Shown piece by piece: positions 1 through 64,000 of a stretch of 64,000 bases of DNA. The stretch comes from Blastococcus xanthinilyticus (GTDB taxonomy: Bacteria; Actinomycetota; Actinomycetes; Mycobacteriales; Geodermatophilaceae): positions 1-64,000 of the forward strand of contig NZ_VNHW01000015.1 of NCBI RefSeq assembly GCF_008124835.1. Direction: 5' to 3'. The position numbers and the translations under genes are program-made. How positions within the stretch are numbered: the stretch's first letter is position 1; each line of letters begins with the position of its first letter. The notes under the pieces are model-generated. The model ran no database searches. It was given only the letters and a program-made list of their open reading frames with translations, and was not told the origin of the DNA.

Positions 1-85
1 CGAAGCCAGTCACATGACGGGTCACGCCCACCGCTGCCAGCCATCAGCCCATCACCGAAGGACTGACCCGGCCAGCCTCACAGTC

Positions 86-103
86 ACCTGATCATTCCGG
101 GTC
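86..103. repeat. half copy of dispersed palindromic repeat
   Basis: The 18 bases ending in CCTGATCATTCCGGGTC match one arm of the large palindrome at 1506-1538. Here only the arm is present and it abuts the stop of the MaoC gene. The rest of 1-108 shows no gene or clear site. Confidence 0.6.
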
Positions 104-108
104 GGCGG

Positions 109-570
109 TCAGAGGTAGCGGCGGTAGACGACGGTCGCGACCATCGCCGGCTTGCTGCCGCCCTCGGTCTCCACCGTGACCGCGAGGTTCATCTGCACGC
201 CGCCCTCGAACGGCGTGGCCGCCTCGAGGGTCGCCCCCGCCCGCACCTTCGCGCCGACCGGCACCGGGGAGGGGAAGCGCACCTTCTCCGTGCCGTAGTT
301 GACGCCCATCCGGAAGCCGGTGATCTCCACGATCTCGGGCATCAGCGACGGCAGCAGCGACAGGGTCAGGTAGCCGTGCGCGATGGGCCCGCCGAACGGG
401 CTCTCCTTCTTCGCCCGCTCCGGGTCGACGTGGATCCACTGGTGGTCACCGGTGGCCTCGGCGAACTGGTTCACCTGCTCCTGGGTGATCGTCACCCAGT
501 CGCTGTAGCCCAGGTGCCGGCCCACCAGCCCCTGGACCCCCTCGACGCCGTCGGCCGTCGTCTGCGCCAT
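109..570 (-). CDS. MaoC-family (R)-specific enoyl-CoA hydratase, HtdZ/Rv0130-like
   Basis: A 153-residue single hot-dog protein of the R-specific enoyl-CoA hydratase class, expected to hydrate trans-2-enoyl-CoA in the cytoplasm. The hydratase-2 signature is intact: GDHQWIHVDPERA around residues 41-53, with the catalytic pair Asp42 and His47, then FGGPIAHGYLTLSLLP. From memory, the sequence resembles Mycobacterium tuberculosis Rv0130 throughout, including NYG.EKVRFP.PVPVG. The start at 570 was chosen over an upstream in-frame ATG at 618 because GAGGAGG lies just ahead of it. Only 29 bases separate it from the divergent folP2-like gene, so the promoters must overlap. The natural acyl substrate cannot be read from the sequence. 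Confidence 0.9.
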   Translation of the reverse strand: MAQTTADGVEGVQGLVGRHLGYSDWVTITQEQVNQFAEATGDHQWIHVDPERAKKESPFGGPIAHGYLTLSLLPSLMPEIVEITGFRMGVNYGTEKVRFPSPVPVGAKVRAGATLEAATPFEGGVQMNLAVTVETEGGSKPAMVATVVYRRYL

Positions 571-599
571 CTGCTCTGCCTCCTCGTGCACGGGTCTGC

Positions 600-1502
600 T
601 TGGCTGACTCCACCACACACCACGATCGGACGGGGAGCGGGTTGCTGCGACTGGGGGCCCTCGACGTCCCGGACGGCCGGTTCGTGGTGATGGCGATCGT
701 GAACCGCACGCCGGACTCGTTCTACGACCGTGGCGCCACCTTCGAGCTGGCCGCCGCCGTCGAGCGGGTGGGCCGGGTGGTCGACGAGGGTGCGGACATG
801 GTCGACGTCGGCGGGGTGAAGGCTGCGCCCGGGGACGACGTCTCCCCCGCCGAGGAGGTGCGGCGCACGGTCGACCTGGTGGCCGCCATCCGCGCCGCGC
901 ACCCGGCGCTGCCGATCTCGATCGACACCTGGCGGGCCGAGGTGGCCCGGGAGGCGCTGGCCGCCGGCGCCGACGTCGTGAACGACGCCTGGGGCGGGGT
1001 GGACCCGGAGCTGGCGGCCGTGGCCGCCGAGGCCGGCGCCGGGCTCGTCTGCACGCACGCCGGCGGGCTGCCCCCGCGGACCCGCCCGCACCGGGTCGCC
1101 TACGCCGACGTCGTCGCCGACGTGGTGGCCCGGACGACGGCGCTGGCGGAGGCGGCCGTCGCCGCGGGGGTGGACCGCGAGCGGGTGCTGGTCGACCCCG
1201 GGCACGACTTCGGCAAGAACACCCGGCACTCGCTGGAGGCCACCCGGCGGCTGGGCGAGCTGGTCGGCACCGGCTGGCCGGTGCTCGTGGCGCTGTCGAA
1301 CAAGGACTTCGTCGGCGAGACCCTCGACGTCCCGCTCGACGAGCGGCTCACCGGCACGCTGGCCGCGACCGCGGTGAGCGCCTGGCTGGGCGCCCGGGTG
1401 TTCCGCGCCCACGACGTCGCGCTCACCCGGCAGACGCTGGACATGGTCGCGTCGATCCAGGGCACCCGACCGCCGGTGCGCACCGTCCGCGGCCTCGCCT
1501 GA
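600..1502 (+). CDS. folP2: dihydropteroate synthase paralogue, FolP2 type
   Basis: A 300-residue TIM-barrel pterin-binding protein. The N-terminal motif reads MAIVNRTPDSFYDRG (residues 31-45) instead of the usual G-I-L-N-V-T-P-D-S-F. The second loop is DVGGVKAAPG where true dihydropteroate synthases carry DIGGESTRPG. These are the hallmarks of actinobacterial FolP2, a paralogue reported to lack normal dihydropteroate synthase activity in mycobacteria, so I would not assign it the folate-pathway reaction. The start is TTG at 600, the only plausible initiator ahead of the conserved region. Divergent from the MaoC gene; no other folate gene (folK, folB, folE) is nearby. A large palindromic repeat begins 4 bases after the stop. 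Confidence 0.85.
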   Translation: MADSTTHHDRTGSGLLRLGALDVPDGRFVVMAIVNRTPDSFYDRGATFELAAAVERVGRVVDEGADMVDVGGVKAAPGDDVSPAEEVRRTVDLVAAIRAAHPALPISIDTWRAEVAREALAAGADVVNDAWGGVDPELAAVAAEAGAGLVCTHAGGLPPRTRPHRVAYADVVADVVARTTALAEAAVAAGVDRERVLVDPGHDFGKNTRHSLEATRRLGELVGTGWPVLVALSNKDFVGETLDVPLDERLTGTLAATAVSAWLGARVFRAHDVALTRQTLDMVASIQGTRPPVRTVRGLA

Positions 1503-1505
1503 ACC

Positions 1506-1591
1506 CCCGGAATGATCAGGTGACCTGATCATTCCGGGTCCTGGCTCACGGTCGACGGTGAGCCAGGACCCCATACCGTGAGCCAGGACCG
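1506..1591. repeat. composite palindromic intergenic repeat (copy A)
   Basis: Two palindromes side by side. The first (1506-1538) has perfect 16-bp arms around one base; its core is TGATCAGGTGACCTGATCA. The second (1537-1570) has 13-bp arms GGTCCTGGCTCAC/GTGAGCCAGGACC around a GTCGAC core, and a further direct copy of its right arm ends at 1591. The same pair occurs in the opposite order at 31401-31477. It may act as terminator for the folP2-like gene, but the size and dispersion point to a repeat family. Confidence 0.85.
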
Positions 1592-1675
1592 CGTCGGGCC
1601 GCCGCGCAGCTGCTGATGGCCCGCGTGGCACACCGGCGCCGGATGTCCCCCCGCCCGGCCCGCCGAGCCGCTCGC

Positions 1676-1681
1676 TAGGTT
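1676..1681 (+). promoter_or_regulatory. -10 element of a probable leaderless promoter
   Basis: TAGGTT lies 7 bases ahead of the ATG at 1689 and no Shine-Dalgarno sequence is present, so transcription probably starts at or next to the start codon. Confidence 0.5.
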
Positions 1682-1688
1682 CCCGTCC

Positions 1689-2114
<426 letters not shown>

Positions 2115-2202
2115 CCGGGCGAACCCGCCGGTAACCCCCTTGTGAGCGGGCACACCACCAGTGTGAGACTGGCGCCACACCACTGTGCGAGGAGGAACAC
2201 CC

Positions 2203-3798
2203 GTGGCGCTGTCCAGCCCGTATCCCGACGTCGAGATCCCGAACGTCTCCGTCCCCGAGTTCGTCCTGGCAGCCGGCCGGGAGAAGCCCGACGCGCCGGC
2301 GCTGATCGACGGCCTCAAGGGCGACGTGATCACCCACGGCCAGCTGGCCCAGTACGTCGACCGGGTGGCCGCCAACCTGCACGCCCGCGGCCTGCGCAAG
2401 GGTGACGTCGTCGCCGTCTTCTGCCCGAACACCCCGTGGTTCCCGGTCGTCTTCCACGGCATCGCCGCCGCCGGCTGCGTGATGAGCCCGATCAACTCGC
2501 TCTACACGCCCGACGAGATCGCCTTCCAGCTGAAGGACTCCGGCGCGAAGATCCTGATCACCATCGGGCTGTTCCTCGACCGCGCGACCGCGGCCGCGGA
2601 GAAGTCCCCCGTCGACGAGATCGTCGTGCTGGACGGCGCGGAGGGGCACGCCAACCTCTTCGACCTGCTGGGCGCCGACGCGCCGTCGGTGCAGGTGGAC
2701 ATCGACCCGGCCAACGACCTGGTCACGCTGCCCTACTCCAGCGGCACCACCGGCCTGCCCAAGGGCGTCATGCTCACCCACCGCAACCTGGTGGCGAACG
2801 TGGCGCAGTGCCTGCCGCTGCTCAAGACGGGTGCGGACGAGCGGATCATCGCCGTCCTGCCGTTCTTCCACATCTACGGCCTCACGGTGCTGATGAACCA
2901 GGGCCTGGCGCTGGGCGGCGCGGTGGTGACCCTCCCCCGCTTCGACCTCGAGGACTTCCTGCGCACCATCCAGGACCAGAAGATCACCCGCGCGTTCGTC
3001 GCGCCCCCGATCCTCCTCGCGCTGGCCAAGCACCCGGCGGTCGACCAGTACGACCTGTCGTCCCTGACGTCGATCACCTCGGGCGCGGCCCCGCTGGACG
3101 AGCAGCTCGCGCTGGCCGCCCAGAACCGGCTCCGCAAGGGCGCCGACGACGGCGTCACCGTCGCGCAGGGGTACGGCATGACCGAGCTCTCGCCGGTCTC
3201 GCACACCAGCCCCGACCCCTCCGCCCTGCCCCCTGGCGTCACCGAGGTGCCCAAGGGCTCGGTCGGCTTCGCCATCCCCAACACCGAGTGCCGGCTGATC
3301 GACCCGGGCACGGGTGAGGACGCCGCCGAGGGCGAGCGCGGCGAGCTGTGGGTGCGCGGCCCGCAGGTGATGAAGGGCTACCTCAACAACCCCGACGCCA
3401 CCGCCGGCACCCTCGACAGCGACGGCTGGCTGCACACCGGCGACGTCGCGATCGTCGACGCGAACGGCTGCTACACGGTCGTCGACCGGGTGAAGGAGCT
3501 GATCAAGTACAAGGGCTACCAGGTGGCCCCGGCCGAGCTCGAGGCCGTGCTGATCAACCACCCGGAGATCGCCGACGCCGCCGTCATCGGCGTGCCCGAG
3601 AAGGAGAGCGGCGAGGAGCTGCCGAAGGCGTTCGTCGTCCGCGCGCCGGGCTCGGAGATCACCGAGGACGCCGTCATGGCCTACATGGCCGAGAAGGTGG
3701 CCCCGCACAAGAAGATCCGGTTCGTCGAGTTCATCGAGCAGGTGCCGAAGTCGGCGGCCGGCAAGATCCTGCGCAAGGACCTCAAGGCCCGGGCCTGA
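2203..3798 (+). CDS. acyl-CoA ligase of the 4-coumarate-CoA ligase / AMP-binding family
   Basis: A 531-residue adenylate-forming ligase. Core motifs in order: YSSGTTGLPKGVMLTHRN (ATP-binding loop, about residue 178), GYGMTELSP (about 325), DGWLHTGD (about 407), DRVKELIKYKGYQVAPAELE, and the C-terminal catalytic lysine in PKSAAGKILRKDL. The 4CL-like subfamily activates aromatic or medium/long-chain acids to CoA thioesters via acyl-AMP. The GTG at 2203 is preferred to the in-frame GTG at 2185 because AGGAGG sits 8 bases before it. The 3' end overlaps the convergent AraC gene by 17 bases. Actual acid substrate cannot be inferred. Confidence 0.92.
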   Translation: MALSSPYPDVEIPNVSVPEFVLAAGREKPDAPALIDGLKGDVITHGQLAQYVDRVAANLHARGLRKGDVVAVFCPNTPWFPVVFHGIAAAGCVMSPINSLYTPDEIAFQLKDSGAKILITIGLFLDRATAAAEKSPVDEIVVLDGAEGHANLFDLLGADAPSVQVDIDPANDLVTLPYSSGTTGLPKGVMLTHRNLVANVAQCLPLLKTGADERIIAVLPFFHIYGLTVLMNQGLALGGAVVTLPRFDLEDFLRTIQDQKITRAFVAPPILLALAKHPAVDQYDLSSLTSITSGAAPLDEQLALAAQNRLRKGADDGVTVAQGYGMTELSPVSHTSPDPSALPPGVTEVPKGSVGFAIPNTECRLIDPGTGEDAAEGERGELWVRGPQVMKGYLNNPDATAGTLDSDGWLHTGDVAIVDANGCYTVVDRVKELIKYKGYQVAPAELEAVLINHPEIADAAVIGVPEKESGEELPKAFVVRAPGSEITEDAVMAYMAEKVAPHKKIRFVEFIEQVPKSAAGKILRKDLKARA

Positions 3799-4801
3799 CC
3801 GACGACGACGGCGCCGCGTCCCCCCGGGGGCGCGGCGCCGTCGCGCGTCCGGGGGCCGGTGCGGCCGGCCGGCGGGCGGTCACCGGCGCGACGCCGGTGA
3901 CCCGTTTGTAGGCCCGCGAGAAGGCGGCCTCCGACTCGTACCCCAGCCGCCCGGCCAGCTCACCGACCCGCGCGCCACGCCCCAGCTCGACCGTGGCCAG
4001 GTGCATCCGCCACCGGGTCACGTACCGCAGCGCCGGCTCCCCGGCCAGCTCGGTGAAGCGGACCGCGAACGCCGACCGGGACATCCTGGCCTCGCGGGCC
4101 AGCCGGTCCAGCGTCCAGGGGGCGCCCGGATCGCGGTGCACGCTCGCGACCGCCCGCCCCACCTGCTCGTCGCGCAGCGCCCGCAGCCAGCCCGGCCCCG
4201 TGGCCGCCGTGTCCAGCCAGCCGCGCACCGCCTGGATCACCACGACGTCGGCCAGCCGGGTGACCACGGATTCGGCACCCGGCCGGTCCTGCCGCACCTC
4301 GTCGGCGATCATGCCCAGGAGGACGGTGAGCCAGCCGCGGCTGTCGCCCGCCGCCACCAGGAGCACCGGCGGCAGCAGGTCCAGGAGGTGGGTGGCCCCG
4401 GGCCGCTCGGGCTCCACGACGCCGCAGACCTGCCGGATCCGCTCGCCGCCGCCCTCGACGCGCAGCACCGAGTAGTGGTCGGCCAGGTAGTCCTGCGGCA
4501 GCAGGTCGGCCCGGCCCGAGATCGGCGCGCCCGGCCCGCTGCGCAGCAGGTGCCCGCGGCCGTGCGGCACGAGGGCGAGATCGCCGGGACCCAGCGGGTA
4601 CGACCGGCCGTCCAGCTCGAGCAGGCAGCTGCCCTCGATGACGACGTGGAAGCTCATGCAGCCCTCCAGGGCCGGCATCTCCACGCCGAAGGGGGCGCTG
4701 CCCTCCGTCCGGCAGTAGAAGGTGCCCCGCATGCGGAGGTCGCCGAGCACCTCGCCCAGCGGGTCCGCGGGCGACCACGGAGCGGTGGGATCGACGGTCA
4801 C
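3782..4801 (-). CDS. AraC-family regulator with cupin-type sensor domain
   Basis: About 339 residues: an N-terminal cupin-like AraC-binding domain (FHVVIEGSCLLELDGRSYPLGPGDLALVPHGRGH near residues 50-85) and a C-terminal double helix-turn-helix (WTLDRLAREARMSRSAFAVRFTELAGEPALRYVTRWRM then VGELAGRLGYESEAAFSRAYKRVTGVAP). This cupin_6 class often sits beside the redox enzyme it controls; the divergent neighbour is an NAD(P)H-binding oxidoreductase, the likely target. Start uncertain: GTG at 4801 begins at the conserved region without a good ribosome site; an ATG at 4858 is also in frame. The last about 20 codons (proline/serine rich) double as the ligase terminator hairpin. Confidence 0.85.
   Translation of the reverse strand: MTVDPTAPWSPADPLGEVLGDLRMRGTFYCRTEGSAPFGVEMPALEGCMSFHVVIEGSCLLELDGRSYPLGPGDLALVPHGRGHLLRSGPGAPISGRADLLPQDYLADHYSVLRVEGGGERIRQVCGVVEPERPGATHLLDLLPPVLLVAAGDSRGWLTVLLGMIADEVRQDRPGAESVVTRLADVVVIQAVRGWLDTAATGPGWLRALRDEQVGRAVASVHRDPGAPWTLDRLAREARMSRSAFAVRFTELAGEPALRYVTRWRMHLATVELGRGARVGELAGRLGYESEAAFSRAYKRVTGVAPVTARRPAAPAPGRATAPRPRGDAAPSSSVRPGP
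3806..3843. terminator. GC-rich hairpin after the acyl-CoA ligase gene
   Basis: Perfect 13-bp arms CGACGGCGCCGCG/CGCGGCGCCGTCG enclose an inner CCCCC/GGGGG stem. No T-tract, as usual at this GC content. The hairpin lies inside the 3' end of the convergent AraC gene and could end transcription from both sides. Confidence 0.6.
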
Positions 4802-4955
4802 GGCCCCAGCCTGGCGCGCCGCCGACCGGGCGTCCAGGGTCGCCGGACGAACGGTCATGGAACCCGGATGCCCGGTCATTCTGCGCGACCGGCCGTCCGG
4901 AGCACGGTGGGCGCACGCCGGTCGACGGGGTCGGCGCAGTCGGAGGGAGCAGGTC

Positions 4956-5627
4956 ATGCGGGTACTGGTCGTCGGGGCGACAGGTGGATCGGGACGGGCG
5001 GCGGTCGACGCCCTCGTCGGAGCGGGGCACGAGGTGACGGCGTTCGCCCGGCGGGCGTCGGCGGCGTTCGGAGAGCGGGCCGGCGTCCGGCCGGTCGACG
5101 GCGACGCGACGGTGCCGGCGGACGTCGAGCGCGCGGTGCAGGGTCAGGACGCCGTCGTGGTGACCCTGGGCATCAGCGAGAACACGCTGAAGGTGCGGCT
5201 GCTGGGCAGCTCGGGCACCCCGATGGACGTCCGGTCGCGCGGAACGGCGGTGGTCGTGGCCGCGATGCGCGCGCACGGGGTGCGCCGGCTGGTCGTGCAG
5301 AGCTCCTTCGGCGTCGGGCCGACCCGGGAGCTGCTCCCGCTGTCCAGCCGAGTGGTCTTCGCGCTGATGATCCGGCAGCAGATCCAGGACACCGAACGGC
5401 AGGAACGCGTCGTGCGCGCCAGCGGGCTGGACTGGACGATCGTGCAGCCGGTCTACCTGACCGACGCCGAGGAGCCGGCCGCCCGCTCGATCACCGGGGA
5501 GGTGCAGGGGATGAAGGTGTCCCGCCGGGCGGTGGGCGCGGTGCTGGCCGAGCTCGCGGCCGGACCGGCGGACCGGGGCGCCACCGTCGCGGTGTCGGGC
5601 GCGGCCGCCGTGCCGGTCCCCGCCTGA
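4956..5627 (+). CDS. NAD(P)H-binding atypical SDR (NmrA/SDR_a5-like)
   Basis: A 223-residue protein starting with the nucleotide-binding motif GATGGSG (residues 7-13), followed by alternating strands and helices of an atypical short-chain dehydrogenase fold. Motifs FGVGPTRE and the SGLDWTIVQPVYLTD stretch are characteristic of SDR_a5 / biliverdin-reductase-B-like flavin reductases and NAD(P)H sensors. No Tyr-x-x-x-Lys catalytic pair is evident. ATG at 4956 is preceded by GGAGGGAG. Divergent from the AraC-family gene with 154 bases between the starts, so probably under its control. Function beyond NAD(P)H binding is not predictable. Confidence 0.8.
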   Translation: MRVLVVGATGGSGRAAVDALVGAGHEVTAFARRASAAFGERAGVRPVDGDATVPADVERAVQGQDAVVVTLGISENTLKVRLLGSSGTPMDVRSRGTAVVVAAMRAHGVRRLVVQSSFGVGPTRELLPLSSRVVFALMIRQQIQDTERQERVVRASGLDWTIVQPVYLTDAEEPAARSITGEVQGMKVSRRAVGAVLAELAAGPADRGATVAVSGAAAVPVPA

Positions 5628-5655
5628 GCGACGAGGGCGCCGCCGGAGCGCGGAG

Positions 5656-5704
5656 ATGCGCACGGACGCGGGTATCCGGCCGGTACGACCGCGGTCGTGC
5701 GCAT
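5656..5704. terminator. inverted repeat between the SDR and quinone oxidoreductase genes
   Basis: Nine-base arms ATGCGCACG/CGTGCGCAT enclose partly complementary sequence folding to a CGGCCG tip. It lies 29 bases after the SDR stop and is a candidate terminator; it could equally be a regulatory dyad for the next gene. Confidence 0.4.
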
Positions 5705-5772
5705 ATCCGCGGAGGCGGCGTCGTCCCGAGGCTCGGCCCGAGCCTGCGAGGGTGAGGAGGACGGGATCCTTC

Positions 5773-5778
5773 TAGGGT
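5773..5778 (+). promoter_or_regulatory. -10 element of a probable leaderless promoter
   Basis: TAGGGT is 6 bases from the ATG at 5785, with no Shine-Dalgarno sequence between. Confidence 0.5.
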
Positions 5779-5784
5779 CGGGGC

Positions 5785-6777
5785 ATGCGCGCGGTGACGA
5801 TCAGCGAACCCGGTGGCCCCGAGGTGCTCGGCTGGGGCGAGGTGCCCGACCCGGTGTGCGGCCCCGGCGAGGTGGTGGTCGACGTCGCCGCGACCGCGGT
5901 GAACCGGGCCGACCTGCTGCAGCGGCAGGGCTTCTACCCGCCGCCGAAGGGCGCCAGCGCGGTGCTGGGCCTGGAATGCAGCGGGGTGATCAGCGAGGTC
6001 GGCGAGGGGGTCACCGGCTGGTCGGTCGGCGACGAGGTGTGCGCGCTGCTCGCCGGTGGCGGGTACGCCGAGCGGGTCGCCGTCCCCGCCGTCCAGCTGC
6101 TGCCCCGGCCCGCCGGGGTCGAGCTGGCCACCGCCGCGGCGCTGCCGGAGGTGGCCTGCACGGTGTGGTCCAACGTGTTCATGCTCGCCCGGCTGGCCAG
6201 GGGGGAGAACTTCCTGGTGCACGGTGGCTCCAGCGGCATCGGCACGATGGCGATCCAGCTGGCCGCCCGCGCGGGGGCGCGGGTGTTCACCACCGCGGGC
6301 ACGCCGGCCAAGCTGGACGTGTGCCGGGAGCTGGGGGCCGACGTGGCCGTCAACTACCGCGACGAGGACTTCGTCGAGCGGGTGCGCGCGGAGACCGGGG
6401 GCCGCGGGGTCGACGTCGTCCTGGACAACATGGGCGCGAAGTACCTGGCCCGCAACGTCGAGGCCCTCGCCGACGGCGGCCGGCTGGTCATCATCGGCAT
6501 GCAGGGCGGCAGCAAGGCCGAGCTCGACATCAACGCGCTGCTGCGCAAGCGCGGCTCGGTGCACGCGACCGCGCTGCGCTCCCGCCCGGCCACCGGCCCG
6601 GGCGGGAAGGAGGCCATCGTCGCCGCCGTCCGGCACGACGTGTGGCCCGACGTCGAGCGCGGCACGATCCGGCCGATCGTGGACCGCCGGCTGCCGATGT
6701 CGCGGGCCGCCGAGGCGCACCGGGTCGTCGAGGCCAGCGAGCACGTCGGCAAGGTGCTGCTCGTCCCGGGCCAGTAG
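5785..6777 (+). CDS. NAD(P)H:quinone oxidoreductase, zeta-crystallin/PIG3 type
   Basis: A 330-residue medium-chain dehydrogenase/reductase without zinc ligands. Early motif NRADLLQRQGFYPPPKGASAVLGLECSGVI is diagnostic for the TP53I3 (PIG3)-like branch of quinone oxidoreductases. The Rossmann loop VHGGSSGIGTMAIQLA sits near residue 150 and the Val-Asn-Tyr motif after the cofactor fold fits NADPH use. Expected to reduce quinones with one or two electrons in the cytoplasm. It ends 3 bases from the stop of the convergent aminotransferase-like gene, so no terminator space exists between them. Confidence 0.9.
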   Translation: MRAVTISEPGGPEVLGWGEVPDPVCGPGEVVVDVAATAVNRADLLQRQGFYPPPKGASAVLGLECSGVISEVGEGVTGWSVGDEVCALLAGGGYAERVAVPAVQLLPRPAGVELATAAALPEVACTVWSNVFMLARLARGENFLVHGGSSGIGTMAIQLAARAGARVFTTAGTPAKLDVCRELGADVAVNYRDEDFVERVRAETGGRGVDVVLDNMGAKYLARNVEALADGGRLVIIGMQGGSKAELDINALLRKRGSVHATALRSRPATGPGGKEAIVAAVRHDVWPDVERGTIRPIVDRRLPMSRAAEAHRVVEASEHVGKVLLVPGQ

Positions 6778-6780
6778 CGG

Positions 6781-8004
6781 TCAGCGGGGGCGCAGGCCGG
6801 CGACGGCGTCGACGATCCGGCCGACCTCGTCGGCGGTGTTGTAGTGCATCAGGCCCAGCCGCACCGCGCCGCCGTCGTCGTTGACGCCGAGGGCGTCGAA
6901 CAGCTCGCGGGCGTAGAAGTCGCCGTCCCAGGCGCAGATCCCGTCGCGGGCGAGCTCGGCGGCCACCTGGCGGGGGCGCATCCCGGCGACGGTGAACGAG
7001 AGCGTGGGCGTGCAGCGCTCCGGCTCCCCGAGCACCTGCACGTGCCGCATGGCCCGCAGCGCCTGGTCCAGCCAGTCGAACAGGCCGCCCTCGTGGCGGG
7101 CGACCGCGGCCATCGACGCCCGCAGCCGGTCCCGCCGGGAGCCGGCCGCCTCGGCGCAGAGCCCGGCCAGGTGGTCGACGGCGGCGCTGACGCCCGCGTA
7201 CAGCTCGTAGGGCGGGGAGCCGGTCTCGAACCGGTCGGGCACCCGGTTCGGGGCGGGCAGCAGCTTGTCGGGCCGCAGGTACTCCAGGACGTCGGGGTCG
7301 GCCACCACCGCGCCGACGTGCGGGCCGCACCACTTGTGCGCCGAGACGGCGACGAAGTCCGCACCCAGGGAGGCCTGGTCGAGGAAGACGTGCGGCGCGG
7401 CGTGCACGGCGTCGACGTAGACCAGGGCACCCACCGCGTGCGCCTGGGCGGCGATGCCGGCGACGTCCGGCCGCGTGCCGAGCGCGCTGCTGGCCGCGGT
7501 CACCGCCACCAGCCGGGTGCGGCGGGTCAGCAGCTCGGCGTACTGCCAGGCAGGCAGCTCGCCGGTCTCGATGTCCACCTCGGCCCACCGCACCTGGACA
7601 CCGGTCGCGGCCGCCGCCTGCACCCACGGCCGCACGTTGGCGTCGTGGTCGAGGCGGCTGAGCACGATCTCGTCACCGGGCCGCCAGGTGCGGGCCAGCG
7701 CCCGCGCCACGGCGTAGGTTAGCGAGGTCATGTTGGGCCCGAGGACGACGCCGCCGGGCCGGCCGCCGACCAGGTCGGCGACGGCCGCGCGGGCGCCGGT
7801 GACCAGCGCCTCGGCCCGCCCGGACGCCGGGAAGACCCCGCCCCGGGGGGCGATCGGCATCCGCATCACGGAGCCGACCGCGTGCGCCACGTTCTCCGGC
7901 ACGAGCGACCCGGCCGGGCCGTCGGCGTGCACGTAGCCGTCGGACAGCGCCGGGAACAGGCCCCGCACCCGGGCGACGTCGAGTCGCCCGGCCGCCGATG
8001 ACAT
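6781..8004 (-). CDS. cysteine desulfurase-like PLP enzyme (aminotransferase class V)
   Basis: A 407-residue fold-type I PLP enzyme. Asp198 and His201 (VYVDAVHAAPH) and the Schiff-base Lys224 in AVSAHKWCGPHVG are in place. The family is annotated as cysteine desulfurase-like in actinobacteria; the mobile-loop catalytic cysteine expected about residue 330-360 of true desulfurases is not obvious, and no iron-sulfur scaffold gene is near. A selenocysteine lyase or related beta-lyase role is therefore possible. The start at 8004 lies 7 bases from a TAGGGT on the same strand (leaderless). Convergent with the quinone reductase, divergent from bpa. Confidence 0.85.
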   Translation of the reverse strand: MSSAAGRLDVARVRGLFPALSDGYVHADGPAGSLVPENVAHAVGSVMRMPIAPRGGVFPASGRAEALVTGARAAVADLVGGRPGGVVLGPNMTSLTYAVARALARTWRPGDEIVLSRLDHDANVRPWVQAAAATGVQVRWAEVDIETGELPAWQYAELLTRRTRLVAVTAASSALGTRPDVAGIAAQAHAVGALVYVDAVHAAPHVFLDQASLGADFVAVSAHKWCGPHVGAVVADPDVLEYLRPDKLLPAPNRVPDRFETGSPPYELYAGVSAAVDHLAGLCAEAAGSRRDRLRASMAAVARHEGGLFDWLDQALRAMRHVQVLGEPERCTPTLSFTVAGMRPRQVAAELARDGICAWDGDFYARELFDALGVNDDGGAVRLGLMHYNTADEVGRIVDAVAGLRPR

Positions 8005-8011
8005 GCGAGGC

Positions 8012-8017
8012 ACCCTA
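8012..8017 (-). promoter_or_regulatory. -10 element of a probable leaderless promoter
   Basis: On the minus strand TAGGGT is followed after 7 bases by the ATG at 8004; no ribosome site is present. Confidence 0.5.
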
Positions 8018-8115
8018 GTTCCTGGTGCTCCCGGCCCCTGCGCCGTGCCGGACCGCCCGCCGCCACCCCCCCGCCCGTCGGTCGGCTGTCCCCGGCAGCA
8101 GGCAGGATGGGGAGC

Positions 8116-8670
8116 ATGACGGCACCGGAGAACGGCAGCGAACGTCCCCAGCAGGTGGTCGTGGTGGGGCCCGACGGACGCCCCGTCGGCACCGTGCCCA
8201 TGCCCCAGACCGCCGGCGGGGACGACGACGGCGACGGCGGCATGCAGGTCGGCGAGCTGGTCGAGCAGCCGGCGAAGGTCATGCGGATCGGGACGATGAT
8301 CAAGCAGCTCCTGGAAGAGGTGCGCGCAGCGCCCCTGGACGACGCCAGCCGCAACCGGCTGCGGGACATCCACGCCTCGTCGATCCGGGAGCTCGAGCAG
8401 GGGCTCGCCCCCGAGCTGCGGGAGGAGCTCGAGCGGATCACCCTGCCGTTCACCGAGGGGGAGACGCCGTCGGACGCGGAGCTCCGGATCGCGCAGGCCC
8501 AGCTGGTGGGGTGGCTGGAGGGCGTCTTCCACGGCATCCAGACGGCGCTGTTCGCCCAGCAGATGGCGGCGCGGGCACAGCTGGAGGAGATCCGCCGCAA
8601 GGCGCTCCCCGGCGGCCAGGCGCCCGGTCAGCAGGCGGACTTCCGGCCCGGCGGCGGCCAGTACCTCTGA
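8116..8670 (+). CDS. bpa: bacterial proteasome activator Bpa/PafE
   Basis: A 184-residue protein of the DUF2587 family. The C-terminus ends exactly in GQYL, the motif by which Bpa docks into the alpha-ring pockets of the 20S proteasome and opens its gate without ATP. The middle (about residues 55-160) is the helical domain that forms the twelve-subunit ring (QPAKVMRIGTMIKQLLEEVR, SSIRELEQGLAPELREELERI, LVGWLEGVFHGIQTALFAQQM). N- and C-terminal segments are low-complexity and glycine/proline rich, as in Rv3780. Start ATG at 8116 follows GGGGAG; an ATG at 8107 is also in frame. Implies that this organism carries the Pup-proteasome system elsewhere. Confidence 0.95.
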   Translation: MTAPENGSERPQQVVVVGPDGRPVGTVPMPQTAGGDDDGDGGMQVGELVEQPAKVMRIGTMIKQLLEEVRAAPLDDASRNRLRDIHASSIRELEQGLAPELREELERITLPFTEGETPSDAELRIAQAQLVGWLEGVFHGIQTALFAQQMAARAQLEEIRRKALPGGQAPGQQADFRPGGGQYL

Positions 8671-8680
8671 CGGGTGCACG

Positions 8681-8706
8681 GATGATCACCTGATCTGGTG
8701 ATCATC
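8681..8706. repeat. palindrome related to the dispersed repeat
   Basis: Perfect 10-bp arms GATGATCACC/GGTGATCATC around TGATCT, 11 bases after the bpa stop. It shares the GATCACCTGATC core with the palindrome at 1506. It may terminate bpa transcription. Confidence 0.65.
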
Positions 8707-8791
8707 TGCGCGGCGACGGTTCACCGACCGTGACCGAACCCACCAGTGGCCCCGACACCGGAGTGCTCCGGTGCTGACCGCTGGAGGAACA

Positions 8792-9064
8792 GTGACCGCT
8801 GGAACGTCCCCCGTGCAGGGAACCCGGAGCAGCCAGAACGGCCTGGCCGTCGCCTCGCTCGTCACGGGCATCGTCGGCATCGTCTTCGCCGTGCTCTTCG
8901 CCATCGTCGGCCTGGCGCTCGGCGTCGTGGCCGTCGCGCTGGGCGCCGTCGCCCGCCGGGGCGGCACGCGGAGCGGGCAGGCCACCACCGGCCTGGTGAC
9001 CGGTGCCCTGGCGATCGTCATCGCCGTCGTGAACATGGTCATCGCCTACAACGTCCTCACCTGA
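8792..9064 (+). CDS. DUF4190-type small membrane protein
   Basis: A 90-residue protein with two hydrophobic segments: about residues 17-42 (LAVASLVTGIVGIVFAVLFAIVGLALGVV) and about 66-87 (ATTGLVTGALAIVIAVVNMVIAY), joined by a short basic loop ARRGGTRSGQ. This two-helix, glycine-rich arrangement is the DUF4190 family, common in actinobacteria and of unknown role. GTG at 8792 is preferred to the in-frame GTG at 8771 because GGAGG lies 5 bases upstream. It ends ahead of a strong hairpin and faces the chemoreceptor genes. Confidence 0.8.
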   Translation: MTAGTSPVQGTRSSQNGLAVASLVTGIVGIVFAVLFAIVGLALGVVAVALGAVARRGGTRSGQATTGLVTGALAIVIAVVNMVIAYNVLT

Positions 9065-9073
9065 GCGACACGG

Positions 9074-9112
9074 CGACGGCGCCGCCCCCCGAGGTGGGGG
9101 ACGGCGCCGTCG
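9074..9112. terminator. bidirectional hairpin terminator
   Basis: Arms CGACGGCGCCG/CGGCGCCGTCG extended by CCCCC/GGGGG inside, in the 63-base gap between the convergent DUF4190 and chemoreceptor genes. The sequence closely resembles the hairpin at 3806-3843. Confidence 0.7.
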
Positions 9113-9127
9113 TCGGTCCTGCCGGGC

Positions 9128-9870
9128 TCAGACGGTGAAGCGGGCCACCGCCTGCTGCAGCTCCCCGCTCATCCGGGCCAGCTCCCCGGCCGCGGACTGC
9201 GCGTCGGCGACCCGCTGGTTGGTCTCCTGGGTGCCCGCGGCCAGCCCGGAGATCGCCGCGGCGATGCCCTGGGTGCCGCTGGCCGCCTCGGCCACGTTGC
9301 GGTTCATCTCGTTGGTGGTCGCGGTCTGCTCCTCCACCGCCGCGGCGATCGTGGCCTGGAAGTCGTTGATCTCCCCGATCACCGAACTGATCTGGCTGAT
9401 CGCATCCACCGCACCGGCGGTGTCGGCCTGGATCGCCTCCACCCGCTTGGAGATGTCCTCGGTCGCCCGCGCCGTCTCCTGCGCCAGCTCCTTGACCTCG
9501 CTGGCCACCACGGCGAAGCCCTTGCCGGCCTCCCCCGCCCGCGCCGCCTCGATCGTGGCGTTCAGCGCCAGCAGGTTCGTCTGCTCCGCGATCCCGTTGA
9601 TCAGCTTGATCACCGTGGCGATCTCCTGCGAGGAGTCACCCAGCTTCCCGACCGTCTTCGTGGTGTTCTCCGCCACCGACACCGCCTGCCCGGCGACCCG
9701 CGACGCCTCCGAGGCGTTCTGGCTGATCTCCCGGATCGCCGACTCCATCTGCGACGAACCGGTGGCCACCGTGTCCACGCTGGAGGCCACCGCACCGGCC
9801 GAGGCCACCACGTCATCGGCCTGACCCGCCGCCGTGCGGGCGTTGGTGGCGATGCCCTCGGCCGCGGAGT
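9128..9870. repeat. near-identical direct repeat, chemoreceptor signalling domain (copy 1)
   Basis: Matches 10936-11678 at an offset of 1808 bases; reading both, I find one mismatch (9146 versus 10954). Identity stops abruptly at the codon after the sequence for SAAEG, where the two genes diverge. Confidence 0.9.
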
Positions 9871-10771
9871 CGAGCTTCTGCGATGCGTCGGCGAGCCGGT
9901 TCGCCGAGTCGCCGACCAGCCGCAGCACGCCGCCGATCGCGTCCAGCGTCTCGTCCAGCGACTGCGCCATCTCCTCCAGCTCGGCACCACCGGTGCGGCC
10001 GGCCCGCACGGTCAGGTCACCGGCGGCCACCTGGCCGAGCACCTCGCGGATGCGCTGCACCGGACGGGTCACGCCGCGGGCGACCAGGAAGGCGAGCAGC
10101 ACCGAGATCACGAGGCCGGCGACCATGATGATCAGCGTCAGGGTGCGGCCCTGGTCGTAGGTCTCCTCCGCCTCGGCGGCGGTGGCCTGCGCGTCCTCGG
10201 CGGCCGCCGCGGTGGCGGCGGCGATCGACTCCGAGATGACCGCTTCCTGCTCGTTCATCGCGCCGAGGATCTGCATCACGCCGGCCGGGTCGCCCGCCAG
10301 GCCGGCGGTCTGGAGCTGGCCGAGCAGGCCGAGGTACGCCTCGACGGCGGCGCTGTACTCCCCGAACGCGGCGGCGGTCTCGGCACCGAGGGGGAGCTCC
10401 CCGGCGGCCTGCATCCGCTCGGTCATGCGCTGCATGACGGCGGCCGCCTCTTCCTTGGCGTTCGCGATGCTCGCCGGCGGCAGGCTCGGGATGGCGCCAC
10501 GGGCGGTGTTCGTGGAGAACTCCCACCAGTCCGACTGGAGCGAGCGCAGGGCGTCCAGCGGGACGGCGCCGTCGTCGTAGACCGCCTGCGCCTGGTCGCT
10601 GAGCACCGACATCCGCTGGATGCCGAAGCCGCCCACGCCGACGGTGGTCACGGCGACCAGGAGGATGGCACCGAGCATCCGGCCGCGCAGGCCGACTGCG
10701 GACAGCCCCCGCCGGGCACGCTGGTCAGCGGCGTCGCTCCCCTGGGGCTCTGGCTGGTGCGCGTACTCCAT
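9128..10771 (-). CDS. methyl-accepting chemotaxis protein (A)
   Basis: A 547-residue chemoreceptor. First membrane helix about residues 32-52, a periplasmic-side four-helix-bundle sensor (about 53-205), second membrane helix about 210-232, then HAMP ([27 protein letters not shown]) and a long signalling coiled coil. The hairpin tip [42 protein letters not shown] is intact. The C-terminus lacks a CheR-tether pentapeptide (ends ARFTV). The sensor differs from that of the neighbour at 10936 while the last 743 bp are almost identical. No che genes are near, so the receptors presumably feed a chemotaxis core elsewhere. The ligand is unknown. Confidence 0.93.
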
Positions 10772-10879
10772 CGATCGCTCGCTTCCGTGGGTCAGTGAGC
10801 GACGGTCGCTCCCAACGCCTTTCGGCAGCTCGCGCCGGAAGTTGAGCCGGTGGGTCGCCGAACCGGTCCAGGACGCGCG

Positions 10880-10915
10880 CCGGGCGGGTGGCCTCCGTGG
10901 AGACCACCCGCCCGG
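10880..10915 (-). terminator. hairpin terminator after chemoreceptor B
   Basis: Perfect 12-bp arms CCGGGCGGGTGG/CCACCCGCCCGG with a 12-base loop, about 20 bases beyond the stop of the upstream receptor gene on the minus strand. It implies that the two receptors are not one simple transcript. Confidence 0.65.
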
Positions 10916-10935
10916 ACCCTGCCCCGCTGGCTGCG

Positions 10936-11678
10936 TCAGACGGTGAAGCGGGCGACCGCCTGCTGCAGCTCCCCGCTCATCCGGGCCAGCTCCCCGGCCG
11001 CGGACTGCGCGTCGGCGACCCGCTGGTTGGTCTCCTGGGTGCCCGCGGCCAGCCCGGAGATCGCCGCGGCGATGCCCTGGGTGCCGCTGGCCGCCTCGGC
11101 CACGTTGCGGTTCATCTCGTTGGTGGTCGCGGTCTGCTCCTCCACCGCCGCGGCGATCGTGGCCTGGAAGTCGTTGATCTCCCCGATCACCGAACTGATC
11201 TGGCTGATCGCATCCACCGCACCGGCGGTGTCGGCCTGGATCGCCTCCACCCGCTTGGAGATGTCCTCGGTCGCCCGCGCCGTCTCCTGCGCCAGCTCCT
11301 TGACCTCGCTGGCCACCACGGCGAAGCCCTTGCCGGCCTCCCCCGCCCGCGCCGCCTCGATCGTGGCGTTCAGCGCCAGCAGGTTCGTCTGCTCCGCGAT
11401 CCCGTTGATCAGCTTGATCACCGTGGCGATCTCCTGCGAGGAGTCACCCAGCTTCCCGACCGTCTTCGTGGTGTTCTCCGCCACCGACACCGCCTGCCCG
11501 GCGACCCGCGACGCCTCCGAGGCGTTCTGGCTGATCTCCCGGATCGCCGACTCCATCTGCGACGAACCGGTGGCCACCGTGTCCACGCTGGAGGCCACCG
11601 CACCGGCCGAGGCCACCACGTCATCGGCCTGACCCGCCGCCGTGCGGGCGTTGGTGGCGATGCCCTCGGCCGCGGAGT
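10936..11678. repeat. near-identical direct repeat, chemoreceptor signalling domain (copy 2)
   Basis: Partner of 9128-9870. Identity covers the signalling hairpin and both flanking bundles but not HAMP or sensor. Confidence 0.9.
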
Positions 11679-12585
11679 TCAGCTGCTGCGACGCCGCCGC
11701 CAGGCGGGTCGAGGAGTCGTTCACCAGCACCAGCACGTTGCCGATCGCGTCGAGGGTGCGGTCGACCGAGGCCGACACGCGGGCCAGCTCGGCGCCACCG
11801 GTCGGCCCGACGCGCACGCTCAGGTCGCCGTCGGCCACCTGGTCGAGGACCTCGCTGATCCGCTGGACCGGGCGGATGATGCTGCGGGCCACCAGCACGG
11901 CCAGCCCCACCGACACGACCAGGCCGATCGCGATGACCACGAAGGTCAGGGTGCGGGCGTCCTCGGCCGCGGCGGCGGCGTCCTCGGCGATGCTGTCGGC
12001 GAACGCCGACTGGGCGTCGGCGGCCTCGGTGAGGGCGCTGATCGCCTCGATCTCGGCCGCGTCCAGCTCGTCGCCGGCGTTCTCGAGCTGCGCCATCTGC
12101 GCCGGGTCACCGCTCTGCAGCACGGTGATGATCTCGCCGAGCTTGGTGAAGTAGGCGTTCATCGCCGGCTCGAAGCGGTCGAAGGCCGCCCGCGATTCCG
12201 CACCCAGCGGCTCCCCGTCGACGAGCGCGGTGAGCTCCTCGACGCGGGCTTGCACCTCGGTGGCGCGGGACTGGTACTGGGCGACGGCCTCGGGCCGCAG
12301 GCCGGGGATCGAGGTGCGCGCCGAGTTGGCCTGGTACTCCCACCAGGCCGCCTGCAGGAGGCGGATCTCGTCGAGCGGCACGGTGCCGTCGTGGTAGATC
12401 TGGTCGGCCTGGTCGCTGAGCACGGTCACGCGCGAGGCGCCGATGATGCCGACCGCCACCGTGGTCATCGCGACCAGCAGGATCGCCAGCAGCAGCCGGG
12501 CCTGCAGGCCGACCCGGCCGAACACCGCTCGCACACCTCCGTCCGTCGCGTCGGGGTCGGGGTGAGGGGGTGCGAGGGCGTCCAC
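10936..12585 (-). CDS. methyl-accepting chemotaxis protein (B)
   Basis: A 549-residue chemoreceptor with the same architecture as its downstream neighbour: short cytoplasmic N-terminus, membrane helix at about residues 32-52 ([22 protein letters not shown]), four-helix sensor, second membrane helix, HAMP ([23 protein letters not shown]) and signalling hairpin. The sensor diverges from that of receptor A, so the ligand or partner differs, whereas the signalling part is the same at DNA level. GTG at 12585 was chosen because AGGAGA lies 8 bases upstream; a longer in-frame GTG exists at 12657. Confidence 0.92.
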
Positions 12586-12673
12586 GCGGAGTCTCCTGGT
12601 GAGCTGAACCGCTCCACCGGCGGTCGTCTGCTCCCGTTCTCGGCAGCCCGCCGCCACGCTCGACCCGATCCAT

Positions 12674-12692
12674 CACTGGAATTCCTCCAGTG
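12674..12692 (-). terminator. small hairpin after the HAD phosphatase gene
   Basis: Arms CACTGGA/TCCAGTG with loop ATTCC, 13 bases past the stop of the HAD gene at 12705. It is a weak terminator or, from its position ahead of receptor B, a possible operator. Confidence 0.4.
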
Positions 12693-12704
12693 CCCGGCGG
12701 GGGT

Positions 12705-13508
12705 CTACAGCGCAGCCAGGAAGGCGGCCACCCCGTCGGCGTCGTTGGTGCCGGTCACGTCGGTGGCGACGGCGAGCAGATCCGGATGGGCATGCGCCAT
12801 CGCGACGGCCCGGCCGCCCCCGTCGCGCACCCACTCGAAGGCGGCGATGTCGTTGGGCATGTCGCCGAACACGACCACGTCCTCCGGCGCGACGCCGTGC
12901 CGGGCGGCGACCTCCGCCAGCCCGGTGGCCTTCGTGACACCGGGCGCGGAGATCTCCGCCAGCGCGTCGGTGGAGGAGTTGGTCACCGTGCCGCGTTCCC
13001 CCACGACATCGTGGACGAGCTGCACGAACGCGTCCCGCGTCATGGACTCGTGCCGCGCCAGCAGCTTGGCGGCCGGGGTGGCCGTCATCTCCGGCAGGGT
13101 CGCCGCCGCCACGCCCGGGGCGTCGACGTCCCAGCGCGGGCGGTACACCGGCTCGTGGCGGAACTCCCAGCCGTACTCGACGGCGAACCACATCGTGGGC
13201 TCGTGCACCCGGAGCTCCGCGGTGATCGCCGCCAGCGCGTCCGGCAGCAGGGGCGCCTCGTCGAGGATCTCCATCGGCTCGAGGTCCAGCAGCACCGCAC
13301 CGTTGCAGCAGACGGCGGTGCCGTGGCGCAGCACCTCGCGGATGCCGTGCATCCAGCGCGGCGGCCGGCCGGTGGCCAGCACCAGCGGCACGCCGGACGC
13401 CCGCCACCGCTCCAGCTCGGCGACGGTCGCCGGGCTCACCGACTCGTCGTGCCGCAGCAGCGTGCCGTCCATGTCGCTGGCGATGAGCCGGGGCTTCCAG
13501 TCAGACAT
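12705..13508 (-). CDS. Cof-type HAD-superfamily phosphatase (1)
   Basis: A 267-residue class IIB HAD hydrolase. Motif I is SDMDGTLLR (nucleophile Asp12, acid/base Asp14), motif II ATGRPP, motif III lysine in GVTKATGL, motif [16 protein letters not shown] Cof-type cap lies between motifs II and III. Such enzymes dephosphorylate sugar phosphates or cofactors such as FMN or PLP; the substrate cannot be told. It follows a paralogous HAD gene and serS in one apparent operon. The start ATG is the last of a series of near-identical 18-19 bp repeats. Confidence 0.88.
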   Translation of the reverse strand: MSDWKPRLIASDMDGTLLRHDESVSPATVAELERWRASGVPLVLATGRPPRWMHGIREVLRHGTAVCCNGAVLLDLEPMEILDEAPLLPDALAAITAELRVHEPTMWFAVEYGWEFRHEPVYRPRWDVDAPGVAAATLPEMTATPAAKLLARHESMTRDAFVQLVHDVVGERGTVTNSSTDALAEISAPGVTKATGLAEVAARHGVAPEDVVVFGDMPNDIAAFEWVRDGGGRAVAMAHAHPDLLAVATDVTGTNDADGVAAFLAAL

Positions 13509-13571
13509 CGCGCACCCGGTCAGACACCGCGCCCCGGTCAGACACTGCGCCCCGCTCAGACACCGAGCACC
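13501..13571. repeat. 18-19 bp tandem repeat spanning a stop/start junction
   Basis: Units begin at 13501, 13520, 13538 and 13556, each starting TCAGACA and rich in CGCGCCCCGG. On the minus strand each reads (A/G)TGTCTGA. The first is the end of the upstream HAD gene (stop TGA), the last is the start of the downstream one (ATG TCT GAC). The repeats thus duplicate the junction. Confidence 0.8.
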
Positions 13572-14464
13572 GCCTCCAGGTAGCGGGCGACGCCGTCGGC
13601 GCGGTGCCCGCTGGTCAGCTGCCCGGCGACCGCGCGCACCGACGGATGGGCGTTGGCCACGGCGACCGCCCGGCCGCCGGCCCCGGCCACCGCGCCGAGC
13701 ATCGGCAGGTCGTTGGGCATGTCGCCGAACACGAGGACGTCGCCGAAGCCGACCCCGTACCGCTCGAGCGCCACCGCGAGGCCGGTGGCCTTGGTGATGC
13801 CCGGCGGGAGCACCTCGATGAAGCCCAGCCCGGCGTGGGTCAGCTCCGCGTCGGCCGGGTCGACGACCGAGCGGGCGAGCGCGAGCAGGTCGTCCTGCCC
13901 GATCCCCGGCGCGCGCAGGAAGACCTTCAGCACCGGCCCGGCCGGCAGCACCTCCTCGCGGGAGAGCAGCTGCGCGCCCTCCGGGTAGGGCCAGTCGAAG
14001 CCGTGCTGCACGCGCAGCCGGGCGTGCACCTCGGCCTGCTCCGCCGCATCCTCCACGGCGAGCACCAGCTCGCCGGCCACCGCCTCGATCCGCTCGACGA
14101 CGGCGGCCGCCTGCGCCCGGGGCAGCGCGACCGCGCGCAGCACCTCGTCCCGCTCCAGGTCGACGACGAAGCCACCCTGCGCCAGGACGGCGATCCCCCG
14201 CCCGTCGAGGGCCGCCCGCACGCTGTCGAGCAGCCGCGGGCCCCGGCCGGTCACCCCGATCACCGGGATGCCGGCGTCCCAGCAGGCAGTCAGCGCCGCG
14301 CGGGTGCGGGGGCTGACCTCGCCGGCGTGGTCGAGCAGGGTGCCGTCGAGGTCGGTGGCCACCAGCTTCGGCCGCCACGGCCCCAGCTCCCCGAGCTCCA
14401 CGACCTGGTCGGCGCCGGGCAGGACGCCGTAGGCCTGCAGCGCCTTCGGCCGCTCCCGCGTCAT
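13556..14464 (-). CDS. Cof-type HAD-superfamily phosphatase (2)
   Basis: A 302-residue paralogue of the next gene. Motif [12 protein letters not shown] near residue 36, motif [10 protein letters not shown], motif [11 protein letters not shown], motif [12 protein letters not shown]. It has about 30 extra N-terminal residues before motif I ([17 protein letters not shown]). Its ATG overlaps the serS stop (ATGA), so it is translationally coupled to serS. A coupled phosphatase downstream of serS is a recurrent actinobacterial arrangement, but I know of no assigned function. Residue-level differences in the cap between the two HADs suggest different substrates. Confidence 0.88.
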
Positions 14465-15756
14465 GCGGGGGGCACCGGGGCCGCGAGCGTCATCCCCGGT
14501 GTCAGCGCCTCGACGCCGCCGAGCCACGGGCGCAGCACGACCGGCACGTGCACGGAGCCGTCGGCGCGCTGGTGCACCTCCAGCAGGCAGGCGATGGTCC
14601 GGGCGATCGCGCACAGCGTCCCGTTGAGCGTGGCGGCGGTCTGCGTCTTCCCGTCGTCGTCCCGGTAGCGGATGTTCAGCCGGCGGGCCTGGAAGGTCGT
14701 GCAGTCCGACGTCGAGGTCAGCTCCCGGTAGGTGCCCTGGGTGGGGAACCACGCCTCGATGTCGTACTTGCGGGTCGCGCTGGTGCCCAGGTCGCCGGCG
14801 GCGATGTCGACGACGCGGTAGGGCAGCTCGAGGGCGGAGAGGAACTCCTCCTCCCAAGCCAGCAGCCGCAAATGCTCGGCGGCGGTGTCCTCCGGCCGGG
14901 CGAAGCTGAACATCTCGACCTTGTCGAACCAGTGCACCCGGATGATGCCGCGGGTGTCCTTGCCGTACGAGCCGGCCTCCCGGCGGAAGCAGGAGGACCA
15001 CCCGGCGTAGCGCTTCGGGCCCTTCGACAGGTCGAGCACCTCGCCGCCGTGCATGCCGGCCAGCGCGACCTCCGAGGTGCCGACGAGGTACAGGTCGTCG
15101 CGCTCGATCCGGTACACCTCCTCGTCGTGCTCGCCGAGGAAGCCGGTGCCCTCCATCGCGCTGGGCTTCACCAGGGCCGGCGCGATCACCGGGGTGAAGC
15201 CGGCTGCGACGGCGCGGGAGATGGCCAGCTGGGCGAGCGCGAACTCCAGCAGCGCGCCGGGGCCGGTCAGGAAGTAGAACCGGGAGCCCGACACCTTGGC
15301 GCCGCGCTCCATGTCGATCGCGCCGAGCCGCTCGCCGATCTCGATGTGGTCGCGCACCTCGAAGTCGTACGTGGGCACCTCGCCGACGGTGCGGATGGTG
15401 ACCGCGTCGTCCTCACCGCCGGGGGGCACCTCGTCGGCCACCACGTTGGGGATGCGCACGTGCACGTCGCGGAGGGCGGCGTCGGCGGCGCGCTGTGCCT
15501 CCTCGGCCTCCTTCACCTGCGCGGCCAGCGCCTTGGCGCGCTCGAGCACGGCCGGGCGCTCCTCGGGGGATGCCTTCTTCACCGCCTGGGAGGCGTTCTT
15601 CTGCTCGCCCCGCAGGTCGTCGGCCCGCTTGACCGCCTCCCGCCGGGCGACGTCCGCGGCGAGGAGGGCGTCGACCAGGGAGTCGTCGGCCCCCCGCGCA
15701 CGCTGGCTGGCACGGACGAGGTCGGGGTTCTCGCGCACGAGCCGGAGGTCGATCAC
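14461..15756 (-). CDS. serS: seryl-tRNA synthetase
   Basis: A 431-residue class II synthetase that charges tRNA-Ser (and tRNA-Sec) with serine. The N-terminal antiparallel coiled-coil arm (about residues 30-100: [40 protein letters not shown]) grips the long variable arm of the tRNA. Class II motif 2 is visible as [28 protein letters not shown] and motif 3 near the C-terminus as [18 protein letters not shown]. Starts with GTG 7 bases after TACTCT, an apparent leaderless promoter. It heads an operon with two HAD phosphatases. Confidence 0.97.
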
Positions 15757-15763
15757 GTGGACG

Positions 15764-15769
15764 AGAGTA
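15764..15769 (-). promoter_or_regulatory. -10 element of serS (leaderless)
   Basis: Minus-strand TACTCT is separated from the serS GTG by 7 bases with no ribosome site. Confidence 0.5.
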
Positions 15770-15770
15770 A

Positions 15771-17701
<1,931 letters not shown>

Positions 17702-17779
17702 CGAAGGACCCTCCGGCCCCCACGCCTCGCACGCTCGGCGCGGGCCCCTGCCGAAGGGCCGTTCCAGGACGTCACCCCG

Positions 17780-17785
17780 TAGCGT
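17780..17785 (+). promoter_or_regulatory. -10 element of a probable leaderless promoter
   Basis: TAGCGT is 8 bases from the GTG at 17794 with no ribosome site. Confidence 0.45.
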
Positions 17786-17793
17786 TGCGAGAC

Positions 17794-18123
17794 GTGTCCG
17801 AGAACAGCGCCGGCAAGTTGCCGATCAAGATGCTGCACGACCGCATCCTGGTCGCGCTCCGCAAGGAGGACGGCGAGCGCCGGTCGACCGGGGGCATCCT
17901 CATCCCGGCCACGGCCCAGGTGGCCAAGCGGCTGGTGTGGGGCGAGGCGAAGGGCGTCGGCCCGAGCGTGCGCCAGGTGAAGGTCGGCGACCAGGTGCTC
18001 TTCTCCCCCGAGGACCAGCACGAGGTCGAGGTGCACGGCGAGGACCTGATCATCCTGCGCGAGCGCGACGTGCACGCCGTCGCCGCCGAGCGCATCGAGG
18101 AGTCGACCGGCCTCTACCTCTGA
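17794..18123 (+). CDS. Cpn10/GroES-like co-chaperonin paralogue
   Basis: A 109-residue Cpn10-fold protein. LPIKMLHDRILVALRKEDGERRSTGGILIPATAQ covers the first beta-barrel strands and the mobile-loop position, and GVGPSVRQVKVGDQVLFSPEDQHEVEVHGEDLIILRERDVHAV the rest of the barrel. The mobile loop is not the canonical groES sequence (K-T-x-S-G-I-V-L-P), and there is no groEL beside it, so this is the second, actinobacterial Cpn10 rather than the main GroES. Whether it works with a chaperonin is unknown. GTG at 17794 is preferred to TTG at 17785. The end overlaps the convergent MerR gene by 10 bases. Confidence 0.85.
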   Translation: MSENSAGKLPIKMLHDRILVALRKEDGERRSTGGILIPATAQVAKRLVWGEAKGVGPSVRQVKVGDQVLFSPEDQHEVEVHGEDLIILRERDVHAVAAERIEESTGLYL

Positions 18124-18626
18124 GGCGAGGTCAGCACCGGCAGCGTGCCGGTCAGCAGCTCGTCGGCCCGGACCCGGTCGAGGACGTCGTCGGGGAGGTC
18201 GTCCTCGCAGTCCAGCCCGCGGGCGATCAGGCCGCGGTACGTCTCGATCTTGGCCCGCACCACCGCCAGGTCGTCCTGCAGCTCGACCAGCCGCTGCTCG
18301 ATCTGGGCGCACTGCTGCTCCAGCAGGGCCATCCGCTCCGGGTGGTGGGCCAGCTCACCGCCCCCGAGCTCGATGAACTGCCGCACGTCGGCCACCGGCA
18401 TCCCGGTGCGCCGCAGCGCCTGCACCAGCCGGATGAACCGCAGGGCGCCCGGCGGGTACCGCCGCCGGCCGTCGGTGCTCCGCTCCACCAGCGGGAGGAG
18501 CCCCTCGCGCTCGTACCAGCGCAGCGTGTCGATGCTCAGCCCGGTCTCCTCGGAGACCTGCCGGATGCCCAGGGCCGGTGCCGCTGCCGTGTCCACGCGG
18601 TCGAGGCTAGGACTGCGCACGGTCAC
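18114..18626 (-). CDS. MerR-family transcriptional regulator (AdhR-like)
   Basis: A 170-residue regulator. The N-terminal winged helix is GIRQVSEETGLSIDTLRWYEREGLLPLVERSTDGRRRYPPGALRFIRLVQALRRTGMPVADVRQF (residues 20-86), followed by a long dimerisation helix (about 95-140). There are few cysteines (Cys106 and Cys139), so no obvious metal site; this resembles aldehyde- or electrophile-responding AdhR/NmlR regulators. It is the last gene of an adh-sdr-merR operon whose promoter has a MerR-type operator, implying autoregulation. Start is GTG at 18626 (overlapping the SDR stop by 20 bases) or GTG at 18596. Confidence 0.88.
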   Translation of the reverse strand: MTVRSPSLDRVDTAAAPALGIRQVSEETGLSIDTLRWYEREGLLPLVERSTDGRRRYPPGALRFIRLVQALRRTGMPVADVRQFIELGGGELAHHPERMALLEQQCAQIEQRLVELQDDLAVVRAKIETYRGLIARGLDCEDDLPDDVLDRVRADELLTGTLPVLTSPQR

Positions 18627-19437
18627 CCGGCCCCGGCTCGGCCGCGGCCCGTCCGGTGATCGACGCCATGGCGAGCACCGCGCGCCGCCGGGAGAGCAGC
18701 CGGACCGCGGTGGCCGCCACCCGGTTGGCCCGGCCGACCGCCACGCTCGGCGGCGGGGTCCGCCGGTCGAGTGCTCGCAGCGCGGCGGCCACCACCTCCC
18801 CCGGCGCCTGCCGGCCCCGGCCGCCGTCGGCCGCGTCGTTGCCCACGACGTCGAAGAACTCCGTGTCGGTGGCCCCGGGCGGGAGCGCGAGCACCCGCAG
18901 GCCGGTGCCCAGCGACTCCTGCCACAGCGCCTCGGTGAAGCTCAGCACGAACGCCTTGGCCGCGGCGTAGACCGCCATGTCGGGGCTCGGCACGTAGGCG
19001 GACATGCTGGCCACGTTCACCAGGACGCCGCCGGACGCGCGGAGCCGGTCGACGAACGCGCGGCTGATGTCGACCAGCGCGGTCACGTCGACGGCGATCA
19101 TCTCGGCCAGCCGGTCGGGGTCCTCCCGGTGGAACGGCCCGGAGGTGCCGAAGCCGGCGCAGTTGACCACGGCGGTGACCGCGAGGCCCCGCCGGTCGAC
19201 CTCCGCGGCGAGCGCCCGGCCGGCCGCCGGCCCGGCGAGGTCCAGCGGGAGCACGGTCGCCACGATCCCGTGCGCGGCGGTCAGCTCCGCGGCCAGGCCC
19301 GCCAGCCGGTCGGCGCGCCGGGCCACCAGCACGAGGTCCGACCCGCGCGCCGCCAGCTCCCGGGCGAACTCGGCGCCGATCCCGGCGCTGGCGCCGGTGA
19401 CCAGCGCGGTCTGCCCGCGCCAGTCCACCCGGCTCAC
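18607..19437 (-). CDS. short-chain dehydrogenase/reductase (DltE/YqjQ-like)
   Basis: A 276-residue classical SDR. TGASAGIG (residues 14-21) binds NAD(P), CAGFG is the structural loop, Ser and Tyr-x-x-x-Lys appear as NVASMSAYVP and YAAAKAF. The subclass with EFARELAARGSDLVLVARRADRL followed by LP.DL is a set of general carbonyl reductases. The GTG start overlaps the stop of the upstream alcohol dehydrogenase (GTGA), so both are made together; an aldehyde/alcohol detoxification pathway is a reasonable inference. The C-terminal extension (about 40 residues, rich in Arg/Ala) may be membrane-associating. Confidence 0.88.
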   Translation of the reverse strand: MSRVDWRGQTALVTGASAGIGAEFARELAARGSDLVLVARRADRLAGLAAELTAAHGIVATVLPLDLAGPAAGRALAAEVDRRGLAVTAVVNCAGFGTSGPFHREDPDRLAEMIAVDVTALVDISRAFVDRLRASGGVLVNVASMSAYVPSPDMAVYAAAKAFVLSFTEALWQESLGTGLRVLALPPGATDTEFFDVVGNDAADGGRGRQAPGEVVAAALRALDRRTPPPSVAVGRANRVAATAVRLLSRRRAVLAMASITGRAAAEPGPGDRAQS

Positions 19438-20462
19438 GAGGCCACCGCCAGCACGAAGCGGTACCGGACGTCGTTGCGCGCGAGCCGCTCCAGCGCGGTG
19501 TTCACCTGGTCCAGCGGCAGCACCTCGACGTCGGCGGTGATCCCGTGCTCGCCGCAGAAGTCGAGCAGCTCTTGGGTCTCCGCGGTACCGGCGGAACCCG
19601 AGACGACGAGCGAGCGGCCCAGCAGGCTCATCGGCGGCACCACGTACCGCTCGGGCAGGCCGAGCACGCACAGCGTCCCGTCCAGCCGGAGCGCCCCCAG
19701 GTAGGGCGCGAGGTCGTGCTCGGCCGAGGCGGTGTCCAGCACGAAGTCCAGCCGGCCGGAGAGCGCGCCCATCGCGTCCGCATCGGTGGACACGACGACG
19801 TCGTGCGCACCGAGGGCCCGGGCGTCGGCCTCCTTGGCCGGCGAGGTGGTGAACACCGTGACCCGGGCGCCCAGCGCGACGGCGAACCGCACCGCGAGGT
19901 GACCCAGACCCCCGAGGCCCACGATGCCGACCTGCTGCCCGGGGCCGACCCCGCCGCGCCGCAGCGGCCCCCAGGTGGACACGCCGGCGCACATCAGCGG
20001 GGCGACGGCGGCCGGCTCGAGCCCCGCGGGGAGGGCGTAGACGAAGGCGTCGCGGGCCACGTACTCCGTCGAATAGGCGCCTTGGGTGGGGCTGCCGTCG
20101 CGCAGGTCGCGCCCGCCGTAGGTCAACGCGGGGAACTCCAGGCAGTAGGGCTCGCGGAACGCGAGGCAGTTCGCGCACACGCCGCAGGAGTCGACGATGT
20201 TGCCGACGGCGACCGCGTCGCCCGCCCGGAAGCGGGTGACGTCGGAGCCGACCTCGGCGACCTCGCCGACGAACTCGTGGCCGGGCACCAGCGGCGGCGC
20301 CCCCGTCCCGAGCCCTTCTACCGCGTGCAGGTCGCTGTGGCAGACGCCCACGTGGGTGACCCGCACGGCGACGTCGTCGGGACGCAGCTCCCGGCGGGTG
20401 AACTCCAGCGGCCGCAGCCGCCCGTCCGGCTCGAAGGCCGCGTACCCGGTCACAGATCGCAT
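19434..20462 (-). CDS. zinc-dependent alcohol dehydrogenase
   Basis: A 342-residue zinc MDR. Catalytic zinc ligands Cys41 (GVCHSDLH), His62-Glu63 (GHE); structural zinc ligands Cys93, Cys96, Cys99 and Cys107 (DSCGVCANCLAFREPYC). The Rossmann loop is GLGGLGHLAVRFA. YGGRDLRDGSPTQGAYSTEYV and LMCAGVSTWGPLRR place it in the cinnamyl-alcohol/YahK-like aldehyde reductase branch, usually NADPH-dependent. First gene of the adh-sdr-merR operon. ATG at 20462 is only 7 bases from the -10 element, so the message is leaderless and induced through the MerR-type promoter. Confidence 0.93.
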   Translation of the reverse strand: MRSVTGYAAFEPDGRLRPLEFTRRELRPDDVAVRVTHVGVCHSDLHAVEGLGTGAPPLVPGHEFVGEVAEVGSDVTRFRAGDAVAVGNIVDSCGVCANCLAFREPYCLEFPALTYGGRDLRDGSPTQGAYSTEYVARDAFVYALPAGLEPAAVAPLMCAGVSTWGPLRRGGVGPGQQVGIVGLGGLGHLAVRFAVALGARVTVFTTSPAKEADARALGAHDVVVSTDADAMGALSGRLDFVLDTASAEHDLAPYLGALRLDGTLCVLGLPERYVVPPMSLLGRSLVVSGSAGTAETQELLDFCGEHGITADVEVLPLDQVNTALERLARNDVRYRFVLAVAS

Positions 20463-20469
20463 GTGGCGG

Positions 20470-20500
20470 ACGCTAGGAGCTGGAGTGCACTCCAGCGCAA
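20470..20500 (-). promoter_or_regulatory. MerR-type promoter/operator of the adh-sdr-merR operon
   Basis: Minus strand: -35 TTGCGC (20495-20500), -10 TAGCGT (20470-20475), spacer exactly 19 bp. The spacer is filled by a perfect 18-bp palindrome (20479-20496) with core CTGGAGTGCACTCCAG. An over-long 19-bp spacer straddled by a dyad is the mark of promoters untwisted by MerR activators. Confidence 0.85.
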
Positions 20501-20553
20501 CCCCCCGGTGAGGAGCCTTGCCGCCGGAGCGCACCGTCCGCGATCATGCCCGC

Positions 20554-20895
20554 GTGATCAGGACCGACCGCCCCCACGCCCTCGCCGTCGGCGTCTGGGC
20601 GGTGTTCGTGGTCGCGTCGGTGGCGCTGGCCGCCCAGCCGGGCGACCCGGGGGCCATCCCGGCCCACTGGCTCCTGATCCTCGCGGTGCTCGGGGTGCTC
20701 GCGTTCCTCGGCAACCGGACGGCCTATGCCGCGCTCGTGGTGCTGAACGTCGTCCTGCTGGGGACGGCGCTGCTGCTCGCCCTGCCGGTGCCGGCCGCGC
20801 TCTGGGCCTGGTACGGGCTGGTCGGCGCGGCCCTGGGCGCGCTGGTCGGGATCCCGCTGCTCGCCCGCCGGGTCGCGGTCGGTCCGACCACCTGA
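20554..20895 (+). CDS. small integral membrane protein, unknown function
   Basis: About 113 residues with four likely membrane helices: ALAVGVWAVFVVASVALAA, HWLLILAVLGVLAFL, AYAALVVLNVVLLGTALLLAL and ALWAWYGLVGAALGALVGIPLLA. The N-terminus is short and basic (VIRTDRPH), the tail RRVAVGPTT. No recognised domain. The GTG start at 20554 is chosen to begin shortly before the first helix; GATCAT lies 6 bases upstream. It stands alone between the divergent adh promoter and the convergent MarR gene. Confidence 0.65.
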   Translation: MIRTDRPHALAVGVWAVFVVASVALAAQPGDPGAIPAHWLLILAVLGVLAFLGNRTAYAALVVLNVVLLGTALLLALPVPAALWAWYGLVGAALGALVGIPLLARRVAVGPTT

Positions 20896-20910
20896 CCGAC
20901 GCCGTGCGCC

Positions 20911-20943
20911 GATGCGCGGTTCCGCGGCGCGGACCTGCGCATC
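20911..20943. terminator. bidirectional hairpin between membrane-protein and marR genes
   Basis: Arms GATGCGC/GCGCATC extended inward by GGTTCCGC/GCGGACC with one bulge, in the 46-base convergent gap and touching the MarR stop codon. Confidence 0.6.
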
Positions 20944-21430
20944 AGCGCCCACCGTCGTCCGCGGCAGGGTCGGTGCGGGCGTGCCGCTCGATCACGCCGG
21001 TCATCTCCAGGAGGAACCGGCGGACGACGGCGAGCTCCTCGGGCGGGTAGCCCTCCATCGCGGCGGTGAGGTCGCGGGCGAGGCCGCCGAAGTGCTCTGC
21101 GCCGGCGGCCATCGCCGACTCCGACATCTCCAGAACGACCCGCCGGCGGTCCTCGGCGTCCCGGGCGCGGCGGAGGTGGCCCACCCGCTCGAGCCGGTCG
21201 ACCAGCGCCGTCACCGAGGCCGACCGCAGCTCCACCGCCTCGCCCAGCCGTCCGGCGGTGAGCGCCTCGCCGCGGCGCGCGGCGTCCATGATCGCGACGA
21301 GCGCCCGGACGTCGGTGCGGTTCAACCCGTGCCGCTGGGCGAATCGCTGCCCGACCGCATCCAGTTCGACGGTCAGCCGGCGAAGGAGGAGTGCCAGCTC
21401 CTGCCGCGCGCGCACGTCGTCCTCGGACAC
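20942..21430 (-). CDS. MarR-family transcriptional regulator
   Basis: A 162-residue winged-helix regulator. The DNA-binding region is LTAGRLGEAVELRSASVTALVDRLERVGHLRRARDAEDRRRVVLEMSE (about residues 57-105), with the wing DAEDRRR. N- and C-terminal helices form the dimer interface. It is divergent from an MMPL exporter gene with an 82-base gap containing a perfect 7-1-7 dyad, so it very likely represses the exporter and itself until a ligand releases it. Starts with GTG. Confidence 0.92.
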   Translation of the reverse strand: MSEDDVRARQELALLLRRLTVELDAVGQRFAQRHGLNRTDVRALVAIMDAARRGEALTAGRLGEAVELRSASVTALVDRLERVGHLRRARDAEDRRRVVLEMSESAMAAGAEHFGGLARDLTAAMEGYPPEELAVVRRFLLEMTGVIERHARTDPAADDGGR

Positions 21431-21470
21431 CTGCTCCCCCTTCCCGTTCGCGCTCGGCCGGAGACCGATC

Positions 21471-21490
21471 TATTATCTCGATGATCGAGA
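21471..21490. promoter_or_regulatory. MarR operator overlapping the exporter promoter
   Basis: TCTCGATGATCGAGA (21476-21490) is a perfect 7-1-7 inverted repeat, directly following a -10 hexamer TATTAT (21471-21476) for the plus-strand exporter gene. TATTAT is strikingly AT-rich for this genome. A repressor bound here would block RNA polymerase. Confidence 0.75.
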
Positions 21491-21512
21491 CTTTCGACCA
21501 CCGAAGGACACC

Positions 21513-23645
21513 ATGCCCAGCCGCACCCGCATCCTCCGCTGGCTCGTCCCGGCCCTCGTCGCCGTGGCCTGGCTCGCCACCGCCGGACCGCTGGGCTCGT
21601 TCAGCGGCAAGCTGGGGCAGGTCTCGGAGAACGACTCCGCCGCCTTCCTGCCCGACAGCGCGGAGTCCACACGGGTCACCGAGCTGCAGCAGCAGTTCCG
21701 CACCGAGCGCACCCTGCCGGTCATCCTGCTCTGGGAGAGCGACGACGGCGCCCTCGCCCCCGCCGCGCTGGCCGAGGCCCAGGATCGGGTCGACGAGGCG
21801 GCCGCGCTCGCCGAGGAGGCCGGCGCGCTCGCGGGCGAGCCGTCCCCGCCGATCCCCGCCGACGACGGCGAGGCCGTGCAGGCGGTGCTGCCGTTCGACC
21901 CCGACCTGGGCGAGGCGCTCCCGGAGGTCATCAGCGAGCTCCGCACCATCCCCGGCATCGACGGCACGACGGCGTACGTGACCGGCCCGGGCGCGATCTT
22001 CGCCGACTTCGCCGCAGGCTTCTCCGGCATCGACGGGCTGCTGCTGGTCGCCGCGTTCGGCGTCGTCCTGCTGATCCTGCTGGTCGTCTACCGCAGCCCG
22101 CTGCTGCCGCTGCTGGTGATCGGCACCGCCGGTCTGGCGCTGGTGGTGTCGCTCGCGGTGGCGTACTTCCTGGCCGAGCGCGGCTGGATCGCGGTGAACG
22201 GCCAGAGCCAGGGCATCGCCTCGATCCTCGTCGTCGGCGCGGCCACCGACTACGGGCTGCTGCTGGTCGCCCGGTACCGCGAGGAGCTGCGGCGCGAGGA
22301 GTCGAAGTACGCCGCCATGCGGGTGGCGCTGCGGCAGTCGTGGGAGCCGATCCTCGCCTCGGGTGGCACGGTGATCCTGGGCGTCCTGTGCCTGCTCTTC
22401 TCCGACCTGGGCTCCAACCGCGGCCTCGGCCCGATCTCCGCGGTGTGCATCGCCTTCGCCATGCTGGCCGCGCTGACCTTCCTGCCGGCGGTGCTGGTGC
22501 TCTTCGGCCGCGCGGCGTTCTGGCCGTTCCGCCCGAGGTACGGCGAGGAGCACACCTCCGGAACGGGCTGGGAGCGGGTGTCGGCCTCGGTCGGCCGCCG
22601 TCCCGGCCGGTACCTCCTCGGGAGCGCCGGTGCGCTGGTCGTCCTCGCGCTGTTCCTGCCCACCTTCGACGCCGGCGGCATCCCGCTGTCCGAGGCCGTG
22701 CGCGGCGGCTCGGAGTCCGGCGCCGGGCAGGAGTCGCTCGCCCGGCACTACGAGGCCGGCTCCTCCAGCCCCGCGGTGATCATCACCCCGGCCGACGGCT
22801 GGGCGGACGTCGCCGACGCCGCCGCGCGAGTCGACGGTGTCGCCGGGGTGGCGCCCTTCACCGGCGAGCAGGGCGGGCCGCCCGGCGCCGGCGACGCCCA
22901 GCCGGTCGAGGCGGACGGACTGGTCCGGCTCGACGCCACGCTGGCCGACGCCCCCGACAGCGAGGCGGCCCAGGACACGGTCGCCGACCTGCGGACGGCG
23001 GTCGGCGACGTGGATCCCGATGCGCTGGTCGGTGGCTCCACGGCCGGCGACCTGGACACCCAGGAGACCGCCGCCCGCGACCTCGCGGTGATCGTGCCGC
23101 TGGTGCTGCTGGTGATCGCGGTGGTGCTGGCCCTGCTGCTGCGCGCGATCGTGGCCCCGCTGCTGCTCGTGCTGACCGTCGCGCTCAGCACGGCGGCGAC
23201 CGTGGGCGTCGGCGCGCTGGTGTTCGAGCACGTCTTCGGGTTCCCGGGGAGCGATCCGCAGGTGCTGCTGATCGGGTTCGTGTTCCTCGTCGCCCTGGGC
23301 ATCGACTACAACATCTTCCTCATGACCCGGGCCCGGGAGGAGTCCGCCCGGCACGGGGCGCGCGACGGCGTGCTGCGGGCCCTCGCGGTCACCGGCGGCG
23401 TGATCACCAGCGCCGGGCTGGTGCTGGCGGCCACGTTCGGCGCGCTCACCGTGCTGCCGCTGGTCATCCTCGTCCAGCTCGGTTTCCTGGTCGGCTTCGG
23501 CGTCCTGCTCGACACCTTCGTCGTCCGTACCCTGCTCGTGCCGGCCGCCGTGCACCTGATCGGCGACCGGGTCTGGTGGCCCGGCCGGCTGGCGTCGGGG
23601 GCGACGGAGCCCGCGCCCGAGCACCCCGAGCCGGCGCGCGTCTGA
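21513..23645 (+). CDS. MMPL-family RND transporter
   Basis: A 710-residue RND permease of the MMPL/YdfJ family. First membrane helix about residues 8-26 (LRWLVPALVAVAWLATAG), a large extracytoplasmic loop, a block of five helices from about residue 170 to 345, a second loop, and a second five-helix block near 525-690. Proton-relay motifs appear as GAATDYGLLLVARYREELRREESKYAAM and VALGIDYNIFLMTRAREE. Expected to export lipids or drugs with proton motive force. ATG at 21513 follows AAGGAC. Controlled by the divergent MarR gene through the operator between them. Confidence 0.93.
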   Translation: MPSRTRILRWLVPALVAVAWLATAGPLGSFSGKLGQVSENDSAAFLPDSAESTRVTELQQQFRTERTLPVILLWESDDGALAPAALAEAQDRVDEAAALAEEAGALAGEPSPPIPADDGEAVQAVLPFDPDLGEALPEVISELRTIPGIDGTTAYVTGPGAIFADFAAGFSGIDGLLLVAAFGVVLLILLVVYRSPLLPLLVIGTAGLALVVSLAVAYFLAERGWIAVNGQSQGIASILVVGAATDYGLLLVARYREELRREESKYAAMRVALRQSWEPILASGGTVILGVLCLLFSDLGSNRGLGPISAVCIAFAMLAALTFLPAVLVLFGRAAFWPFRPRYGEEHTSGTGWERVSASVGRRPGRYLLGSAGALVVLALFLPTFDAGGIPLSEAVRGGSESGAGQESLARHYEAGSSSPAVIITPADGWADVADAAARVDGVAGVAPFTGEQGGPPGAGDAQPVEADGLVRLDATLADAPDSEAAQDTVADLRTAVGDVDPDALVGGSTAGDLDTQETAARDLAVIVPLVLLVIAVVLALLLRAIVAPLLLVLTVALSTAATVGVGALVFEHVFGFPGSDPQVLLIGFVFLVALGIDYNIFLMTRAREESARHGARDGVLRALAVTGGVITSAGLVLAATFGALTVLPLVILVQLGFLVGFGVLLDTFVVRTLLVPAAVHLIGDRVWWPGRLASGATEPAPEHPEPARV

Positions 23646-23673
23646 ACCGGCGGACGCAGGTCCCGCCACGGGA

Positions 23674-23723
23674 GCAGGGCGGCATGGGGCAGGGCGGCAT
23701 GGGGCAGGGCGGCATGGGGCAGG
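23674..23723 (+). repeat. 15-bp tandem repeat with three ATG codons
   Basis: Three copies of a GCAGGGCGGCATGGG unit plus a partial fourth. Each has an ATG in the same frame (23684, 23699, 23714), all in frame with the reductase gene, each preceded by AGGGCGG. Start choice there is ambiguous; slippage would change the number of Gly-Gly-Met-Gly-Gln repeats. Confidence 0.85.
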
Positions 23724-24619
23724 CTGACCGGGTGACCTCTGCGGAGCAGCTCCGGATCGCGGTTCTCGGCCCCGGTGGCGTCGGCGGGCTGCTGGCCGCG
23801 CTGCTGGCCCGGTCGGGGCAGGCCGTCACCTGCCTGGCCCGGCCGGACACCGCGGCGCACCTCGACCGGGCGGGCCTGTCGGTCACCAGCGACCGGTTCG
23901 GCGAGTTCACGACGCCGGTGCGCGGCGCGGACGCGCTCGACGAGCCGGTCGACGTGCTGCTCGTGACGACGAAGGCCACCTCGCTCGACGCGGCGCTCGA
24001 CCGCGTGCCGGCCGACGTCCTCGGGGCCGCCGTCGTCGTGCCGCTGCTCAACGGGGTGGAGCACATGGCGGCGCTGCGCGAGCGCTACCCGGCCGCGCGG
24101 GTCGTCGCGGGGACGATCCGGGTCGCCGCCTCCCGCCCGGCCCCCGGCGCGGTCCGGCACGAGGGCGCGCTGTGCGCCGTCGAGCTCGCGCCGGGCGCCG
24201 AGCCGCTGGCCGACGCGCTGGCCGCGGCCGGGGCGGACGTCGCCGTCCGCCCGGACGAGGTGGGCCTGCTCTGGGACAAGCTGGCCTTCCTGGCCCCGAT
24301 GGCGCTGCTCACCACGCAGGCGGGTGCCCCGCTGGGGCCGGTGCGCGACGAGCGGGGCGAGGACCTCGCCGCGGTGATCGAGGAGGTCGCCGCCGTCGCC
24401 CGGGCCGAGGGCGCCGCCGCCGACGCCGCGGCCACCCGGGAGTTCGCCTGGTCGCTGCCCGACGGCATGCGCTCGTCGATGCAGCGGGACGCCGAGGCGG
24501 GCAACCCGACCGAGGTGGAGGCGATCGGCGGCGCCGTGCTGCGGGCGGCCGACCGGCACGGGGTCGACGTCCCGGTCACCCGGCGGATCGTCGAGGAGCT
24601 GCGGGCCCGTCCGGCGTAG
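23714..24619 (+). CDS. ketopantoate reductase family protein (PanE/ApbA-like)
   Basis: About 301 residues. N-terminal Rossmann fold with LGPGGVGGLLAALLARSG (NADPH loop), the catalytic-region lysine in LLVTTKATSLDAAL, PLLNGVEHMAALRERYP with the conserved Asn, and a C-terminal helical domain with WDKLAFLAPMALLTT and the AGNPTEVEAIGGAVL motif. The family's best-known reaction is ketopantoate to pantoate for coenzyme A, but many actinobacterial paralogues act on other keto acids and no pan genes are near. Any of three repeated ATGs or GTG at 23732 may be used; 23714 is a compromise. Confidence 0.85.
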   Translation: MGQADRVTSAEQLRIAVLGPGGVGGLLAALLARSGQAVTCLARPDTAAHLDRAGLSVTSDRFGEFTTPVRGADALDEPVDVLLVTTKATSLDAALDRVPADVLGAAVVVPLLNGVEHMAALRERYPAARVVAGTIRVAASRPAPGAVRHEGALCAVELAPGAEPLADALAAAGADVAVRPDEVGLLWDKLAFLAPMALLTTQAGAPLGPVRDERGEDLAAVIEEVAAVARAEGAAADAAATREFAWSLPDGMRSSMQRDAEAGNPTEVEAIGGAVLRAADRHGVDVPVTRRIVEELRARPA

Positions 24620-24684
24620 CGCCGGGCGCGTCGGGGAGTGGCCGGGCGCGCCAGGTCCTAGCGTCCGGGCCAGGAGGTGCCACC

Positions 24685-25590
24685 ATCGTCGAGACCCTGA
24701 CCGCACCGGCCCGCCGCGCAGCGGTCCTCGCCCTGCTGGCGGGGCTGGTCGCGTGCTCGTCCGCACCGGCCGAGCCCGCGCAGCCGGTGGCCGAGGTGAT
24801 CGCCGACCCCGCCCTCGCCGCCTGCGTGGCCACCGCCGCCGGCCTGCCCGACGCCACCGCCAGCGCATCGGCCGCCGACCTCGCCGGGATCTCCGTACTG
24901 GACTGCGACGGGCAGGGCTCCGCCGCCGGGCCGATCCGGTCGCTGGAGGGCATCCAGCGGCTGACCTCCCTCACCGGTCTCGACGCATCCCGGAACGCGA
25001 TCACCGACCTCGCGCCGCTGGCCGGGCTCTCCCGCCTGGGCACGCTGACCCTCACCGGCAACCAGGTCAGCGATCTGTCGCCGCTGGCCGGGTTGGAGCT
25101 GTTCGACCTCGGCCTCTCCCAGAACCCGGTCAGCGACCTCGCGCCGCTCGGGGGGATCACCACGCTGGGTGCGCTGGGCGTGGCCGCCGCGCAGGTCACC
25201 GACATCTCACCGCTCGCGGGCCACGACGCGCTCCGCGAGCTGGATCTCACCGGCAACGCGATCACCGACGTCTCCCCGCTGGCCGGCCTGCCCACGCTCG
25301 ACACCCTGCGGCTCGGGCGCAACCGGATCGCCGACCCGTCCCCGCTCGGCACCATCCCGACGCTGCTGATCCTGGACGTCTTCGGCAACGCGATCACCGA
25401 CGTCGGCGGGCTGGCCGCGGCTCCGCTGCTGCAGGAGCTCCAGCTGGGCGCCAACCCCCTGACCGACCTCACGCCGCTCCTGCAGGTCCGCACCCTGGTC
25501 AACCTCGGGCTGGACGAGACCGACTCCACCCGGCTGACCGGCATCGAGGAGCTGCGCGCCGCCGGCGTGCACGTCAACGGCCTGGCCTGA
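24685..25590 (+). CDS. leucine-rich-repeat lipoprotein, apparent ATC start
   Basis: About 301 residues if translation starts at the ATC at 24685. AGGAGGTG ends 5 bases before this ATC, and there is no ATG, GTG or TTG in frame for a long way either side. The N-terminus then reads (M)VETLTAPARRAAVLALLAGLVAC: a lipoprotein signal with lipobox LVAC-S. After it come about eight 22-residue internalin-like repeats of the form LTGNQVSDLSPLAGLELFDLGLSQNPVSDLAPL. It should be anchored to the outer face of the membrane as a binding protein; partner unknown. An ATG-to-ATC change or sequencing error is the alternative to a true ATC start. Confidence 0.75.
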   Translation: MVETLTAPARRAAVLALLAGLVACSSAPAEPAQPVAEVIADPALAACVATAAGLPDATASASAADLAGISVLDCDGQGSAAGPIRSLEGIQRLTSLTGLDASRNAITDLAPLAGLSRLGTLTLTGNQVSDLSPLAGLELFDLGLSQNPVSDLAPLGGITTLGALGVAAAQVTDISPLAGHDALRELDLTGNAITDVSPLAGLPTLDTLRLGRNRIADPSPLGTIPTLLILDVFGNAITDVGGLAAAPLLQELQLGANPLTDLTPLLQVRTLVNLGLDETDSTRLTGIEELRAAGVHVNGLA

Positions 25591-25607
25591 GCCGCCGACC
25601 GGAGGGC

Positions 25608-26555
25608 TCAGGCGTCGCCGGCGCGCACCCGGGCCAGCCAGCCCTCGGCCTCGGCGAAGGCCTCGTCGGACGAGTCCGGCCGCACCGGCCGGTTCTGCCG
25701 GCCGTCGGCGCGCGGGTAGGAGCCGAGGAAGCGCACGTCGTCGCAGATCCGGTGCAGCGCGGCCAGGGCCGCGCCCACCCGCGGGTCGGCGACGTGCCCC
25801 TCGCAGTCCAGCGAGAAGGAGTAGACGCCGAGCCGCTGGCGGGTCGGGCGGGACTCGATGCGGGTCAGGCTGATGTCGCGGACGGCGAACTCCTCCAGCA
25901 GCTCCAGCAGCGCGCCGGTGCGGTCGGCGACGACGGCGACCAGCGAGGTCTTGTCGTTGCCGGTGCGCGCCGGCAGCGGGGCGGGGCGGGAGACCAGCAC
26001 GAACCGGGTCACTGCACCGGCGTGGTCGGCGACGTCGTCGGCGAGGGACTGCAGGCCGTACCGGGTGGCGGCGATCCCGGCGCAGACCGCCGCGTCGACC
26101 TCCCCGGCCGCCACCGCGGCCGCCGCCGCCGCGGTGGACGTCGCCGGGAGCGGATCGACGCCTGGGAGCAGCGCGGCCAGCCGCATGGCGGTCTGGGCGA
26201 GCGCGTGCGGGTGGCTGGCCACCGAGGTGATGTCGGCGAGCGTCGTCCCCGGGCGGACGGCGAGCACGAACGCCACCTCGAGGAACACCTCGCGGGTGAT
26301 CACCAGGGGCGCGCCGTCGACCAGCCCGTCCATGGTGGCCGGCACCGAGCCCTCGACGGAGTTCTCCAGCGGCACGACCGCGGCGTCGGCGTCCCCCGAC
26401 CGGACGGCGGCCAGGGCCGAGGCGACACTCGGGTGGGGGTCCCGGCGTCCCTCCGGAGCGGTAATCGCCCTGCTCAGGGCCGCCTCGGTGAAGGTACCCT
26501 CGGGACCGAGGTAGGCGAACCGCGTCGGAGACGGAGTGGCTGGCATCCCGGGCAT
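25608..26555 (-). CDS. pheA: prephenate dehydratase
   Basis: A 315-residue enzyme converting prephenate to phenylpyruvate in phenylalanine synthesis. YLGPEGTFTEAALSR begins the periplasmic-binding-protein-like catalytic fold, PLENSVEGSV and the catalytic Thr-Arg-Phe in AVTRFVLVSR follow. The ACT domain (about residues 205-285: TSLVAVVADRTGALLELLEEFAVRDISLTRIESRPTR) has the ESRP motif for feedback by phenylalanine. The monofunctional form without chorismate mutase is normal for actinobacteria. TACCCT lies 6 bases before the ATG at 26555; a second in-frame ATG is at 26546. Ends 17 bases from the convergent lipoprotein gene. Confidence 0.95.
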   Translation of the reverse strand: MPGMPATPSPTRFAYLGPEGTFTEAALSRAITAPEGRRDPHPSVASALAAVRSGDADAAVVPLENSVEGSVPATMDGLVDGAPLVITREVFLEVAFVLAVRPGTTLADITSVASHPHALAQTAMRLAALLPGVDPLPATSTAAAAAAVAAGEVDAAVCAGIAATRYGLQSLADDVADHAGAVTRFVLVSRPAPLPARTGNDKTSLVAVVADRTGALLELLEEFAVRDISLTRIESRPTRQRLGVYSFSLDCEGHVADPRVGAALAALHRICDDVRFLGSYPRADGRQNRPVRPDSSDEAFAEAEGWLARVRAGDA

Positions 26556-26561
26556 CCGACG

Positions 26562-26567
26562 AGGGTA
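26562..26567 (-). promoter_or_regulatory. -10 element of pheA (leaderless)
   Basis: Minus-strand TACCCT, 6 bases from the ATG at 26555, no ribosome site. Confidence 0.45.
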
Positions 26568-26658
26568 GTGGGGGCGGGAGAAGCGGTCGCCCGGCCCGGG
26601 CAGGTTCGGCACCGCCATCACCGGCCCCCGTGGCCGCCCGTCCCCGGAGGAGGGATGC

Positions 26659-28335
26659 GTGACCCCCGGCCCGGCCCGCGTCTCCCCCGGCACGCTCCAG
26701 GCCGCCTTCTGGCGGGTGCTGGACGCCAGCGAGCGGGAGGACCCCGCGCCCTTCGTCGCGCTGCTCGACGAGATCGACGCCCCGCTGGCCGCCGCGCCGG
26801 AGCCCGGCTGGGCCGCGTGGCGGCCCGCGCTGCACGCCCGGCGGTCGCTCGTGGAGGGCGACGTCGAGGCGGCCACGGGCGAGGTCGCCCTCGCCCGCGA
26901 GTTCCTCGAGCACTGCCCCGTCTCGGCCGAGACGGCCCTCCTCATGGCCTACCTGGCGCACATCGAGGCCGCCTCGGACCACCTCGACTCGGCCATGCTG
27001 CTGGCCGTCGACGCCAGCCTGCTGACCGACGGGCAGGCGGCGCAGCCCTCCCGCGCGCTGCTGCAGGCCCACCGCTGGCTGTCGATGACGCTGTCGGGGC
27101 TGGACCTCGAGGAGCTGGCCGTCGCGCACGCCGTGCGCGGGCACCAGGTGGCCCGGGCGCTGCCGGACGTCGGCGACCGGTGGCGGTTGCTGCTGCTCGC
27201 CGCCCGCCAGCACGTCGAGCTGGCCCAGACCCTGCGGCGCCGTGGGGAGACCGAGCGCGCGGCGCGGCTGGCCACCGAGGCGATCGCCTGCGCCAGCGAG
27301 GCGCGCGAGCTGCCCTGGGAGCCCGGGCCGGCCGAGGCCGACCTGCTCGACGTCGCGCAGGGCTGGGCGCTGATGTGCCGCGGCGACCTGGACGCCGCGG
27401 TGGGCCCGGTGCGGCGGGCGCGGCGCACCGTGCAGCGCGAGGGCGGCCTCTGGCTGCGCGGCTACACCGACCTGGTGCTGGCCCGGCTGCTGGCCGCGCT
27501 CGCCCGCCGCGACGGCGACGTCGTCCTCGGCGAGGAGGCGATCGGGCTGCTGGTCGAGGCCTCGGGGGAGTTCGCCGCGAGCGGTGACCGCCGCCGCTAC
27601 CGGCAGTGCCTGCTGGAGCTCGGCCAGGACAACGCCGACCTCGGCCGCCCGGCTGAGGCGCTGCACTGGCTGGAGGCCTACCGCGCCGAGACCGGCCGCG
27701 CGCACGCGCGCGGCCGGGAGATGTGGGCGGAGATGTTCGTCCGCCGCAGCCGGCTGCGCGAGGCCGAGCGCCAGGCGGCGGTGCTGCGCCGGCACGCGCT
27801 CGAGGACCCGCTCACCGGCCTCGGCAACCGGCGCAGCGCCGAGCGGCGGCTCGGCGCGCTGCGGCTGGGCGAGGAGCCGCTGTCGTTGGCGGTCGTCGAC
27901 GTCGACCGGTTCAAGGCGGTCAACGACGACACCTCGCACACCCACGGGGACGCCGTGCTGCGCCGGGTCGCGGACCTGCTGCGCGAGCACAGCCGCACCG
28001 ACGACGAGGTCTTCCGCTGGGCCGGGGACGAGTTCCTCGTGGTGCTGCCGACGGCGACCGAGGCGCAGGCCGTGGTGGTGATGGAGCGGCTGCGCTCGGC
28101 CGTCGCGGGCGCCGACTGGGCCGACCTGGAGCTGTCGGAGCCGGTCACGGTCAGCATCGGCGTGGCGACCGCCCCCGCCGCCCCCGAGGGGCAGCCGAGC
28201 CCCGTGGTCGGCTGGCGGGCGCTGTTCGACACCGCGGACCTCCACCTGTTCTCCGCCAAGCGGCTTGGCCGCAACCGGGTGCGGTCGCACGGGCCGACGG
28301 ATCCCACGCCCGCCGAGCGCGGGGCGAGCGCGTGA
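26659..28335 (+). CDS. TPR-GGDEF protein, probable diguanylate cyclase
   Basis: A 558-residue soluble protein. Residues 1 to about 370 are alpha-helical repeats of TPR type, rich in Ala/Leu. The GGDEF domain (about 385-545) begins DPLTGLGNRRSAERRL, has VDVDRFKAVND for metal binding, and an active loop RWAGDEFLVVLP, an AGDEF variant of GGDEF. An RxxD product-inhibition site (RTDD) stands five residues ahead, as in active feedback-controlled cyclases. Expected product c-di-GMP from two GTP. No EAL domain. The stop overlaps the GTG of the next gene (GTGA), so the two cyclases are coupled. Preceded by GGAGGAGGGATGC. Confidence 0.92.
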   Translation: MTPGPARVSPGTLQAAFWRVLDASEREDPAPFVALLDEIDAPLAAAPEPGWAAWRPALHARRSLVEGDVEAATGEVALAREFLEHCPVSAETALLMAYLAHIEAASDHLDSAMLLAVDASLLTDGQAAQPSRALLQAHRWLSMTLSGLDLEELAVAHAVRGHQVARALPDVGDRWRLLLLAARQHVELAQTLRRRGETERAARLATEAIACASEARELPWEPGPAEADLLDVAQGWALMCRGDLDAAVGPVRRARRTVQREGGLWLRGYTDLVLARLLAALARRDGDVVLGEEAIGLLVEASGEFAASGDRRRYRQCLLELGQDNADLGRPAEALHWLEAYRAETGRAHARGREMWAEMFVRRSRLREAERQAAVLRRHALEDPLTGLGNRRSAERRLGALRLGEEPLSLAVVDVDRFKAVNDDTSHTHGDAVLRRVADLLREHSRTDDEVFRWAGDEFLVVLPTATEAQAVVVMERLRSAVAGADWADLELSEPVTVSIGVATAPAAPEGQPSPVVGWRALFDTADLHLFSAKRLGRNRVRSHGPTDPTPAERGASA

Positions 28336-31085
28336 GCGAACCGCACGCGTGGGACGGGAGGGACGGGACGGACGCGGGACGGCGCGTTTCCGGTGACGTG
28401 CTCGACACGTTGAGTAACGACATGCACAGTGCGCTCGTGCCCCCGGGAGCCCTGCACCACCGGGTGACCGCCGCCCTCAGCAACTGGCAGCTCGACGACG
28501 CCGAGCAGCTGCTCGCCGGGGCCGAGCGGGACGCCTCCCCCTACGTCGCGGCCGCACCGGCCGGCGGCGCGCCCGAGGCTGCCCCGACGTCGCTGGGCCG
28601 GGCCTGGGCGGACACGCTGCGCGCCGAGCTGCTGGTGCGCCGGCTGCGCGTCGCCGGGTTCACCCTCGTCGGCGACCCGGTGCCCAGCGGCTCCCCCGCC
28701 GGGCCGGCGCTGGACCTGCACGCGGGGGTCGCCGAGCTGATCGACGGCACCGCCGAGGACGCCGACCCGCGCGCGGAGTCCGCCTCCCGCGCGGCGCTCG
28801 CCATCGCGCTGGTCCGCTCCGCGAAGGCCGCCTTCGACGCCGCCGACGACGACCTCCAGCGGGCCGCCGGCCTCGCCCGGCACGCCCGCATCGAACTGCT
28901 GTCCCGCCGCATCGACGCCGCCATGGACGAGGCGGTCGAGGCGGCGAGCCTGCTCGACCCGGCGCTGGTGCCCAGCGCGCTGCTGGTCGACACCCTCGGC
29001 ACGCTGGCCGGCGTCCTGGCCGACCTGGAGCTCATGCCGCTGGCGCTGGACTACCAGCGCCGGGCGCACGAGACGGCGCAGGCCGCCGGGGCCGACCCCG
29101 CCGTCCTGGGCCCCGACGACCCCGATCCCGACGTGCTCGTCGCCGCGTCCGCCACCCAGCTCGGCGAGCTCTGCGCCGAGCTGGGCGAGGGCCTGCTGGA
29201 GGACGGCGCCGCCGAGTCCGCCCGGCCGTACTTCGCCGAGGCCCGGGAGCTGGCCGAGCAGGCGCTCGCCCAGCTGCCCCCGGGCGCTCCCGGCGTGGTG
29301 CCCGCCCAGGTGGTGCACGGCTGGGCGCTGGTGGGCCTGGACGAGCAGGCCGCCGCCGTCGGGCAGCTGCGGGGCGCCGTCCGGCTCTCCGCGGCCGCCG
29401 CCGACCGCGACCGGCTGGCCTCGGCGCAGCTGGCCCTGGGCCGGGCGCTGCGCCGGCAGGGCGACGGCCGGGCCGGCGACGAACACCTGGTGGCGGCGCT
29501 GACGCTGGCCACCGAGCACGGCCTGCCCCGGCTCCGCCGGGCCGCGTTGCGCGAGCTGTGCACCCTGCACGCCGATCTGGACGACGCCGGCCGCGCGCTG
29601 CCCTACCTGCAGGCCTACCTGGCCGACGAGCTGGACCGCGTGGACGAGCGGCGCACCCGCTGGGTGGAGCTGTTCGGCCGCCGCAAGAGCCTGCTGGAGA
29701 CCGAGCGGGCCGCCGGCCAGCTGCGCCGGCAGGCCTACGAGGACCCGCTCACCCACCTGCCCAACCGCCGCTACGCGGAGGCCCGGCTCGACGGCCTGCT
29801 GGCCGCCGGCGACGTGCCGGCCCTCGCCGTGGTCGACGTCGACCGGTTCAAGTCGATCAACGACTCCATCGGCCACCCCGGCGGTGACGCGGTGCTCCGC
29901 GCGATCGGCGAGCTGCTGGTCGCCGGCGTCCGCGACACCGACGAGGTCTGCCGCTGGGCCGGCGACGAGTTCGTCATCCTGCTGCCCGAGACCACCGCCG
30001 AGCAGGCGGAGCGGGCCCTGGAACGGATCCGCGCCTCGGTCGCCCGGTACCCGTGGGTGGAGCTCGGGCTGGATCTCCCGGTCACCATCAGCGCCGGCAT
30101 CGCCTCGGCCACCCGCGGCGACGACCGCAAGACCCTCTTCGCCGCCGCCGACGGCGTGCTCTACGACGCCAAGCGCAGCGGCCGCGACCGCGTGGTCCGG
30201 CTCTCCGCGCTGACCCAGACCCGGGCGGAGGACACCCGGCCCGGCGGTGCACCGGCGGCTCCGGCCCGGGTGCCCGCGGTCGCCGTCCCCGCCGTCCCGG
30301 TCGTTGCCGCCGTCCCGGTCGCGGACGCCGACCGCGCGGCCGCCGCCGTGCGCGGCGAGGCCGCGGGCTTCGCCTCGCTGCTCACCGACCCCTACGTCGC
30401 CCTGGCGACCGACCGGCCCGGCGAGCCGGTGCTCGGCCCGCTGCCGGCCGGCCCGGTGCAGACCGCGGCGCAGCCCGAGGTCGTGTGGGCCACCGGGCGC
30501 AGCACCGAGCAGGTGCTGGCCCTGGTCGCCCGGGCCCGCGCCGAGTTCCCCGACCGCCCGGCGCTGGTGCTGCGCGCCGCCCCCGAGACGCTGGTGGCGC
30601 TGGCCGCCGAGCACGGCCCGGCGACCACCATGGACGCCGCGGCGATGGCCGCCGCGATCGGCCCGCTCCCCTCGCCCGTGGGCCGGGCGACCGTGCTCTG
30701 CCCCGGCGGGCCGGACACCCCGGTCGCCGCCGAGGTGGCGTTCGTCGCCCGCGTCGCCGGCACCGAGGCGCGGCGGATCGACGACCTCACCGGGGCCGTC
30801 GGCACGCCGGACGGGGACCGCACGCCGCTCGAGGACGCCGACTGCCTCGTCGTGGTCGCCGGCGCCGAGGCCTCGCTCGCCGCGGTCGTCGCCGCGCGCA
30901 CCGACGTCCCGGTCGTCGCCGTGCCCACCTCCGCCGGTCAGCCGGTGGCGTTCGGCGGGCTCGCGGCGCTGCTGACGATGCTGAGCTCCGCCGCTCCGGG
31001 TGTCGTGGTGAGCACCGTGGACAACGGCTACTCCGCCGGGGTGTTCGCCGCCCGCGTGGCCCGGCGCGCTGCTGCTACACGGTGA
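28332..31085 (+). CDS. TPR-GGDEF protein fused to a C-terminal LarB-like domain
   Basis: A 917-residue protein. Residues 1-460: helical TPR-like region. About 470-625: GGDEF with DPLTHLPNRRYAEARL, VDVDRFKSINDSIG and RWAGDEFVILLP (AGDEF), plus RxxD (RDTD) upstream. About 626-714: Ala/Pro/Val linker (APARVPAVAVPAVPVVAAVP). About 715-910: a LarB/PurE-like domain: PEVVWATGRSTEQV, VVVAGAEASLAAVVAARTDVPVVAVPTS, FGGLAALLTMLSSAAPGVVVSTVDNGYSAG. LarB carboxylates and cleaves nicotinic acid adenine dinucleotide in nickel-pincer nucleotide synthesis. Its catalytic cysteine (Cys221 in L. plantarum, in LNSCA as I recall) is Ala887 here, while the Glu of the GMEG loop is kept. There is no ribosome site before the LarB part. 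larC follows. Confidence 0.85.
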   Translation: MSEPHAWDGRDGTDAGRRVSGDVLDTLSNDMHSALVPPGALHHRVTAALSNWQLDDAEQLLAGAERDASPYVAAAPAGGAPEAAPTSLGRAWADTLRAELLVRRLRVAGFTLVGDPVPSGSPAGPALDLHAGVAELIDGTAEDADPRAESASRAALAIALVRSAKAAFDAADDDLQRAAGLARHARIELLSRRIDAAMDEAVEAASLLDPALVPSALLVDTLGTLAGVLADLELMPLALDYQRRAHETAQAAGADPAVLGPDDPDPDVLVAASATQLGELCAELGEGLLEDGAAESARPYFAEARELAEQALAQLPPGAPGVVPAQVVHGWALVGLDEQAAAVGQLRGAVRLSAAAADRDRLASAQLALGRALRRQGDGRAGDEHLVAALTLATEHGLPRLRRAALRELCTLHADLDDAGRALPYLQAYLADELDRVDERRTRWVELFGRRKSLLETERAAGQLRRQAYEDPLTHLPNRRYAEARLDGLLAAGDVPALAVVDVDRFKSINDSIGHPGGDAVLRAIGELLVAGVRDTDEVCRWAGDEFVILLPETTAEQAERALERIRASVARYPWVELGLDLPVTISAGIASATRGDDRKTLFAAADGVLYDAKRSGRDRVVRLSALTQTRAEDTRPGGAPAAPARVPAVAVPAVPVVAAVPVADADRAAAAVRGEAAGFASLLTDPYVALATDRPGEPVLGPLPAGPVQTAAQPEVVWATGRSTEQVLALVARARAEFPDRPALVLRAAPETLVALAAEHGPATTMDAAAMAAAIGPLPSPVGRATVLCPGGPDTPVAAEVAFVARVAGTEARRIDDLTGAVGTPDGDRTPLEDADCLVVVAGAEASLAAVVAARTDVPVVAVPTSAGQPVAFGGLAALLTMLSSAAPGVVVSTVDNGYSAGVFAARVARRAAATR

Positions 31086-31388
31086 TCCTCCGGATCACAC
31101 CGCGGCCAGGTGCCGTCCCCCACCTGCGCTGAGCCGTTGCCCATGTCCCCGTCGGGAGGCCTCCGGCCCCCGCGACGGGTCCACCGCGGCCAGGTGCCGT
31201 CCCCCACCTGCGCTGAGCCGTTGCCCATGTCCCCGTCGGGAGGCCTCCGGCCCCCGCGACGGGTCCACCGCGGCCAGGTGCCGTCCCCCACCTGCGCTGA
31301 GCCGTTGCCCATGTCCCCGTCGGGAGGCCTCCGGCCCCCGCGACGGGTCCACCGCGGCCAGGTGCCGTCCCCCACCTGCGCTGAGCCG
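31082..31388 (-). repeat. 84-bp structured tandem repeat (3.4 copies) between the LarB fusion gene and larC
   Basis: Units start at 31101, 31185, 31269 and 31353 (last one 36 bases), essentially identical. Each holds a CCCGTCG...CGACGGG hairpin enclosing the palindrome GGAGGCCTCC, and an AGGTG...CACCT stem. The left end is a 7-3-7 dyad (31082-31098) that includes the stop codon of the LarB fusion gene. The whole element, with the dyad, recurs singly ahead of guaB1 (15821-15923). Together with the next repeat this fills most of the 418-base gap. Confidence 0.9.
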
Positions 31389-31400
31389 CTGACCCACCGC

Positions 31401-31477
31401 CGTCCTGGCTCACCATGAGGGGTCCTGGCTCACCGTCGACGCTGAGCCAGGACCACTGACGATCAGGTGACCTGATC
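31401..31477. repeat. composite palindromic intergenic repeat (copy B)
   Basis: Arms GGTCCTGGCTCA (31421-31432) and TGAGCCAGGACC (31443-31454) flank a GTCGAC core; an extra direct arm lies at 31402-31412. Then GATCAGGTGACCTGATC (31461-31477). Same two palindromes as at 1506-1591, in reverse order. It ends 26 bases before larC, where a -35 region would lie. Confidence 0.85.
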
Positions 31478-31503
31478 ACGCTGGAGGACGGCATGATCGG
31501 GGC

Positions 31504-32715
31504 GTGACCATCGGGTGGCTGGATCTGGCGGCCGGCGCGTCGGGGGACATGCTGCTCGGCGCGATGGTCGACGCAGGGGTGCCGCTCGACGTGCCGGGCG
31601 AGGCGGTCGCCGCGCTGCCGGTGGAATCGGTGCGGCTGGAGAGCGAGCAGGTCACCCGGCACGGGCTGGGCGCCACCCGCGTCCACGTGCACGCTCCGCC
31701 CACGGACGCCGCCCGCACGTGGGCCGACGTCCGCGCCCTGCTGACCGGCTCCGCGCTGCCGCCGCCGGTGCGTGACGGAGCGCTGGCGGTGTTCGAGCGG
31801 CTGGCCGTCGCCGAGGGCCGGGTGCACCGCACCGATCCCGAGCAGGTGCACTTCCACGAGGTGGGGGCGCTCGATGCGCTGGCCGACGTCGTCGGGGTGG
31901 TCGCCTGCCTGGAGTACCTGGAGCTGGACCGGCTGTCCGCCTCCCCGGTGGCGCTGGGCAGCGGCTCGGCCCGCGGGGCGCACGGGGTCGTGCCGATCCC
32001 GGGGCCGGCGGTGCTGGAGCTCCTGGCCGGGGTCCCGGTGCACGCCGGGCCGGTGCCGGCCGAGATGTGCACCCCGACCGGCGCCGCGCTGCTGGCCGCC
32101 CGCGTCGACGAGTGGACGACGCTGCCCGCGCTGCGCCCGGAGCGGGTGGGCACCGGCGCCGGGAGCCGCGACCCCGCGGAGCTGCCCAACGTGGTCCGCC
32201 TGGTGCTCGGCGAGCCCGCCGACCCGGCGCCGGCCCGCCCGGTGGTGCTGGAGACGAACGTCGACGACCTCGATCCACGGCTGTGGCCGGGCGTCCTCGA
32301 CGCGCTGCTCGCCGCCGGGGCAGCCGACGCGTGGCTGACGCCGATCCTCATGAAGAAGGGCCGGCCGGCGCACACCCTGTCGGTCCTGTGCCGGCCCGAG
32401 GCCGTACCCGCGGTGCAGGCCACCGTCTTCGCGACGACGTCGACGATCGGCCTGCGGGTGGTGGAGGTCGGCAAGGTGGCGCTGGAGCGCAGCACCGCGA
32501 CCGTCGACGTGCTCGGCGGGGAGGTCGGGGTGAAGCTCGCCGTCAGCGAGGGTCGGCTGGTGAACGTGAGCGTCGAGTTCGAGGACGTCGCCGCCCTCGC
32601 CCGCGACCGCGCCCTGCCGGTGAAGGAGGTGCTGCGCGCGGCCGGTGCCGCCGCGGCCGCCGCCCACCCGATCGGCCCCGCGACGCCGGGCGGCACCGCC
32701 CCGCTCTGGAGCTGA
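31504..32715 (+). CDS. larC: nickel-pincer cofactor biosynthesis protein LarC (cyclometallase)
   Basis: A 403-residue LarC. N-terminal WLDLAAGASGDMLLGAMVDAGVP matches the family start; VHFHEVGALDALADVVGVVACLEYL, SPVALGSGSARGAHGVVPIPGPAVLELL and CTPTGAALLAA follow; the C-terminal nickel/CTP part has ETNVDDLDPRLWPGVLDALLAAGAADAWLTPILMKKGRPAHTLSVLC. LarC inserts nickel into the thiocarboxylated pyridinium mononucleotide using CTP. It is one continuous frame, without the frameshift known in Lactiplantibacillus. GTG at 31504 with CATGAT 6 bases upstream suggests a leaderless message. LarE and LarA are not in this window. Confidence 0.92.
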   Translation: MTIGWLDLAAGASGDMLLGAMVDAGVPLDVPGEAVAALPVESVRLESEQVTRHGLGATRVHVHAPPTDAARTWADVRALLTGSALPPPVRDGALAVFERLAVAEGRVHRTDPEQVHFHEVGALDALADVVGVVACLEYLELDRLSASPVALGSGSARGAHGVVPIPGPAVLELLAGVPVHAGPVPAEMCTPTGAALLAARVDEWTTLPALRPERVGTGAGSRDPAELPNVVRLVLGEPADPAPARPVVLETNVDDLDPRLWPGVLDALLAAGAADAWLTPILMKKGRPAHTLSVLCRPEAVPAVQATVFATTSTIGLRVVEVGKVALERSTATVDVLGGEVGVKLAVSEGRLVNVSVEFEDVAALARDRALPVKEVLRAAGAAAAAAHPIGPATPGGTAPLWS

Positions 32716-32722
32716 GCCGCCC

Positions 32723-33820
32723 TCAGCGCGGACGCCGCAGCCCGAGCGCGGCTACCGGCACGACGGCGAGCACGAGCAGCCCCACCGCGCCCACGCCGCC
32801 CGTCGCGAAGGCCGCGAACACCAGGAGCGCCGACAGCTCGATCCCCACGCCCGCCACCGACGTGACGGTGGCGCGGTAGGGCCCGCTGATCCGCCGCTGC
32901 AGCTCCGCCTCCGCGGCCACCAGCACGGCCAGGTACAGCCCGTACGCCGCCGAGAGCAGCAGCAGCGCGGGAACCGGGGGCGCGCCCGGCAGCAGCAGGA
33001 GCCCGGCGCCCGACGCCGCCAGCAGCCCGGCGAGCGCACGAGCTCGTGGCCGGCCGGCCCGCCCGCCCAGTGCGGCTCCCGCGGCGCCGGCCAGCGACAC
33101 GATCAGCACCGCGCCGGGGACCGCCACCTCCGGCACCCCCCGCTCGGCGGCGAGCACCGGGAAGTACTCCTCCATCCCGTCCAGCCCGCCGATCAGCGCG
33201 ACCGCGGCGAGCGCTCCGAGCAGCGGCGGGCGGCGCAGCACCGGCGCCAGGCCGGCACGGAGCGAGCCGCCGTCGTCCTCCTCGTCGAAGCCGCGCGGCG
33301 GCTCGGGGAACCGCAGGGCCAGGGCGCCGGCGCCCAGGCACACCCCCGCGCTGACCCAGCCGACCAGCGGGTACCCGCCCACGGCGTAGAGGCCGGCGGC
33401 GGCCAGCGCGGTGGGCACCTGCACCAGCAGCTCGGCCGCCGTCATCGCGCCGTTGACCCGCGCGAAGGACTCCGCGGCGCCGACGTCGGCCAGCCCGTCG
33501 TGCACCAGCGCCTCGGCCGTGCCCGACGTGCACGCCCCGGCCACGCCCCAGACCACGAACCCCGCCACGAAGGTGCCGAAGGACGGCGTGGCGGTCCAGA
33601 GGACGAACGCGGCGGCCTGCAGCGCCCCACCCGCGGCGAGCACGCCCCGGCGGGACCACCGGTCGGCGAGCAGCCCGGCGGGCACCTCGGCCAGCAGCCC
33701 GGTCACCGACCAGACGGCGAACAGCAGCGACAGCTGCCCCGCGGAGACCCCGGTGTCGAGGAACAGCAGGGCGTACAGGGGGTAGAGCGGAACCAGCTCG
33801 GAGAGCGCGGCCCACCCCAC
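32723..33820 (-). CDS. MFS transporter
   Basis: A 365-residue major facilitator with about 11-12 membrane helices. The loop 2-3 signature is present as AEVPAGLLADRWSRRGVLAAGGALQ. The first helix (WAALSELVPLYPLYALLFL) starts directly at the N-terminus; an in-frame stop lies 57 bases upstream of the GTG at 33820 and no ATG, GTG or TTG is between, so the protein either starts here or on a rare codon. Length is below the usual 400. Ends 7 bases from the convergent larC stop. Substrate unknown; it may be unrelated to nickel. Confidence 0.85.
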   Translation of the reverse strand: MGWAALSELVPLYPLYALLFLDTGVSAGQLSLLFAVWSVTGLLAEVPAGLLADRWSRRGVLAAGGALQAAAFVLWTATPSFGTFVAGFVVWGVAGACTSGTAEALVHDGLADVGAAESFARVNGAMTAAELLVQVPTALAAAGLYAVGGYPLVGWVSAGVCLGAGALALRFPEPPRGFDEEDDGGSLRAGLAPVLRRPPLLGALAAVALIGGLDGMEEYFPVLAAERGVPEVAVPGAVLIVSLAGAAGAALGGRAGRPRARALAGLLAASGAGLLLLPGAPPVPALLLLSAAYGLYLAVLVAAEAELQRRISGPYRATVTSVAGVGIELSALLVFAAFATGGVGAVGLLVLAVVPVAALGLRRPR

Positions 33821-34067
33821 GGCGAGCCGGGCGAGGGCCCGGGCCGGAGGCGGCAGCTCGGCGGTGTCGGATCAATGTCGGCGCATGCCGGGACCGTACC
33901 CTTCCCTTCCGGCCCCGGCCCTCCGTTCTCGCGGCCGCGGACCGGCACGGAGCGGGTGCCACCCGTGCGGGGGAACTGCTCCGCCGGGCCTCAACCACGT
34001 CCCGCGCCGCGCCGTTGCGGAACTGAACAGGCCGGAGCCACCGGCCTGCCCCGGAGGGACGCACGCC

Positions 34068-35567
34068 ATGACCAGCACGGCCGGGTCCGCACCCGCGCGC
34101 GGCCGTGCGGCCGGCCCGGGAGCCGACCCCGAGCTGCCGGTCATGGACGCCGACCCCGCCCTCGACGGCCTGGTGCGGGCCGCCGCCGCCCTGACGGGCA
34201 TGCGCTGCGCATCGGTGATCACCATGGACACCGCCGTCATGCGGGTCATGGCGGTGCACGGCTTCCGCGGGGCCTCCTGGCCGCGCGACGGCTCGGTCGT
34301 GGCGACGGTGCTCGCGCGCGGGCCGGGCGCGCAGACCTGCGACGACCTGGCCACCGAGACGCAGTTCGCCCGGAGCCCCTGGCTGGACGGCCGACGCGGC
34401 CGGATGCGGGCCTTCGGCTGCGCACCGGTGGTGCTGGACGGCGTCCTGCTGGCCGCCGTCTGCGTCTTCGACGACGCGCCGCACTCCTTCACCGACGCGG
34501 AGCGCAGCCGGCTCACCGACGTCGCCACCGCCGTCGCCGCCTTGGTGCGCGCGGCGCAGCAGGCCCGGGAGCTGGCCGACCTCGCCGCCGCGACCCAGCT
34601 CGCGCACACCGAGACCGCCCGGGCGCACGCCGAGCTCGCCCGCTCGACCGCGTTCACCCGCGCGCTGCTCGAGGTGCTGCCGGTCGGGGTCATCGGCGGG
34701 GACGCCGAGGGACGAGTGACCCTCTTCAACGCCACCGCCCGCGAATGGCACGGCCTGGACGCCGACCCCACGGTGGCCCTGGAGGACATCCCGCGCGCCT
34801 TCGGGCTCACCGACGTCCACGGCGCCCCCGTCGAGTACGAGGACGTCCCCTTCCGGCGGGTCTACACGGAGGGACGCGTGGACGACGCCGAGATGGGCAT
34901 CGCCCTCCCCGGCCGGAGCCTGCGCCGCGTATGCGGCTCGGGCGCCCAGGTGCGCGACGACGACGGCGCCCTGCTGGGCATCGTCGTGACGCTGACCGAC
35001 GTCACCGAGCAGCGTGCGCTGGAGGCCGCGCTCCGCGATGCGGCGCTGCACGACCCCCTCACCGGCCTGCCCAACCGGAACCTGCTCCTGGACCGGCTGG
35101 ACCAGAGCCTGGCCGCCGCCGAGCGGGCTCACCGGCCGATGGCGGTGCTGTACTGCGACCTCGACGGGTTCAAGCCGGTCAACGACACCGCCGGGCACGC
35201 CGCCGGTGACGAGGTGCTCGTGGCGGCCGCCGGCCGGCTGGCCGCCGCGGTCCGCCCCGGCGACACGGTGGCGCGCATCGGCGGCGACGAGTTCGTCGTG
35301 CTGTGCCCGGAGGCCGGCTCCGAGCAGGCCGCCCAGGTCATCGCCGACCGGATCACCGCCGCCTTCGACGAGCCCCTGCGCCGGGGGAACGGCGACGAGC
35401 ACGCCGTCGGCATCAGCATCGGGCTGGCGCTCTGCGGACCCGGTGAGACCCCCGACTCGGCGCTCGCGGCCTCCGACGCCGCCATGTACCGGGTGAAGGC
35501 GGCCCGCCGGGGCGCCCGCGTCCCCACGCCCCGCCCGGTGACCGATCCCACCGTCCCCGCTCCCTGA
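34068..35567 (+). CDS. GAF-PAS-GGDEF diguanylate cyclase
   Basis: A 499-residue soluble sensor. GAF-type domain about residues 30-165 (LVRAAAALTGMRCASVITMDTAVMRVMAVHGF ... FTDAERSRLTDVATAVAAL), a short coiled coil, PAS about 195-320 (LEVLPVGVIGGDAEGRVTLFNATAREWHGLD ... GIVVTLTDVTEQRALE), and GGDEF about 325-485 with DPLTGLPNRNLLLDRL, CDLDGFKPVND and a canonical RIGGDEFVVL loop. An RxxD inhibition site (RPGD) is correctly spaced. ATG at 34068 follows GGAGGGA. Third GGDEF protein within 9 kb, with no EAL or HD-GYP partner here. Confidence 0.93.
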   Translation: MTSTAGSAPARGRAAGPGADPELPVMDADPALDGLVRAAAALTGMRCASVITMDTAVMRVMAVHGFRGASWPRDGSVVATVLARGPGAQTCDDLATETQFARSPWLDGRRGRMRAFGCAPVVLDGVLLAAVCVFDDAPHSFTDAERSRLTDVATAVAALVRAAQQARELADLAAATQLAHTETARAHAELARSTAFTRALLEVLPVGVIGGDAEGRVTLFNATAREWHGLDADPTVALEDIPRAFGLTDVHGAPVEYEDVPFRRVYTEGRVDDAEMGIALPGRSLRRVCGSGAQVRDDDGALLGIVVTLTDVTEQRALEAALRDAALHDPLTGLPNRNLLLDRLDQSLAAAERAHRPMAVLYCDLDGFKPVNDTAGHAAGDEVLVAAAGRLAAAVRPGDTVARIGGDEFVVLCPEAGSEQAAQVIADRITAAFDEPLRRGNGDEHAVGISIGLALCGPGETPDSALAASDAAMYRVKAARRGARVPTPRPVTDPTVPAP

Positions 35568-35653
35568 CCCGGCCGACCGGCGGCCGCTACGGTGGACGGC
35601 CGAGAGGTCGACTGCCCGAGCCGCGCCCGGCAGTGCCGAGCGAGGAGTGGTTC

Positions 35654-36250
35654 GTGATCTGGTCGGTCGTCCTGGCCGCGTTCGTCCTCGTGCTGCCGGT
35701 CGAGCTGCCCGACAAGACGCTGTTCGCCAGCCTCGTCCTCGCCACCCGGTTCCCACCGCTGCCGGTCTTCGTCGGCGTCGGGACGGCGTTCGGCCTCCAG
35801 GTGGCGATCGCGGTCACCGCCGGGTCGCTGCTGTCGCTGCTGCCCGAGGCGCTGGTGACCGGGGTGGTGGCGCTGCTGTTCCTCGTCGGCGCGGTCATCC
35901 TCTGGCGCAGCGCGCGCAGCGGTGCGGAGGACGGCGGGGAGGCCGCCGACAGCCGCGAGCAGACGTCGTTCCTGCGCGCGGCCGCCATCTCCTTCGGCGT
36001 GCTCTTCGCCGCGGAGTGGGGCGACCTGTCCCAGCTGGCGACCGCCGGGCTGGCCGCCCGCTACGAGGAGCCGCTGTCGGTCTTCGTCGGCGCCTGGGCG
36101 GCCCTGCTGGTGGTCTCCGGGCTGGCGGTCCTCCTGGGCAAGAAGCTCGCCGACCGGCTGCCGATCGCCATCATCCGGCGGGTCGCCGCCGGCCTGTTCC
36201 TCGTCTTCGCCGTCGTGGCCGCCGTGGAGACCGTCCGCGCGCTGACCTAG
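35654..36250 (+). CDS. TMEM165/GDT1-family cation transporter
   Basis: A 198-residue membrane protein with six predicted helices in two repeats. The family's paired metal-binding motifs are seen as ELPDKT (first helix region) and EWGDLS (fourth), versions of E-x-G-D-(K/R)-(T/S). Family members move manganese or calcium against protons; bacterial members such as Mnx/MneA act in manganese homeostasis. The first motif has Leu-Pro in place of x-Gly, common in actinobacterial members. GTG at 35654 is chosen because GAGGAG lies 6 bases upstream. The stop overlaps the convergent dehalogenase stop (CTAG shared). Confidence 0.88.
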   Translation: MIWSVVLAAFVLVLPVELPDKTLFASLVLATRFPPLPVFVGVGTAFGLQVAIAVTAGSLLSLLPEALVTGVVALLFLVGAVILWRSARSGAEDGGEAADSREQTSFLRAAAISFGVLFAAEWGDLSQLATAGLAARYEEPLSVFVGAWAALLVVSGLAVLLGKKLADRLPIAIIRRVAAGLFLVFAVVAAVETVRALT

Positions 36251-37134
36251 CGCAGCGTCGGGATCCAGTCGGCGATCGCGCGGCCGATCTCGTGCGGCGA
36301 GTCCTCCGGCACGAAGTGGCTGCCCGGGACGGTGACCTCGGTGAGCGCCGGCCAGCTGCGCACCAGCTCCCGCTGCCGGCCGACGAGGATCGACCCGGGG
36401 TCGGCGTCGATGAAGAGCTTGGGGACGTCGCTCTCGGCCAGCCAGGCCCCGTACCGCTCGACCCGCTCGACGACGGCCGCCGGCTGCCCCTCGATCGGCA
36501 GCTGGCGCGGCCACTCCAGCGTCGGCCAGCGGTCCGCCCGCTCGGCGAAGGGGGCGCGGTAGCGGTCGTGCGCCTCGGGGGTGAGCCCACGGGCCACCGA
36601 CGCCGGCAGGATCTTCTCGACGAACACGTTCTTGTCCAGCACCGCGGCCTCGCCGTCGGGCCCGCGCATGAGCTGGAAGATGTTCCGCGCGCCGGCCGGC
36701 CAGTCGTCCCAGGTGACCGGCGTGACGATCGCCTCGGTGAAGGCGATGCCACGCACCCGGTCCGGGTGGCGGGCCGCCCAGTCGAAGCCGAGCCCCGAGC
36801 CCCAGTCGTGCAGGACGAGCGTGATCCGGTCTCCGGCGAAGACCCCGTCGAGGAACTCCTCCAGGTAGCCCGCGTGCGTGGCGAAGTCGTAGGTGCCCGC
36901 GCCGGGGTCGGGCAGCTTGGCCGACTCGCCCATGCCGATGAGGTCGGGAGCGATGCAGCGGCCGAGGTGCTGGACGTGCGGGATCACGTTGCGCCACAGG
37001 TAGGACGACGTCGGGTTGCCGTGCAGGAAGACGATCGACTCCCCCGTGCCGACGTCCACGTACGCCATCTCGGCGTCCTTGACGGGAATCCGCGTGCGCG
37101 GGAACGGGTCCTCGGGCGAGACGTCGTCGGCCAT
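36247..37134 (-). CDS. haloalkane dehalogenase, HLD-II subfamily
   Basis: A 295-residue alpha/beta hydrolase. All five functional residues of the DhaA/LinB group can be placed: nucleophile Asp110 followed by Trp111 (LVLHDWGSGLGF), halide-binding Asn40 (LHGNPTSSYLWRN), catalytic Glu134 (AFTEAI) and His273 (GSHFVPEDSPHEIG). The enzyme should hydrolyse carbon-halogen bonds of small haloalkanes in the cytoplasm. The ATG at 37134 is used; GTG at 37149 is in frame. It shares orientation with the TetR gene 11 bases upstream, so both may be one transcript. Confidence 0.92.
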   Translation of the reverse strand: MADDVSPEDPFPRTRIPVKDAEMAYVDVGTGESIVFLHGNPTSSYLWRNVIPHVQHLGRCIAPDLIGMGESAKLPDPGAGTYDFATHAGYLEEFLDGVFAGDRITLVLHDWGSGLGFDWAARHPDRVRGIAFTEAIVTPVTWDDWPAGARNIFQLMRGPDGEAAVLDKNVFVEKILPASVARGLTPEAHDRYRAPFAERADRWPTLEWPRQLPIEGQPAAVVERVERYGAWLAESDVPKLFIDADPGSILVGRQRELVRSWPALTEVTVPGSHFVPEDSPHEIGRAIADWIPTLR

Positions 37135-37145
37135 GCACCCGATAC

Positions 37146-37742
37146 TCACATCCGGGGCGGCGCCCCGCCGTCCGGATCTCCCCACCCCGCGCCCGGCTTC
37201 AGCAGCGCCAGGCGGGTGACGAGGGCGCGCAGCTGCGGCTCCAGCTCCGGCCACCGCACCTCGGGCGCGGCCGACCGCAGCGTCACCACGCCGTGCAGCG
37301 CGGTCCACAGCAGGTTCGCCTCCGCCTGCGGGTCCTGGCTGGCCGACCGGCCGGCGTGCACGCAGGCGGCGACCCCGTCGACCAGCAGCGCGAACGCCGA
37401 GGCGCCGCTCGCGACCCGCCGGCGGCCGAACATCGCCCGGTACCGGCCGGGGGCGGCGAGGCCCGCGCGCACGTAGGCCAGGCACCCGGCCACCAGCCGG
37501 GCGGCGGGGTCGGTCTCCCGGTCGACGGCGTCGGTGACGGCCGCCGCCAGCACGGTGAATCCCTCGTCCAGGACGGCGTCGAGGAGCTCCTCCAGATCGG
37601 CGAAGTGGCCGTACACCGCCGGGGCGGTCACCCCCGCCTCCCGGGCGACGGCCCGCAGGCTGATGCCGTCGACGGAGCTCGTCCGCTCGAGCAGCCGGGC
37701 GGCGGCGGCGACCAGGTCGGCACGGAGGTCTCGGGCGGGCAC
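37146..37742 (-). CDS. TetR/AcrR-family regulator
   Basis: A 198-residue repressor-type protein. The N-terminal helix-turn-helix is LVAAAARLLERTSSVDGISLRAVAREAGVTAPAVYGHFADLEELLDAVLDEGF (residues 10-62). The C-terminal ligand domain resembles TetR_C_13-type WHG domains (GCLAYVRAGLAAPGRYRAMFG). GTG start. Divergent from a small monooxygenase-like gene; two copies of a TTTACAGG-type site lie between the starts. It stands 11 bases upstream of the dehalogenase gene and may regulate it as well. Confidence 0.9.
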   Translation of the reverse strand: MPARDLRADLVAAAARLLERTSSVDGISLRAVAREAGVTAPAVYGHFADLEELLDAVLDEGFTVLAAAVTDAVDRETDPAARLVAGCLAYVRAGLAAPGRYRAMFGRRRVASGASAFALLVDGVAACVHAGRSASQDPQAEANLLWTALHGVVTLRSAAPEVRWPELEPQLRALVTRLALLKPGAGWGDPDGGAPPRM

Positions 37743-37749
37743 GACCGCA

Positions 37750-37797
37750 CTTTACAGGCGTTTAGGAGAGCCGCTACGCTGGTTAACACCTGTAAAG
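37750..37797. promoter_or_regulatory. TetR-type operator pair
   Basis: Inverted repeats CTTTACAGGCGTT (37750-37762) and AACACCTGTAAAG (37785-37797), 12 of 13 positions matching. Each is itself an imperfect palindrome of the form TTwACA. They lie in the 75-base gap between the TetR and monooxygenase-like genes. Confidence 0.7.
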
Positions 37798-37817
37798 CAC
37801 CGTCTCTGGAGGCTGCC

Positions 37818-38195
37818 GTGCCGCTGATCCCCGACCTGCCCTGGACCGCCGACCGCGTGGGCGACGGGCCAGGCGTCGTCGTCACCACGTCCCTGCACCT
37901 GCGCCGGCTGCGCGACGTGCCCGCCTTCTTCCGCACCTCCATGGCCATCCGCTCGCAGACCACGCGCAGCCCCGGCGCCCGCTCGCTGGTCCTGCGCGCG
38001 CAGCCGCTGGCCGGCCGGTTCACCACCGTCTCCTGGTGGGACGACGAGGCCGCCGTCCGGGCGTTCGCCGTCGCGGAGCCGCACCGCTCGGCCATGCGGT
38101 CCTGGCGGTCCCGGCTCGCCGTCGCCCAGATCACCCAGCGGGCCGGCGTCGCCGGGGAGGTGCCGACCGTGGACCGGGCGCCCGCGACCCCCTAG
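37818..38195 (+). CDS. small antibiotic-biosynthesis-monooxygenase-like protein
   Basis: A 125-residue protein with a ferredoxin-like dimeric alpha-beta barrel pattern: VVVTTSLHLRRLRDVPAFFRTSMAIRSQTTRSPGARSLVLRAQPLAGRFTTVSWWDDEAAVRAFAVAEPHRSAMR. The SWWDDEAAVRAF stretch is typical of ABM/DUF3291-type proteins. TGGAGG lies 5 bases before the GTG at 37818. Immediate target of the divergent TetR regulator by position. Enzyme activity is not proven; these folds include quinone and polyketide monooxygenases as well as non-enzymes. Confidence 0.65.
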   Translation: MPLIPDLPWTADRVGDGPGVVVTTSLHLRRLRDVPAFFRTSMAIRSQTTRSPGARSLVLRAQPLAGRFTTVSWWDDEAAVRAFAVAEPHRSAMRSWRSRLAVAQITQRAGVAGEVPTVDRAPATP

Positions 38196-38205
38196 GTTCC
38201 GCGGC

Positions 38206-38652
38206 ATGGAGTTCCGGACCACGGTCACCCTCGCCGGGAAGACGGCGACCGGCCTGCAGGTGCCCGACGACGTCGTCGCCGCGCTCGGTGCGGGCAAGCG
38301 GCCACCGGTCGTCGTCACCGTCGGCGGCCACACCTACCGGAGCACCGTCGCCCCCATGGGCGGGGCGTCCTGGATCCCGCTGGCCGCCGAGCACCGGGCG
38401 GCCGCGGGGGTCGCGGCCGGCGACGAGGTGACCGTCGTCGTCGAGCCGGACACCGCCCCCCGCGAGGTGACGCTCCCCGACGACCTGTCCGCCGCCATGG
38501 ACGACGCCGCCCGGGCGTTCTTCGCCGGCCTCGCCCCCAGCCACCGCAAGGAGTGGGTGCGCTGGGTGACCGACGCCAAGAAGCCCGAGACCCGCGCCGC
38601 GCGCGTCGAGAAGGCCGTGGAGTCGCTGCGCGCGGGGAAGAAGACCCGGTAG
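38206..38652 (+). CDS. DUF1905/YdeI-family protein
   Basis: A 148-residue two-part protein. The N-terminal beta-rich DUF1905 domain covers about residues 1-90 (MEFRTTVTLAGKTATGLQVPDDVVAALGAGKRPPVVVTVGGHTYRSTVAPMGG). The C-terminal helical YdeI/OmpD-associated segment is LPDDLSAAMDDAARAFFAGLAPSHRKEWVRWVTDAKKPETRAARVEKAV. The family is widespread and has been linked to bacteriocin or peptide tolerance in enterobacteria; role here unknown. ATG at 38206 is 10 bases after the preceding stop, so probably co-transcribed. Confidence 0.85.
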   Translation: MEFRTTVTLAGKTATGLQVPDDVVAALGAGKRPPVVVTVGGHTYRSTVAPMGGASWIPLAAEHRAAAGVAAGDEVTVVVEPDTAPREVTLPDDLSAAMDDAARAFFAGLAPSHRKEWVRWVTDAKKPETRAARVEKAVESLRAGKKTR

Positions 38653-38657
38653 CGCGC

Positions 38658-38688
38658 TTGACCCTGACGCGACGTCAGGCTGTTCCCT
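38658..38688 (+). promoter_or_regulatory. MerR-type autoregulatory promoter of the TipAL-like gene
   Basis: -35 TTGACC (38658-38663), -10-like TTCCCT (38683-38688), 19-bp spacer. The inverted repeat CCTGACG/CGTCAGG (38663-38669, 38673-38679) lies across the spacer, as in thiostrepton-induced tipA promoters. Confidence 0.7.
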
Positions 38689-38716
38689 TCTCCTCGTCAG
38701 AAGAAGGGAGGGCCCG

Positions 38717-39469
38717 GTGAACGTGGGACAGGTGGCGGCGCTGGCCGGCGTCACGGTGCGCACGCTGCACCACTACGACCGGATCGGTCTGCTGCGGCCG
38801 TCCGGCCGCACGTCGGCCGGCTACCGGCAGTACGCGCCGGCCGATCTGGACCGGCTGCACCAGGTGCTGCTGTACCGCGAGCTCGGGTTCCCCCTCGAGG
38901 AGGTCGCGACCCTGCTGGACGACCCCGCCGCCGATCCCGCCGCGCACCTGCGCCGGCAGCACCAGCTGCTGCGGGACCGGCTGGAGCGGACGTCGGCGAT
39001 GGTCGCGGCCGTCGAGAAGGAGATGGAGGCACGTGCCATGGGGATCTCGTTGACCCCGGAGGAGCGGTTCGAGGTGTTCGGCGACTGGCTGCCGGAGGAG
39101 TACGCCGCCGAGGCCGAGGAGAAGTGGGGCGGCACCGACGCCTGGGCGCAGTCCCAGCAGCGGACCCGCGCCATGACCAAGGACGACTGGCTGCGGGTCA
39201 AGGCCGAGACCGACGACGTCGAGGCCCGGTTCGCGACCGCGCTGCGCGACGGCGTCCCGGCCGACTCGGAGCCGGCGATGGACCTCGCCGAGGAGCACCG
39301 GCAGCAGCTCAGCCGGAACTTCTACGACTGCGGCCCCGAGATGCACGGCGGTCTCGGGCGGATGTACGTCGAGGACGAGCGGTTCACCGCGTACTACGAG
39401 CGGATCGCCCCGGGGCTCGCGCAGTACGTGAGCGCCGCGATCCAGGCGAACGCCGCCCGGCAGGGCTGA
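38717..39469 (+). CDS. MerR-family regulator with TipAS antibiotic-recognition domain
   Basis: A 250-residue TipAL-type protein. N-terminal MerR winged helix (NVGQVAALAGVTVRTLHHYDRIGLLRPSGRTSAGYRQY, residues 2-39), dimerisation helix to about 108, then a TipAS domain (about 112-245: LTPEERFEVFGDWLPEEYAAEAEEKWGGTDAWAQSQQR ... NFYDCGPEMHGGLGRMYVEDERFTAYYE). Cys205 corresponds by motif to the cysteine of Streptomyces TipAL that captures thiopeptide antibiotics covalently. An internal ATG at Met108 could give a free TipAS form, as in tipA. The upstream dyad promoter suggests autogenous activation. GTG start; GGGAGGGCCC precedes it. Confidence 0.9.
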   Translation: MNVGQVAALAGVTVRTLHHYDRIGLLRPSGRTSAGYRQYAPADLDRLHQVLLYRELGFPLEEVATLLDDPAADPAAHLRRQHQLLRDRLERTSAMVAAVEKEMEARAMGISLTPEERFEVFGDWLPEEYAAEAEEKWGGTDAWAQSQQRTRAMTKDDWLRVKAETDDVEARFATALRDGVPADSEPAMDLAEEHRQQLSRNFYDCGPEMHGGLGRMYVEDERFTAYYERIAPGLAQYVSAAIQANAARQG

Positions 39470-39477
39470 CGCTCCGG

Positions 39478-39533
39478 CCCGCTCCGGGGGTCGTTCCCGT
39501 GCTCTCGGGGTCCGGCCGGACCCCCGGAGCGGG
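39478..39533. terminator. bidirectional hairpin with alternative pairing
   Basis: Perfect 15-bp arms CCCGCTCCGGGGGTC/GACCCCCGGAGCGGG with a 26-base loop. A third copy of the right arm (GGAACACCCCCGGAGC, 39535-39550) could pair instead. Lies between the convergent TipAL-like and binding-protein genes. Confidence 0.7.
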
Positions 39534-39562
39534 AGGAACACCCCCGGAGCGACGCCGCCGGC

Positions 39563-40549
39563 TCAGCCGCGGGTGACCAGGCCCTCGGACACCAGCCAGT
39601 CCAGCGCGACCTCGGCCGGGTCCTCGCCGCCGACGTCGACCCGCCCGTTGAGCTCGATCATCACCTCGTCGGTGAGCCGCGGCGTGATCTCGGCGAAGAC
39701 GTCGGCGATCTCCGGGTACTCCTCGAGGGTCTCGGTGAGCACGATCGGGGAGATGTTGTAGGCCGGGAAGTAGCCGAGGTCGTCCTCCAGGACGGTGAGG
39801 TCGAGCGAGGCGATCCGGCCGTCGGTGGTGAACACCTCGCCGAAGTTGCAGCTCTCGCCCTCGTCGGTGGCCGTGTAGACCGCGCCGGTGTCCAGGATGC
39901 TGATGTTGTCCCGGGGCACGCCCTGCGGGTCGCCCAGCGGGATGCCGTAGGCCTCGAGCATCGGCTCGAAGCCGTCGACCCGGGTGGCGAACTCCGACTC
40001 CAGGCAGAAGGTGCGCTCCTCGACCGGCAGCGCGGCGATGTCGGAGAGGGTGGCCACCCCGCCGAGCTCGTCGACGGCCTCGCTGCGCACCGCGAAGGCG
40101 TAGGTGTTGTTGGCCTCGGCGGGCGGGAGCCAGGTGATGCCGTTCTCGGCGTCGGCGTCCCGCACCGCCGCCCACTGCGCGTCCTCGTCGGGGATGCCCT
40201 CCCCCATGCCCAGGTAGTTGATCCAGCCGGTGCCGGTGTACTCCCACTGCATGTCGGTCTCGCCCTCGAGCATCGCCGCCCGCGCGGGCGCCGCACCGGG
40301 GATGCCGCTGCGGTCGGTGACGTCGAAGCCGGCCACCTGCAGGGCGATCACGGCGATCTTGCCGAGGATCAGCTGCTCGGTGAAGTTCTTGGCCCCGACC
40401 GTGATCGGCGCGCCCTCGACCGACCCGATCGGCTCGATCTCGCCCGCCGCGGCGTCCGGGGTGAACGTGCTCGCGCTCTGCAGACCGCAGCCGGTCATCA
40501 GCAGGGTGGCGGCCGCCAGGACGGCGGCGGACCTGCGGGGGGAACCCAT
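39563..40549 (-). CDS. osmoprotectant ABC transporter substrate-binding lipoprotein (OpuAC/ProX family)
   Basis: A 328-residue lipoprotein: signal RRSAAVLAAATLLMTGC with lipobox MTGC, then a type II binding fold with the OpuC/ProX signature VGAKNFTEQLILGKIAVIALQ and WEYTGTGWINYLG, later FGEVFTTDGRIASLDL. The family binds glycine betaine, choline, carnitine or ectoine outside the membrane. Its ATG shares one base with the permease stop (TGATG). Last gene of a four-gene operon. Which quaternary amine is bound cannot be told. Confidence 0.92.
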   Translation of the reverse strand: MGSPRRSAAVLAAATLLMTGCGLQSASTFTPDAAAGEIEPIGSVEGAPITVGAKNFTEQLILGKIAVIALQVAGFDVTDRSGIPGAAPARAAMLEGETDMQWEYTGTGWINYLGMGEGIPDEDAQWAAVRDADAENGITWLPPAEANNTYAFAVRSEAVDELGGVATLSDIAALPVEERTFCLESEFATRVDGFEPMLEAYGIPLGDPQGVPRDNISILDTGAVYTATDEGESCNFGEVFTTDGRIASLDLTVLEDDLGYFPAYNISPIVLTETLEEYPEIADVFAEITPRLTDEVMIELNGRVDVGGEDPAEVALDWLVSEGLVTRG

Positions 40550-41364
40550 CACAAACCCTTCGGTCGGGCGACGTGCTCGACGACCCGGCCGAGCCAGTCG
40601 ATGGCCAGCGCCAGCAGCGCGACGAGAGCGGCGCCGCTGATCAGCAGGGAGTTCAGCGACAGCGTGATGCCGGTGTTGATCAGCACGCCGAGGCCACCCC
40701 CGCCGATGAAGGTCGCCAGCGTGGCGGTGCCGACCAGCAGGACCAGGGCCGTCCGGGCACCGGCCAGGATCACCGGCACGGCGAGCGGCAGCTCGACCCG
40801 GCGCAGGACGGCGAACCCGCTCATGCCCATGCCCCGGCCGGCCTCGACCAGGCGGGCGTCGACGCCCTGCAGCCCCACCATCGTGTTCCGCAGGACCGGG
40901 AGCGCCGAGTACAGCACCAGCGCGAGGACCGTCGTCCAGAACCCGAAGTCGAGCCAGATGGCCAGGAGCACGAACAGCCCGATCGCGGGTGCGGCCTGAC
41001 CGACGTTCGCGATCCCGATCACCGCCGGGGTGAGCCGGCGCAGGGCGGGGCGGGTGAGCGCGATGCCCAGCGGGATCGCGACGGCCAGGACGATGGCGGC
41101 CGCGACGACGGTCAGCGCGAGGTGGCGCAGGGTGCTGTCCCAGAGCGTGGCCGCACCCAGCTGACGGGCCTCGGTGTCGCTGAGGGTGACGGTGGACCGC
41201 CACAGCACGAAGGCGAGCACGCCCAGCGCGACGAGCGCGGGCTGGACGAGAAGCGCCCGCCAGCCACCGCGTCCGCCGGTCGCGTCGCGGCGGGGGCCGG
41301 ACTCGTCGCGGGCGTCCTCGGCCGCGCTCTGCTCGGTCCGCGGCCCGGGCGTGAGGGCGGTCAT
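40549..41364 (-). CDS. osmoprotectant ABC transporter permease (OpuCB/OpuBB type)
   Basis: A 271-residue permease with five to six membrane helices after a 35-residue hydrophilic N-terminus. The EAA loop that contacts the ATPase is VDARLVEAGRGMGMSGFAVLRRVELPLAVPVILAGARTALV. Its ATG overlaps the ATPase stop by four bases. It is one of two permeases in the operon and presumably pairs with the other as a heterodimer. Confidence 0.92.
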   Translation of the reverse strand: MTALTPGPRTEQSAAEDARDESGPRRDATGGRGGWRALLVQPALVALGVLAFVLWRSTVTLSDTEARQLGAATLWDSTLRHLALTVVAAAIVLAVAIPLGIALTRPALRRLTPAVIGIANVGQAAPAIGLFVLLAIWLDFGFWTTVLALVLYSALPVLRNTMVGLQGVDARLVEAGRGMGMSGFAVLRRVELPLAVPVILAGARTALVLLVGTATLATFIGGGGLGVLINTGITLSLNSLLISGAALVALLALAIDWLGRVVEHVARPKGL

Positions 41365-42542
41365 CCGGCGGTCTCCTGGCGGGTCCGCTGGATGGCCTCC
41401 ATGATCGCCTCGATGGAGACGACGCCGGCCATGCCGTCCCGGCGGCCGAGCACGACCACGCCTCCCTGGCTGGCGGCGAGCATGGTGTCCAGCGCGTCGT
41501 TGAGGGTGGCGCCCAGCCCGACCACGGGCAGCCGCTCGTCGACCGTGGGCGGCACCGTGCTCATCCGGCTCACCTCGGCCAGCGTCGGCCAGCTGATCGG
41601 CCGGCCGCGCTTGTCCAGGACGACGACGAAGTCGTCCCCGGCCGCGCGGGCGCGGGCCACGGCCTCGGCCGCGTCGTCGCCCACCGACGCCGTCGTCACC
41701 TGCCGCAGCTCCAGGCTGTTGACCCGGGTGAGGGTGAGCTGCTTGAGGGTGGCCCCGGCGCCGACGAAGTCGGCGACGTACTCCTCGGCCGGCTCGGCGA
41801 GGATCGCCTCGGGGGTGTCGTACTGCACGATGCGGGCGCCGACGTCGAAGATCACGATCTTGTCGCCGAGCTTCACCGCCTCGTCGAAGTCGTGGGTGAC
41901 GAAGACGATCGTCTTGCCCAGCTCCAGCTGGATCCGGATGAGCTCGTCCTGCAGCCGCTGGCGGGTGATCGGGTCGACCGCGCCGAACGGCTCGTCCATG
42001 AGCAGCACCGGCGGGTCGGCGGCCAGTGCCCGGGCGACGCCGACCCGCTGCTGCTGCCCGCCGGAGAGCTCCTTGGGGTAGCGGTCGCGGTAGACGTCCG
42101 GGTCGAGGCCCACCAGGTCGAGCAGCTCGTCGATCCGCTCGGTGACCCGCTGCTTCTCCCAGCCGAGCATCCGCGGGACCATGCCCACGTTGGTGCCGAC
42201 GGTCATGTGCGGGAACAGCCCACCGGCCTGGATGACGTAGCCGATCCGGCGGCGCAGCTGGTCGGGGTCCTGGCTGGTGACGTCCTCGTCGCCGAGGTGG
42301 ATCCGGCCGTCGCTGGGCTCGATGAGCCGGTTGATCATCTTCAGCAGGGTGGTCTTCCCGCAGCCGGAGGGGCCGACGAACATGACCGTCTCGCCGGCGG
42401 CGATGTCCAGCGAGACCGAGTCGACGGCGGGCCGGTCCTGGCCGGAGTAGCGCTTGGTGACGCCCTCCAGCCGGATGGGTACCCCGCTGACCTTGCGCTC
42501 GGGGGCGGCGGGGGTCGACGGCGCGGGCAGGGTGTCAGACAC
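41361..42542 (-). CDS. osmoprotectant ABC transporter ATPase with CBS pair (OpuCA/ProV type)
   Basis: A 393-residue ATPase. Walker A GPSGCGKTTLLKMINRL, signature LSGGQQQRVGVARALA, Walker B VLLMDEPFGAVD, switch histidine FVTHD. The C-terminal about 120 residues form CBS domains (ELRQVTTASVGDDAAEAVARARAAGDDFVVVLDKRGRP ... VVGLGATLNDALDTMLAASQGGVVVLGRRDGMAGVVSIEAIMEAI), which in OpuA-type transporters sense ionic strength. GTG start overlaps the preceding permease stop by eight bases. Confidence 0.94.
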   Translation of the reverse strand: MSDTLPAPSTPAAPERKVSGVPIRLEGVTKRYSGQDRPAVDSVSLDIAAGETVMFVGPSGCGKTTLLKMINRLIEPSDGRIHLGDEDVTSQDPDQLRRRIGYVIQAGGLFPHMTVGTNVGMVPRMLGWEKQRVTERIDELLDLVGLDPDVYRDRYPKELSGGQQQRVGVARALAADPPVLLMDEPFGAVDPITRQRLQDELIRIQLELGKTIVFVTHDFDEAVKLGDKIVIFDVGARIVQYDTPEAILAEPAEEYVADFVGAGATLKQLTLTRVNSLELRQVTTASVGDDAAEAVARARAAGDDFVVVLDKRGRPISWPTLAEVSRMSTVPPTVDERLPVVGLGATLNDALDTMLAASQGGVVVLGRRDGMAGVVSIEAIMEAIQRTRQETAG

Positions 42543-43176
42543 GGATACCCCTCGGGGTGGTCAGGCGCCCCAGCAGGAGCAGCAGCAGGTCGAGGACGAG
42601 GGCGAGCAGGACGATCGCGATCGTCCCGGTGAGTGCGGAGTTGACCGAGTTGGCGCCACCGAGGCGGGCCAGCCCGGTGAAGATGAAGCCGCCGAGGCCG
42701 GGGCCGAGCACGTAGGCCGCGATGGCCGCGATGCCCATGACCATCTGGGTGGAGACGCGGACGCCGGCCAGGATCACCGGCCAGGCCAGCGGCAGCTCCA
42801 CCCGGAGCAGGGTCGCCATGCGGCTCATCCCCATGCCGCGCGCGGACTCGATCAGCGCCCGGTCGACGCCGGCCAGGCCCACGACGGCGTTGCGCAGCAC
42901 CGGCAGCGCCGCGTAGAAGGTCACCGCGATCACCGCCGGCGTGATGCCGAAGCCGAACGGGGCCAGCAGGAAGCCCAGCAGGGCGAAGGCCGGGATGGTC
43001 AGCCCCACGGCCGAGACCGCGTTGGCCACCGAGGTCGCCAGGGCGCTCCGGTAGACCAGCGCCGCCAGGACCAGCGCGATCAGCGTGCCCAGCACGACGC
43101 ACTGCACGACCAGGCTGACGTGCTGGAACGCCTGGTAGGCGATCTGGCCGCGGCGGTCGACCACGAAGTCCCACAT
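42535..43176 (-). CDS. osmoprotectant ABC transporter permease (OpuCD/OpuBD type)
   Basis: A 213-residue permease, the operon's first gene. EAA loop: VDRALIESARGMGMSRMATLLRVELPLAWPVILAGVRVS. Five membrane helices, beginning HVSLVVQCVVLGTLIALVLAALV. It shares the GRGMGMS motif with the second permease but not the rest, so they are old paralogues. The ATG at 43176 has GGAGAGG about 11 bases upstream. A consensus-like promoter lies about 130 bases further up. Confidence 0.92.
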   Translation of the reverse strand: MWDFVVDRRGQIAYQAFQHVSLVVQCVVLGTLIALVLAALVYRSALATSVANAVSAVGLTIPAFALLGFLLAPFGFGITPAVIAVTFYAALPVLRNAVVGLAGVDRALIESARGMGMSRMATLLRVELPLAWPVILAGVRVSTQMVMGIAAIAAYVLGPGLGGFIFTGLARLGGANSVNSALTGTIAIVLLALVLDLLLLLLGRLTTPRGIRV

Positions 43177-43303
43177 GGGGCCGCACCTCTCCGGGCCCAC
43201 GCCGGGCCCTGTCTGGTCGTCGCCCGGCCCTGCGGCACCGCCACCGGTCTCCGGCGGCCGGCCCGCGGCGACCTCGAACCGGGCCCACGACGTGCGGGGA
43301 TCG

Positions 43304-43354
43304 ACGTTGGCACAGCCGTCCGGGCCCGTCAAAGCGCGGTCACGGTTGCGTGAC
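43304..43354 (-). promoter_or_regulatory. promoter of the osmoprotectant operon with upstream dyad
   Basis: Minus strand: -35 TTGACG (43327-43332), 17-bp spacer, -10 CAACGT (43304-43309). A dyad GTCACGCAACCGTGAC (43339-43354) lies just upstream of the -35, resembling the dyad upstream of the sugar importer promoter (63155-63170). Confidence 0.55.
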
Positions 43355-43472
43355 GATCTGCGCGGAGGCCACCCGCGGGGCCCCGTCCGCGGGCCGTCGA
43401 GGGGCCCCACCCGCGCCACGCCGGCCGACCTCGCGGGGCCGGAAGCGGGGCCACGCGTCATCCTGGCACCGG

Positions 43473-44567
43473 ATGAGCCAGATCTGGGTGCTCCTGCACC
43501 GTCCTCCCGTGCAGCGCGGCATCCGCGCCGCCGTCGCGGCCGGCCTCGCGTGGCAGGTGGCGATCATGCTGCCGCCGCTGCTGTCGGAGTACGCGTACTA
43601 CGCCCCGCTGGGGGCGGTCATCGCCGTCCACCCCACCGTCGCCGACTCGGCGAGCGCGGCCTGGCGGAGCGTCCTCGCGATGCTCATGGGCTTCGCCCTG
43701 GCCTACGCGGTGTACGAGCTGACGCGGCAGGTGCCGAACGCGCTCACCATCGCCCTCATCGTGGCCCTGGCCATCGCCGTCGAGCAGTGGCGCAGGCTGC
43801 TGCGGGACCAGGCGAGCTGGGTCAGCTTCGCCGCGGTCCTCATGATCACCGTCGGCGCCGGGGCGCCGGGGCCCTATGTCCTGCGGTACGCCGGGCTGAC
43901 CCTCGTCGGCGCCGCCATCGGCGTGCTGGTCACGCTCGTCCTCTTCCCGCCGCTGCAGCTCACCCAGGCCGTCGAGCACATCGCCCGCACCCGCGCCCTG
44001 CTCGCCGCCCACCTGCGCGACGTCGCCGACGACCTCCGCGAGGGGCTGGTGCCCGACCCGGACGCCTGGCCGGAGCGCAACCGGCTGCTCAACCGGCAGC
44101 TGGACCGCATGCGGGCCGCCGAGACGCAGGTCGAGCGGGCCCGCCGGGCCAATCCGCGCGCCCGTCGCTGGCAGGGCCGGGCGGGGGAGATCCGGGCGGA
44201 GTCCCGGGCCATCGACCGCGTCGCCGTCCTGGTCGACGACCTCTCGACGCTGCTGGCCGAGTTCCACCCCGGACGCCGGGGCGTCGACTCCGCCGGCGCG
44301 GGCACGGGCTGGCTCCTCGCCGAGGCGCTCGACAGCCTCGCCGGGATCGTGAGCTCCGCGGACGAGGGGTCGGCGGCCCGCCGCGAGGAGGAGATGCGGC
44401 GGGCGGCCACCGCGCTGGACCGGCTGGTGATCCTGCTGCGCAGCACCACGGTCTCCGCCGACGAGGGGTTCTTCGCCCTCGGCGCGGTGGCCGTCGGCGT
44501 CCGGCGGAGCCTCGCGGCGCTCGAGGCCCACCACCGGCAGCAGGCCAGCGCGCTCACACCCGGATGA
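43473..44567 (+). CDS. FUSC-family membrane protein (aromatic acid exporter-like)
   Basis: A 364-residue protein. Five or six N-terminal membrane helices (about residues 18-165: AAVAAGLAWQVAIMLPPLL, YAPLGAVIAVHPTVADSASAAWRSVLAMLMGFALAYAVY, ALTIALIVALAIAVEQW, WVSFAAVLMITVGAG, GLTLVGAAIGVLVTLVLFPPLQL) match half of an FUSC/ArAE unit. The following cytoplasmic part (about 170-350) is a long helical coiled coil with many Arg/Glu. Related proteins export aromatic acids; single-unit actinobacterial forms have no proven substrate. Its end overlaps the convergent methyltransferase gene by 14 bases. Confidence 0.82.
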   Translation: MSQIWVLLHRPPVQRGIRAAVAAGLAWQVAIMLPPLLSEYAYYAPLGAVIAVHPTVADSASAAWRSVLAMLMGFALAYAVYELTRQVPNALTIALIVALAIAVEQWRRLLRDQASWVSFAAVLMITVGAGAPGPYVLRYAGLTLVGAAIGVLVTLVLFPPLQLTQAVEHIARTRALLAAHLRDVADDLREGLVPDPDAWPERNRLLNRQLDRMRAAETQVERARRANPRARRWQGRAGEIRAESRAIDRVAVLVDDLSTLLAEFHPGRRGVDSAGAGTGWLLAEALDSLAGIVSSADEGSAARREEEMRRAATALDRLVILLRSTTVSADEGFFALGAVAVGVRRSLAALEAHHRQQASALTPG

Positions 44568-45348
44568 GCAGCTCGCCGTGCAGCATGCCCAGCCAGCCGT
44601 CGTCGGCCTCGGCCCACCGCAGCCACGCCGCGGCGAGGCCGTCCAGCTCCGCCGCGGTGGCCAGCCCGGAGCCGACCGCCTGCTCGGCGAACGCCGACGC
44701 CGTCGCCCGGCCGGCCCACGACCGGCCCCACCACTGCCGGTCGGCCGGCGAGGCGAAGCAGTACGTGCTCGCGGTCGCCGTCGTGCCGCGCAGCCCCGCG
44801 GCGTGCGCCCAGCTCAGCAGCCGGCGGCCGGCGTCGGGCTCGGCACCGTTCCGCCGCGCGACCTGCCCGTACAGCTCCAGCCAGCGGTCCAGGCCCGCGT
44901 CGGCGGGGAACCACGTGGTGGCGGCGTAGTCGACGTCGCGCACGGCGACCACCCCGCCGGGCCGGCACACGCGGGCCATCTCGCGCAGCGCGGCGACCGG
45001 GTCGGTCAGGTGCTGCAGCACCTGGTGGGCGTGCACGACGTCGAACGAGTCATCGGGCAGGTCGAGGGCGTAGCCGTCCCCGACCGCGAACGTCACCGCC
45101 ACCCCGGCCCGCTCGGCGGCCGCCCGGGCCTCGTCGAGCGGATCGGCGGAGACGTCGAGCCCGAGCACCCGGCCGGGGGCGACCCGGGCGGCGAGATCGA
45201 CGGTGATGGTGCCCGGCCCGCAGCCGACGTCGAGCAGGTCCAGCCCCGGGAGCAGCGACGGGAGCAGGTAGGCCGCCGAGTTCTCCGCCGTCCGCCAGCG
45301 GTGCGACTGCAGGACCGGCTCGGCGTGGCCGTGCGTGTAGGTGTCCAC
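44554..45348 (-). CDS. class I SAM-dependent methyltransferase
   Basis: A 264-residue methyltransferase. The start VDTYTHGHAEPVLQSHRWRTAENSAAYLLPSL is the conserved opening of this actinobacterial group. SAM-binding motif I is LLDVGCGPGTITVDLA, motif II GLDVSADPLDEARAAAE, then VGDGYALDLPDDSFDVVHAHQVLQHLTDP and EMARVCRPGGVVAVRDVDYA, giving a UbiE-like fold. The methyl acceptor is unknown. GTG at 45348 has TAGGAC 7 bases upstream; an ATG at 45375 is in frame but lies before that promoter. Confidence 0.88.
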   Translation of the reverse strand: MDTYTHGHAEPVLQSHRWRTAENSAAYLLPSLLPGLDLLDVGCGPGTITVDLAARVAPGRVLGLDVSADPLDEARAAAERAGVAVTFAVGDGYALDLPDDSFDVVHAHQVLQHLTDPVAALREMARVCRPGGVVAVRDVDYAATTWFPADAGLDRWLELYGQVARRNGAEPDAGRRLLSWAHAAGLRGTTATASTYCFASPADRQWWGRSWAGRATASAFAEQAVGSGLATAAELDGLAAAWLRWAEADDGWLGMLHGELLIRV

Positions 45349-45355
45349 GGCGACA

Positions 45356-45361
45356 GTCCTA
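45356..45361 (-). promoter_or_regulatory. -10 element of a probable leaderless promoter
   Basis: Minus-strand TAGGAC, 7 bases from the methyltransferase GTG. Confidence 0.45.
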
Positions 45362-45436
45362 CTCCGTCGTCCCATTCTTCGGAACACTGCTCTCAGCTGA
45401 TGGGATGGCCTCGGACTGGGGGTCGCGTTCGCGCTG

Positions 45437-45458
45437 TGCGGGTCCTGCAGAACCCGCA
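45437..45458 (-). terminator. hairpin after the glpD gene
   Basis: Arms TGCGGGT/ACCCGCA around a CTGCAG centre, 39 bases past the glpD stop on the minus strand. A second GC-rich inverted repeat (CCCCG/CGGGG) lies between it and the stop. Confidence 0.5.
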
Positions 45459-45496
45459 GAGCACGAGCAACGCCCCGGGAGCACGGGGAACCCGGG

Positions 45497-46993
45497 TCAG
45501 CGTTCCTCGGCGAGCACCTGCTCGGCGACGGGGACGGCGCGCTCGCGGTCGGCGGGCACCAGCCCGATGCGGGTGCGCCGGTCGAGCAGGTCGGCGACGG
45601 TCCGCGCCCCCTCGTGCCGGACGGCGAACCGCAGCTCCCCCACCGTCTCGGGCCGGTCGGCCACCACCAGGGCCGGCCCGAGCGCCTCGACGGCGGGCGC
45701 CTCTGTGCCGTAGCGGGCGACCAGCCGCTCCGGCGCGGCGACCCGCTCCAGCGCCCGCCGCGGCGCCGCGCCCACCAGCGGCAGCCGGGCCGTGACCGAG
45801 CGCGCCGCTCCCCGGCCGAGCCGGGCCACCGCCGCGTCGACGGCCTGCTCCGCCATGGCCCGGTAGGTGGTCAGCTTCCCGCCGACGACGGAGAGGACCG
45901 GTCCGTCCCAGGCGAGCAGGTGCTTCCGGGAGAGGTCGGCGGTGGAGCCGCCCGGGCCCGCCTGCGGCAGCACCAGCGGCCGGTAGCCGGCGTAGGCACC
46001 GACCAGGTCGGCGCGGCTCAGCGGTGTGGTGAGCACCTGGTTCACCGTGTCGAGCAGCTGCGCCACCTCGGCGGCGGAGGGCTGCGCGTCGTCGTCGGGC
46101 ACCGGGCCCTCCACCGGCTCGTCGGTGAGGCCGAGGTACGTGCGCCCGTCGGGCTGGGGCAGCGCGAAGACGTAGCGCGACCGCGATCCCGGCAGCGGCA
46201 CGGTGAGCGCGGCGGACGGCGAGCCGAGCCGCGCCGAGGGCAGCACCAGGTGCGAGCCGCGCGAGGGCACCAGCCGGAGCCGGGGCGCCAGCCGCTGCGC
46301 CCACACCCCGGCCGCGTTGACGACCACGCCGGCCCGCAGCGCGATCCGGGCGCCGTCGACCTCGGCGTGCACCTCGGCGCCGTCGACGGCGGTGACCGTC
46401 GCGCCGGTCAGCACCCGCGCGCCGAAGGCGGCCGCCGTCCGGGCGAGGGCGACGACGAGCCGGGCGTCGTCGGTCAGCTGCCCGTCCCAGAAGACGACGC
46501 CGCCGCCTCCGGCCCGCACCGCCGGGACCAGCCGGCCGACGTCGGAGGCCGGCACCCGCCGGGTGGCCGGCAGCGCCCCCCGGCCGCCGGGCACCGACCG
46601 CCGCACCGCGTCGCCGAGCCGGCCGCCCAGCCCGGCCAGGGCGGTGACGTCCCGGCCGGCCGCGTCGGGCACCAGGAAGGGCAGCGGGCGCACCAGGTGC
46701 GGCGCGGTGGCGCCCATGAGGACGGCGCGCTCGCGGGCGCTCTCCCGCGCCAGGCCGAGCTCCCCGTGCGCCAGGTAGCGCAGCCCGCCGTGCACCAGCT
46801 TCGACGACCACCGGCTGGTGCCCGCGGCGAGGTCCGTGCGCTCCAGCAGCACCACCGACAGCCCGCGGGCGGCCGCGTCGAGGGCCACGCCGGCGCCGGT
46901 CACCCCGCCGCCGACGACGACCACGTCGACCGCCGAGCCGGGCAGCGTCTCCAGGTCGCGGGCCCGGCGCCCGGGAGACAGGGAGCCGGTCAC
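45497..46993 (-). CDS. glpD: aerobic glycerol-3-phosphate dehydrogenase
   Basis: A 498-residue FAD enzyme. FAD-binding VDVVVVGGGVTGAGVALDAAARGLSVVLLERTDLAAGTSRWSSKLVHGGLRYL at the N-terminus is the GlpD signature. NAAGVWAQRLAPRLRLVPSRGSHLVL, FALPQPDGRTYLGLTDEPVEGP and GGKLTTYRAMAEQAVD complete the DAO domain, and the C-terminal helical domain (about 390-498) is present. It oxidises glycerol-3-phosphate to dihydroxyacetone phosphate, passing electrons to quinone at the membrane. Divergent from an alkyl-DHAP-synthase-like gene with 38 bases between starts; the same pairing is found in mycobacteria as I recall (Rv2249c/Rv2251). Confidence 0.94.
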   Translation of the reverse strand: MTGSLSPGRRARDLETLPGSAVDVVVVGGGVTGAGVALDAAARGLSVVLLERTDLAAGTSRWSSKLVHGGLRYLAHGELGLARESARERAVLMGATAPHLVRPLPFLVPDAAGRDVTALAGLGGRLGDAVRRSVPGGRGALPATRRVPASDVGRLVPAVRAGGGGVVFWDGQLTDDARLVVALARTAAAFGARVLTGATVTAVDGAEVHAEVDGARIALRAGVVVNAAGVWAQRLAPRLRLVPSRGSHLVLPSARLGSPSAALTVPLPGSRSRYVFALPQPDGRTYLGLTDEPVEGPVPDDDAQPSAAEVAQLLDTVNQVLTTPLSRADLVGAYAGYRPLVLPQAGPGGSTADLSRKHLLAWDGPVLSVVGGKLTTYRAMAEQAVDAAVARLGRGAARSVTARLPLVGAAPRRALERVAAPERLVARYGTEAPAVEALGPALVVADRPETVGELRFAVRHEGARTVADLLDRRTRIGLVPADRERAVPVAEQVLAEER

Positions 46994-47031
46994 CTGGCTG
47001 TCCCTCGCTGCGGCACCGGCAGACTGTAGCC

Positions 47032-48687
47032 GTGCCCGAGCAGCCGGAACTGACGATCCAGGGCTGGGGTCCACCCCCCGCCGGAACCGACCCCGCAGCC
47101 GGTCCGGACGGCGCCCTGCCCAAGGCCGCGCGCCGCTACCTCGCCCGCGAGCTGGGCTGGACCCCGCGGCCCACGCCCCCCGTCCCAGTGGCGGAGATCC
47201 GGCTCGGGCCGTCCCGACTGCCCGGATCCGCGCGGGCGGCGCTCGCCGAGCTGCTGGGCGAGGAGCACGTGCTCACCGACCGGGAGTCCCGGCTGCGCCA
47301 CGCGGGCGGGAAGAGCTACCTGGACCTGCTCCGCCGGCGGTCCGGTGACGCCTCCGACGCCCCCGACGCCGTCGTCCGGCCCGGCAGCACGGAGGAGACC
47401 GCCGCGCTGCTGGCCCGGTGCAGCACCGAGGGCGTCGTCGTCGTGCCCTTCGGCGGCGGCACCAGCGTCGTCGGCGGGCTCGCCGGGGTGGACCCCGACG
47501 ACCGGCCGACCGTCGCCGTCGACCTCTCCCGCATGGCGTCGGTGCAGGCCCTCGACGTCCCGTCGTCCCTGGTCAGCGTGGGCCCGGGGATGCGCGGCCC
47601 GGCGCTGGAGGAGGCGCTGGGCCGGGAGGGCCTGACATTCGGCCACCTGCCGCAGAGCTGGGAGTTCGCGACCGTGGGCGGCTACGCGGCCACCCGGTCG
47701 GCGGGGCAGTCATCCACCGGGGTGGGCCGGTTCGACGAGCTGGTCGCCGGCCTGACGCTGGCGACGCCGTCCGGGGTGCTCGAGCTCGGCCACCCGCCGG
47801 CGTCGGCCGCCGGCCCCGACCTGCTCGGGCTGGCGCTCGGCTCGGAGGGGACGCTCGGGATCATCACCGAGGTCCGGCTCCGGGTGCGGCCCAAGCCCGC
47901 GGCGAGCTCCTACGAGGGCTGGTCGTTCCGCACCTGGGCCACCGGCCTGGCCGCCCTGCAGCGGCTGGCCCGCCACGACCTGCTGCCCAACGTCGTCCGG
48001 CTCTCCGACGCAGACGAGACCCGCGCCAACCTGCTCATGGCCGCCGGCGCCGGCGCCAAGGCGCTGCGCGGCTCGCTGCGCGCCCGGGGGCGTGGGGAGG
48101 GCTGCATGCTGGTGCTCGGCTGGGAGGGCCTGCCCGACCTGGTGCGCGCCCGCAGGCGGGCCGCGGCGTCCGTGCTGCGGGACGGCGGGGCGGTCCGGCT
48201 GGGCCGCCGGGTCGGCGACTCCTGGCGCAGGCACCGGTTCGGCGCCCCGTACCTGCGCGACCGGCTGATGGACGGCGGCCTGCTGGTGGAGACGCTGGAG
48301 ACGGCGGCCACCTGGACCGCGCTGCCCACCGTCTACGACGCCACCCGCCGGGCGCTGCGCGAGTCGCTGACCCGGAACGGGCGCCCGCCCCTGGTGCTCA
48401 GCCACCTCTCGCACGGCTACGCCACCGGCGGCTCGCTCTACCTCACCGTGATCGCCGACCGGGACGACGCCCTGCCCATCCAGCAGTGGCTCACCGCGAA
48501 GCGCGCCGCGACCGACGCCCTGCTCGCCGCGGGCGGCACGCTGACCCACCACCACGCCGTCGGCGCCGACCACCGGCCCTGGCTGGAGCAGGAGATCGGG
48601 CCGCTCGGCGTCGACGTGCTGCGGGCGGTGAAGCAGCAGCTGGACCCGAACGGCATCTGCAACCCCGGCGTCCTGCTCCCCGACTGA
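47032..48687 (+). CDS. FAD-binding oxidase related to alkyldihydroxyacetonephosphate synthase
   Basis: A 551-residue flavoprotein of the vanillyl-alcohol-oxidase fold. N-terminal helical/linker part WGPPPAG ... KAARRYLARELGW is AGPS-like. The FAD domain reads PDAVVRPGSTEETAALLARCSTEGVVVVPFGGGTSVVGGL, then GHLPQSWEFATVGGYAATRSAGQSSTGVGRFDELV and LGSEGTLGIITEVRLRVRPKP. The cap has SYEGWSF and the active-site histidine run HHHAVGADHRPWLEQEIG. In eukaryotes this family swaps an acyl for an alkyl chain on DHAP in ether-lipid synthesis. GlpD, making DHAP, is transcribed divergently. A generic (2-hydroxy acid or lipid) oxidase role is the alternative. Confidence 0.85.
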   Translation: MPEQPELTIQGWGPPPAGTDPAAGPDGALPKAARRYLARELGWTPRPTPPVPVAEIRLGPSRLPGSARAALAELLGEEHVLTDRESRLRHAGGKSYLDLLRRRSGDASDAPDAVVRPGSTEETAALLARCSTEGVVVVPFGGGTSVVGGLAGVDPDDRPTVAVDLSRMASVQALDVPSSLVSVGPGMRGPALEEALGREGLTFGHLPQSWEFATVGGYAATRSAGQSSTGVGRFDELVAGLTLATPSGVLELGHPPASAAGPDLLGLALGSEGTLGIITEVRLRVRPKPAASSYEGWSFRTWATGLAALQRLARHDLLPNVVRLSDADETRANLLMAAGAGAKALRGSLRARGRGEGCMLVLGWEGLPDLVRARRRAAASVLRDGGAVRLGRRVGDSWRRHRFGAPYLRDRLMDGGLLVETLETAATWTALPTVYDATRRALRESLTRNGRPPLVLSHLSHGYATGGSLYLTVIADRDDALPIQQWLTAKRAATDALLAAGGTLTHHHAVGADHRPWLEQEIGPLGVDVLRAVKQQLDPNGICNPGVLLPD

Positions 48688-48712
48688 GTAGCCGCCGGCG
48701 CATCTCGCCGCC

Positions 48713-48776
48713 GACCTCACCCCGCGGTCGCCGTCCTCGCGTTGCAACGTGCGGACGGCGATCCGGAGGTGAGGTC
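48713..48776. terminator. long hairpin between convergent genes
   Basis: Arms of about 24 bases run from GACCTCAC...CGCCGTCC to GGACGGCG...GTGAGGTC with three mismatches. The loop contains GTTGCAAC. It lies between the FAD oxidase and SDR genes. Confidence 0.65.
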
Positions 48777-48806
48777 CGTGCCGCCCGAAACGGCCTGGCG
48801 CCGCGC

Positions 48807-49574
48807 TCAGGCGGTGGTGGCGATGCCGCCGTCGACGGGGATGACCGCGCCGGTGACGTAGGCGCCGGCCCGCGAGGAGAGGTAGACGACGACGCCGGCC
48901 ATGTCGTCGGGGCGGCCGATCCGGCCCAGCGGCGACTTCGCGGCGATCTCGGCGCCGAAGGCGTCCAGGGTCGCGGCCATCATCTTCGACTCGAACGGGC
49001 CGGGGGCGACGGCGTTGACGGTGATGCCCCTGGGCCCCAGCTCCTTGGCCAGCACCCGCGTGAGCTGGTGCAGCCCGGCCTTGCTGGCGGCGTAGGAGTA
49101 GGTGGGCATCGGGTTGACGTGCAGGCCGTCGATGCTGCCGACGTTCACGATGCGCGCCGGGTCGCCCTCGGTCGCCGCGGCCTGCAGCTTGGGCAGGAAC
49201 GCGCGGGTGAGGAAGAACGGCGACTTCAGGTTCAGGTCGAGCAGCTTGTCCCACGCCGACTCGGGGAAGGTCTCCAGCGGCTCGCCCCAGGTGGCGCCGG
49301 CGTTGTTCACCAGAACGTGCACCCGCTCCTCGTGCCGGCCCACCTCCTCGGCGAGCCGGACGCACTCGGCCTCGGTGGAGAGGTCGGCCGGGATGGAGAC
49401 GGCGGTGCCGAACTCGGCGAGCTCCGCGACGGCGGCGTCCCCGGCCTCGGCCTTGCGCGAGCTGAGGTAGACCTTCGCCCCCGCCTGCAGCAGCCCCCGG
49501 GCCATCATCAGGCCGATGCCGCGGGTGCCGCCGGTGACCACGGCCACCTTGCCGGTCAGGTCGAACAGGTCCAC
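48807..49574 (-). CDS. SDR-family oxidoreductase (rhamnolipid/FabG-like)
   Basis: A 255-residue classical SDR. TGGTRGIGLMMARGLLQAGAKVYLSSRK is the cofactor loop (the Ser-Ser-Arg after the second strand favours NADPH), NNAGATWGEPLETFPESAWDKLLDLNLKSPFFL, GSIDGLHVNPMPTYSYAASKAGLHQLTRVLAKELGPRGITVNAVAPGPFESKMM with catalytic Ser and Tyr-x-x-x-Lys, and VTGAVIPVDGG. The LNLKSPFFLTRAFLPKL stretch resembles RhlG-type 3-oxoacyl reductases. GTG at 49574 has GGAGGT 5 bases upstream. Divergent from arginine deiminase. Confidence 0.9.
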   Translation of the reverse strand: MDLFDLTGKVAVVTGGTRGIGLMMARGLLQAGAKVYLSSRKAEAGDAAVAELAEFGTAVSIPADLSTEAECVRLAEEVGRHEERVHVLVNNAGATWGEPLETFPESAWDKLLDLNLKSPFFLTRAFLPKLQAAATEGDPARIVNVGSIDGLHVNPMPTYSYAASKAGLHQLTRVLAKELGPRGITVNAVAPGPFESKMMAATLDAFGAEIAAKSPLGRIGRPDDMAGVVVYLSSRAGAYVTGAVIPVDGGIATTA

Positions 49575-49682
49575 GGATACCTCCGGTTCGCGGTCGCGGC
49601 CCCCTCGTCGGCACCGCTCCCGGCACCCTAACGAGGGGTTCCGTCGGGCGGCCCCGTGGTCGGGTGTGCCAGCCTGGCCCGC

Positions 49683-50909
49683 GTGACCGATCCCGCCGCC
49701 GCCCCGGGCGCCACCAGTGAGGTCGGCCCCCTGCGCACCGTGCTGCTGCACCGCCCCGGCCCCGAGCTGCGGCGGCTCACGCCGCGGAACAACGACCAGC
49801 TGCTGTTCGACGGCGTCCCCTGGGTGGCCCGCGCGCAGGAGGAGCACGACGCGTTCGCCCAGGCGCTCGCCGACCGCGGGGTCGAGGTGCTGCACCTGGC
49901 GACGCTCCTGGCCGAGATCCTCGAGCAGCCGGCCGCCCGCACCGAGCTGATCGCCGCCGCCGTCGACGACCCCCGGCTGGGCGCCACCCTGCAGCGCGAC
50001 GCCACCCGCCACCTGTCCGGCCTCGCCGCGCCCGACCTGGCATCGGCGCTGATCGCGGGGCTCGCCCACGACGAGCTCCGCGGCTCCGGGCTGGCGTACC
50101 AGCTCATGGACCGCGCCGACTTCGTCGTCCCGCCGCTGCCGAACCTGCTGTTCACCCGCGACTCGTCGGTGTGGATCGCCGACCAGGTGGCGGTAACCTC
50201 ACTGGCCATGCCCGCCCGGCACCGGGAGAGCACGATCACCGCGGCCGTCTACGCCCACCACCCGCGTTTCGCCGGCGCCGAGCAGCTCTACGGGGCCGAC
50301 CTGGAGCACCTCGAGGGCGGCGACGTGCTGCTGCTGGCCGAGGGCGTGGTCGCGGTCGGCGTGGGCGAGCGGACCACCCCTGGCGGTGCCGAGCGGCTGG
50401 CCCGCCGGGTGTTCGGCCGCGGGCTGGCGCACACCGTGCTGGTCGTCCCCATCGCGCAGGAGCGGGCGACGATGCACCTGGACACCATCGCCACGATGGT
50501 CGACGTCGACGCCATGGTCATGTACCCGGCGGTGGCCGACTCGCTGACCGCCTGGACGGTCCGCGCACCCGAGGGTTCCTCCCCCGAGGACGCCGACACC
50601 ACCGACCTCGCCGTCACCGGGCCGCAGCCGTTCGTGGTCGCGGCCGCGGCCGCGATGGGGATCGACAAGCTGCGCGTCATCGACACCGGGCTCGACCCGG
50701 TCACCGCCGAGCGCGAGCAGTGGGACGACGGCAACAACACCCTCGCGCTGGCCCCGCGGCTGGCGGTCGCCTACGAGCGGAACACGGTCACCAACGCCGC
50801 GCTGGAGGCAGCCGGCATCGAGGTGGTCCGGATCGCCGGCTCCGAGCTGGGCAGCGGCCGGGGCGGCCCCCGCTGCATGTCCTGCCCGGTCGCCCGCGCT
50901 CCGCTCTGA
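49683..50909 (+). CDS. arcA: arginine deiminase
   Basis: A 408-residue enzyme hydrolysing arginine to citrulline and ammonia. [19 protein letters not shown], the [11 protein letters not shown] motif (substrate Asp), [20 protein letters not shown] (catalytic His), NNTLALAP and the C-terminal [12 protein letters not shown] with nucleophile Cys398 are all intact. arcB, arcC and arcD are not adjacent, so no complete deiminase pathway is visible here. The following MFS gene is 114 bases away and of the drug-exporter type, not an ArcD antiporter. Confidence 0.96.
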
Positions 50910-51023
50910 CCCGGGGGTGTGACGGCCGGGGGACTTTTCGCCCGGGAGGGCCACGGCGGTGATCACGGTCACTACGCTGCGGGCTTCCGCGCCGGACCCG
51001 GCGCACGGGGAGAGGACGGCGCG

Positions 51024-52508
51024 GTGGCAGGCACCGAGACGACCGGGCGCACCGGCCGGATCGCACGGATCGGCGGCGGCCTCGTCGGCTACCTGATCTT
51101 CGTCGAGTTCACCAGCGGCGTGCTCCAGGGCTACTACGTCCCGCTGCTCACCGACATCGCCCGCTACCTCGACGTCAACGACGCCGACATCAACTGGCTC
51201 GAGGCGGCCCAGCTCATGCTGTCGGCCATCGCGGTGCCGGTGCTGGCCAAGCTGGGCGACCTCTACGGGCACCGGCGGGTGCTGCTCGGGTCCGCCGTGG
51301 TCGTGGCGGTCTCCACCGTGGTGCTGGCCTTCGCGAACAGCTTCCCCCTGTTCCTGATCGCCTGGGCGCTGCAGGGCATGTACGTGGTCTGGCTGCCGCT
51401 GCAGGTCGCGCTGATCTGGGACCGCTCCCGCCGCACCCCCGGCGCGGCGGGCCAGACCCGGCGGGCCACCGGGCTCATCGTCGCGGCGCTGCAGGCCGGC
51501 GCGATCGTCGGCGCGCTCGCCGGCGGGCAGATCGGGCAGAGCCTGGGCGATGCCTTCTGGTTCGTGCTGATCGCCCCGCTGCTGCTCGTGGTCGGGGTCT
51601 GCGTCGTCGTCGCGCTGCGCGTGCCGGAGAGCGAGGACCGCACCGGCGGCAGCATCGACGCCACCGGCGCGGCGCTGCTCAGCCTGGTGCTGCTCGTCAT
51701 CACCGGGGGCCTGAGCTTCGTCCGGCTCAACGAGGAGGCGCTGTGGCCCTGGGCGGTCACCGCCGCGGGCCTGCTGCTGCTGGTCCCCTTCGTCCGGTAC
51801 GAGCTGCGCCAGGACGACCCGCTGGTCGACTTCCGGGTGCTGGCCAGCAAGGCCATGTGGCCGGTCCAGCTGACCGCCGGCCTGTTCGGCGTCAGCGTGC
51901 TCGGCGCCCAGGGCCCGCTGTCGACGTTCGCGCGCACCGATCCCGACGTCTACGGCTACGGGCTGGGCCTGACCACCAGCCAGGTCTCCATCGTCATCGG
52001 CGCCTACGTCGTCTCCATGCTGGTCGGCGCCAGCCAGTTCTCCCGCGTCAGCCGGCTGACCACGCCGCGGCGCACGCTGATCGGGGCGGCGACCCTCACC
52101 GGCACCGGCTACCTGCTCCTGGTGCCCTTCCACGACACGCTCGCCCAGATGCTGGCCTGCATCGCGGTCGCCGGCCTCGGGTCCGGCGCGCTCGTCGCGG
52201 CGCTGCCGGCCGCCGCGGCCGCCGCCGCGCCGGTCGGCCGCACGGCGGTGGCCACCGGCCTGACCAACACCACCAAGGTGCTCGGCGGATCGTTCGCCTC
52301 CGCGGCCTTCGCGATCGCGCTGGCCTCGGGCGCCCCGCTGCTCACCGACGGGACGGTGGGCACCGCCGGCTCGCTGTCGGGCTACATCACCGTCTGGGTG
52401 GTCTGCGGGACGACGGCGCTGCTGGCGGCCCTGGCGCTGCTCGTCGTCCCCAAGCTCGCCTTCGCCGACCCGTCCGCCGTCGACCCCGCCGAGGAGTTCC
52501 GCGCATGA
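51024..52508 (+). CDS. MFS transporter, EmrB/QacA-like (DHA2)
   Basis: A 494-residue permease with about 14 membrane helices. WLEAAQLMLSAIAVPVLAKLGDLYGHRRVLLGSAVVV is the loop 2-3 signature and a 14-helix layout follows (IGQSLGDAFWFVLIAPLLLVVGVCVVVALRVPESEDR before the central loop). Likely exports hydrophobic compounds by proton antiport. Starts at GTG 51024 behind GAGAGGA. Its stop overlaps the ATG of the M20 peptidase (ATGA). Confidence 0.88.
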   Translation: MAGTETTGRTGRIARIGGGLVGYLIFVEFTSGVLQGYYVPLLTDIARYLDVNDADINWLEAAQLMLSAIAVPVLAKLGDLYGHRRVLLGSAVVVAVSTVVLAFANSFPLFLIAWALQGMYVVWLPLQVALIWDRSRRTPGAAGQTRRATGLIVAALQAGAIVGALAGGQIGQSLGDAFWFVLIAPLLLVVGVCVVVALRVPESEDRTGGSIDATGAALLSLVLLVITGGLSFVRLNEEALWPWAVTAAGLLLLVPFVRYELRQDDPLVDFRVLASKAMWPVQLTAGLFGVSVLGAQGPLSTFARTDPDVYGYGLGLTTSQVSIVIGAYVVSMLVGASQFSRVSRLTTPRRTLIGAATLTGTGYLLLVPFHDTLAQMLACIAVAGLGSGALVAALPAAAAAAAPVGRTAVATGLTNTTKVLGGSFASAAFAIALASGAPLLTDGTVGTAGSLSGYITVWVVCGTTALLAALALLVVPKLAFADPSAVDPAEEFRA

Positions 52509-53935
52509 GGCGCACGATCGCCCTCGCCGCCGCCGCGGCGGCCACCACGGCCGCCCGCCGGGTGGCCAGGTTCCGCCCGGACGACCGCCCGGTCGAGCCG
52601 GTGGACCTCACCGGCCTGGACGCCGACGCCGCGGCCGGCCGGCTGGCCGAGCTGATCCGCATCCCGACCGTCTCCTCCCGCGACCGGAGCCAGGTCGATC
52701 CGGCGGTCTTCGAGCGCTACCGCGCGTGCCTCGCGGAGCTGTATCCCCGCACCCACGCGGCGCTGGACCGCGAGCAGCTCGGCGACGGCGCGCTGCTCTA
52801 CCGCTGGCGCGGCACCACCGACGAGCCACCGCTGGTGCTGATGGCGCACCAGGACGTCGTGCCGGTGGAGGGCCAGGAGTGGAGCCGCGACCCGTTCTCC
52901 GGCGTCATCGCGGACGGCCACGTGCACGGCCGCGGCGCGATCGACGACAAGGGCTCGATGGTCGCGATCCTGGAGGCGGTCGAGGCGCTGGTGGCCGACG
53001 GCTTCACCCCCCGGCGCGACGTCTACCTCTCCTTCGGCGACGACGAGGAGGTGGCCGGCGTCGGCGCGCGGCTGGCCGTGCAGGCGTTCACCGACCGGGG
53101 GATCACCCCCTGGGCCGTCATCGACGAGGGCGGCGCCGTGGTGAGCGGGATGTTCCCCGGCGTGCCGGGGCAGGTCGCCGTCGTCGGCCTGGCGGAGAAG
53201 GGTCTGCTGGACGTCGAGCTGGTGACCACCGACCCGGGCGGGCACGCCTCCGCGCCCGTCCGCGGCGGCGCCCCCGCGCGGCTGGCGAAGGCGATCCTCG
53301 CCGTCGAGGACGACCCGTTCCCCGCCCGGCTGCACGACGTCGTCCTCGGCATGGTCGACGCCATCGGCCGGCGCGCCCCGCTCGGCTACCGGGCCCTGTT
53401 CGCGCACGCCGCCCAGCTCCGGCCGGTGCTGGCGCAGGTGCTCGCGCGGGCCGGCCGGGAGGCCGGCGCCATGGTGCGGACGACGGTCGCGGTGACCCGG
53501 CTCGAGGGCAGCCGGGCCGGGAACGTGCTGGCCACCCGCGCGATGGCGCACCTGAACATCCGGATCGCCCTGGGCGAGACGGTGCAGTCGACGGTGGACC
53601 GGCTGCGCCGGGTGATCGGCGACCCGTCGGTGGAGCTGCGGGTGGTGTCGGGCAACGACCCCTCACCGGTGTCGCGCACCGACAACGAGGCGTTCGCCCG
53701 GATCAGCGCGGCCGCGCGGGCCGCCTACCCCGACGCCACCGTGGCGCCGTACGTGATGGTGCAGGCCAGCGACGCCCGGCACTTCAGCCAGATCTGCGAC
53801 AGCGTCTACCGGTTCATGCCCTTCGACCTGAGCCGGGAGGAGCTGGCCACCCTGCACGCGGCCGACGAGCGCATCTCGGTCGCCGCCCTGCACCGTGGCG
53901 CGGGCTTCTTCCGGCACCTGATCCGCTCGCTCTGA
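52505..53935 (+). CDS. M20-family metallopeptidase (CPS1/PM20D1-like)
   Basis: A 476-residue di-zinc peptidase. Metal and catalytic residues: VLMAHQDVVPVEGQEWSRDPFSG (His, Asp), GRGAIDDKGSM (bridging Asp), FGDDEEVAGVGA (Glu-Glu), and a late His in ASDARHFSQICDSVYRFMPF. A lid/dimer domain holds GHASAPVRGGAPARLAKAI. The N-terminal MRRTIALAAAAAATTAARRVARFRP is a short hydrophobic stretch, perhaps a membrane anchor. The branch includes N-fatty-acyl-amino-acid hydrolases. Coupled to the MFS exporter. The last codons (Arg-Ser-Leu-stop) belong to a dispersed repeat. Confidence 0.9.
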   Translation: MRRTIALAAAAAATTAARRVARFRPDDRPVEPVDLTGLDADAAAGRLAELIRIPTVSSRDRSQVDPAVFERYRACLAELYPRTHAALDREQLGDGALLYRWRGTTDEPPLVLMAHQDVVPVEGQEWSRDPFSGVIADGHVHGRGAIDDKGSMVAILEAVEALVADGFTPRRDVYLSFGDDEEVAGVGARLAVQAFTDRGITPWAVIDEGGAVVSGMFPGVPGQVAVVGLAEKGLLDVELVTTDPGGHASAPVRGGAPARLAKAILAVEDDPFPARLHDVVLGMVDAIGRRAPLGYRALFAHAAQLRPVLAQVLARAGREAGAMVRTTVAVTRLEGSRAGNVLATRAMAHLNIRIALGETVQSTVDRLRRVIGDPSVELRVVSGNDPSPVSRTDNEAFARISAAARAAYPDATVAPYVMVQASDARHFSQICDSVYRFMPFDLSREELATLHAADERISVAALHRGAGFFRHLIRSL

Positions 53936-53998
53936 GGAGTGTTGCCGCAAGCTCGTGCTCCGAGTGCCCTGCGCACTCGGAGCACGAGCTTCCGGCGG
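53925..53998. repeat. dispersed hairpin repeat, copy 1 (terminator between M20 and araA genes)
   Basis: Perfect 19-bp stem AAGCTCGTGCTCCGAGTGC (53949-53967) with complement at 53973-53991 and loop CCTGC, flanked by CGCTCGCTCTGAGG.GTGTTGCCG on the left and CCGGCGGA on the right. The same sequence with flanks occurs at 63371-63442. The peptidase stop codon lies in the left flank. Confidence 0.85.
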
Positions 53999-54002
53999 AG
54001 TG

Positions 54003-55511
54003 CTACAGACGCTGGTCGAGGCGGTGGTAGGCCGCGCTCCACCGCAGCTCCTTGGCCAGCGAGCGCCGCGTCGTGTGGGCGTCGATGAGCACCAGCTCGG
54101 TCGCGAACACCTCGGCCAGGTCGGTGAGCTCGTCGGCCCCCAGCTGGGTGGTCAGCACCGTGTGGTGCGGGCCGCCCGCGGTCAGCCAGCCCTCGGTGGA
54201 GGTGGCGAAGTCCGGCCGCGGCTCCCACACCGCCCGCGCCACCGGCAGGTTCGGCAGCGGCTCCGACGGCGGGACGACGTCGATCTCGTTGGCCACCCAG
54301 CGGAACCGGTCCCCCAGGTCCGCCCAGCCGACGACGACGCCCTCGCCGGGCGCGGCGTCGAACACCAGCCGGGCGGGGTCCTCCCGGCCGCCGATCGACA
54401 GCGGGTGCACCTCCAGCCGCGGCCGCTCCCCGGCGATGGTCGGGCAGACCTCGAGCATGTGCGCACCGAGGATCTTCGGCCGCTCGGACACCAGGTCGTA
54501 GGTGTAGTCCTCCATGAACGACGTGCCGCCCGGCAGGCCGGCCGCCGCCGACTTCAGCACCCGCAGCAGCGCCGCGGTCTTCCAGTCGCCCTCGCCGCCG
54601 AAGCCGTAGCCGTCGGCCATCAGCCGCTGCACCGCGAGGCCCGGGAGCTGGCGGAGGCCGCCCAGGTCCTCGAAGTTGGTGGTGAAGGCGCCGAACCCGC
54701 CGTCGGTGAGGAACCGGCGGAGCGCCAGCTCGATCCGCGCCTGGTAGCGGACCGAGTCGTGCTGGGCGCCACCGGGCCGGACGTCGGCGGACAGCTCGTA
54801 CAGGTCGCCGTACTCCTGCACCAGCGCGTCGACGTCGGCCTCGGCGACCTGGTCGACCACCGCTACCAGGTCGTTGACGCCCCAGGTGTTGACCGACATC
54901 CCGAACCGGATCTGCGCCTCGACCTTGTCGCCCTCGGTCACGGCGACGTCGCGCATGTTGTCGCCGAACCGGGCGAGCTTCAGCTCGCGGGCGGCCGCGA
55001 CGCCGGTGGCCGCCCGGACCCAGGAGCCGACCCGCGTCCGCACGGCGGGGTCGTCCACGTGGCCGGCGACCGTCGTGCGCGGCTGCCGCAGGCGGGTGAG
55101 CAGGAACCCGTGCTCGCGGTCGCCGTGGGCGGCCTGGTTGAGGTTCATGAAGTCCATGTCGATCGTCGCCCACGGCAGGGCGGCGTCGGCCTGCGTGTGC
55201 AGGTGCAGCAGCGGTTTGCGCAGCGCGTCGATCCCGGCGATCCACATCTTGGCCGGCGAGAAGGTGTGCATCCAGGTGATGACGCCGAGGCAGGCGGCGT
55301 CCTCGTTGGCCTCCCCCATGATCCGGCGGATGGCCGAGGCGTCGGTGAGCACCGGCTTCCAGACCACGCGGACCGGCACCTCGCCGGCCCCGTCGAGGGC
55401 GGCGGAGACCCGCCGCGACTGCTCGGCGACCTGCTGGAGCGTCTCCTCGCCGTACAGCCCCTGGCTTCCGGTGAGGAACCAGACCTCGCGGGCTTCGAAC
55501 GGGGCAGTCAC
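54003..55511 (-). CDS. araA: L-arabinose isomerase
   Basis: A 502-residue isomerase converting L-arabinose to L-ribulose with manganese. The opening [34 protein letters not shown] is the AraA signature; [43 protein letters not shown] and [15 protein letters not shown] follow, with the metal-binding Glu/His positions in FMEDYTY and [12 protein letters not shown] at 55511 has GGAGGA 8 bases upstream and fits homologue lengths; ATG at 55526 is in frame and overlaps the araD stop (TGATG). Third gene of araB-araD-araA. Confidence 0.96.
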
Positions 55512-55525
55512 AGGGAAGTCCTCCA

Positions 55526-56203
55526 TCAGCGTTGTCCGTACACGTTCTGGTAGCGCTCGTAGAGCGAGTCGATGTCCGCCTGGGCGATCGGGATGGGCTC
55601 GCCGAGCTGGCGGGAGAGGTGCACGGTGCGGGCGACGTCCTCGGTCATGACCGCCGCCTTCACCGCGGCCCTGGCATCGCGGCCGATCGTGAAGACGCCG
55701 TGGTTCTGCATGAGCACCGCCGGCGAGCGGGAGCCCGCCAGCGTCGCGACGACGCCCTGGCCGATCGAGTCGTCGCCGATCAGCGCGAAGGGGCCGACCG
55801 GGATCGGGCCGCCGAACTCGTCGGCCATCGCCGTCAGCACGCAGGGGATCTCCTCGCCGCGCGCCGCCCAGGCCGCGGCATACGGGCTGTGGGTGTGCAC
55901 CTGGCCCCCCACGTCGGCCCGGTGCCGGTAGACGTAGGCGTGCGCGGCGGTGTCCGACGACGGCGCCTTGACCCCGTCGACGACGTTCCCGTCGAGATCG
56001 CAGACGGTGATGCCCTCCCAGGTCAGCTCGTCGTAGGAGACGCCGCTGCCCTTGATGACGAACCGGTCCTCCCCCGGGACGCGGGCCGAGACGTTGCCCG
56101 CCGTCCAGGTGACCAGTGCGTAGCGGGTCAGCTCGCCGTGCAGCGCGGCGACGTGCTCGCGCAGCTCCCGGTGGGTCCCCCGCTCGGTCAGGGTGGCGGT
56201 CAT
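55526..56203 (-). CDS. araD: L-ribulose-5-phosphate 4-epimerase
   Basis: A 225-residue class II aldolase/epimerase turning L-ribulose-5-phosphate into D-xylulose-5-phosphate. The zinc site is seen as [15 protein letters not shown] (two His) and [14 protein letters not shown] (third His); [28 protein letters not shown] is the phosphate-binding region. GAGGAGG lies 7 bases before the ATG at 56203, which overlaps the araB stop (ATGA). Confidence 0.95.
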
Positions 56204-57813
56204 CCGATTCCTCCTCGCTGGGCCGGGCCCACGTGCTCGACGGCGGCCCGCTCGACGGGGAGCCCGTCGACGTACCGCTGCATGAAGGCGTCGAAGCCCG
56301 CGACGTCGGCCGGATCCGGGTCGACGGTCTCCAGGCCGGCGCCGGCGAAGACCTCCGTGTCCAGGTAGTCGGACAGGCTCCGCTCCGGCGCGCGGGCGGC
56401 GGCGAAGGCGGCCAGGACGGCGATCCCCCAGGCGCCCCCCTCGCCGGCGACGTCGCCGACGGACACCGGGGTGTCGATCGCCGCGGCCAGGAAGCGCTGG
56501 CCGACGCCCGCGGTCTTGAACAGGCCGCCGTGGGCGAACATGCGGTCCAGCCGCACCCCCTCGGCCTTCTGCAGGACGTCCATGCCGATCCGGAGCGTGG
56601 CCAGGGACGCGTACAGGTGCGTCCGCATGAACGAACCCAGGTCGAGCCGGCTGTCCGGCGACCGCAGGAAGAGCGGCCGGCCCTCGTGGAAGCCGGTGAT
56701 CGGCTCCCCCGAGAGGTAGTTGTAGGCCAGCATGCCGCCGCCGTCGCGCGCTCCGGTCAGGGCGGCGCGGAACAGCGCCCCGAAGACCGCGGAGGGGTCG
56801 GCCTCGGCGCCCATCGCACGGGCGAACTCGGTGAACAGCCCGGCCCAGGCGTCCAGCTCGCTCGCCCCGTTGTTGCAGTGCACCATCGCCACCGGGTCGC
56901 CGGCCGGCGTGGTGACCAGGTCGAGCTCGCGGTGCGGGCGGCCGAGCTCCCGTTCGAGCACCACCATGGCGAAGATGCTGGTGCCGGCGGAGACGTTGCC
57001 GGTGCGCGGGGCGACCGAGTTGGTGGCGACCATGCCGGTGCCCGCGTCGCCCTCCGGAGGGCAGAGCGGGACGCCCGGCCGCAGCCGCCCGGACGGGTCG
57101 AGCAGCCGCGCGCCCGCCTGGGTGAGCGCCCCGGCCTGCCGACCGGCGACGGCGATCTCCGGCAGCACCTCCGCCAGCGTCAGCTCGACGCCGGCCTCGG
57201 CGGCCAGCTCGTCGAAGCGGGCCAGCATCGCGGCGTCGTACCCGCCGGTCGCGCCGTCGATCGGCACCATGCCGCTCGCGTCGCCGATGCCGAGGACCCG
57301 CTCCCCGGTGAGCTGCCAGTGCACGTAGCCGGCCAGGGTCGTCAGGTGGTCGAGGCGGGCGACGTGCTCCTCGCCGTCCAGGATCGCGTGGTAGAGGTGC
57401 GCGACGCTCCAGCGGTGCGGGATGTTGACGCCGAACTCGGCGCTGAGCCGCTCGGCCGCCCGGCCGGTGTTCGTGTTGCGCCAGGTGCGGAACGGCGCGA
57501 GCAGTGCACCGCCGGCGTCGAACGCGAGGTAGCCGTGCATCATCGCCGACACACCGAGGGCGCCCACCGACTCGAGCCCGACGCCGTGGCGTTCCCGCAG
57601 GTCCTCGGCCAGCGCGGCGACGCTCTGCTGCACGCCCGACCAGACGGCGTCCAGCGAGTAGGTCCACACGCCGTCCACCAGCTGGTTCTCCCAGTCGGAG
57701 CTGCCGACGGCGAGCGGCGCGTGGTCCGGGCCGATCAGCACCGCCTTGATCCGGGTCGACCCCAGCTCGATCCCCAGGGCCGTGCGGCCGCCGGCGTCCG
57801 CGTGCTGGCCCAT
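56200..57813 (-). CDS. araB: L-ribulokinase of the FGGY family
   Basis: A 537-residue FGGY kinase. Motifs: [17 protein letters not shown] (phosphate 1), [42 protein letters not shown] (phosphate 2), [13 protein letters not shown], and [22 protein letters not shown] with the adenosine loop. It looks more like xylulokinase-type FGGY proteins than the enterobacterial AraB, but position with araD and araA assigns it to L-ribulose phosphorylation. GGAGGG lies 6 bases before the ATG at 57813. A perfect LacI-type operator lies 21 bases upstream. Confidence 0.9.
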
Positions 57814-57833
57814 CTGGTTCCCTCCGTCGCGGT

Positions 57834-57847
57834 TGTGAGCGCTCACA
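57834..57847. promoter_or_regulatory. LacI-family operator of araBDA
   Basis: TGTGAGCGCTCACA, a perfect 14-bp palindrome with the central CG typical of LacI/GalR sites. It abuts the stop codon of the repressor gene and lies between it and araB. A near copy is at 63116-63129. Confidence 0.85.
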
Positions 57848-58888
57848 TCAGCCTGCCATGCCCACCGGCGGCCCGGCGCTCGCCCGGACGACCAGGGTGG
57901 GAGGCACCGGCTCGGGGTGCGGGTCCTCGCCGCGCAGCCGGCCCAGCAGGAGGTCCACGCCGCGGCGTCCGAGCTCGGCGAAGTCCTGCCGGATGGTGGT
58001 GAGCGGCGGCACGAAGTAGGGCGCCTCGGGCAGGTCGTCGAAGCCGATCAGGCTCACGTCCCCGGGCACGGACAGCCCTGCCTCGTGCAGCGCCGCCAGC
58101 AGCCCCAGGCTCATCTGGTCGTTGGCGGAGAACACCGCGGTGATCTCCTCACCCGCCCGACGCCGGGCCACCAGGGCCTCCCCGGCGGCGTACCCGGAGG
58201 CCGGCGTCCAGTCGCCCCGCGGCAGCGCGTCCGGCACCGGCGCACCGGCGTCACCCAGCTCGGCGAGCCAGCCGTCCGTCCGGCCCCGGGCCTCCTGGGA
58301 GTCGGCCGGACCCGGCAGGTGGTGCACCGTCCGGTGCCCCAGGTCGAGCAGGTGCCGGACCGCCATCCGGGCCCCGGCCTCCTGGTCGATGGCCACGGCC
58401 GGCCGGTCGTCGGCACCGCCCACCTGGACCGCCACGAGGGGGACCGGCGGCGCCAGCCGGCTGAGCGCGTCGGCCGCGTCGTCGTAGGTGGACAGCGCGA
58501 CGACCGCGTCCACCCCGTGGGCGACCAGGTCGTCGACCGCCGTCCGCATCGCCTCGGCGGTGGCCTCGTCGAGGATCGTGACCGACAGCGCGTACCCGGC
58601 CGCCCGGGCCGCCTTCTCCAGGCCGATCATCGTCTGGGCCGGCCCGTACTGGGCGATGTTCACCGTGACCAGCCCGAGGGTGCGGCTGGACCCGGTGACC
58701 AGCGCCCGGGCGGCCCGGTTGGGGCGGTACCCGAGCTCGGCGATCGCCCGCTGCACCCGTTCCCGCGTGAGCGGGGCGACGCTCGGGTGCCCGTTGATCA
58801 CCCGCGACACGGTCTGGTACGAGACGCCGGCACGGGTGGCGACGTCCGCCAGCCCGGGGGCACGGCCCCCCGCCACCTCCGCTACCAC
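57848..58888 (-). CDS. LacI-family transcriptional repressor, probable arabinose regulator
   Basis: A 346-residue regulator. HTH plus hinge: LADVATRAGVSYQTVSRVINGHPSVAPLTRERVQRAIAELGYRPNRAARALVTGSS (residues 12-68). The effector domain (type I binding fold) starts LGLVTVNIAQYGP, with FSANDQMSLGLLAALHEAGLSVPGDVSLIGFDDLPEAPYFVPPLTTIRQDF. It lies directly upstream of araBDA in the same direction and the two matching operators border araB and the sugar importer. L-arabinose or a derivative is the likely inducer. GTG start. Confidence 0.9.
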   Translation of the reverse strand: MVAEVAGGRAPGLADVATRAGVSYQTVSRVINGHPSVAPLTRERVQRAIAELGYRPNRAARALVTGSSRTLGLVTVNIAQYGPAQTMIGLEKAARAAGYALSVTILDEATAEAMRTAVDDLVAHGVDAVVALSTYDDAADALSRLAPPVPLVAVQVGGADDRPAVAIDQEAGARMAVRHLLDLGHRTVHHLPGPADSQEARGRTDGWLAELGDAGAPVPDALPRGDWTPASGYAAGEALVARRRAGEEITAVFSANDQMSLGLLAALHEAGLSVPGDVSLIGFDDLPEAPYFVPPLTTIRQDFAELGRRGVDLLLGRLRGEDPHPEPVPPTLVVRASAGPPVGMAG

Positions 58889-58937
58889 GAGACCTCCCTG
58901 CTGCTGCCCGGAAGGACCGGGGCGATGCCTCCGCCGG

Positions 58938-60188
58938 TCAGCGGGAGGCGCCGGCGCGACGCTTGTTGTAGACGTCGAACGCTACGGCCAGCAGGAGGAC
59001 CAGGCCCTTGACCACCATCTGGACCTGCTGCTCGATGCCCATGAGCTGCATGCCGTTGGTCATCACGGCCATGATCAGGCCGCCCACCATGGCGCCGACC
59101 ACGGTGCCCACGCCGCCGGTCACGGCCGCACCGCCGATGAAGGCGGCGGCGATGGCGTCGAGCTCGAACATCTCACCCGCGGCGGGCTGGGCGCCGTTCA
59201 TGCGGGAGGAGTAGATGATCCCGGCGATCGCGGCCAGGAAGCCCATGTTGACGAAGATCCAGAAGTTGACCTTCTTGACCTTGACGCCCGACAGCATGGC
59301 CGCCGGCAGGTTGCCGCCGATCGCGTACACCTGGCGGCCGAAGACCGTCCGGGTGGTCACCAGCCCGTACACGAGCACCAGGACGGCGAGCACGATCAGC
59401 ACGATCGGCAGGCCGCGCGAGTGCGCCAGCTGCCAGGCGAACGCCATGACGACGACGCCGACGGCCACCACCTTGAGGAGGAACAGGTCGAGGCTCTCGA
59501 CCGGCTGGTCGTAGCGGATCCGCGCCGTGCGGGCCCGCCAGCCGCTGACGGCGTACCCGGCCACCGCGACCGCGCCGATCAGCAGGGTGAAGGCGTCGTA
59601 GCCGTAGCCGCCGAGCAGGCCGTTGAGGAAGCCGGTGGCGATCCGGCCGTACTCGCGCGGGAACGGCGAGAGCGAGACGTTGTCGAGGACCTGCAGGGTC
59701 AGGCCGCGGAACAGCAGCATGCCGGCGAGGGTGACGATGAACGCCGGGATGCCGACGTAGGCGACCCAGAGGCCGTGCCACGCCCCCACGGCGATGCCGA
59801 CCGCGAGCGCGGCCACGATGCCGACCCAGTACGGCATGCCCTGCTGGATGACCAGCACCGCCGACACCGCGCCGGTGAGGGCGACCACGGACCCGACGGA
59901 GAGGTCGATGTGCCCGGCGATGATCACGATCACCATGCCGATGGCCAGTACCAGGATGTAGGAGTACTGGAGCACCATGTTGGTCAGGTTGTCGGGGCTC
60001 AGCGAGTCGCCGCCGGTGAGGACCGCGAAGAGGGCGACGATCGCCACGAAGGCGATGTAGATGCCGCTGGTGCGCAGGTTCGCGGTGACCAGTCCCAGCA
60101 GGCCACCACCCTTCGCGCGCTCCTTGTCCTGCTGCGCGGCGCCCGGGGCCGGGGTGATCTCCTCGGTCTGCGGCACGGTCTTGGTCAC
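58938..60188 (-). CDS. monosaccharide ABC importer permease (GguB/MmsB/XylH type)
   Basis: A 416-residue permease with about ten membrane helices, the long form with an extra helical pair typical of xylose/multiple-sugar systems. [23 protein letters not shown] and [69 protein letters not shown] are the hallmark stretches; the second holds the ATPase-contact loop. GTG start overlaps the ATPase stop (GTGA). Last gene of the importer operon; the repressor gene follows 49 bases later in the same direction. Confidence 0.94.
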
Positions 60189-61720
60189 GCCGCGACCTCC
60201 TTGTCCTGGGTCATGAGCTCCATGAGGTTCTCCTGGGTCGCCTCGCGCACGGGCAGCTGACCGGTGATCCGGCCGGCGGAGAGGGTGTAGATGCGGTCGC
60301 AGATGCCCAGCAGCTCGGGCAGCTCCGAGGAGATGACGACGACGGCCTTCCCGTCGGCCACCAGCCGGTTGATGATCGTGTAGATCTCGTACTTGGCGCC
60401 GACGTCGATGCCCCGCGTCGGCTCGTCGAGGATGAGGACCTCGGGGTCGGTGTACAGCCACTTGGACAGCACGACCTTCTGCTGGTTGCCGCCCGAGAGC
60501 TTGCCCACGACGGACGAGACCGTCGGCGCCTTGATGTTCATGCTGCGCCGGCTGGCCTCGGCGACCTTGGTCTCCTCGTTCCCGTTCACCCAGCCCCGGC
60601 GGGAGAGCTTGCCGAGCGCCGCGGCGGAGACGTTGCGCCGGATGTCCTCGATGAGGTTCAGGCCGTAGTGCTTGCGGTCCTCGGTGGCGTACGCGATGCC
60701 GTGGTCGATCGCCTCGGGGACGGAGCGCGCCCGGACCTCCTTGCCGTGCACGAAGAGGCGACCGGAGATGTTGCGCCCCCACGACCGGCCGAAGATGCTC
60801 ATCGCCAGCTCGGTGCGCCCGGCTCCCATCAGCCCGGCGATGCCGACCACCTCGCCGGCGCGGACGTCGAAAGCGGCGCCGTCGACGACCTTGCGGTCCT
60901 GGGAGGGGTGCCAGACCGTCCAGTCCTCGACCCGCAGCACCTCCTCGCCGGGATGCGAGGCGCGCTCGGGGTAGTAGCTGTCGAGGTCGCGGCCGACCAT
61001 GCCGCGGATGATCCGGTCCTGGGTGACCTCGCCGGCGGCCATGTCCAGGGTCTCGACGGTCCGACCGTCGCGGATGACGGTGACCCGGTCGGCGATGGTG
61101 ATGATCTCGCCCAGCTTGTGCGAGATCATGATGCAGGTGATGCCTCGTTCCCTCAGGTCGCGGAGCAGCCCGAGCAGGTGCTCGGAGTCGGTGTCGTTGA
61201 GCGCGGCCGTGGGCTCGTCGAGGATGAGCAGCCGCACGTTCTTCGACAGCGCCTTGGCGATCTCGACCAGCTGCTGCTTGCCGACGCCGAGCTGGCCGAC
61301 CGGCGTCTCGGGGTTCTCGCGCAGGCCCACCGACCGCAGCAGCGTCTCCGCCTCGGAGTGCGCGCGGTTCCAGTCGATGAGGCCGGCGCGGCCGCGCCGC
61401 TCGTTGCCGAGGAAGATGTTCTCGGCGATGGAGAGGTACGGGACCAGCGCCAGCTCCTGGTGGATGATCACGATCCCCACCTGCTCGCTGTCCCGGATGC
61501 CGCCGAAGGACACCGGATCACCGTCGTAGACGATCTCGCCGTCGTAGCTGCCGGCCGGGTACACGCCCGACAGCACCTTCATCAGGGTGGACTTGCCCGC
61601 CCCGTTCTCCCCGCAGATCGCGTGGATCTCACCGGTGCGGACCGCGAGGTTGACGTCCTCCAGCGCCTTGACGCCGGGGAAGGTCTTGGTGATGGAACGC
61701 ATCTCCAGGATGTTGCCCAT
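60185..61720 (-). CDS. monosaccharide ABC importer ATPase, tandem domains (GguA/MmsA/XylG type)
   Basis: A 511-residue ATPase with two nucleotide-binding halves. Half 1: [52 protein letters not shown]. Half 2 has the usual degenerate Walker A ([16 protein letters not shown]), then [16 protein letters not shown] and [26 protein letters not shown] precedes the ATG at 61720. Separated from the binding-protein gene by a 171-base spacer with tandem repeats and a very stable hairpin, which should reduce its expression relative to the binding protein. Confidence 0.95.
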
Positions 61721-61750
61721 GGGACTCCGTCGTCCTCCGTGCTGGCTCGC

Positions 61751-61803
61751 CACGGTGCTGGTCGGTCACGGTGCTGGTCGGTCACGGTGCTGGTCGGTCA
61801 CGG
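61751..61803 (-). repeat. 16-bp tandem repeat in the importer operon spacer
   Basis: Three exact copies of CACGGTGCTGGTCGGT (61751, 61767, 61783) plus five bases of a fourth, between the ATPase start and the operon hairpin. Confidence 0.9.
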
Positions 61804-61818
61804 CCTGGTGCCTGGTGC

Positions 61819-61862
61819 CCGGTCGGGCTCGGCGGCGGAAACGCGGCGCCGAGCCCGACCGG
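61819..61862 (-). terminator. intra-operon hairpin (attenuator or mRNA stabiliser)
   Basis: Perfect 16-bp arms CCGGTCGGGCTCGGCG (61819-61834) and complement (61847-61862). The loop contains a further GCG-GAAA-CGC mini-hairpin. It follows the binding-protein stop by 29 bases on the minus strand, as commonly seen where binding proteins are made in excess over membrane components. Confidence 0.75.
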
Positions 61863-61891
61863 TCGTGCGGGGGTGGTGTCGAGCAGGTCGG

Positions 61892-63046
61892 TCAGCCGGC
61901 GGTCTGGCCGGCCGCGACCTCCTCGGCGGTGTAGTAGCCGGAGTCGACCAGGACCTGGGTGATGTTGTCCTTGGTCACCGTCTCCACCGGGAGCAGGTAC
62001 GACGGGACGACCTTCATCCCGTTGTTGTAGCTCTCGGTGTCGTTGGGCTCGGGCTCCTCGCCCTCCAGGTAGGCCTGGGCCGCCGCGACGGCCTGCTCGG
62101 CCAGCAGGCGGGTGTCCTTGAAGATCGTCGAGTACTGCACCTCGTCGTCGATCAGCTTGACCGAGGCGATCTCGGCGTCCTGACCGGTCACGATGGGCAT
62201 CGGCTTGCCCGACGCGGTGATCGTCGGGCCGTAACCGGAGTTCTCCAGGGCGGTGATGATGCCGCGGGACAGCCCGTCGTAGGGCGAGAGGACGCCGTTG
62301 AGCACCGTCCCACCGCTGTAGGTGGAGGTCAGCAGGTCCTCCATGCGCCGCTGCGCGCCCTCCTGCGACCAGCGCAGGATGGCTGCCTGCTCGATGCCGG
62401 TCTGCCCGGACGGGACGACCAGCGTGCCGTCGTCGATCAGCGGCTGCAGGACCGGCATGGCGCCGTCCCAGAAGAAGTGCGCGTTGTTGTCGTCCAGCGA
62501 ACCGGCGAACAGCTCGATGTTGAACGGCCCCGCGGCGTCGGTGCGCTCACCGTTCTCGTCGAGGACGCCGAGGCCCTTGAGCAGCGATTCGCCCTGGGCG
62601 ACCCCGACCTTGAAGTTGTCGAAGCTGACGTAGAAGTCGACGTTGTCGGTGTCGCGGATCAGCCGGTCGTAGGAGATGACCGGGATGCCCTTCGCGGCGG
62701 CGTTGTCGAGCTGGCTGCTCAGCGCCGTGCCGTCGATGGCGGCGACGATCAGGGCGTCGACGCCCTGGGTGATCATCGTGTCGATCTGCTGGGCCTGGGT
62801 CGGGATGTCGTCGTTGGCGTACCGCAGCTCGACGTCGTAACCCGCCTCCTGCAGCTGCTCCTCGACGTTCTCGCCGTCGGCGATCCAGCGCTCGGAGGTC
62901 TGCGTCGGCATCGAGACGCCGATCGACAGGTCCTCCGGATCCGCGTTCGCGGTGTCGGTGGTGCTGCCGGCGCCCTCGCCGCCACAGGCCGCCAGGGTGA
63001 GCGCCAGAGTGGCGCCCAGTGTGGTCAGACCGAGCCGCTTGCTCAC
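61892..63046 (-). CDS. monosaccharide ABC importer binding lipoprotein (ChvE/XylF type)
   Basis: A 384-residue lipoprotein: signal KRLGLTTLGATLALTLAAC with lipobox LAAC-G, acidic Ser/Thr linker, then a type I periplasmic-binding fold (SIGVSMPTQTSERWIADGENVEEQLQEAGYDVELRYANDDIPTQAQQIDTMITQGVDALIVAAIDG, TGQDAEIASVKLIDDEVQYSTIFKDTRLLAEQAVAAAQAYLEG). This is the ChvE-like group binding arabinose, xylose, galactose or glucose. Regulation with araBDA favours L-arabinose. GTG at 63046 behind GAGGAGG. First gene of the importer operon. Confidence 0.94.
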   Translation of the reverse strand: MSKRLGLTTLGATLALTLAACGGEGAGSTTDTANADPEDLSIGVSMPTQTSERWIADGENVEEQLQEAGYDVELRYANDDIPTQAQQIDTMITQGVDALIVAAIDGTALSSQLDNAAAKGIPVISYDRLIRDTDNVDFYVSFDNFKVGVAQGESLLKGLGVLDENGERTDAAGPFNIELFAGSLDDNNAHFFWDGAMPVLQPLIDDGTLVVPSGQTGIEQAAILRWSQEGAQRRMEDLLTSTYSGGTVLNGVLSPYDGLSRGIITALENSGYGPTITASGKPMPIVTGQDAEIASVKLIDDEVQYSTIFKDTRLLAEQAVAAAQAYLEGEEPEPNDTESYNNGMKVVPSYLLPVETVTKDNITQVLVDSGYYTAEEVAAGQTAG

Positions 63047-63114
63047 ATTGGCCTCCTCGTCGAAGCTTCTGCCGCCGAGCCTCGGCGCCCAGACCCGCAG
63101 CTGCGGGTGACCAA

Positions 63115-63143
63115 ATGTGAGCGTTCACAACTGGGGCCGTCAA
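63115..63143 (-). promoter_or_regulatory. sugar importer promoter overlapped by LacI operator
   Basis: Minus strand: -35 TTGACG (63138-63143), 17-bp spacer, -10 TCACAT (63115-63120). The operator TGTGAGCGTTCACA (63116-63129) covers the -10 and differs from the araB operator at one base. A bound repressor would exclude RNA polymerase. Confidence 0.75.
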
Positions 63144-63154
63144 GGGGTCGGTAC

Positions 63155-63170
63155 GTTACGGTCGCGTAAC
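63155..63170. promoter_or_regulatory. dyad upstream of the importer promoter
   Basis: GTTACGGTCGCGTAAC: 6-bp arms around GTCG, 11 bases upstream of the -35. It matches 13 of 16 bases of the dyad at 43339-43354 upstream of the osmoprotectant promoter, and the substitutions keep the symmetry. Possible activator site. Confidence 0.45.
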
Positions 63171-63253
63171 GCTGCCGCCATCCGCCGGCCAAGTGCGGTG
63201 GGAGATCGATCGCTCACCGGGCCTGCCCCGACCGGCGGCGGGACGCCCGCCTG

Positions 63254-63346
63254 CACCGGCTTCGAGGGTGGCCGGTCGGCGGCGCGGGGGCGGGCATGCT
63301 CCTGCTGGGCAGCGGCCTGGTGGCCGCCGTCCGCCGGCGCGGCTGA
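63254..63346 (+). pseudogene. possible remnant of a cell-wall-anchor C-terminus
   Basis: One frame ends PVGGAGAGMLLLGSGLVAAVRRRG-stop, the pattern of an LPXTG-type sorting tail (glycine-rich, hydrophobic helix, arginine run). No LPXTG motif or upstream gene body is found, and an in-frame start at 63296 would give only 16 residues. It lies in the 439-base gap 63047-63485, which otherwise holds the importer promoter and the hairpin repeat. Confidence 0.3.
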
Positions 63347-63370
63347 CCGCCGTCCCGCCCGGTCACCGGC

Positions 63371-63442
63371 CGCTCGCTCTGAGGTGTGTTGCCGGAAGCT
63401 CGTGCTCTGAGTGCCCTGCGCACCCAGAGCACGAGCTTCCGG
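63371..63442. repeat. dispersed hairpin repeat, copy 2
   Basis: Arms of 23 bases from 63392 and to 63442 with one A/C mismatch, core GGAAGCTCGTGCTC, same loop region GCCCTGC and same left flank CGCTCGCTCTGAGG.GTGTTGCCG as copy 1 (53925-53998). Lies 44 bases beyond the stop of the small membrane-protein gene and may terminate it. Confidence 0.85.
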
Positions 63443-63485
63443 GGAGGACCACGGTCGCGTCGACACACGGCAGCGCCGGGGCGGG

Positions 63486-63749
63486 TCACCGACCGCGCCG
63501 CGCCCCCGCGACCAGGGCGCCGGCGGCGAGGGCGGCCACCGCCAGGCAGAGCACCGCGTAGCCGACCGGGGCGTCGGTGAAGAACAGCAGCACACCGGCC
63601 ACCCCGCACACGAGCAGCACGAGCGCCGCGACGAACCCGAGCACGGTGCGGCGGGAACCCGGCGGCGGCGCGAACGCCCCGGCGGCCGTGGTGTCGGCGC
63701 CGGGTGGCGGCGCGCCGCCGGGTCCCGGGGCTCGGCGCGGATCCTCCAT
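63486..63749 (-). CDS. small membrane protein, unknown function
   Basis: An 87-residue protein: a Pro/Gly/Ala-rich N-terminus (MEDPRRAPGPGGAPPPGADTTAAGAFAPPPGSRR) and two membrane helices (TVLGFVAALVLLVCGVAGVLLFF and VGYAVLCLAVAALAAGALVAGA), ending ARRGR. The proline-rich cytoplasmic tail with a helical hairpin is a common actinobacterial layout without known function. ATG at 63749. Downstream of the DUF5926-type gene in the same direction, separated by a strong hairpin. Confidence 0.6.
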   Translation of the reverse strand: MEDPRRAPGPGGAPPPGADTTAAGAFAPPPGSRRTVLGFVAALVLLVCGVAGVLLFFTDAPVGYAVLCLAVAALAAGALVAGARRGR

Positions 63750-63782
63750 GGCCGGATCGCCTACCCGCCGCGCGGAGGCCCA

Positions 63783-63817
63783 TGCGTTCCCGGGCCCGAC
63801 CCGGGCCCGGGAACGCA
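63783..63817 (-). terminator. perfect hairpin terminator
   Basis: Arms TGCGTTCCCGGGCCCG and exact complement (16 bp) with loop ACC, 6 bases after the stop of the gene at the right edge. Confidence 0.8.
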
Positions 63818-63823
63818 GGCGCC

Positions 63824-64000
63824 TCAGCGCAGGGTGATCTGGCGGGAGAGCAGGCCGGCGCGGGAGCGACGCTCGTCGGCGGTGAGCGGCGCGGTCTCGG
63901 TCAGGGCCTGCTCCAGCCGGGTCTGGAACTCCGTCGCCGGAGCGATCCACTCCTCGGCCGGGGTGTCGGCGGGGAGGTCCCACACCGGCACCACGAGGCC
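63824..64000 (-). CDS. C-terminal part of a DUF5926-type protein
   Basis: The last 58 residues of a gene that runs off the window on the right: GLVVPVWDLPADTPAEEW, then TRLEQALTETAPLTADERRSRAGLLSRQITLR and stop. The pattern VVPVWDLP...LTADERRARAGL.SRQ.TLR is how I remember the C-terminus of actinobacterial DUF5926 proteins, whose N-terminus carries a SEC-C-like zinc motif. Function unknown. The 5' part is outside the window. Confidence 0.6.
   Translation of the reverse strand, partial: GLVVPVWDLPADTPAEEWIAPATEFQTRLEQALTETAPLTADERRSRAGLLSRQITLR

Follow-up and report, generated by a model that had tools for sequence, protein, structure and literature searches.

A LarB-like domain fused to a diguanylate cyclase in Geodermatophilaceae is apparently catalytically dead and likely reused as a regulatory or oligomerisation module

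Why should a diguanylate cyclase carry a domain that resembles LarB, an enzyme of nickel-pincer cofactor synthesis, and lie beside larC? The question arises from a stretch of 64,000 nucleotides of Blastococcus xanthinilyticus DNA (here denoted the window), in which an earlier note, made from the letters alone, had read TPR repeats, a GGDEF domain, a linker and a LarB-like domain in one frame ahead of larC, and had suggested either that the domain lets the cyclase sense NaAD/NAD status or that c-di-GMP controls cofactor synthesis. The features of the locus are the following.

26659..28335, + strand: TPR-like/GGDEF paralogue ahead of the fusion, 558 aa, lacking a LarB domain; the TGA that ends it overlaps the fusion's GTG start codon
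28332..31085, + strand: TPR-GGDEF-LarB-like fusion gene, 917 aa, frame open for 917 codons
28404..29696 (limits approximate), + strand: TPR-like helical N-terminus with a conserved connector leading to GGDEF; TPR_MalT in relatives, long runs of invariant columns
29733..30191, + strand: GGDEF (diguanylate cyclase) domain, residues 468-620; PF00990, 128.8 bits against a Pfam cut-off of 23.8
29931..29942, + strand: RxxD inhibitory-site motif (RDTD), residues 534-537; read in the sequence, conserved among relatives
29958..29972, + strand: AGDEF active-site motif, residues 543-547; read in the sequence
30192..30467, + strand: variable linker, Ala/Pro/Val-rich, between the GGDEF and LarB-like domains
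30468..31064, + strand: LarB-like domain, residues 713-911; catalytically dead, judging by its sequence
30990..30992, + strand: Ala887 codon, in place of LarB Cys221 by alignment to LarB
31098..31396, + strand: 84-bp unit repeated in tandem, 3.5 copies matching at 99%, in the gap from fusion to larC
31504..32715, + strand: larC, 403 aa; PF01969, 437.4 bits; LarC1 and LarC2 models both above their cut-offs

Most of the layout described in the earlier note was confirmed, namely the single uninterrupted frame with GGDEF domain, RxxD motif and LarB-like domain, the metal-binding (AGDEF) and RxxD motifs, which are kept in relatives, and larC downstream, on which the LarC models TIGR00299 and NF052512 scored 195 and 135.3 bits. 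The TPR repeats stood by homology only: TPR_MalT matches 30 of 45 aligned family members of the fusion, and the window protein itself matched no Pfam TPR model at E 0.1. The NCBIfam LarB model NF033503 covered residues 713-911 with 128.7 bits (E 2.4e-37), short of the 175 bits that its curated cut-off demands, and the Pfam AIRC model matched residues 836-910 with 37.4 bits. The 28-base core of the tandem repeat has no further occurrence in the window. About 1.1 kb past larC we noticed a third diguanylate cyclase gene (GAF, PAS_4, GGDEF; 33864-35567), so that three GGDEF genes, the fusion among them, lie within 9 kb.

By its GGDEF signature the fusion would be a diguanylate cyclase. The first Gly of the signature is Ala in the family, the active-site motif reading AGDEF in 66 of 70 family frames and AGDEY in 4 of 70, and RxxD stands five residues before the motif in the window and in all 66 AGDEF frames. 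One source (PMC3974145) reports that the AGDEF cyclase VCA0965 of Vibrio cholerae makes c-di-GMP. The fusion is like VCA0965-like cyclases in its AGDEF GGDEF domain and RxxD I-site, and differs from them by the TPR-like N-terminus and the C-terminal LarB-like domain. The c-di-GMP target RsiG is reported for 16 of the 16 Geodermatophilaceae species examined there (PMC8325347), which makes a working c-di-GMP signal plausible. The upstream TPR-GGDEF gene shares the N-terminal layout of the fusion and differs in having no LarB-like domain; it was found in 92 of the 92 loci that extend at least 1.5 kb before the TPR part, and the two adjacent cyclases look like one conserved pair. Canonical LarB and LarE are absent from the genomes of 33 of these 92 loci.

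The GGDEF-LarB architecture, which the earlier note had described from a single sequence, proved to be spread across the whole of Geodermatophilaceae, a family found in soil and on stone. Fused-type domains at 101 loci, from 101 of 112 family genomes, were analysed; GGDEF was visible at 95 of these, the other six reaching a contig edge before it. Both domains share one stop-free frame in 93 of the 95, with a gap of 154 to 508 bases from GGDEF to the LarB-like domain, which supports a genuine interdomain linker, as had been proposed, and rules out an assembly or frame error. Nine genomes of genera g5-g7 gave no match to the TPR part and carry canonical LarB only. In G080 the TPR part is present and the contig ends ~470 bases past GGDEF; in G097 the TPR part was found and the fused-type LarB domain was not, a contig end being assumed.

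Outside the family, the best listed matches scored 238 bits in a sample of 397 genomes of the order and 225.6 bits in a sample of 394 genomes of the class, against 253-388 bits for fused copies, and nine class matches, chosen mainly for their long frames, had the Cys in all nine and no GGDEF match. A pattern-based scan of 84,980 species genomes, which overlaps the family genome set and is not independent evidence, detected 105 relatives; the best 80 of these 105 were inspected and carry family names, apart from a 'Frankiales' MAG and an UNVERIFIED_ORG Bacillus record. In the open-licence literature searched, no paper joined GGDEF with LarB, none linked c-di-GMP with Blastococcus and Geodermatophilus, none paired LarB with Cys221, and one brought together Geodermatophilaceae and diguanylate cyclase.

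Cys221, which we take to be the catalytic Cys of LarB (a title by Rankin et al. 2021 names a cysteinyl-pyridine intermediate), is present in 41 of 41 canonical LarBs examined and in 0 of 101 fused domains, one of which is cut off at the site. The fused domains also have no Ser127, the N-terminal R-x-x-R-T-G is mostly gone, and His158 and Arg159 are gone in nearly all copies, His158 being kept in 8 of 101. Judged by these residues, with the catalytic Cys found in none of the 101, an active LarB is rejected on sequence grounds, and the LarB-like domain is apparently catalytically dead. The predicted structure, a confident model, has the LarB fold. Compared with LarB of Lactiplantibacillus plantarum (7mj0-7mj2; pyridinium-3,5-biscarboxylic acid mononucleotide synthase), the fused domain differs in having neither Cys221 nor Ser127; unlike LarB as defined by NF033503, the window copy scores below the cut-off, is fused to GGDEF and belongs to a type kept without the pathway; and relative to PurE (AIR carboxylase family, PF00731) it additionally has the LarB-type N-terminal part. 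The NF033503 cut-off is passed by two fused, Cys-less copies of Modestobacter (genus g9), G090:C82:38469-39062 with 177.3 bits and G093:C1:2485195-2485788 with 178.7 bits, both in genomes without LarE and LarC; judged by these two copies, the fused domain is not equally distant from LarB everywhere.

To place the domain among LarBs we used a tree of 64 rows, comprising 21 of the 101 fused domains, 23 of the 41 canonical family LarBs, 19 outside LarBs and that of L. plantarum. The 21 fused domains group together in a single clade (100/100), whose stem measures 1.58 changes per column, and this clade lies within a group of larBs from g6, g7 and other families of the order (95/92), inside which the branching order is not resolved; the larE-linked LarB of B. 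xanthinilyticus falls in a separate clade. The outside-family LarBs fetched have the Cys in 19 of 19, and 17 of 19 adjoin a larC match. The tree points to one ancestral capture of larB, probably from a larB-larC operon, and the larC beside the fusion is most simply a relic of that operon. We propose that a TPR-GGDEF gene was joined, probably a single time, to larB in the neighbouring operon, in a forebear of most Geodermatophilaceae, after which catalysis by the captured LarB would have decayed, leaving a conserved pseudoenzyme domain; the other, canonical LarB would have taken over, and the whole pathway would later have been lost repeatedly.

The earlier note had stated that LarE and LarA are not in the window, and a search of the B. 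xanthinilyticus assembly (100% complete, 38 contigs) agreed. A separate canonical LarB (235 bits, Cys present) lies on contig C19, convergent with LarE (254.7 bits); the larC beside the fusion is the only larC found in the genome; and the LarA family PF09861 had no match in it. A lar set without LarA is not unusual, because about 15% of surveyed genomes likewise have larB, larC and larE without larA, according to PMC11796402. The cofactor is presumably made by the separate canonical LarB and LarE together with the LarC beside the fusion.

Across the family, the fused domain is independent of the nickel-pincer pathway. Canonical LarB was found in 73 of 112 genomes (75 matches exceeded the cut-off, of which two are fused copies), and LarE above its own cut-off in 72 of 112, the two co-occurring except in one genome with a LarE fragment. 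Neither was found in 39 of 112 genomes, of which 35 are at least 90% complete and 29 are also without LarC. Of these 39 genomes, 38 have the fused-type domain. GGDEF could be seen in 35 of the 38 and shared the frame of the domain in 34; contig ends account for G002, G081 and G096, and a shift for G046. The domain also occurs in 28 of the 29 genomes without LarB, LarE and LarC, in frame in 27, the missing one being G080. The co-occurrence with LarE and LarC that is expected of a LarB does not hold for the fused domain, and on this phyletic pattern a functional unit of the fusion with larC is rejected. A separate observation concerns G091 (L107, L173; genus g9), in which a frameshifted fusion occurs along with two larC, several larB matches and three larE matches that exceed the cut-off.

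Selection was estimated from pairwise Nei-Gojobori dN/dS, a crude measure here, as the genes are GC-rich and the pairs are not independent; 28 of 5050 pairs were dropped (dS outside 0.15-1.2 or not computable). Median dN/dS of the LarB-like domain was 0.364 among pathway-positive genomes (1930 pairs), 0.388 in mixed pairs (2392) and 0.408 among pathway-negative genomes (700), slightly higher without the pathway, yet well below 1. Within Blastococcus, four genomes that retain larC without LarB and LarE (6 pairs only; G018 was left out, its larC lying outside the fetched stretch) were compared with 10 pathway-positive genomes of the genus (45 pairs): LarC gave 0.358 versus 0.240 and the LarB-like domain 0.137 versus 0.355. 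Against only seven pathway-positive genomes the values were 0.358 versus 0.208 for LarC and 0.137 versus 0.307 for the domain. On these ratios, larC relaxes in the four pathway-negative Blastococcus, whereas the fused domain does not. In L036, L039, L043 and L056, loci of Blastococcus without LarB and LarE, LarC scores 312-362 bits versus 421-439 in pathway-positive genomes; with its frame still open, it is apparently on its way out or in other use.

We consider it likely that a catalytically dead LarB has been reused as a regulatory or oligomerisation module of a diguanylate cyclase. Comparison of sequences established the fusion, the single clade, the residue loss, the predicted LarB fold, purifying selection and pathway independence; that the LarB-like domain regulates the cyclase, we infer. 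GGDEF domains are active as dimers, and proteins of the PurE type assemble into octamers, which the titles of the matched structure entries also name. Most likely the domain would act by forming an oligomer of the PurE/LarB type and in this way determine how GGDEF domains meet. By analogy with the PurE/LarB fold, a conserved new surface in the N-terminal part of the domain may contact another part of the protein, and binding of a small nucleotide in the altered pocket may adjust the assembly. Counting against a dead module are the 45 of 104 conserved LarB positions that are retained, which also fit a remaining ligand-binding role, the slightly raised dN/dS without the pathway, and the two Modestobacter copies just over the LarB cut-off.

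Possible, though less than probable, is a sensor role, in which the domain would bind NaAD, NAD, AMP or some related nucleotide, catalyse nothing, and turn the cyclase on or off. LarB was solved with AMP (7mj0) and with NAD (7mj1) and the domain model superposes on both; D128, E134, D/E180, VPTS 198-201 and D231 are kept in at least 99 of 101 fused domains, and the residues that now occupy the old site agree in part among copies (Q204 and R158 each in 80 of 101, P205 in 68 of 101). However, the surroundings of Cys221 and positions 126-127, 154-159 and 204-206 are replaced in a manner that is not uniform across the family, and the newly fixed positions lie mostly (20 of 25) in the N-terminal part instead. 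The fuller version, in which a dead LarB ties c-di-GMP synthesis to the status of NAD precursors or adenine nucleotides and was kept after pathway loss, we regard as doubtful.

A decaying, functionless remnant, read through only for want of a stop, is very improbable. The lost catalytic residues and the variable linker would suit it, as would L102 and L107, in which the frames differ by a shift within the low-complexity linker between the domains, and L045, one of the 93 in-frame loci, with a stop ahead of GGDEF; yet the domain has 42 invariant columns over 53 rows, its dN/dS is below 1, the frame is stop-free from GGDEF into the domain at nearly all loci, and the model is confident.

That the fused LarB and the neighbouring LarC let c-di-GMP, or the cyclase, govern nickel-pincer cofactor synthesis, along the lines of the second suggestion of the earlier note, is scarcely credible. 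The linkage to larC holds in part: counted by hand, 62 of 101 genomes have larC no more than about 5 kb from the domain (in 55 it falls inside the fetched stretch), 11 have it elsewhere and 28 have none. Against such control stand the missing Cys in all 101 domains, a canonical larB-larE pair elsewhere, and a domain kept in genomes that have lost the pathway, including those 28, and in the 11 whose larC is elsewhere. Two separate proteins from an internal start are hardly to be believed either, for although in-frame GTG is common in the linkers and a weak Shine-Dalgarno-like core accompanies an in-frame start at 27 of 93 loci, an in-frame ATG occurs in only 18 of 93, one frame over varying linker lengths would be needless, and the linker stretch examined in the window has five in-frame GTG, none with such a core upstream, and no ATG, in keeping with the absence of a ribosome site noted earlier and with the finding of no conserved separate start.

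The likely reuse of a dead LarB would be a natural case of an enzyme recycled into an apparent regulatory domain, through capture, catalytic loss and family-wide conservation that extends to genomes without the parent pathway. For annotation it carries a warning, as some Cys-less fused copies exceed the LarB cut-off and automatic calls might name them LarB; a genome with the fusion alone should not be scored as a maker of the nickel-pincer cofactor. If the sensor reading were true, a whole family would have turned an enzyme of cofactor synthesis into an input domain for a second-messenger enzyme. With the fusion, c-di-GMP signalling in Geodermatophilaceae gains a module that is specific and can be tested.
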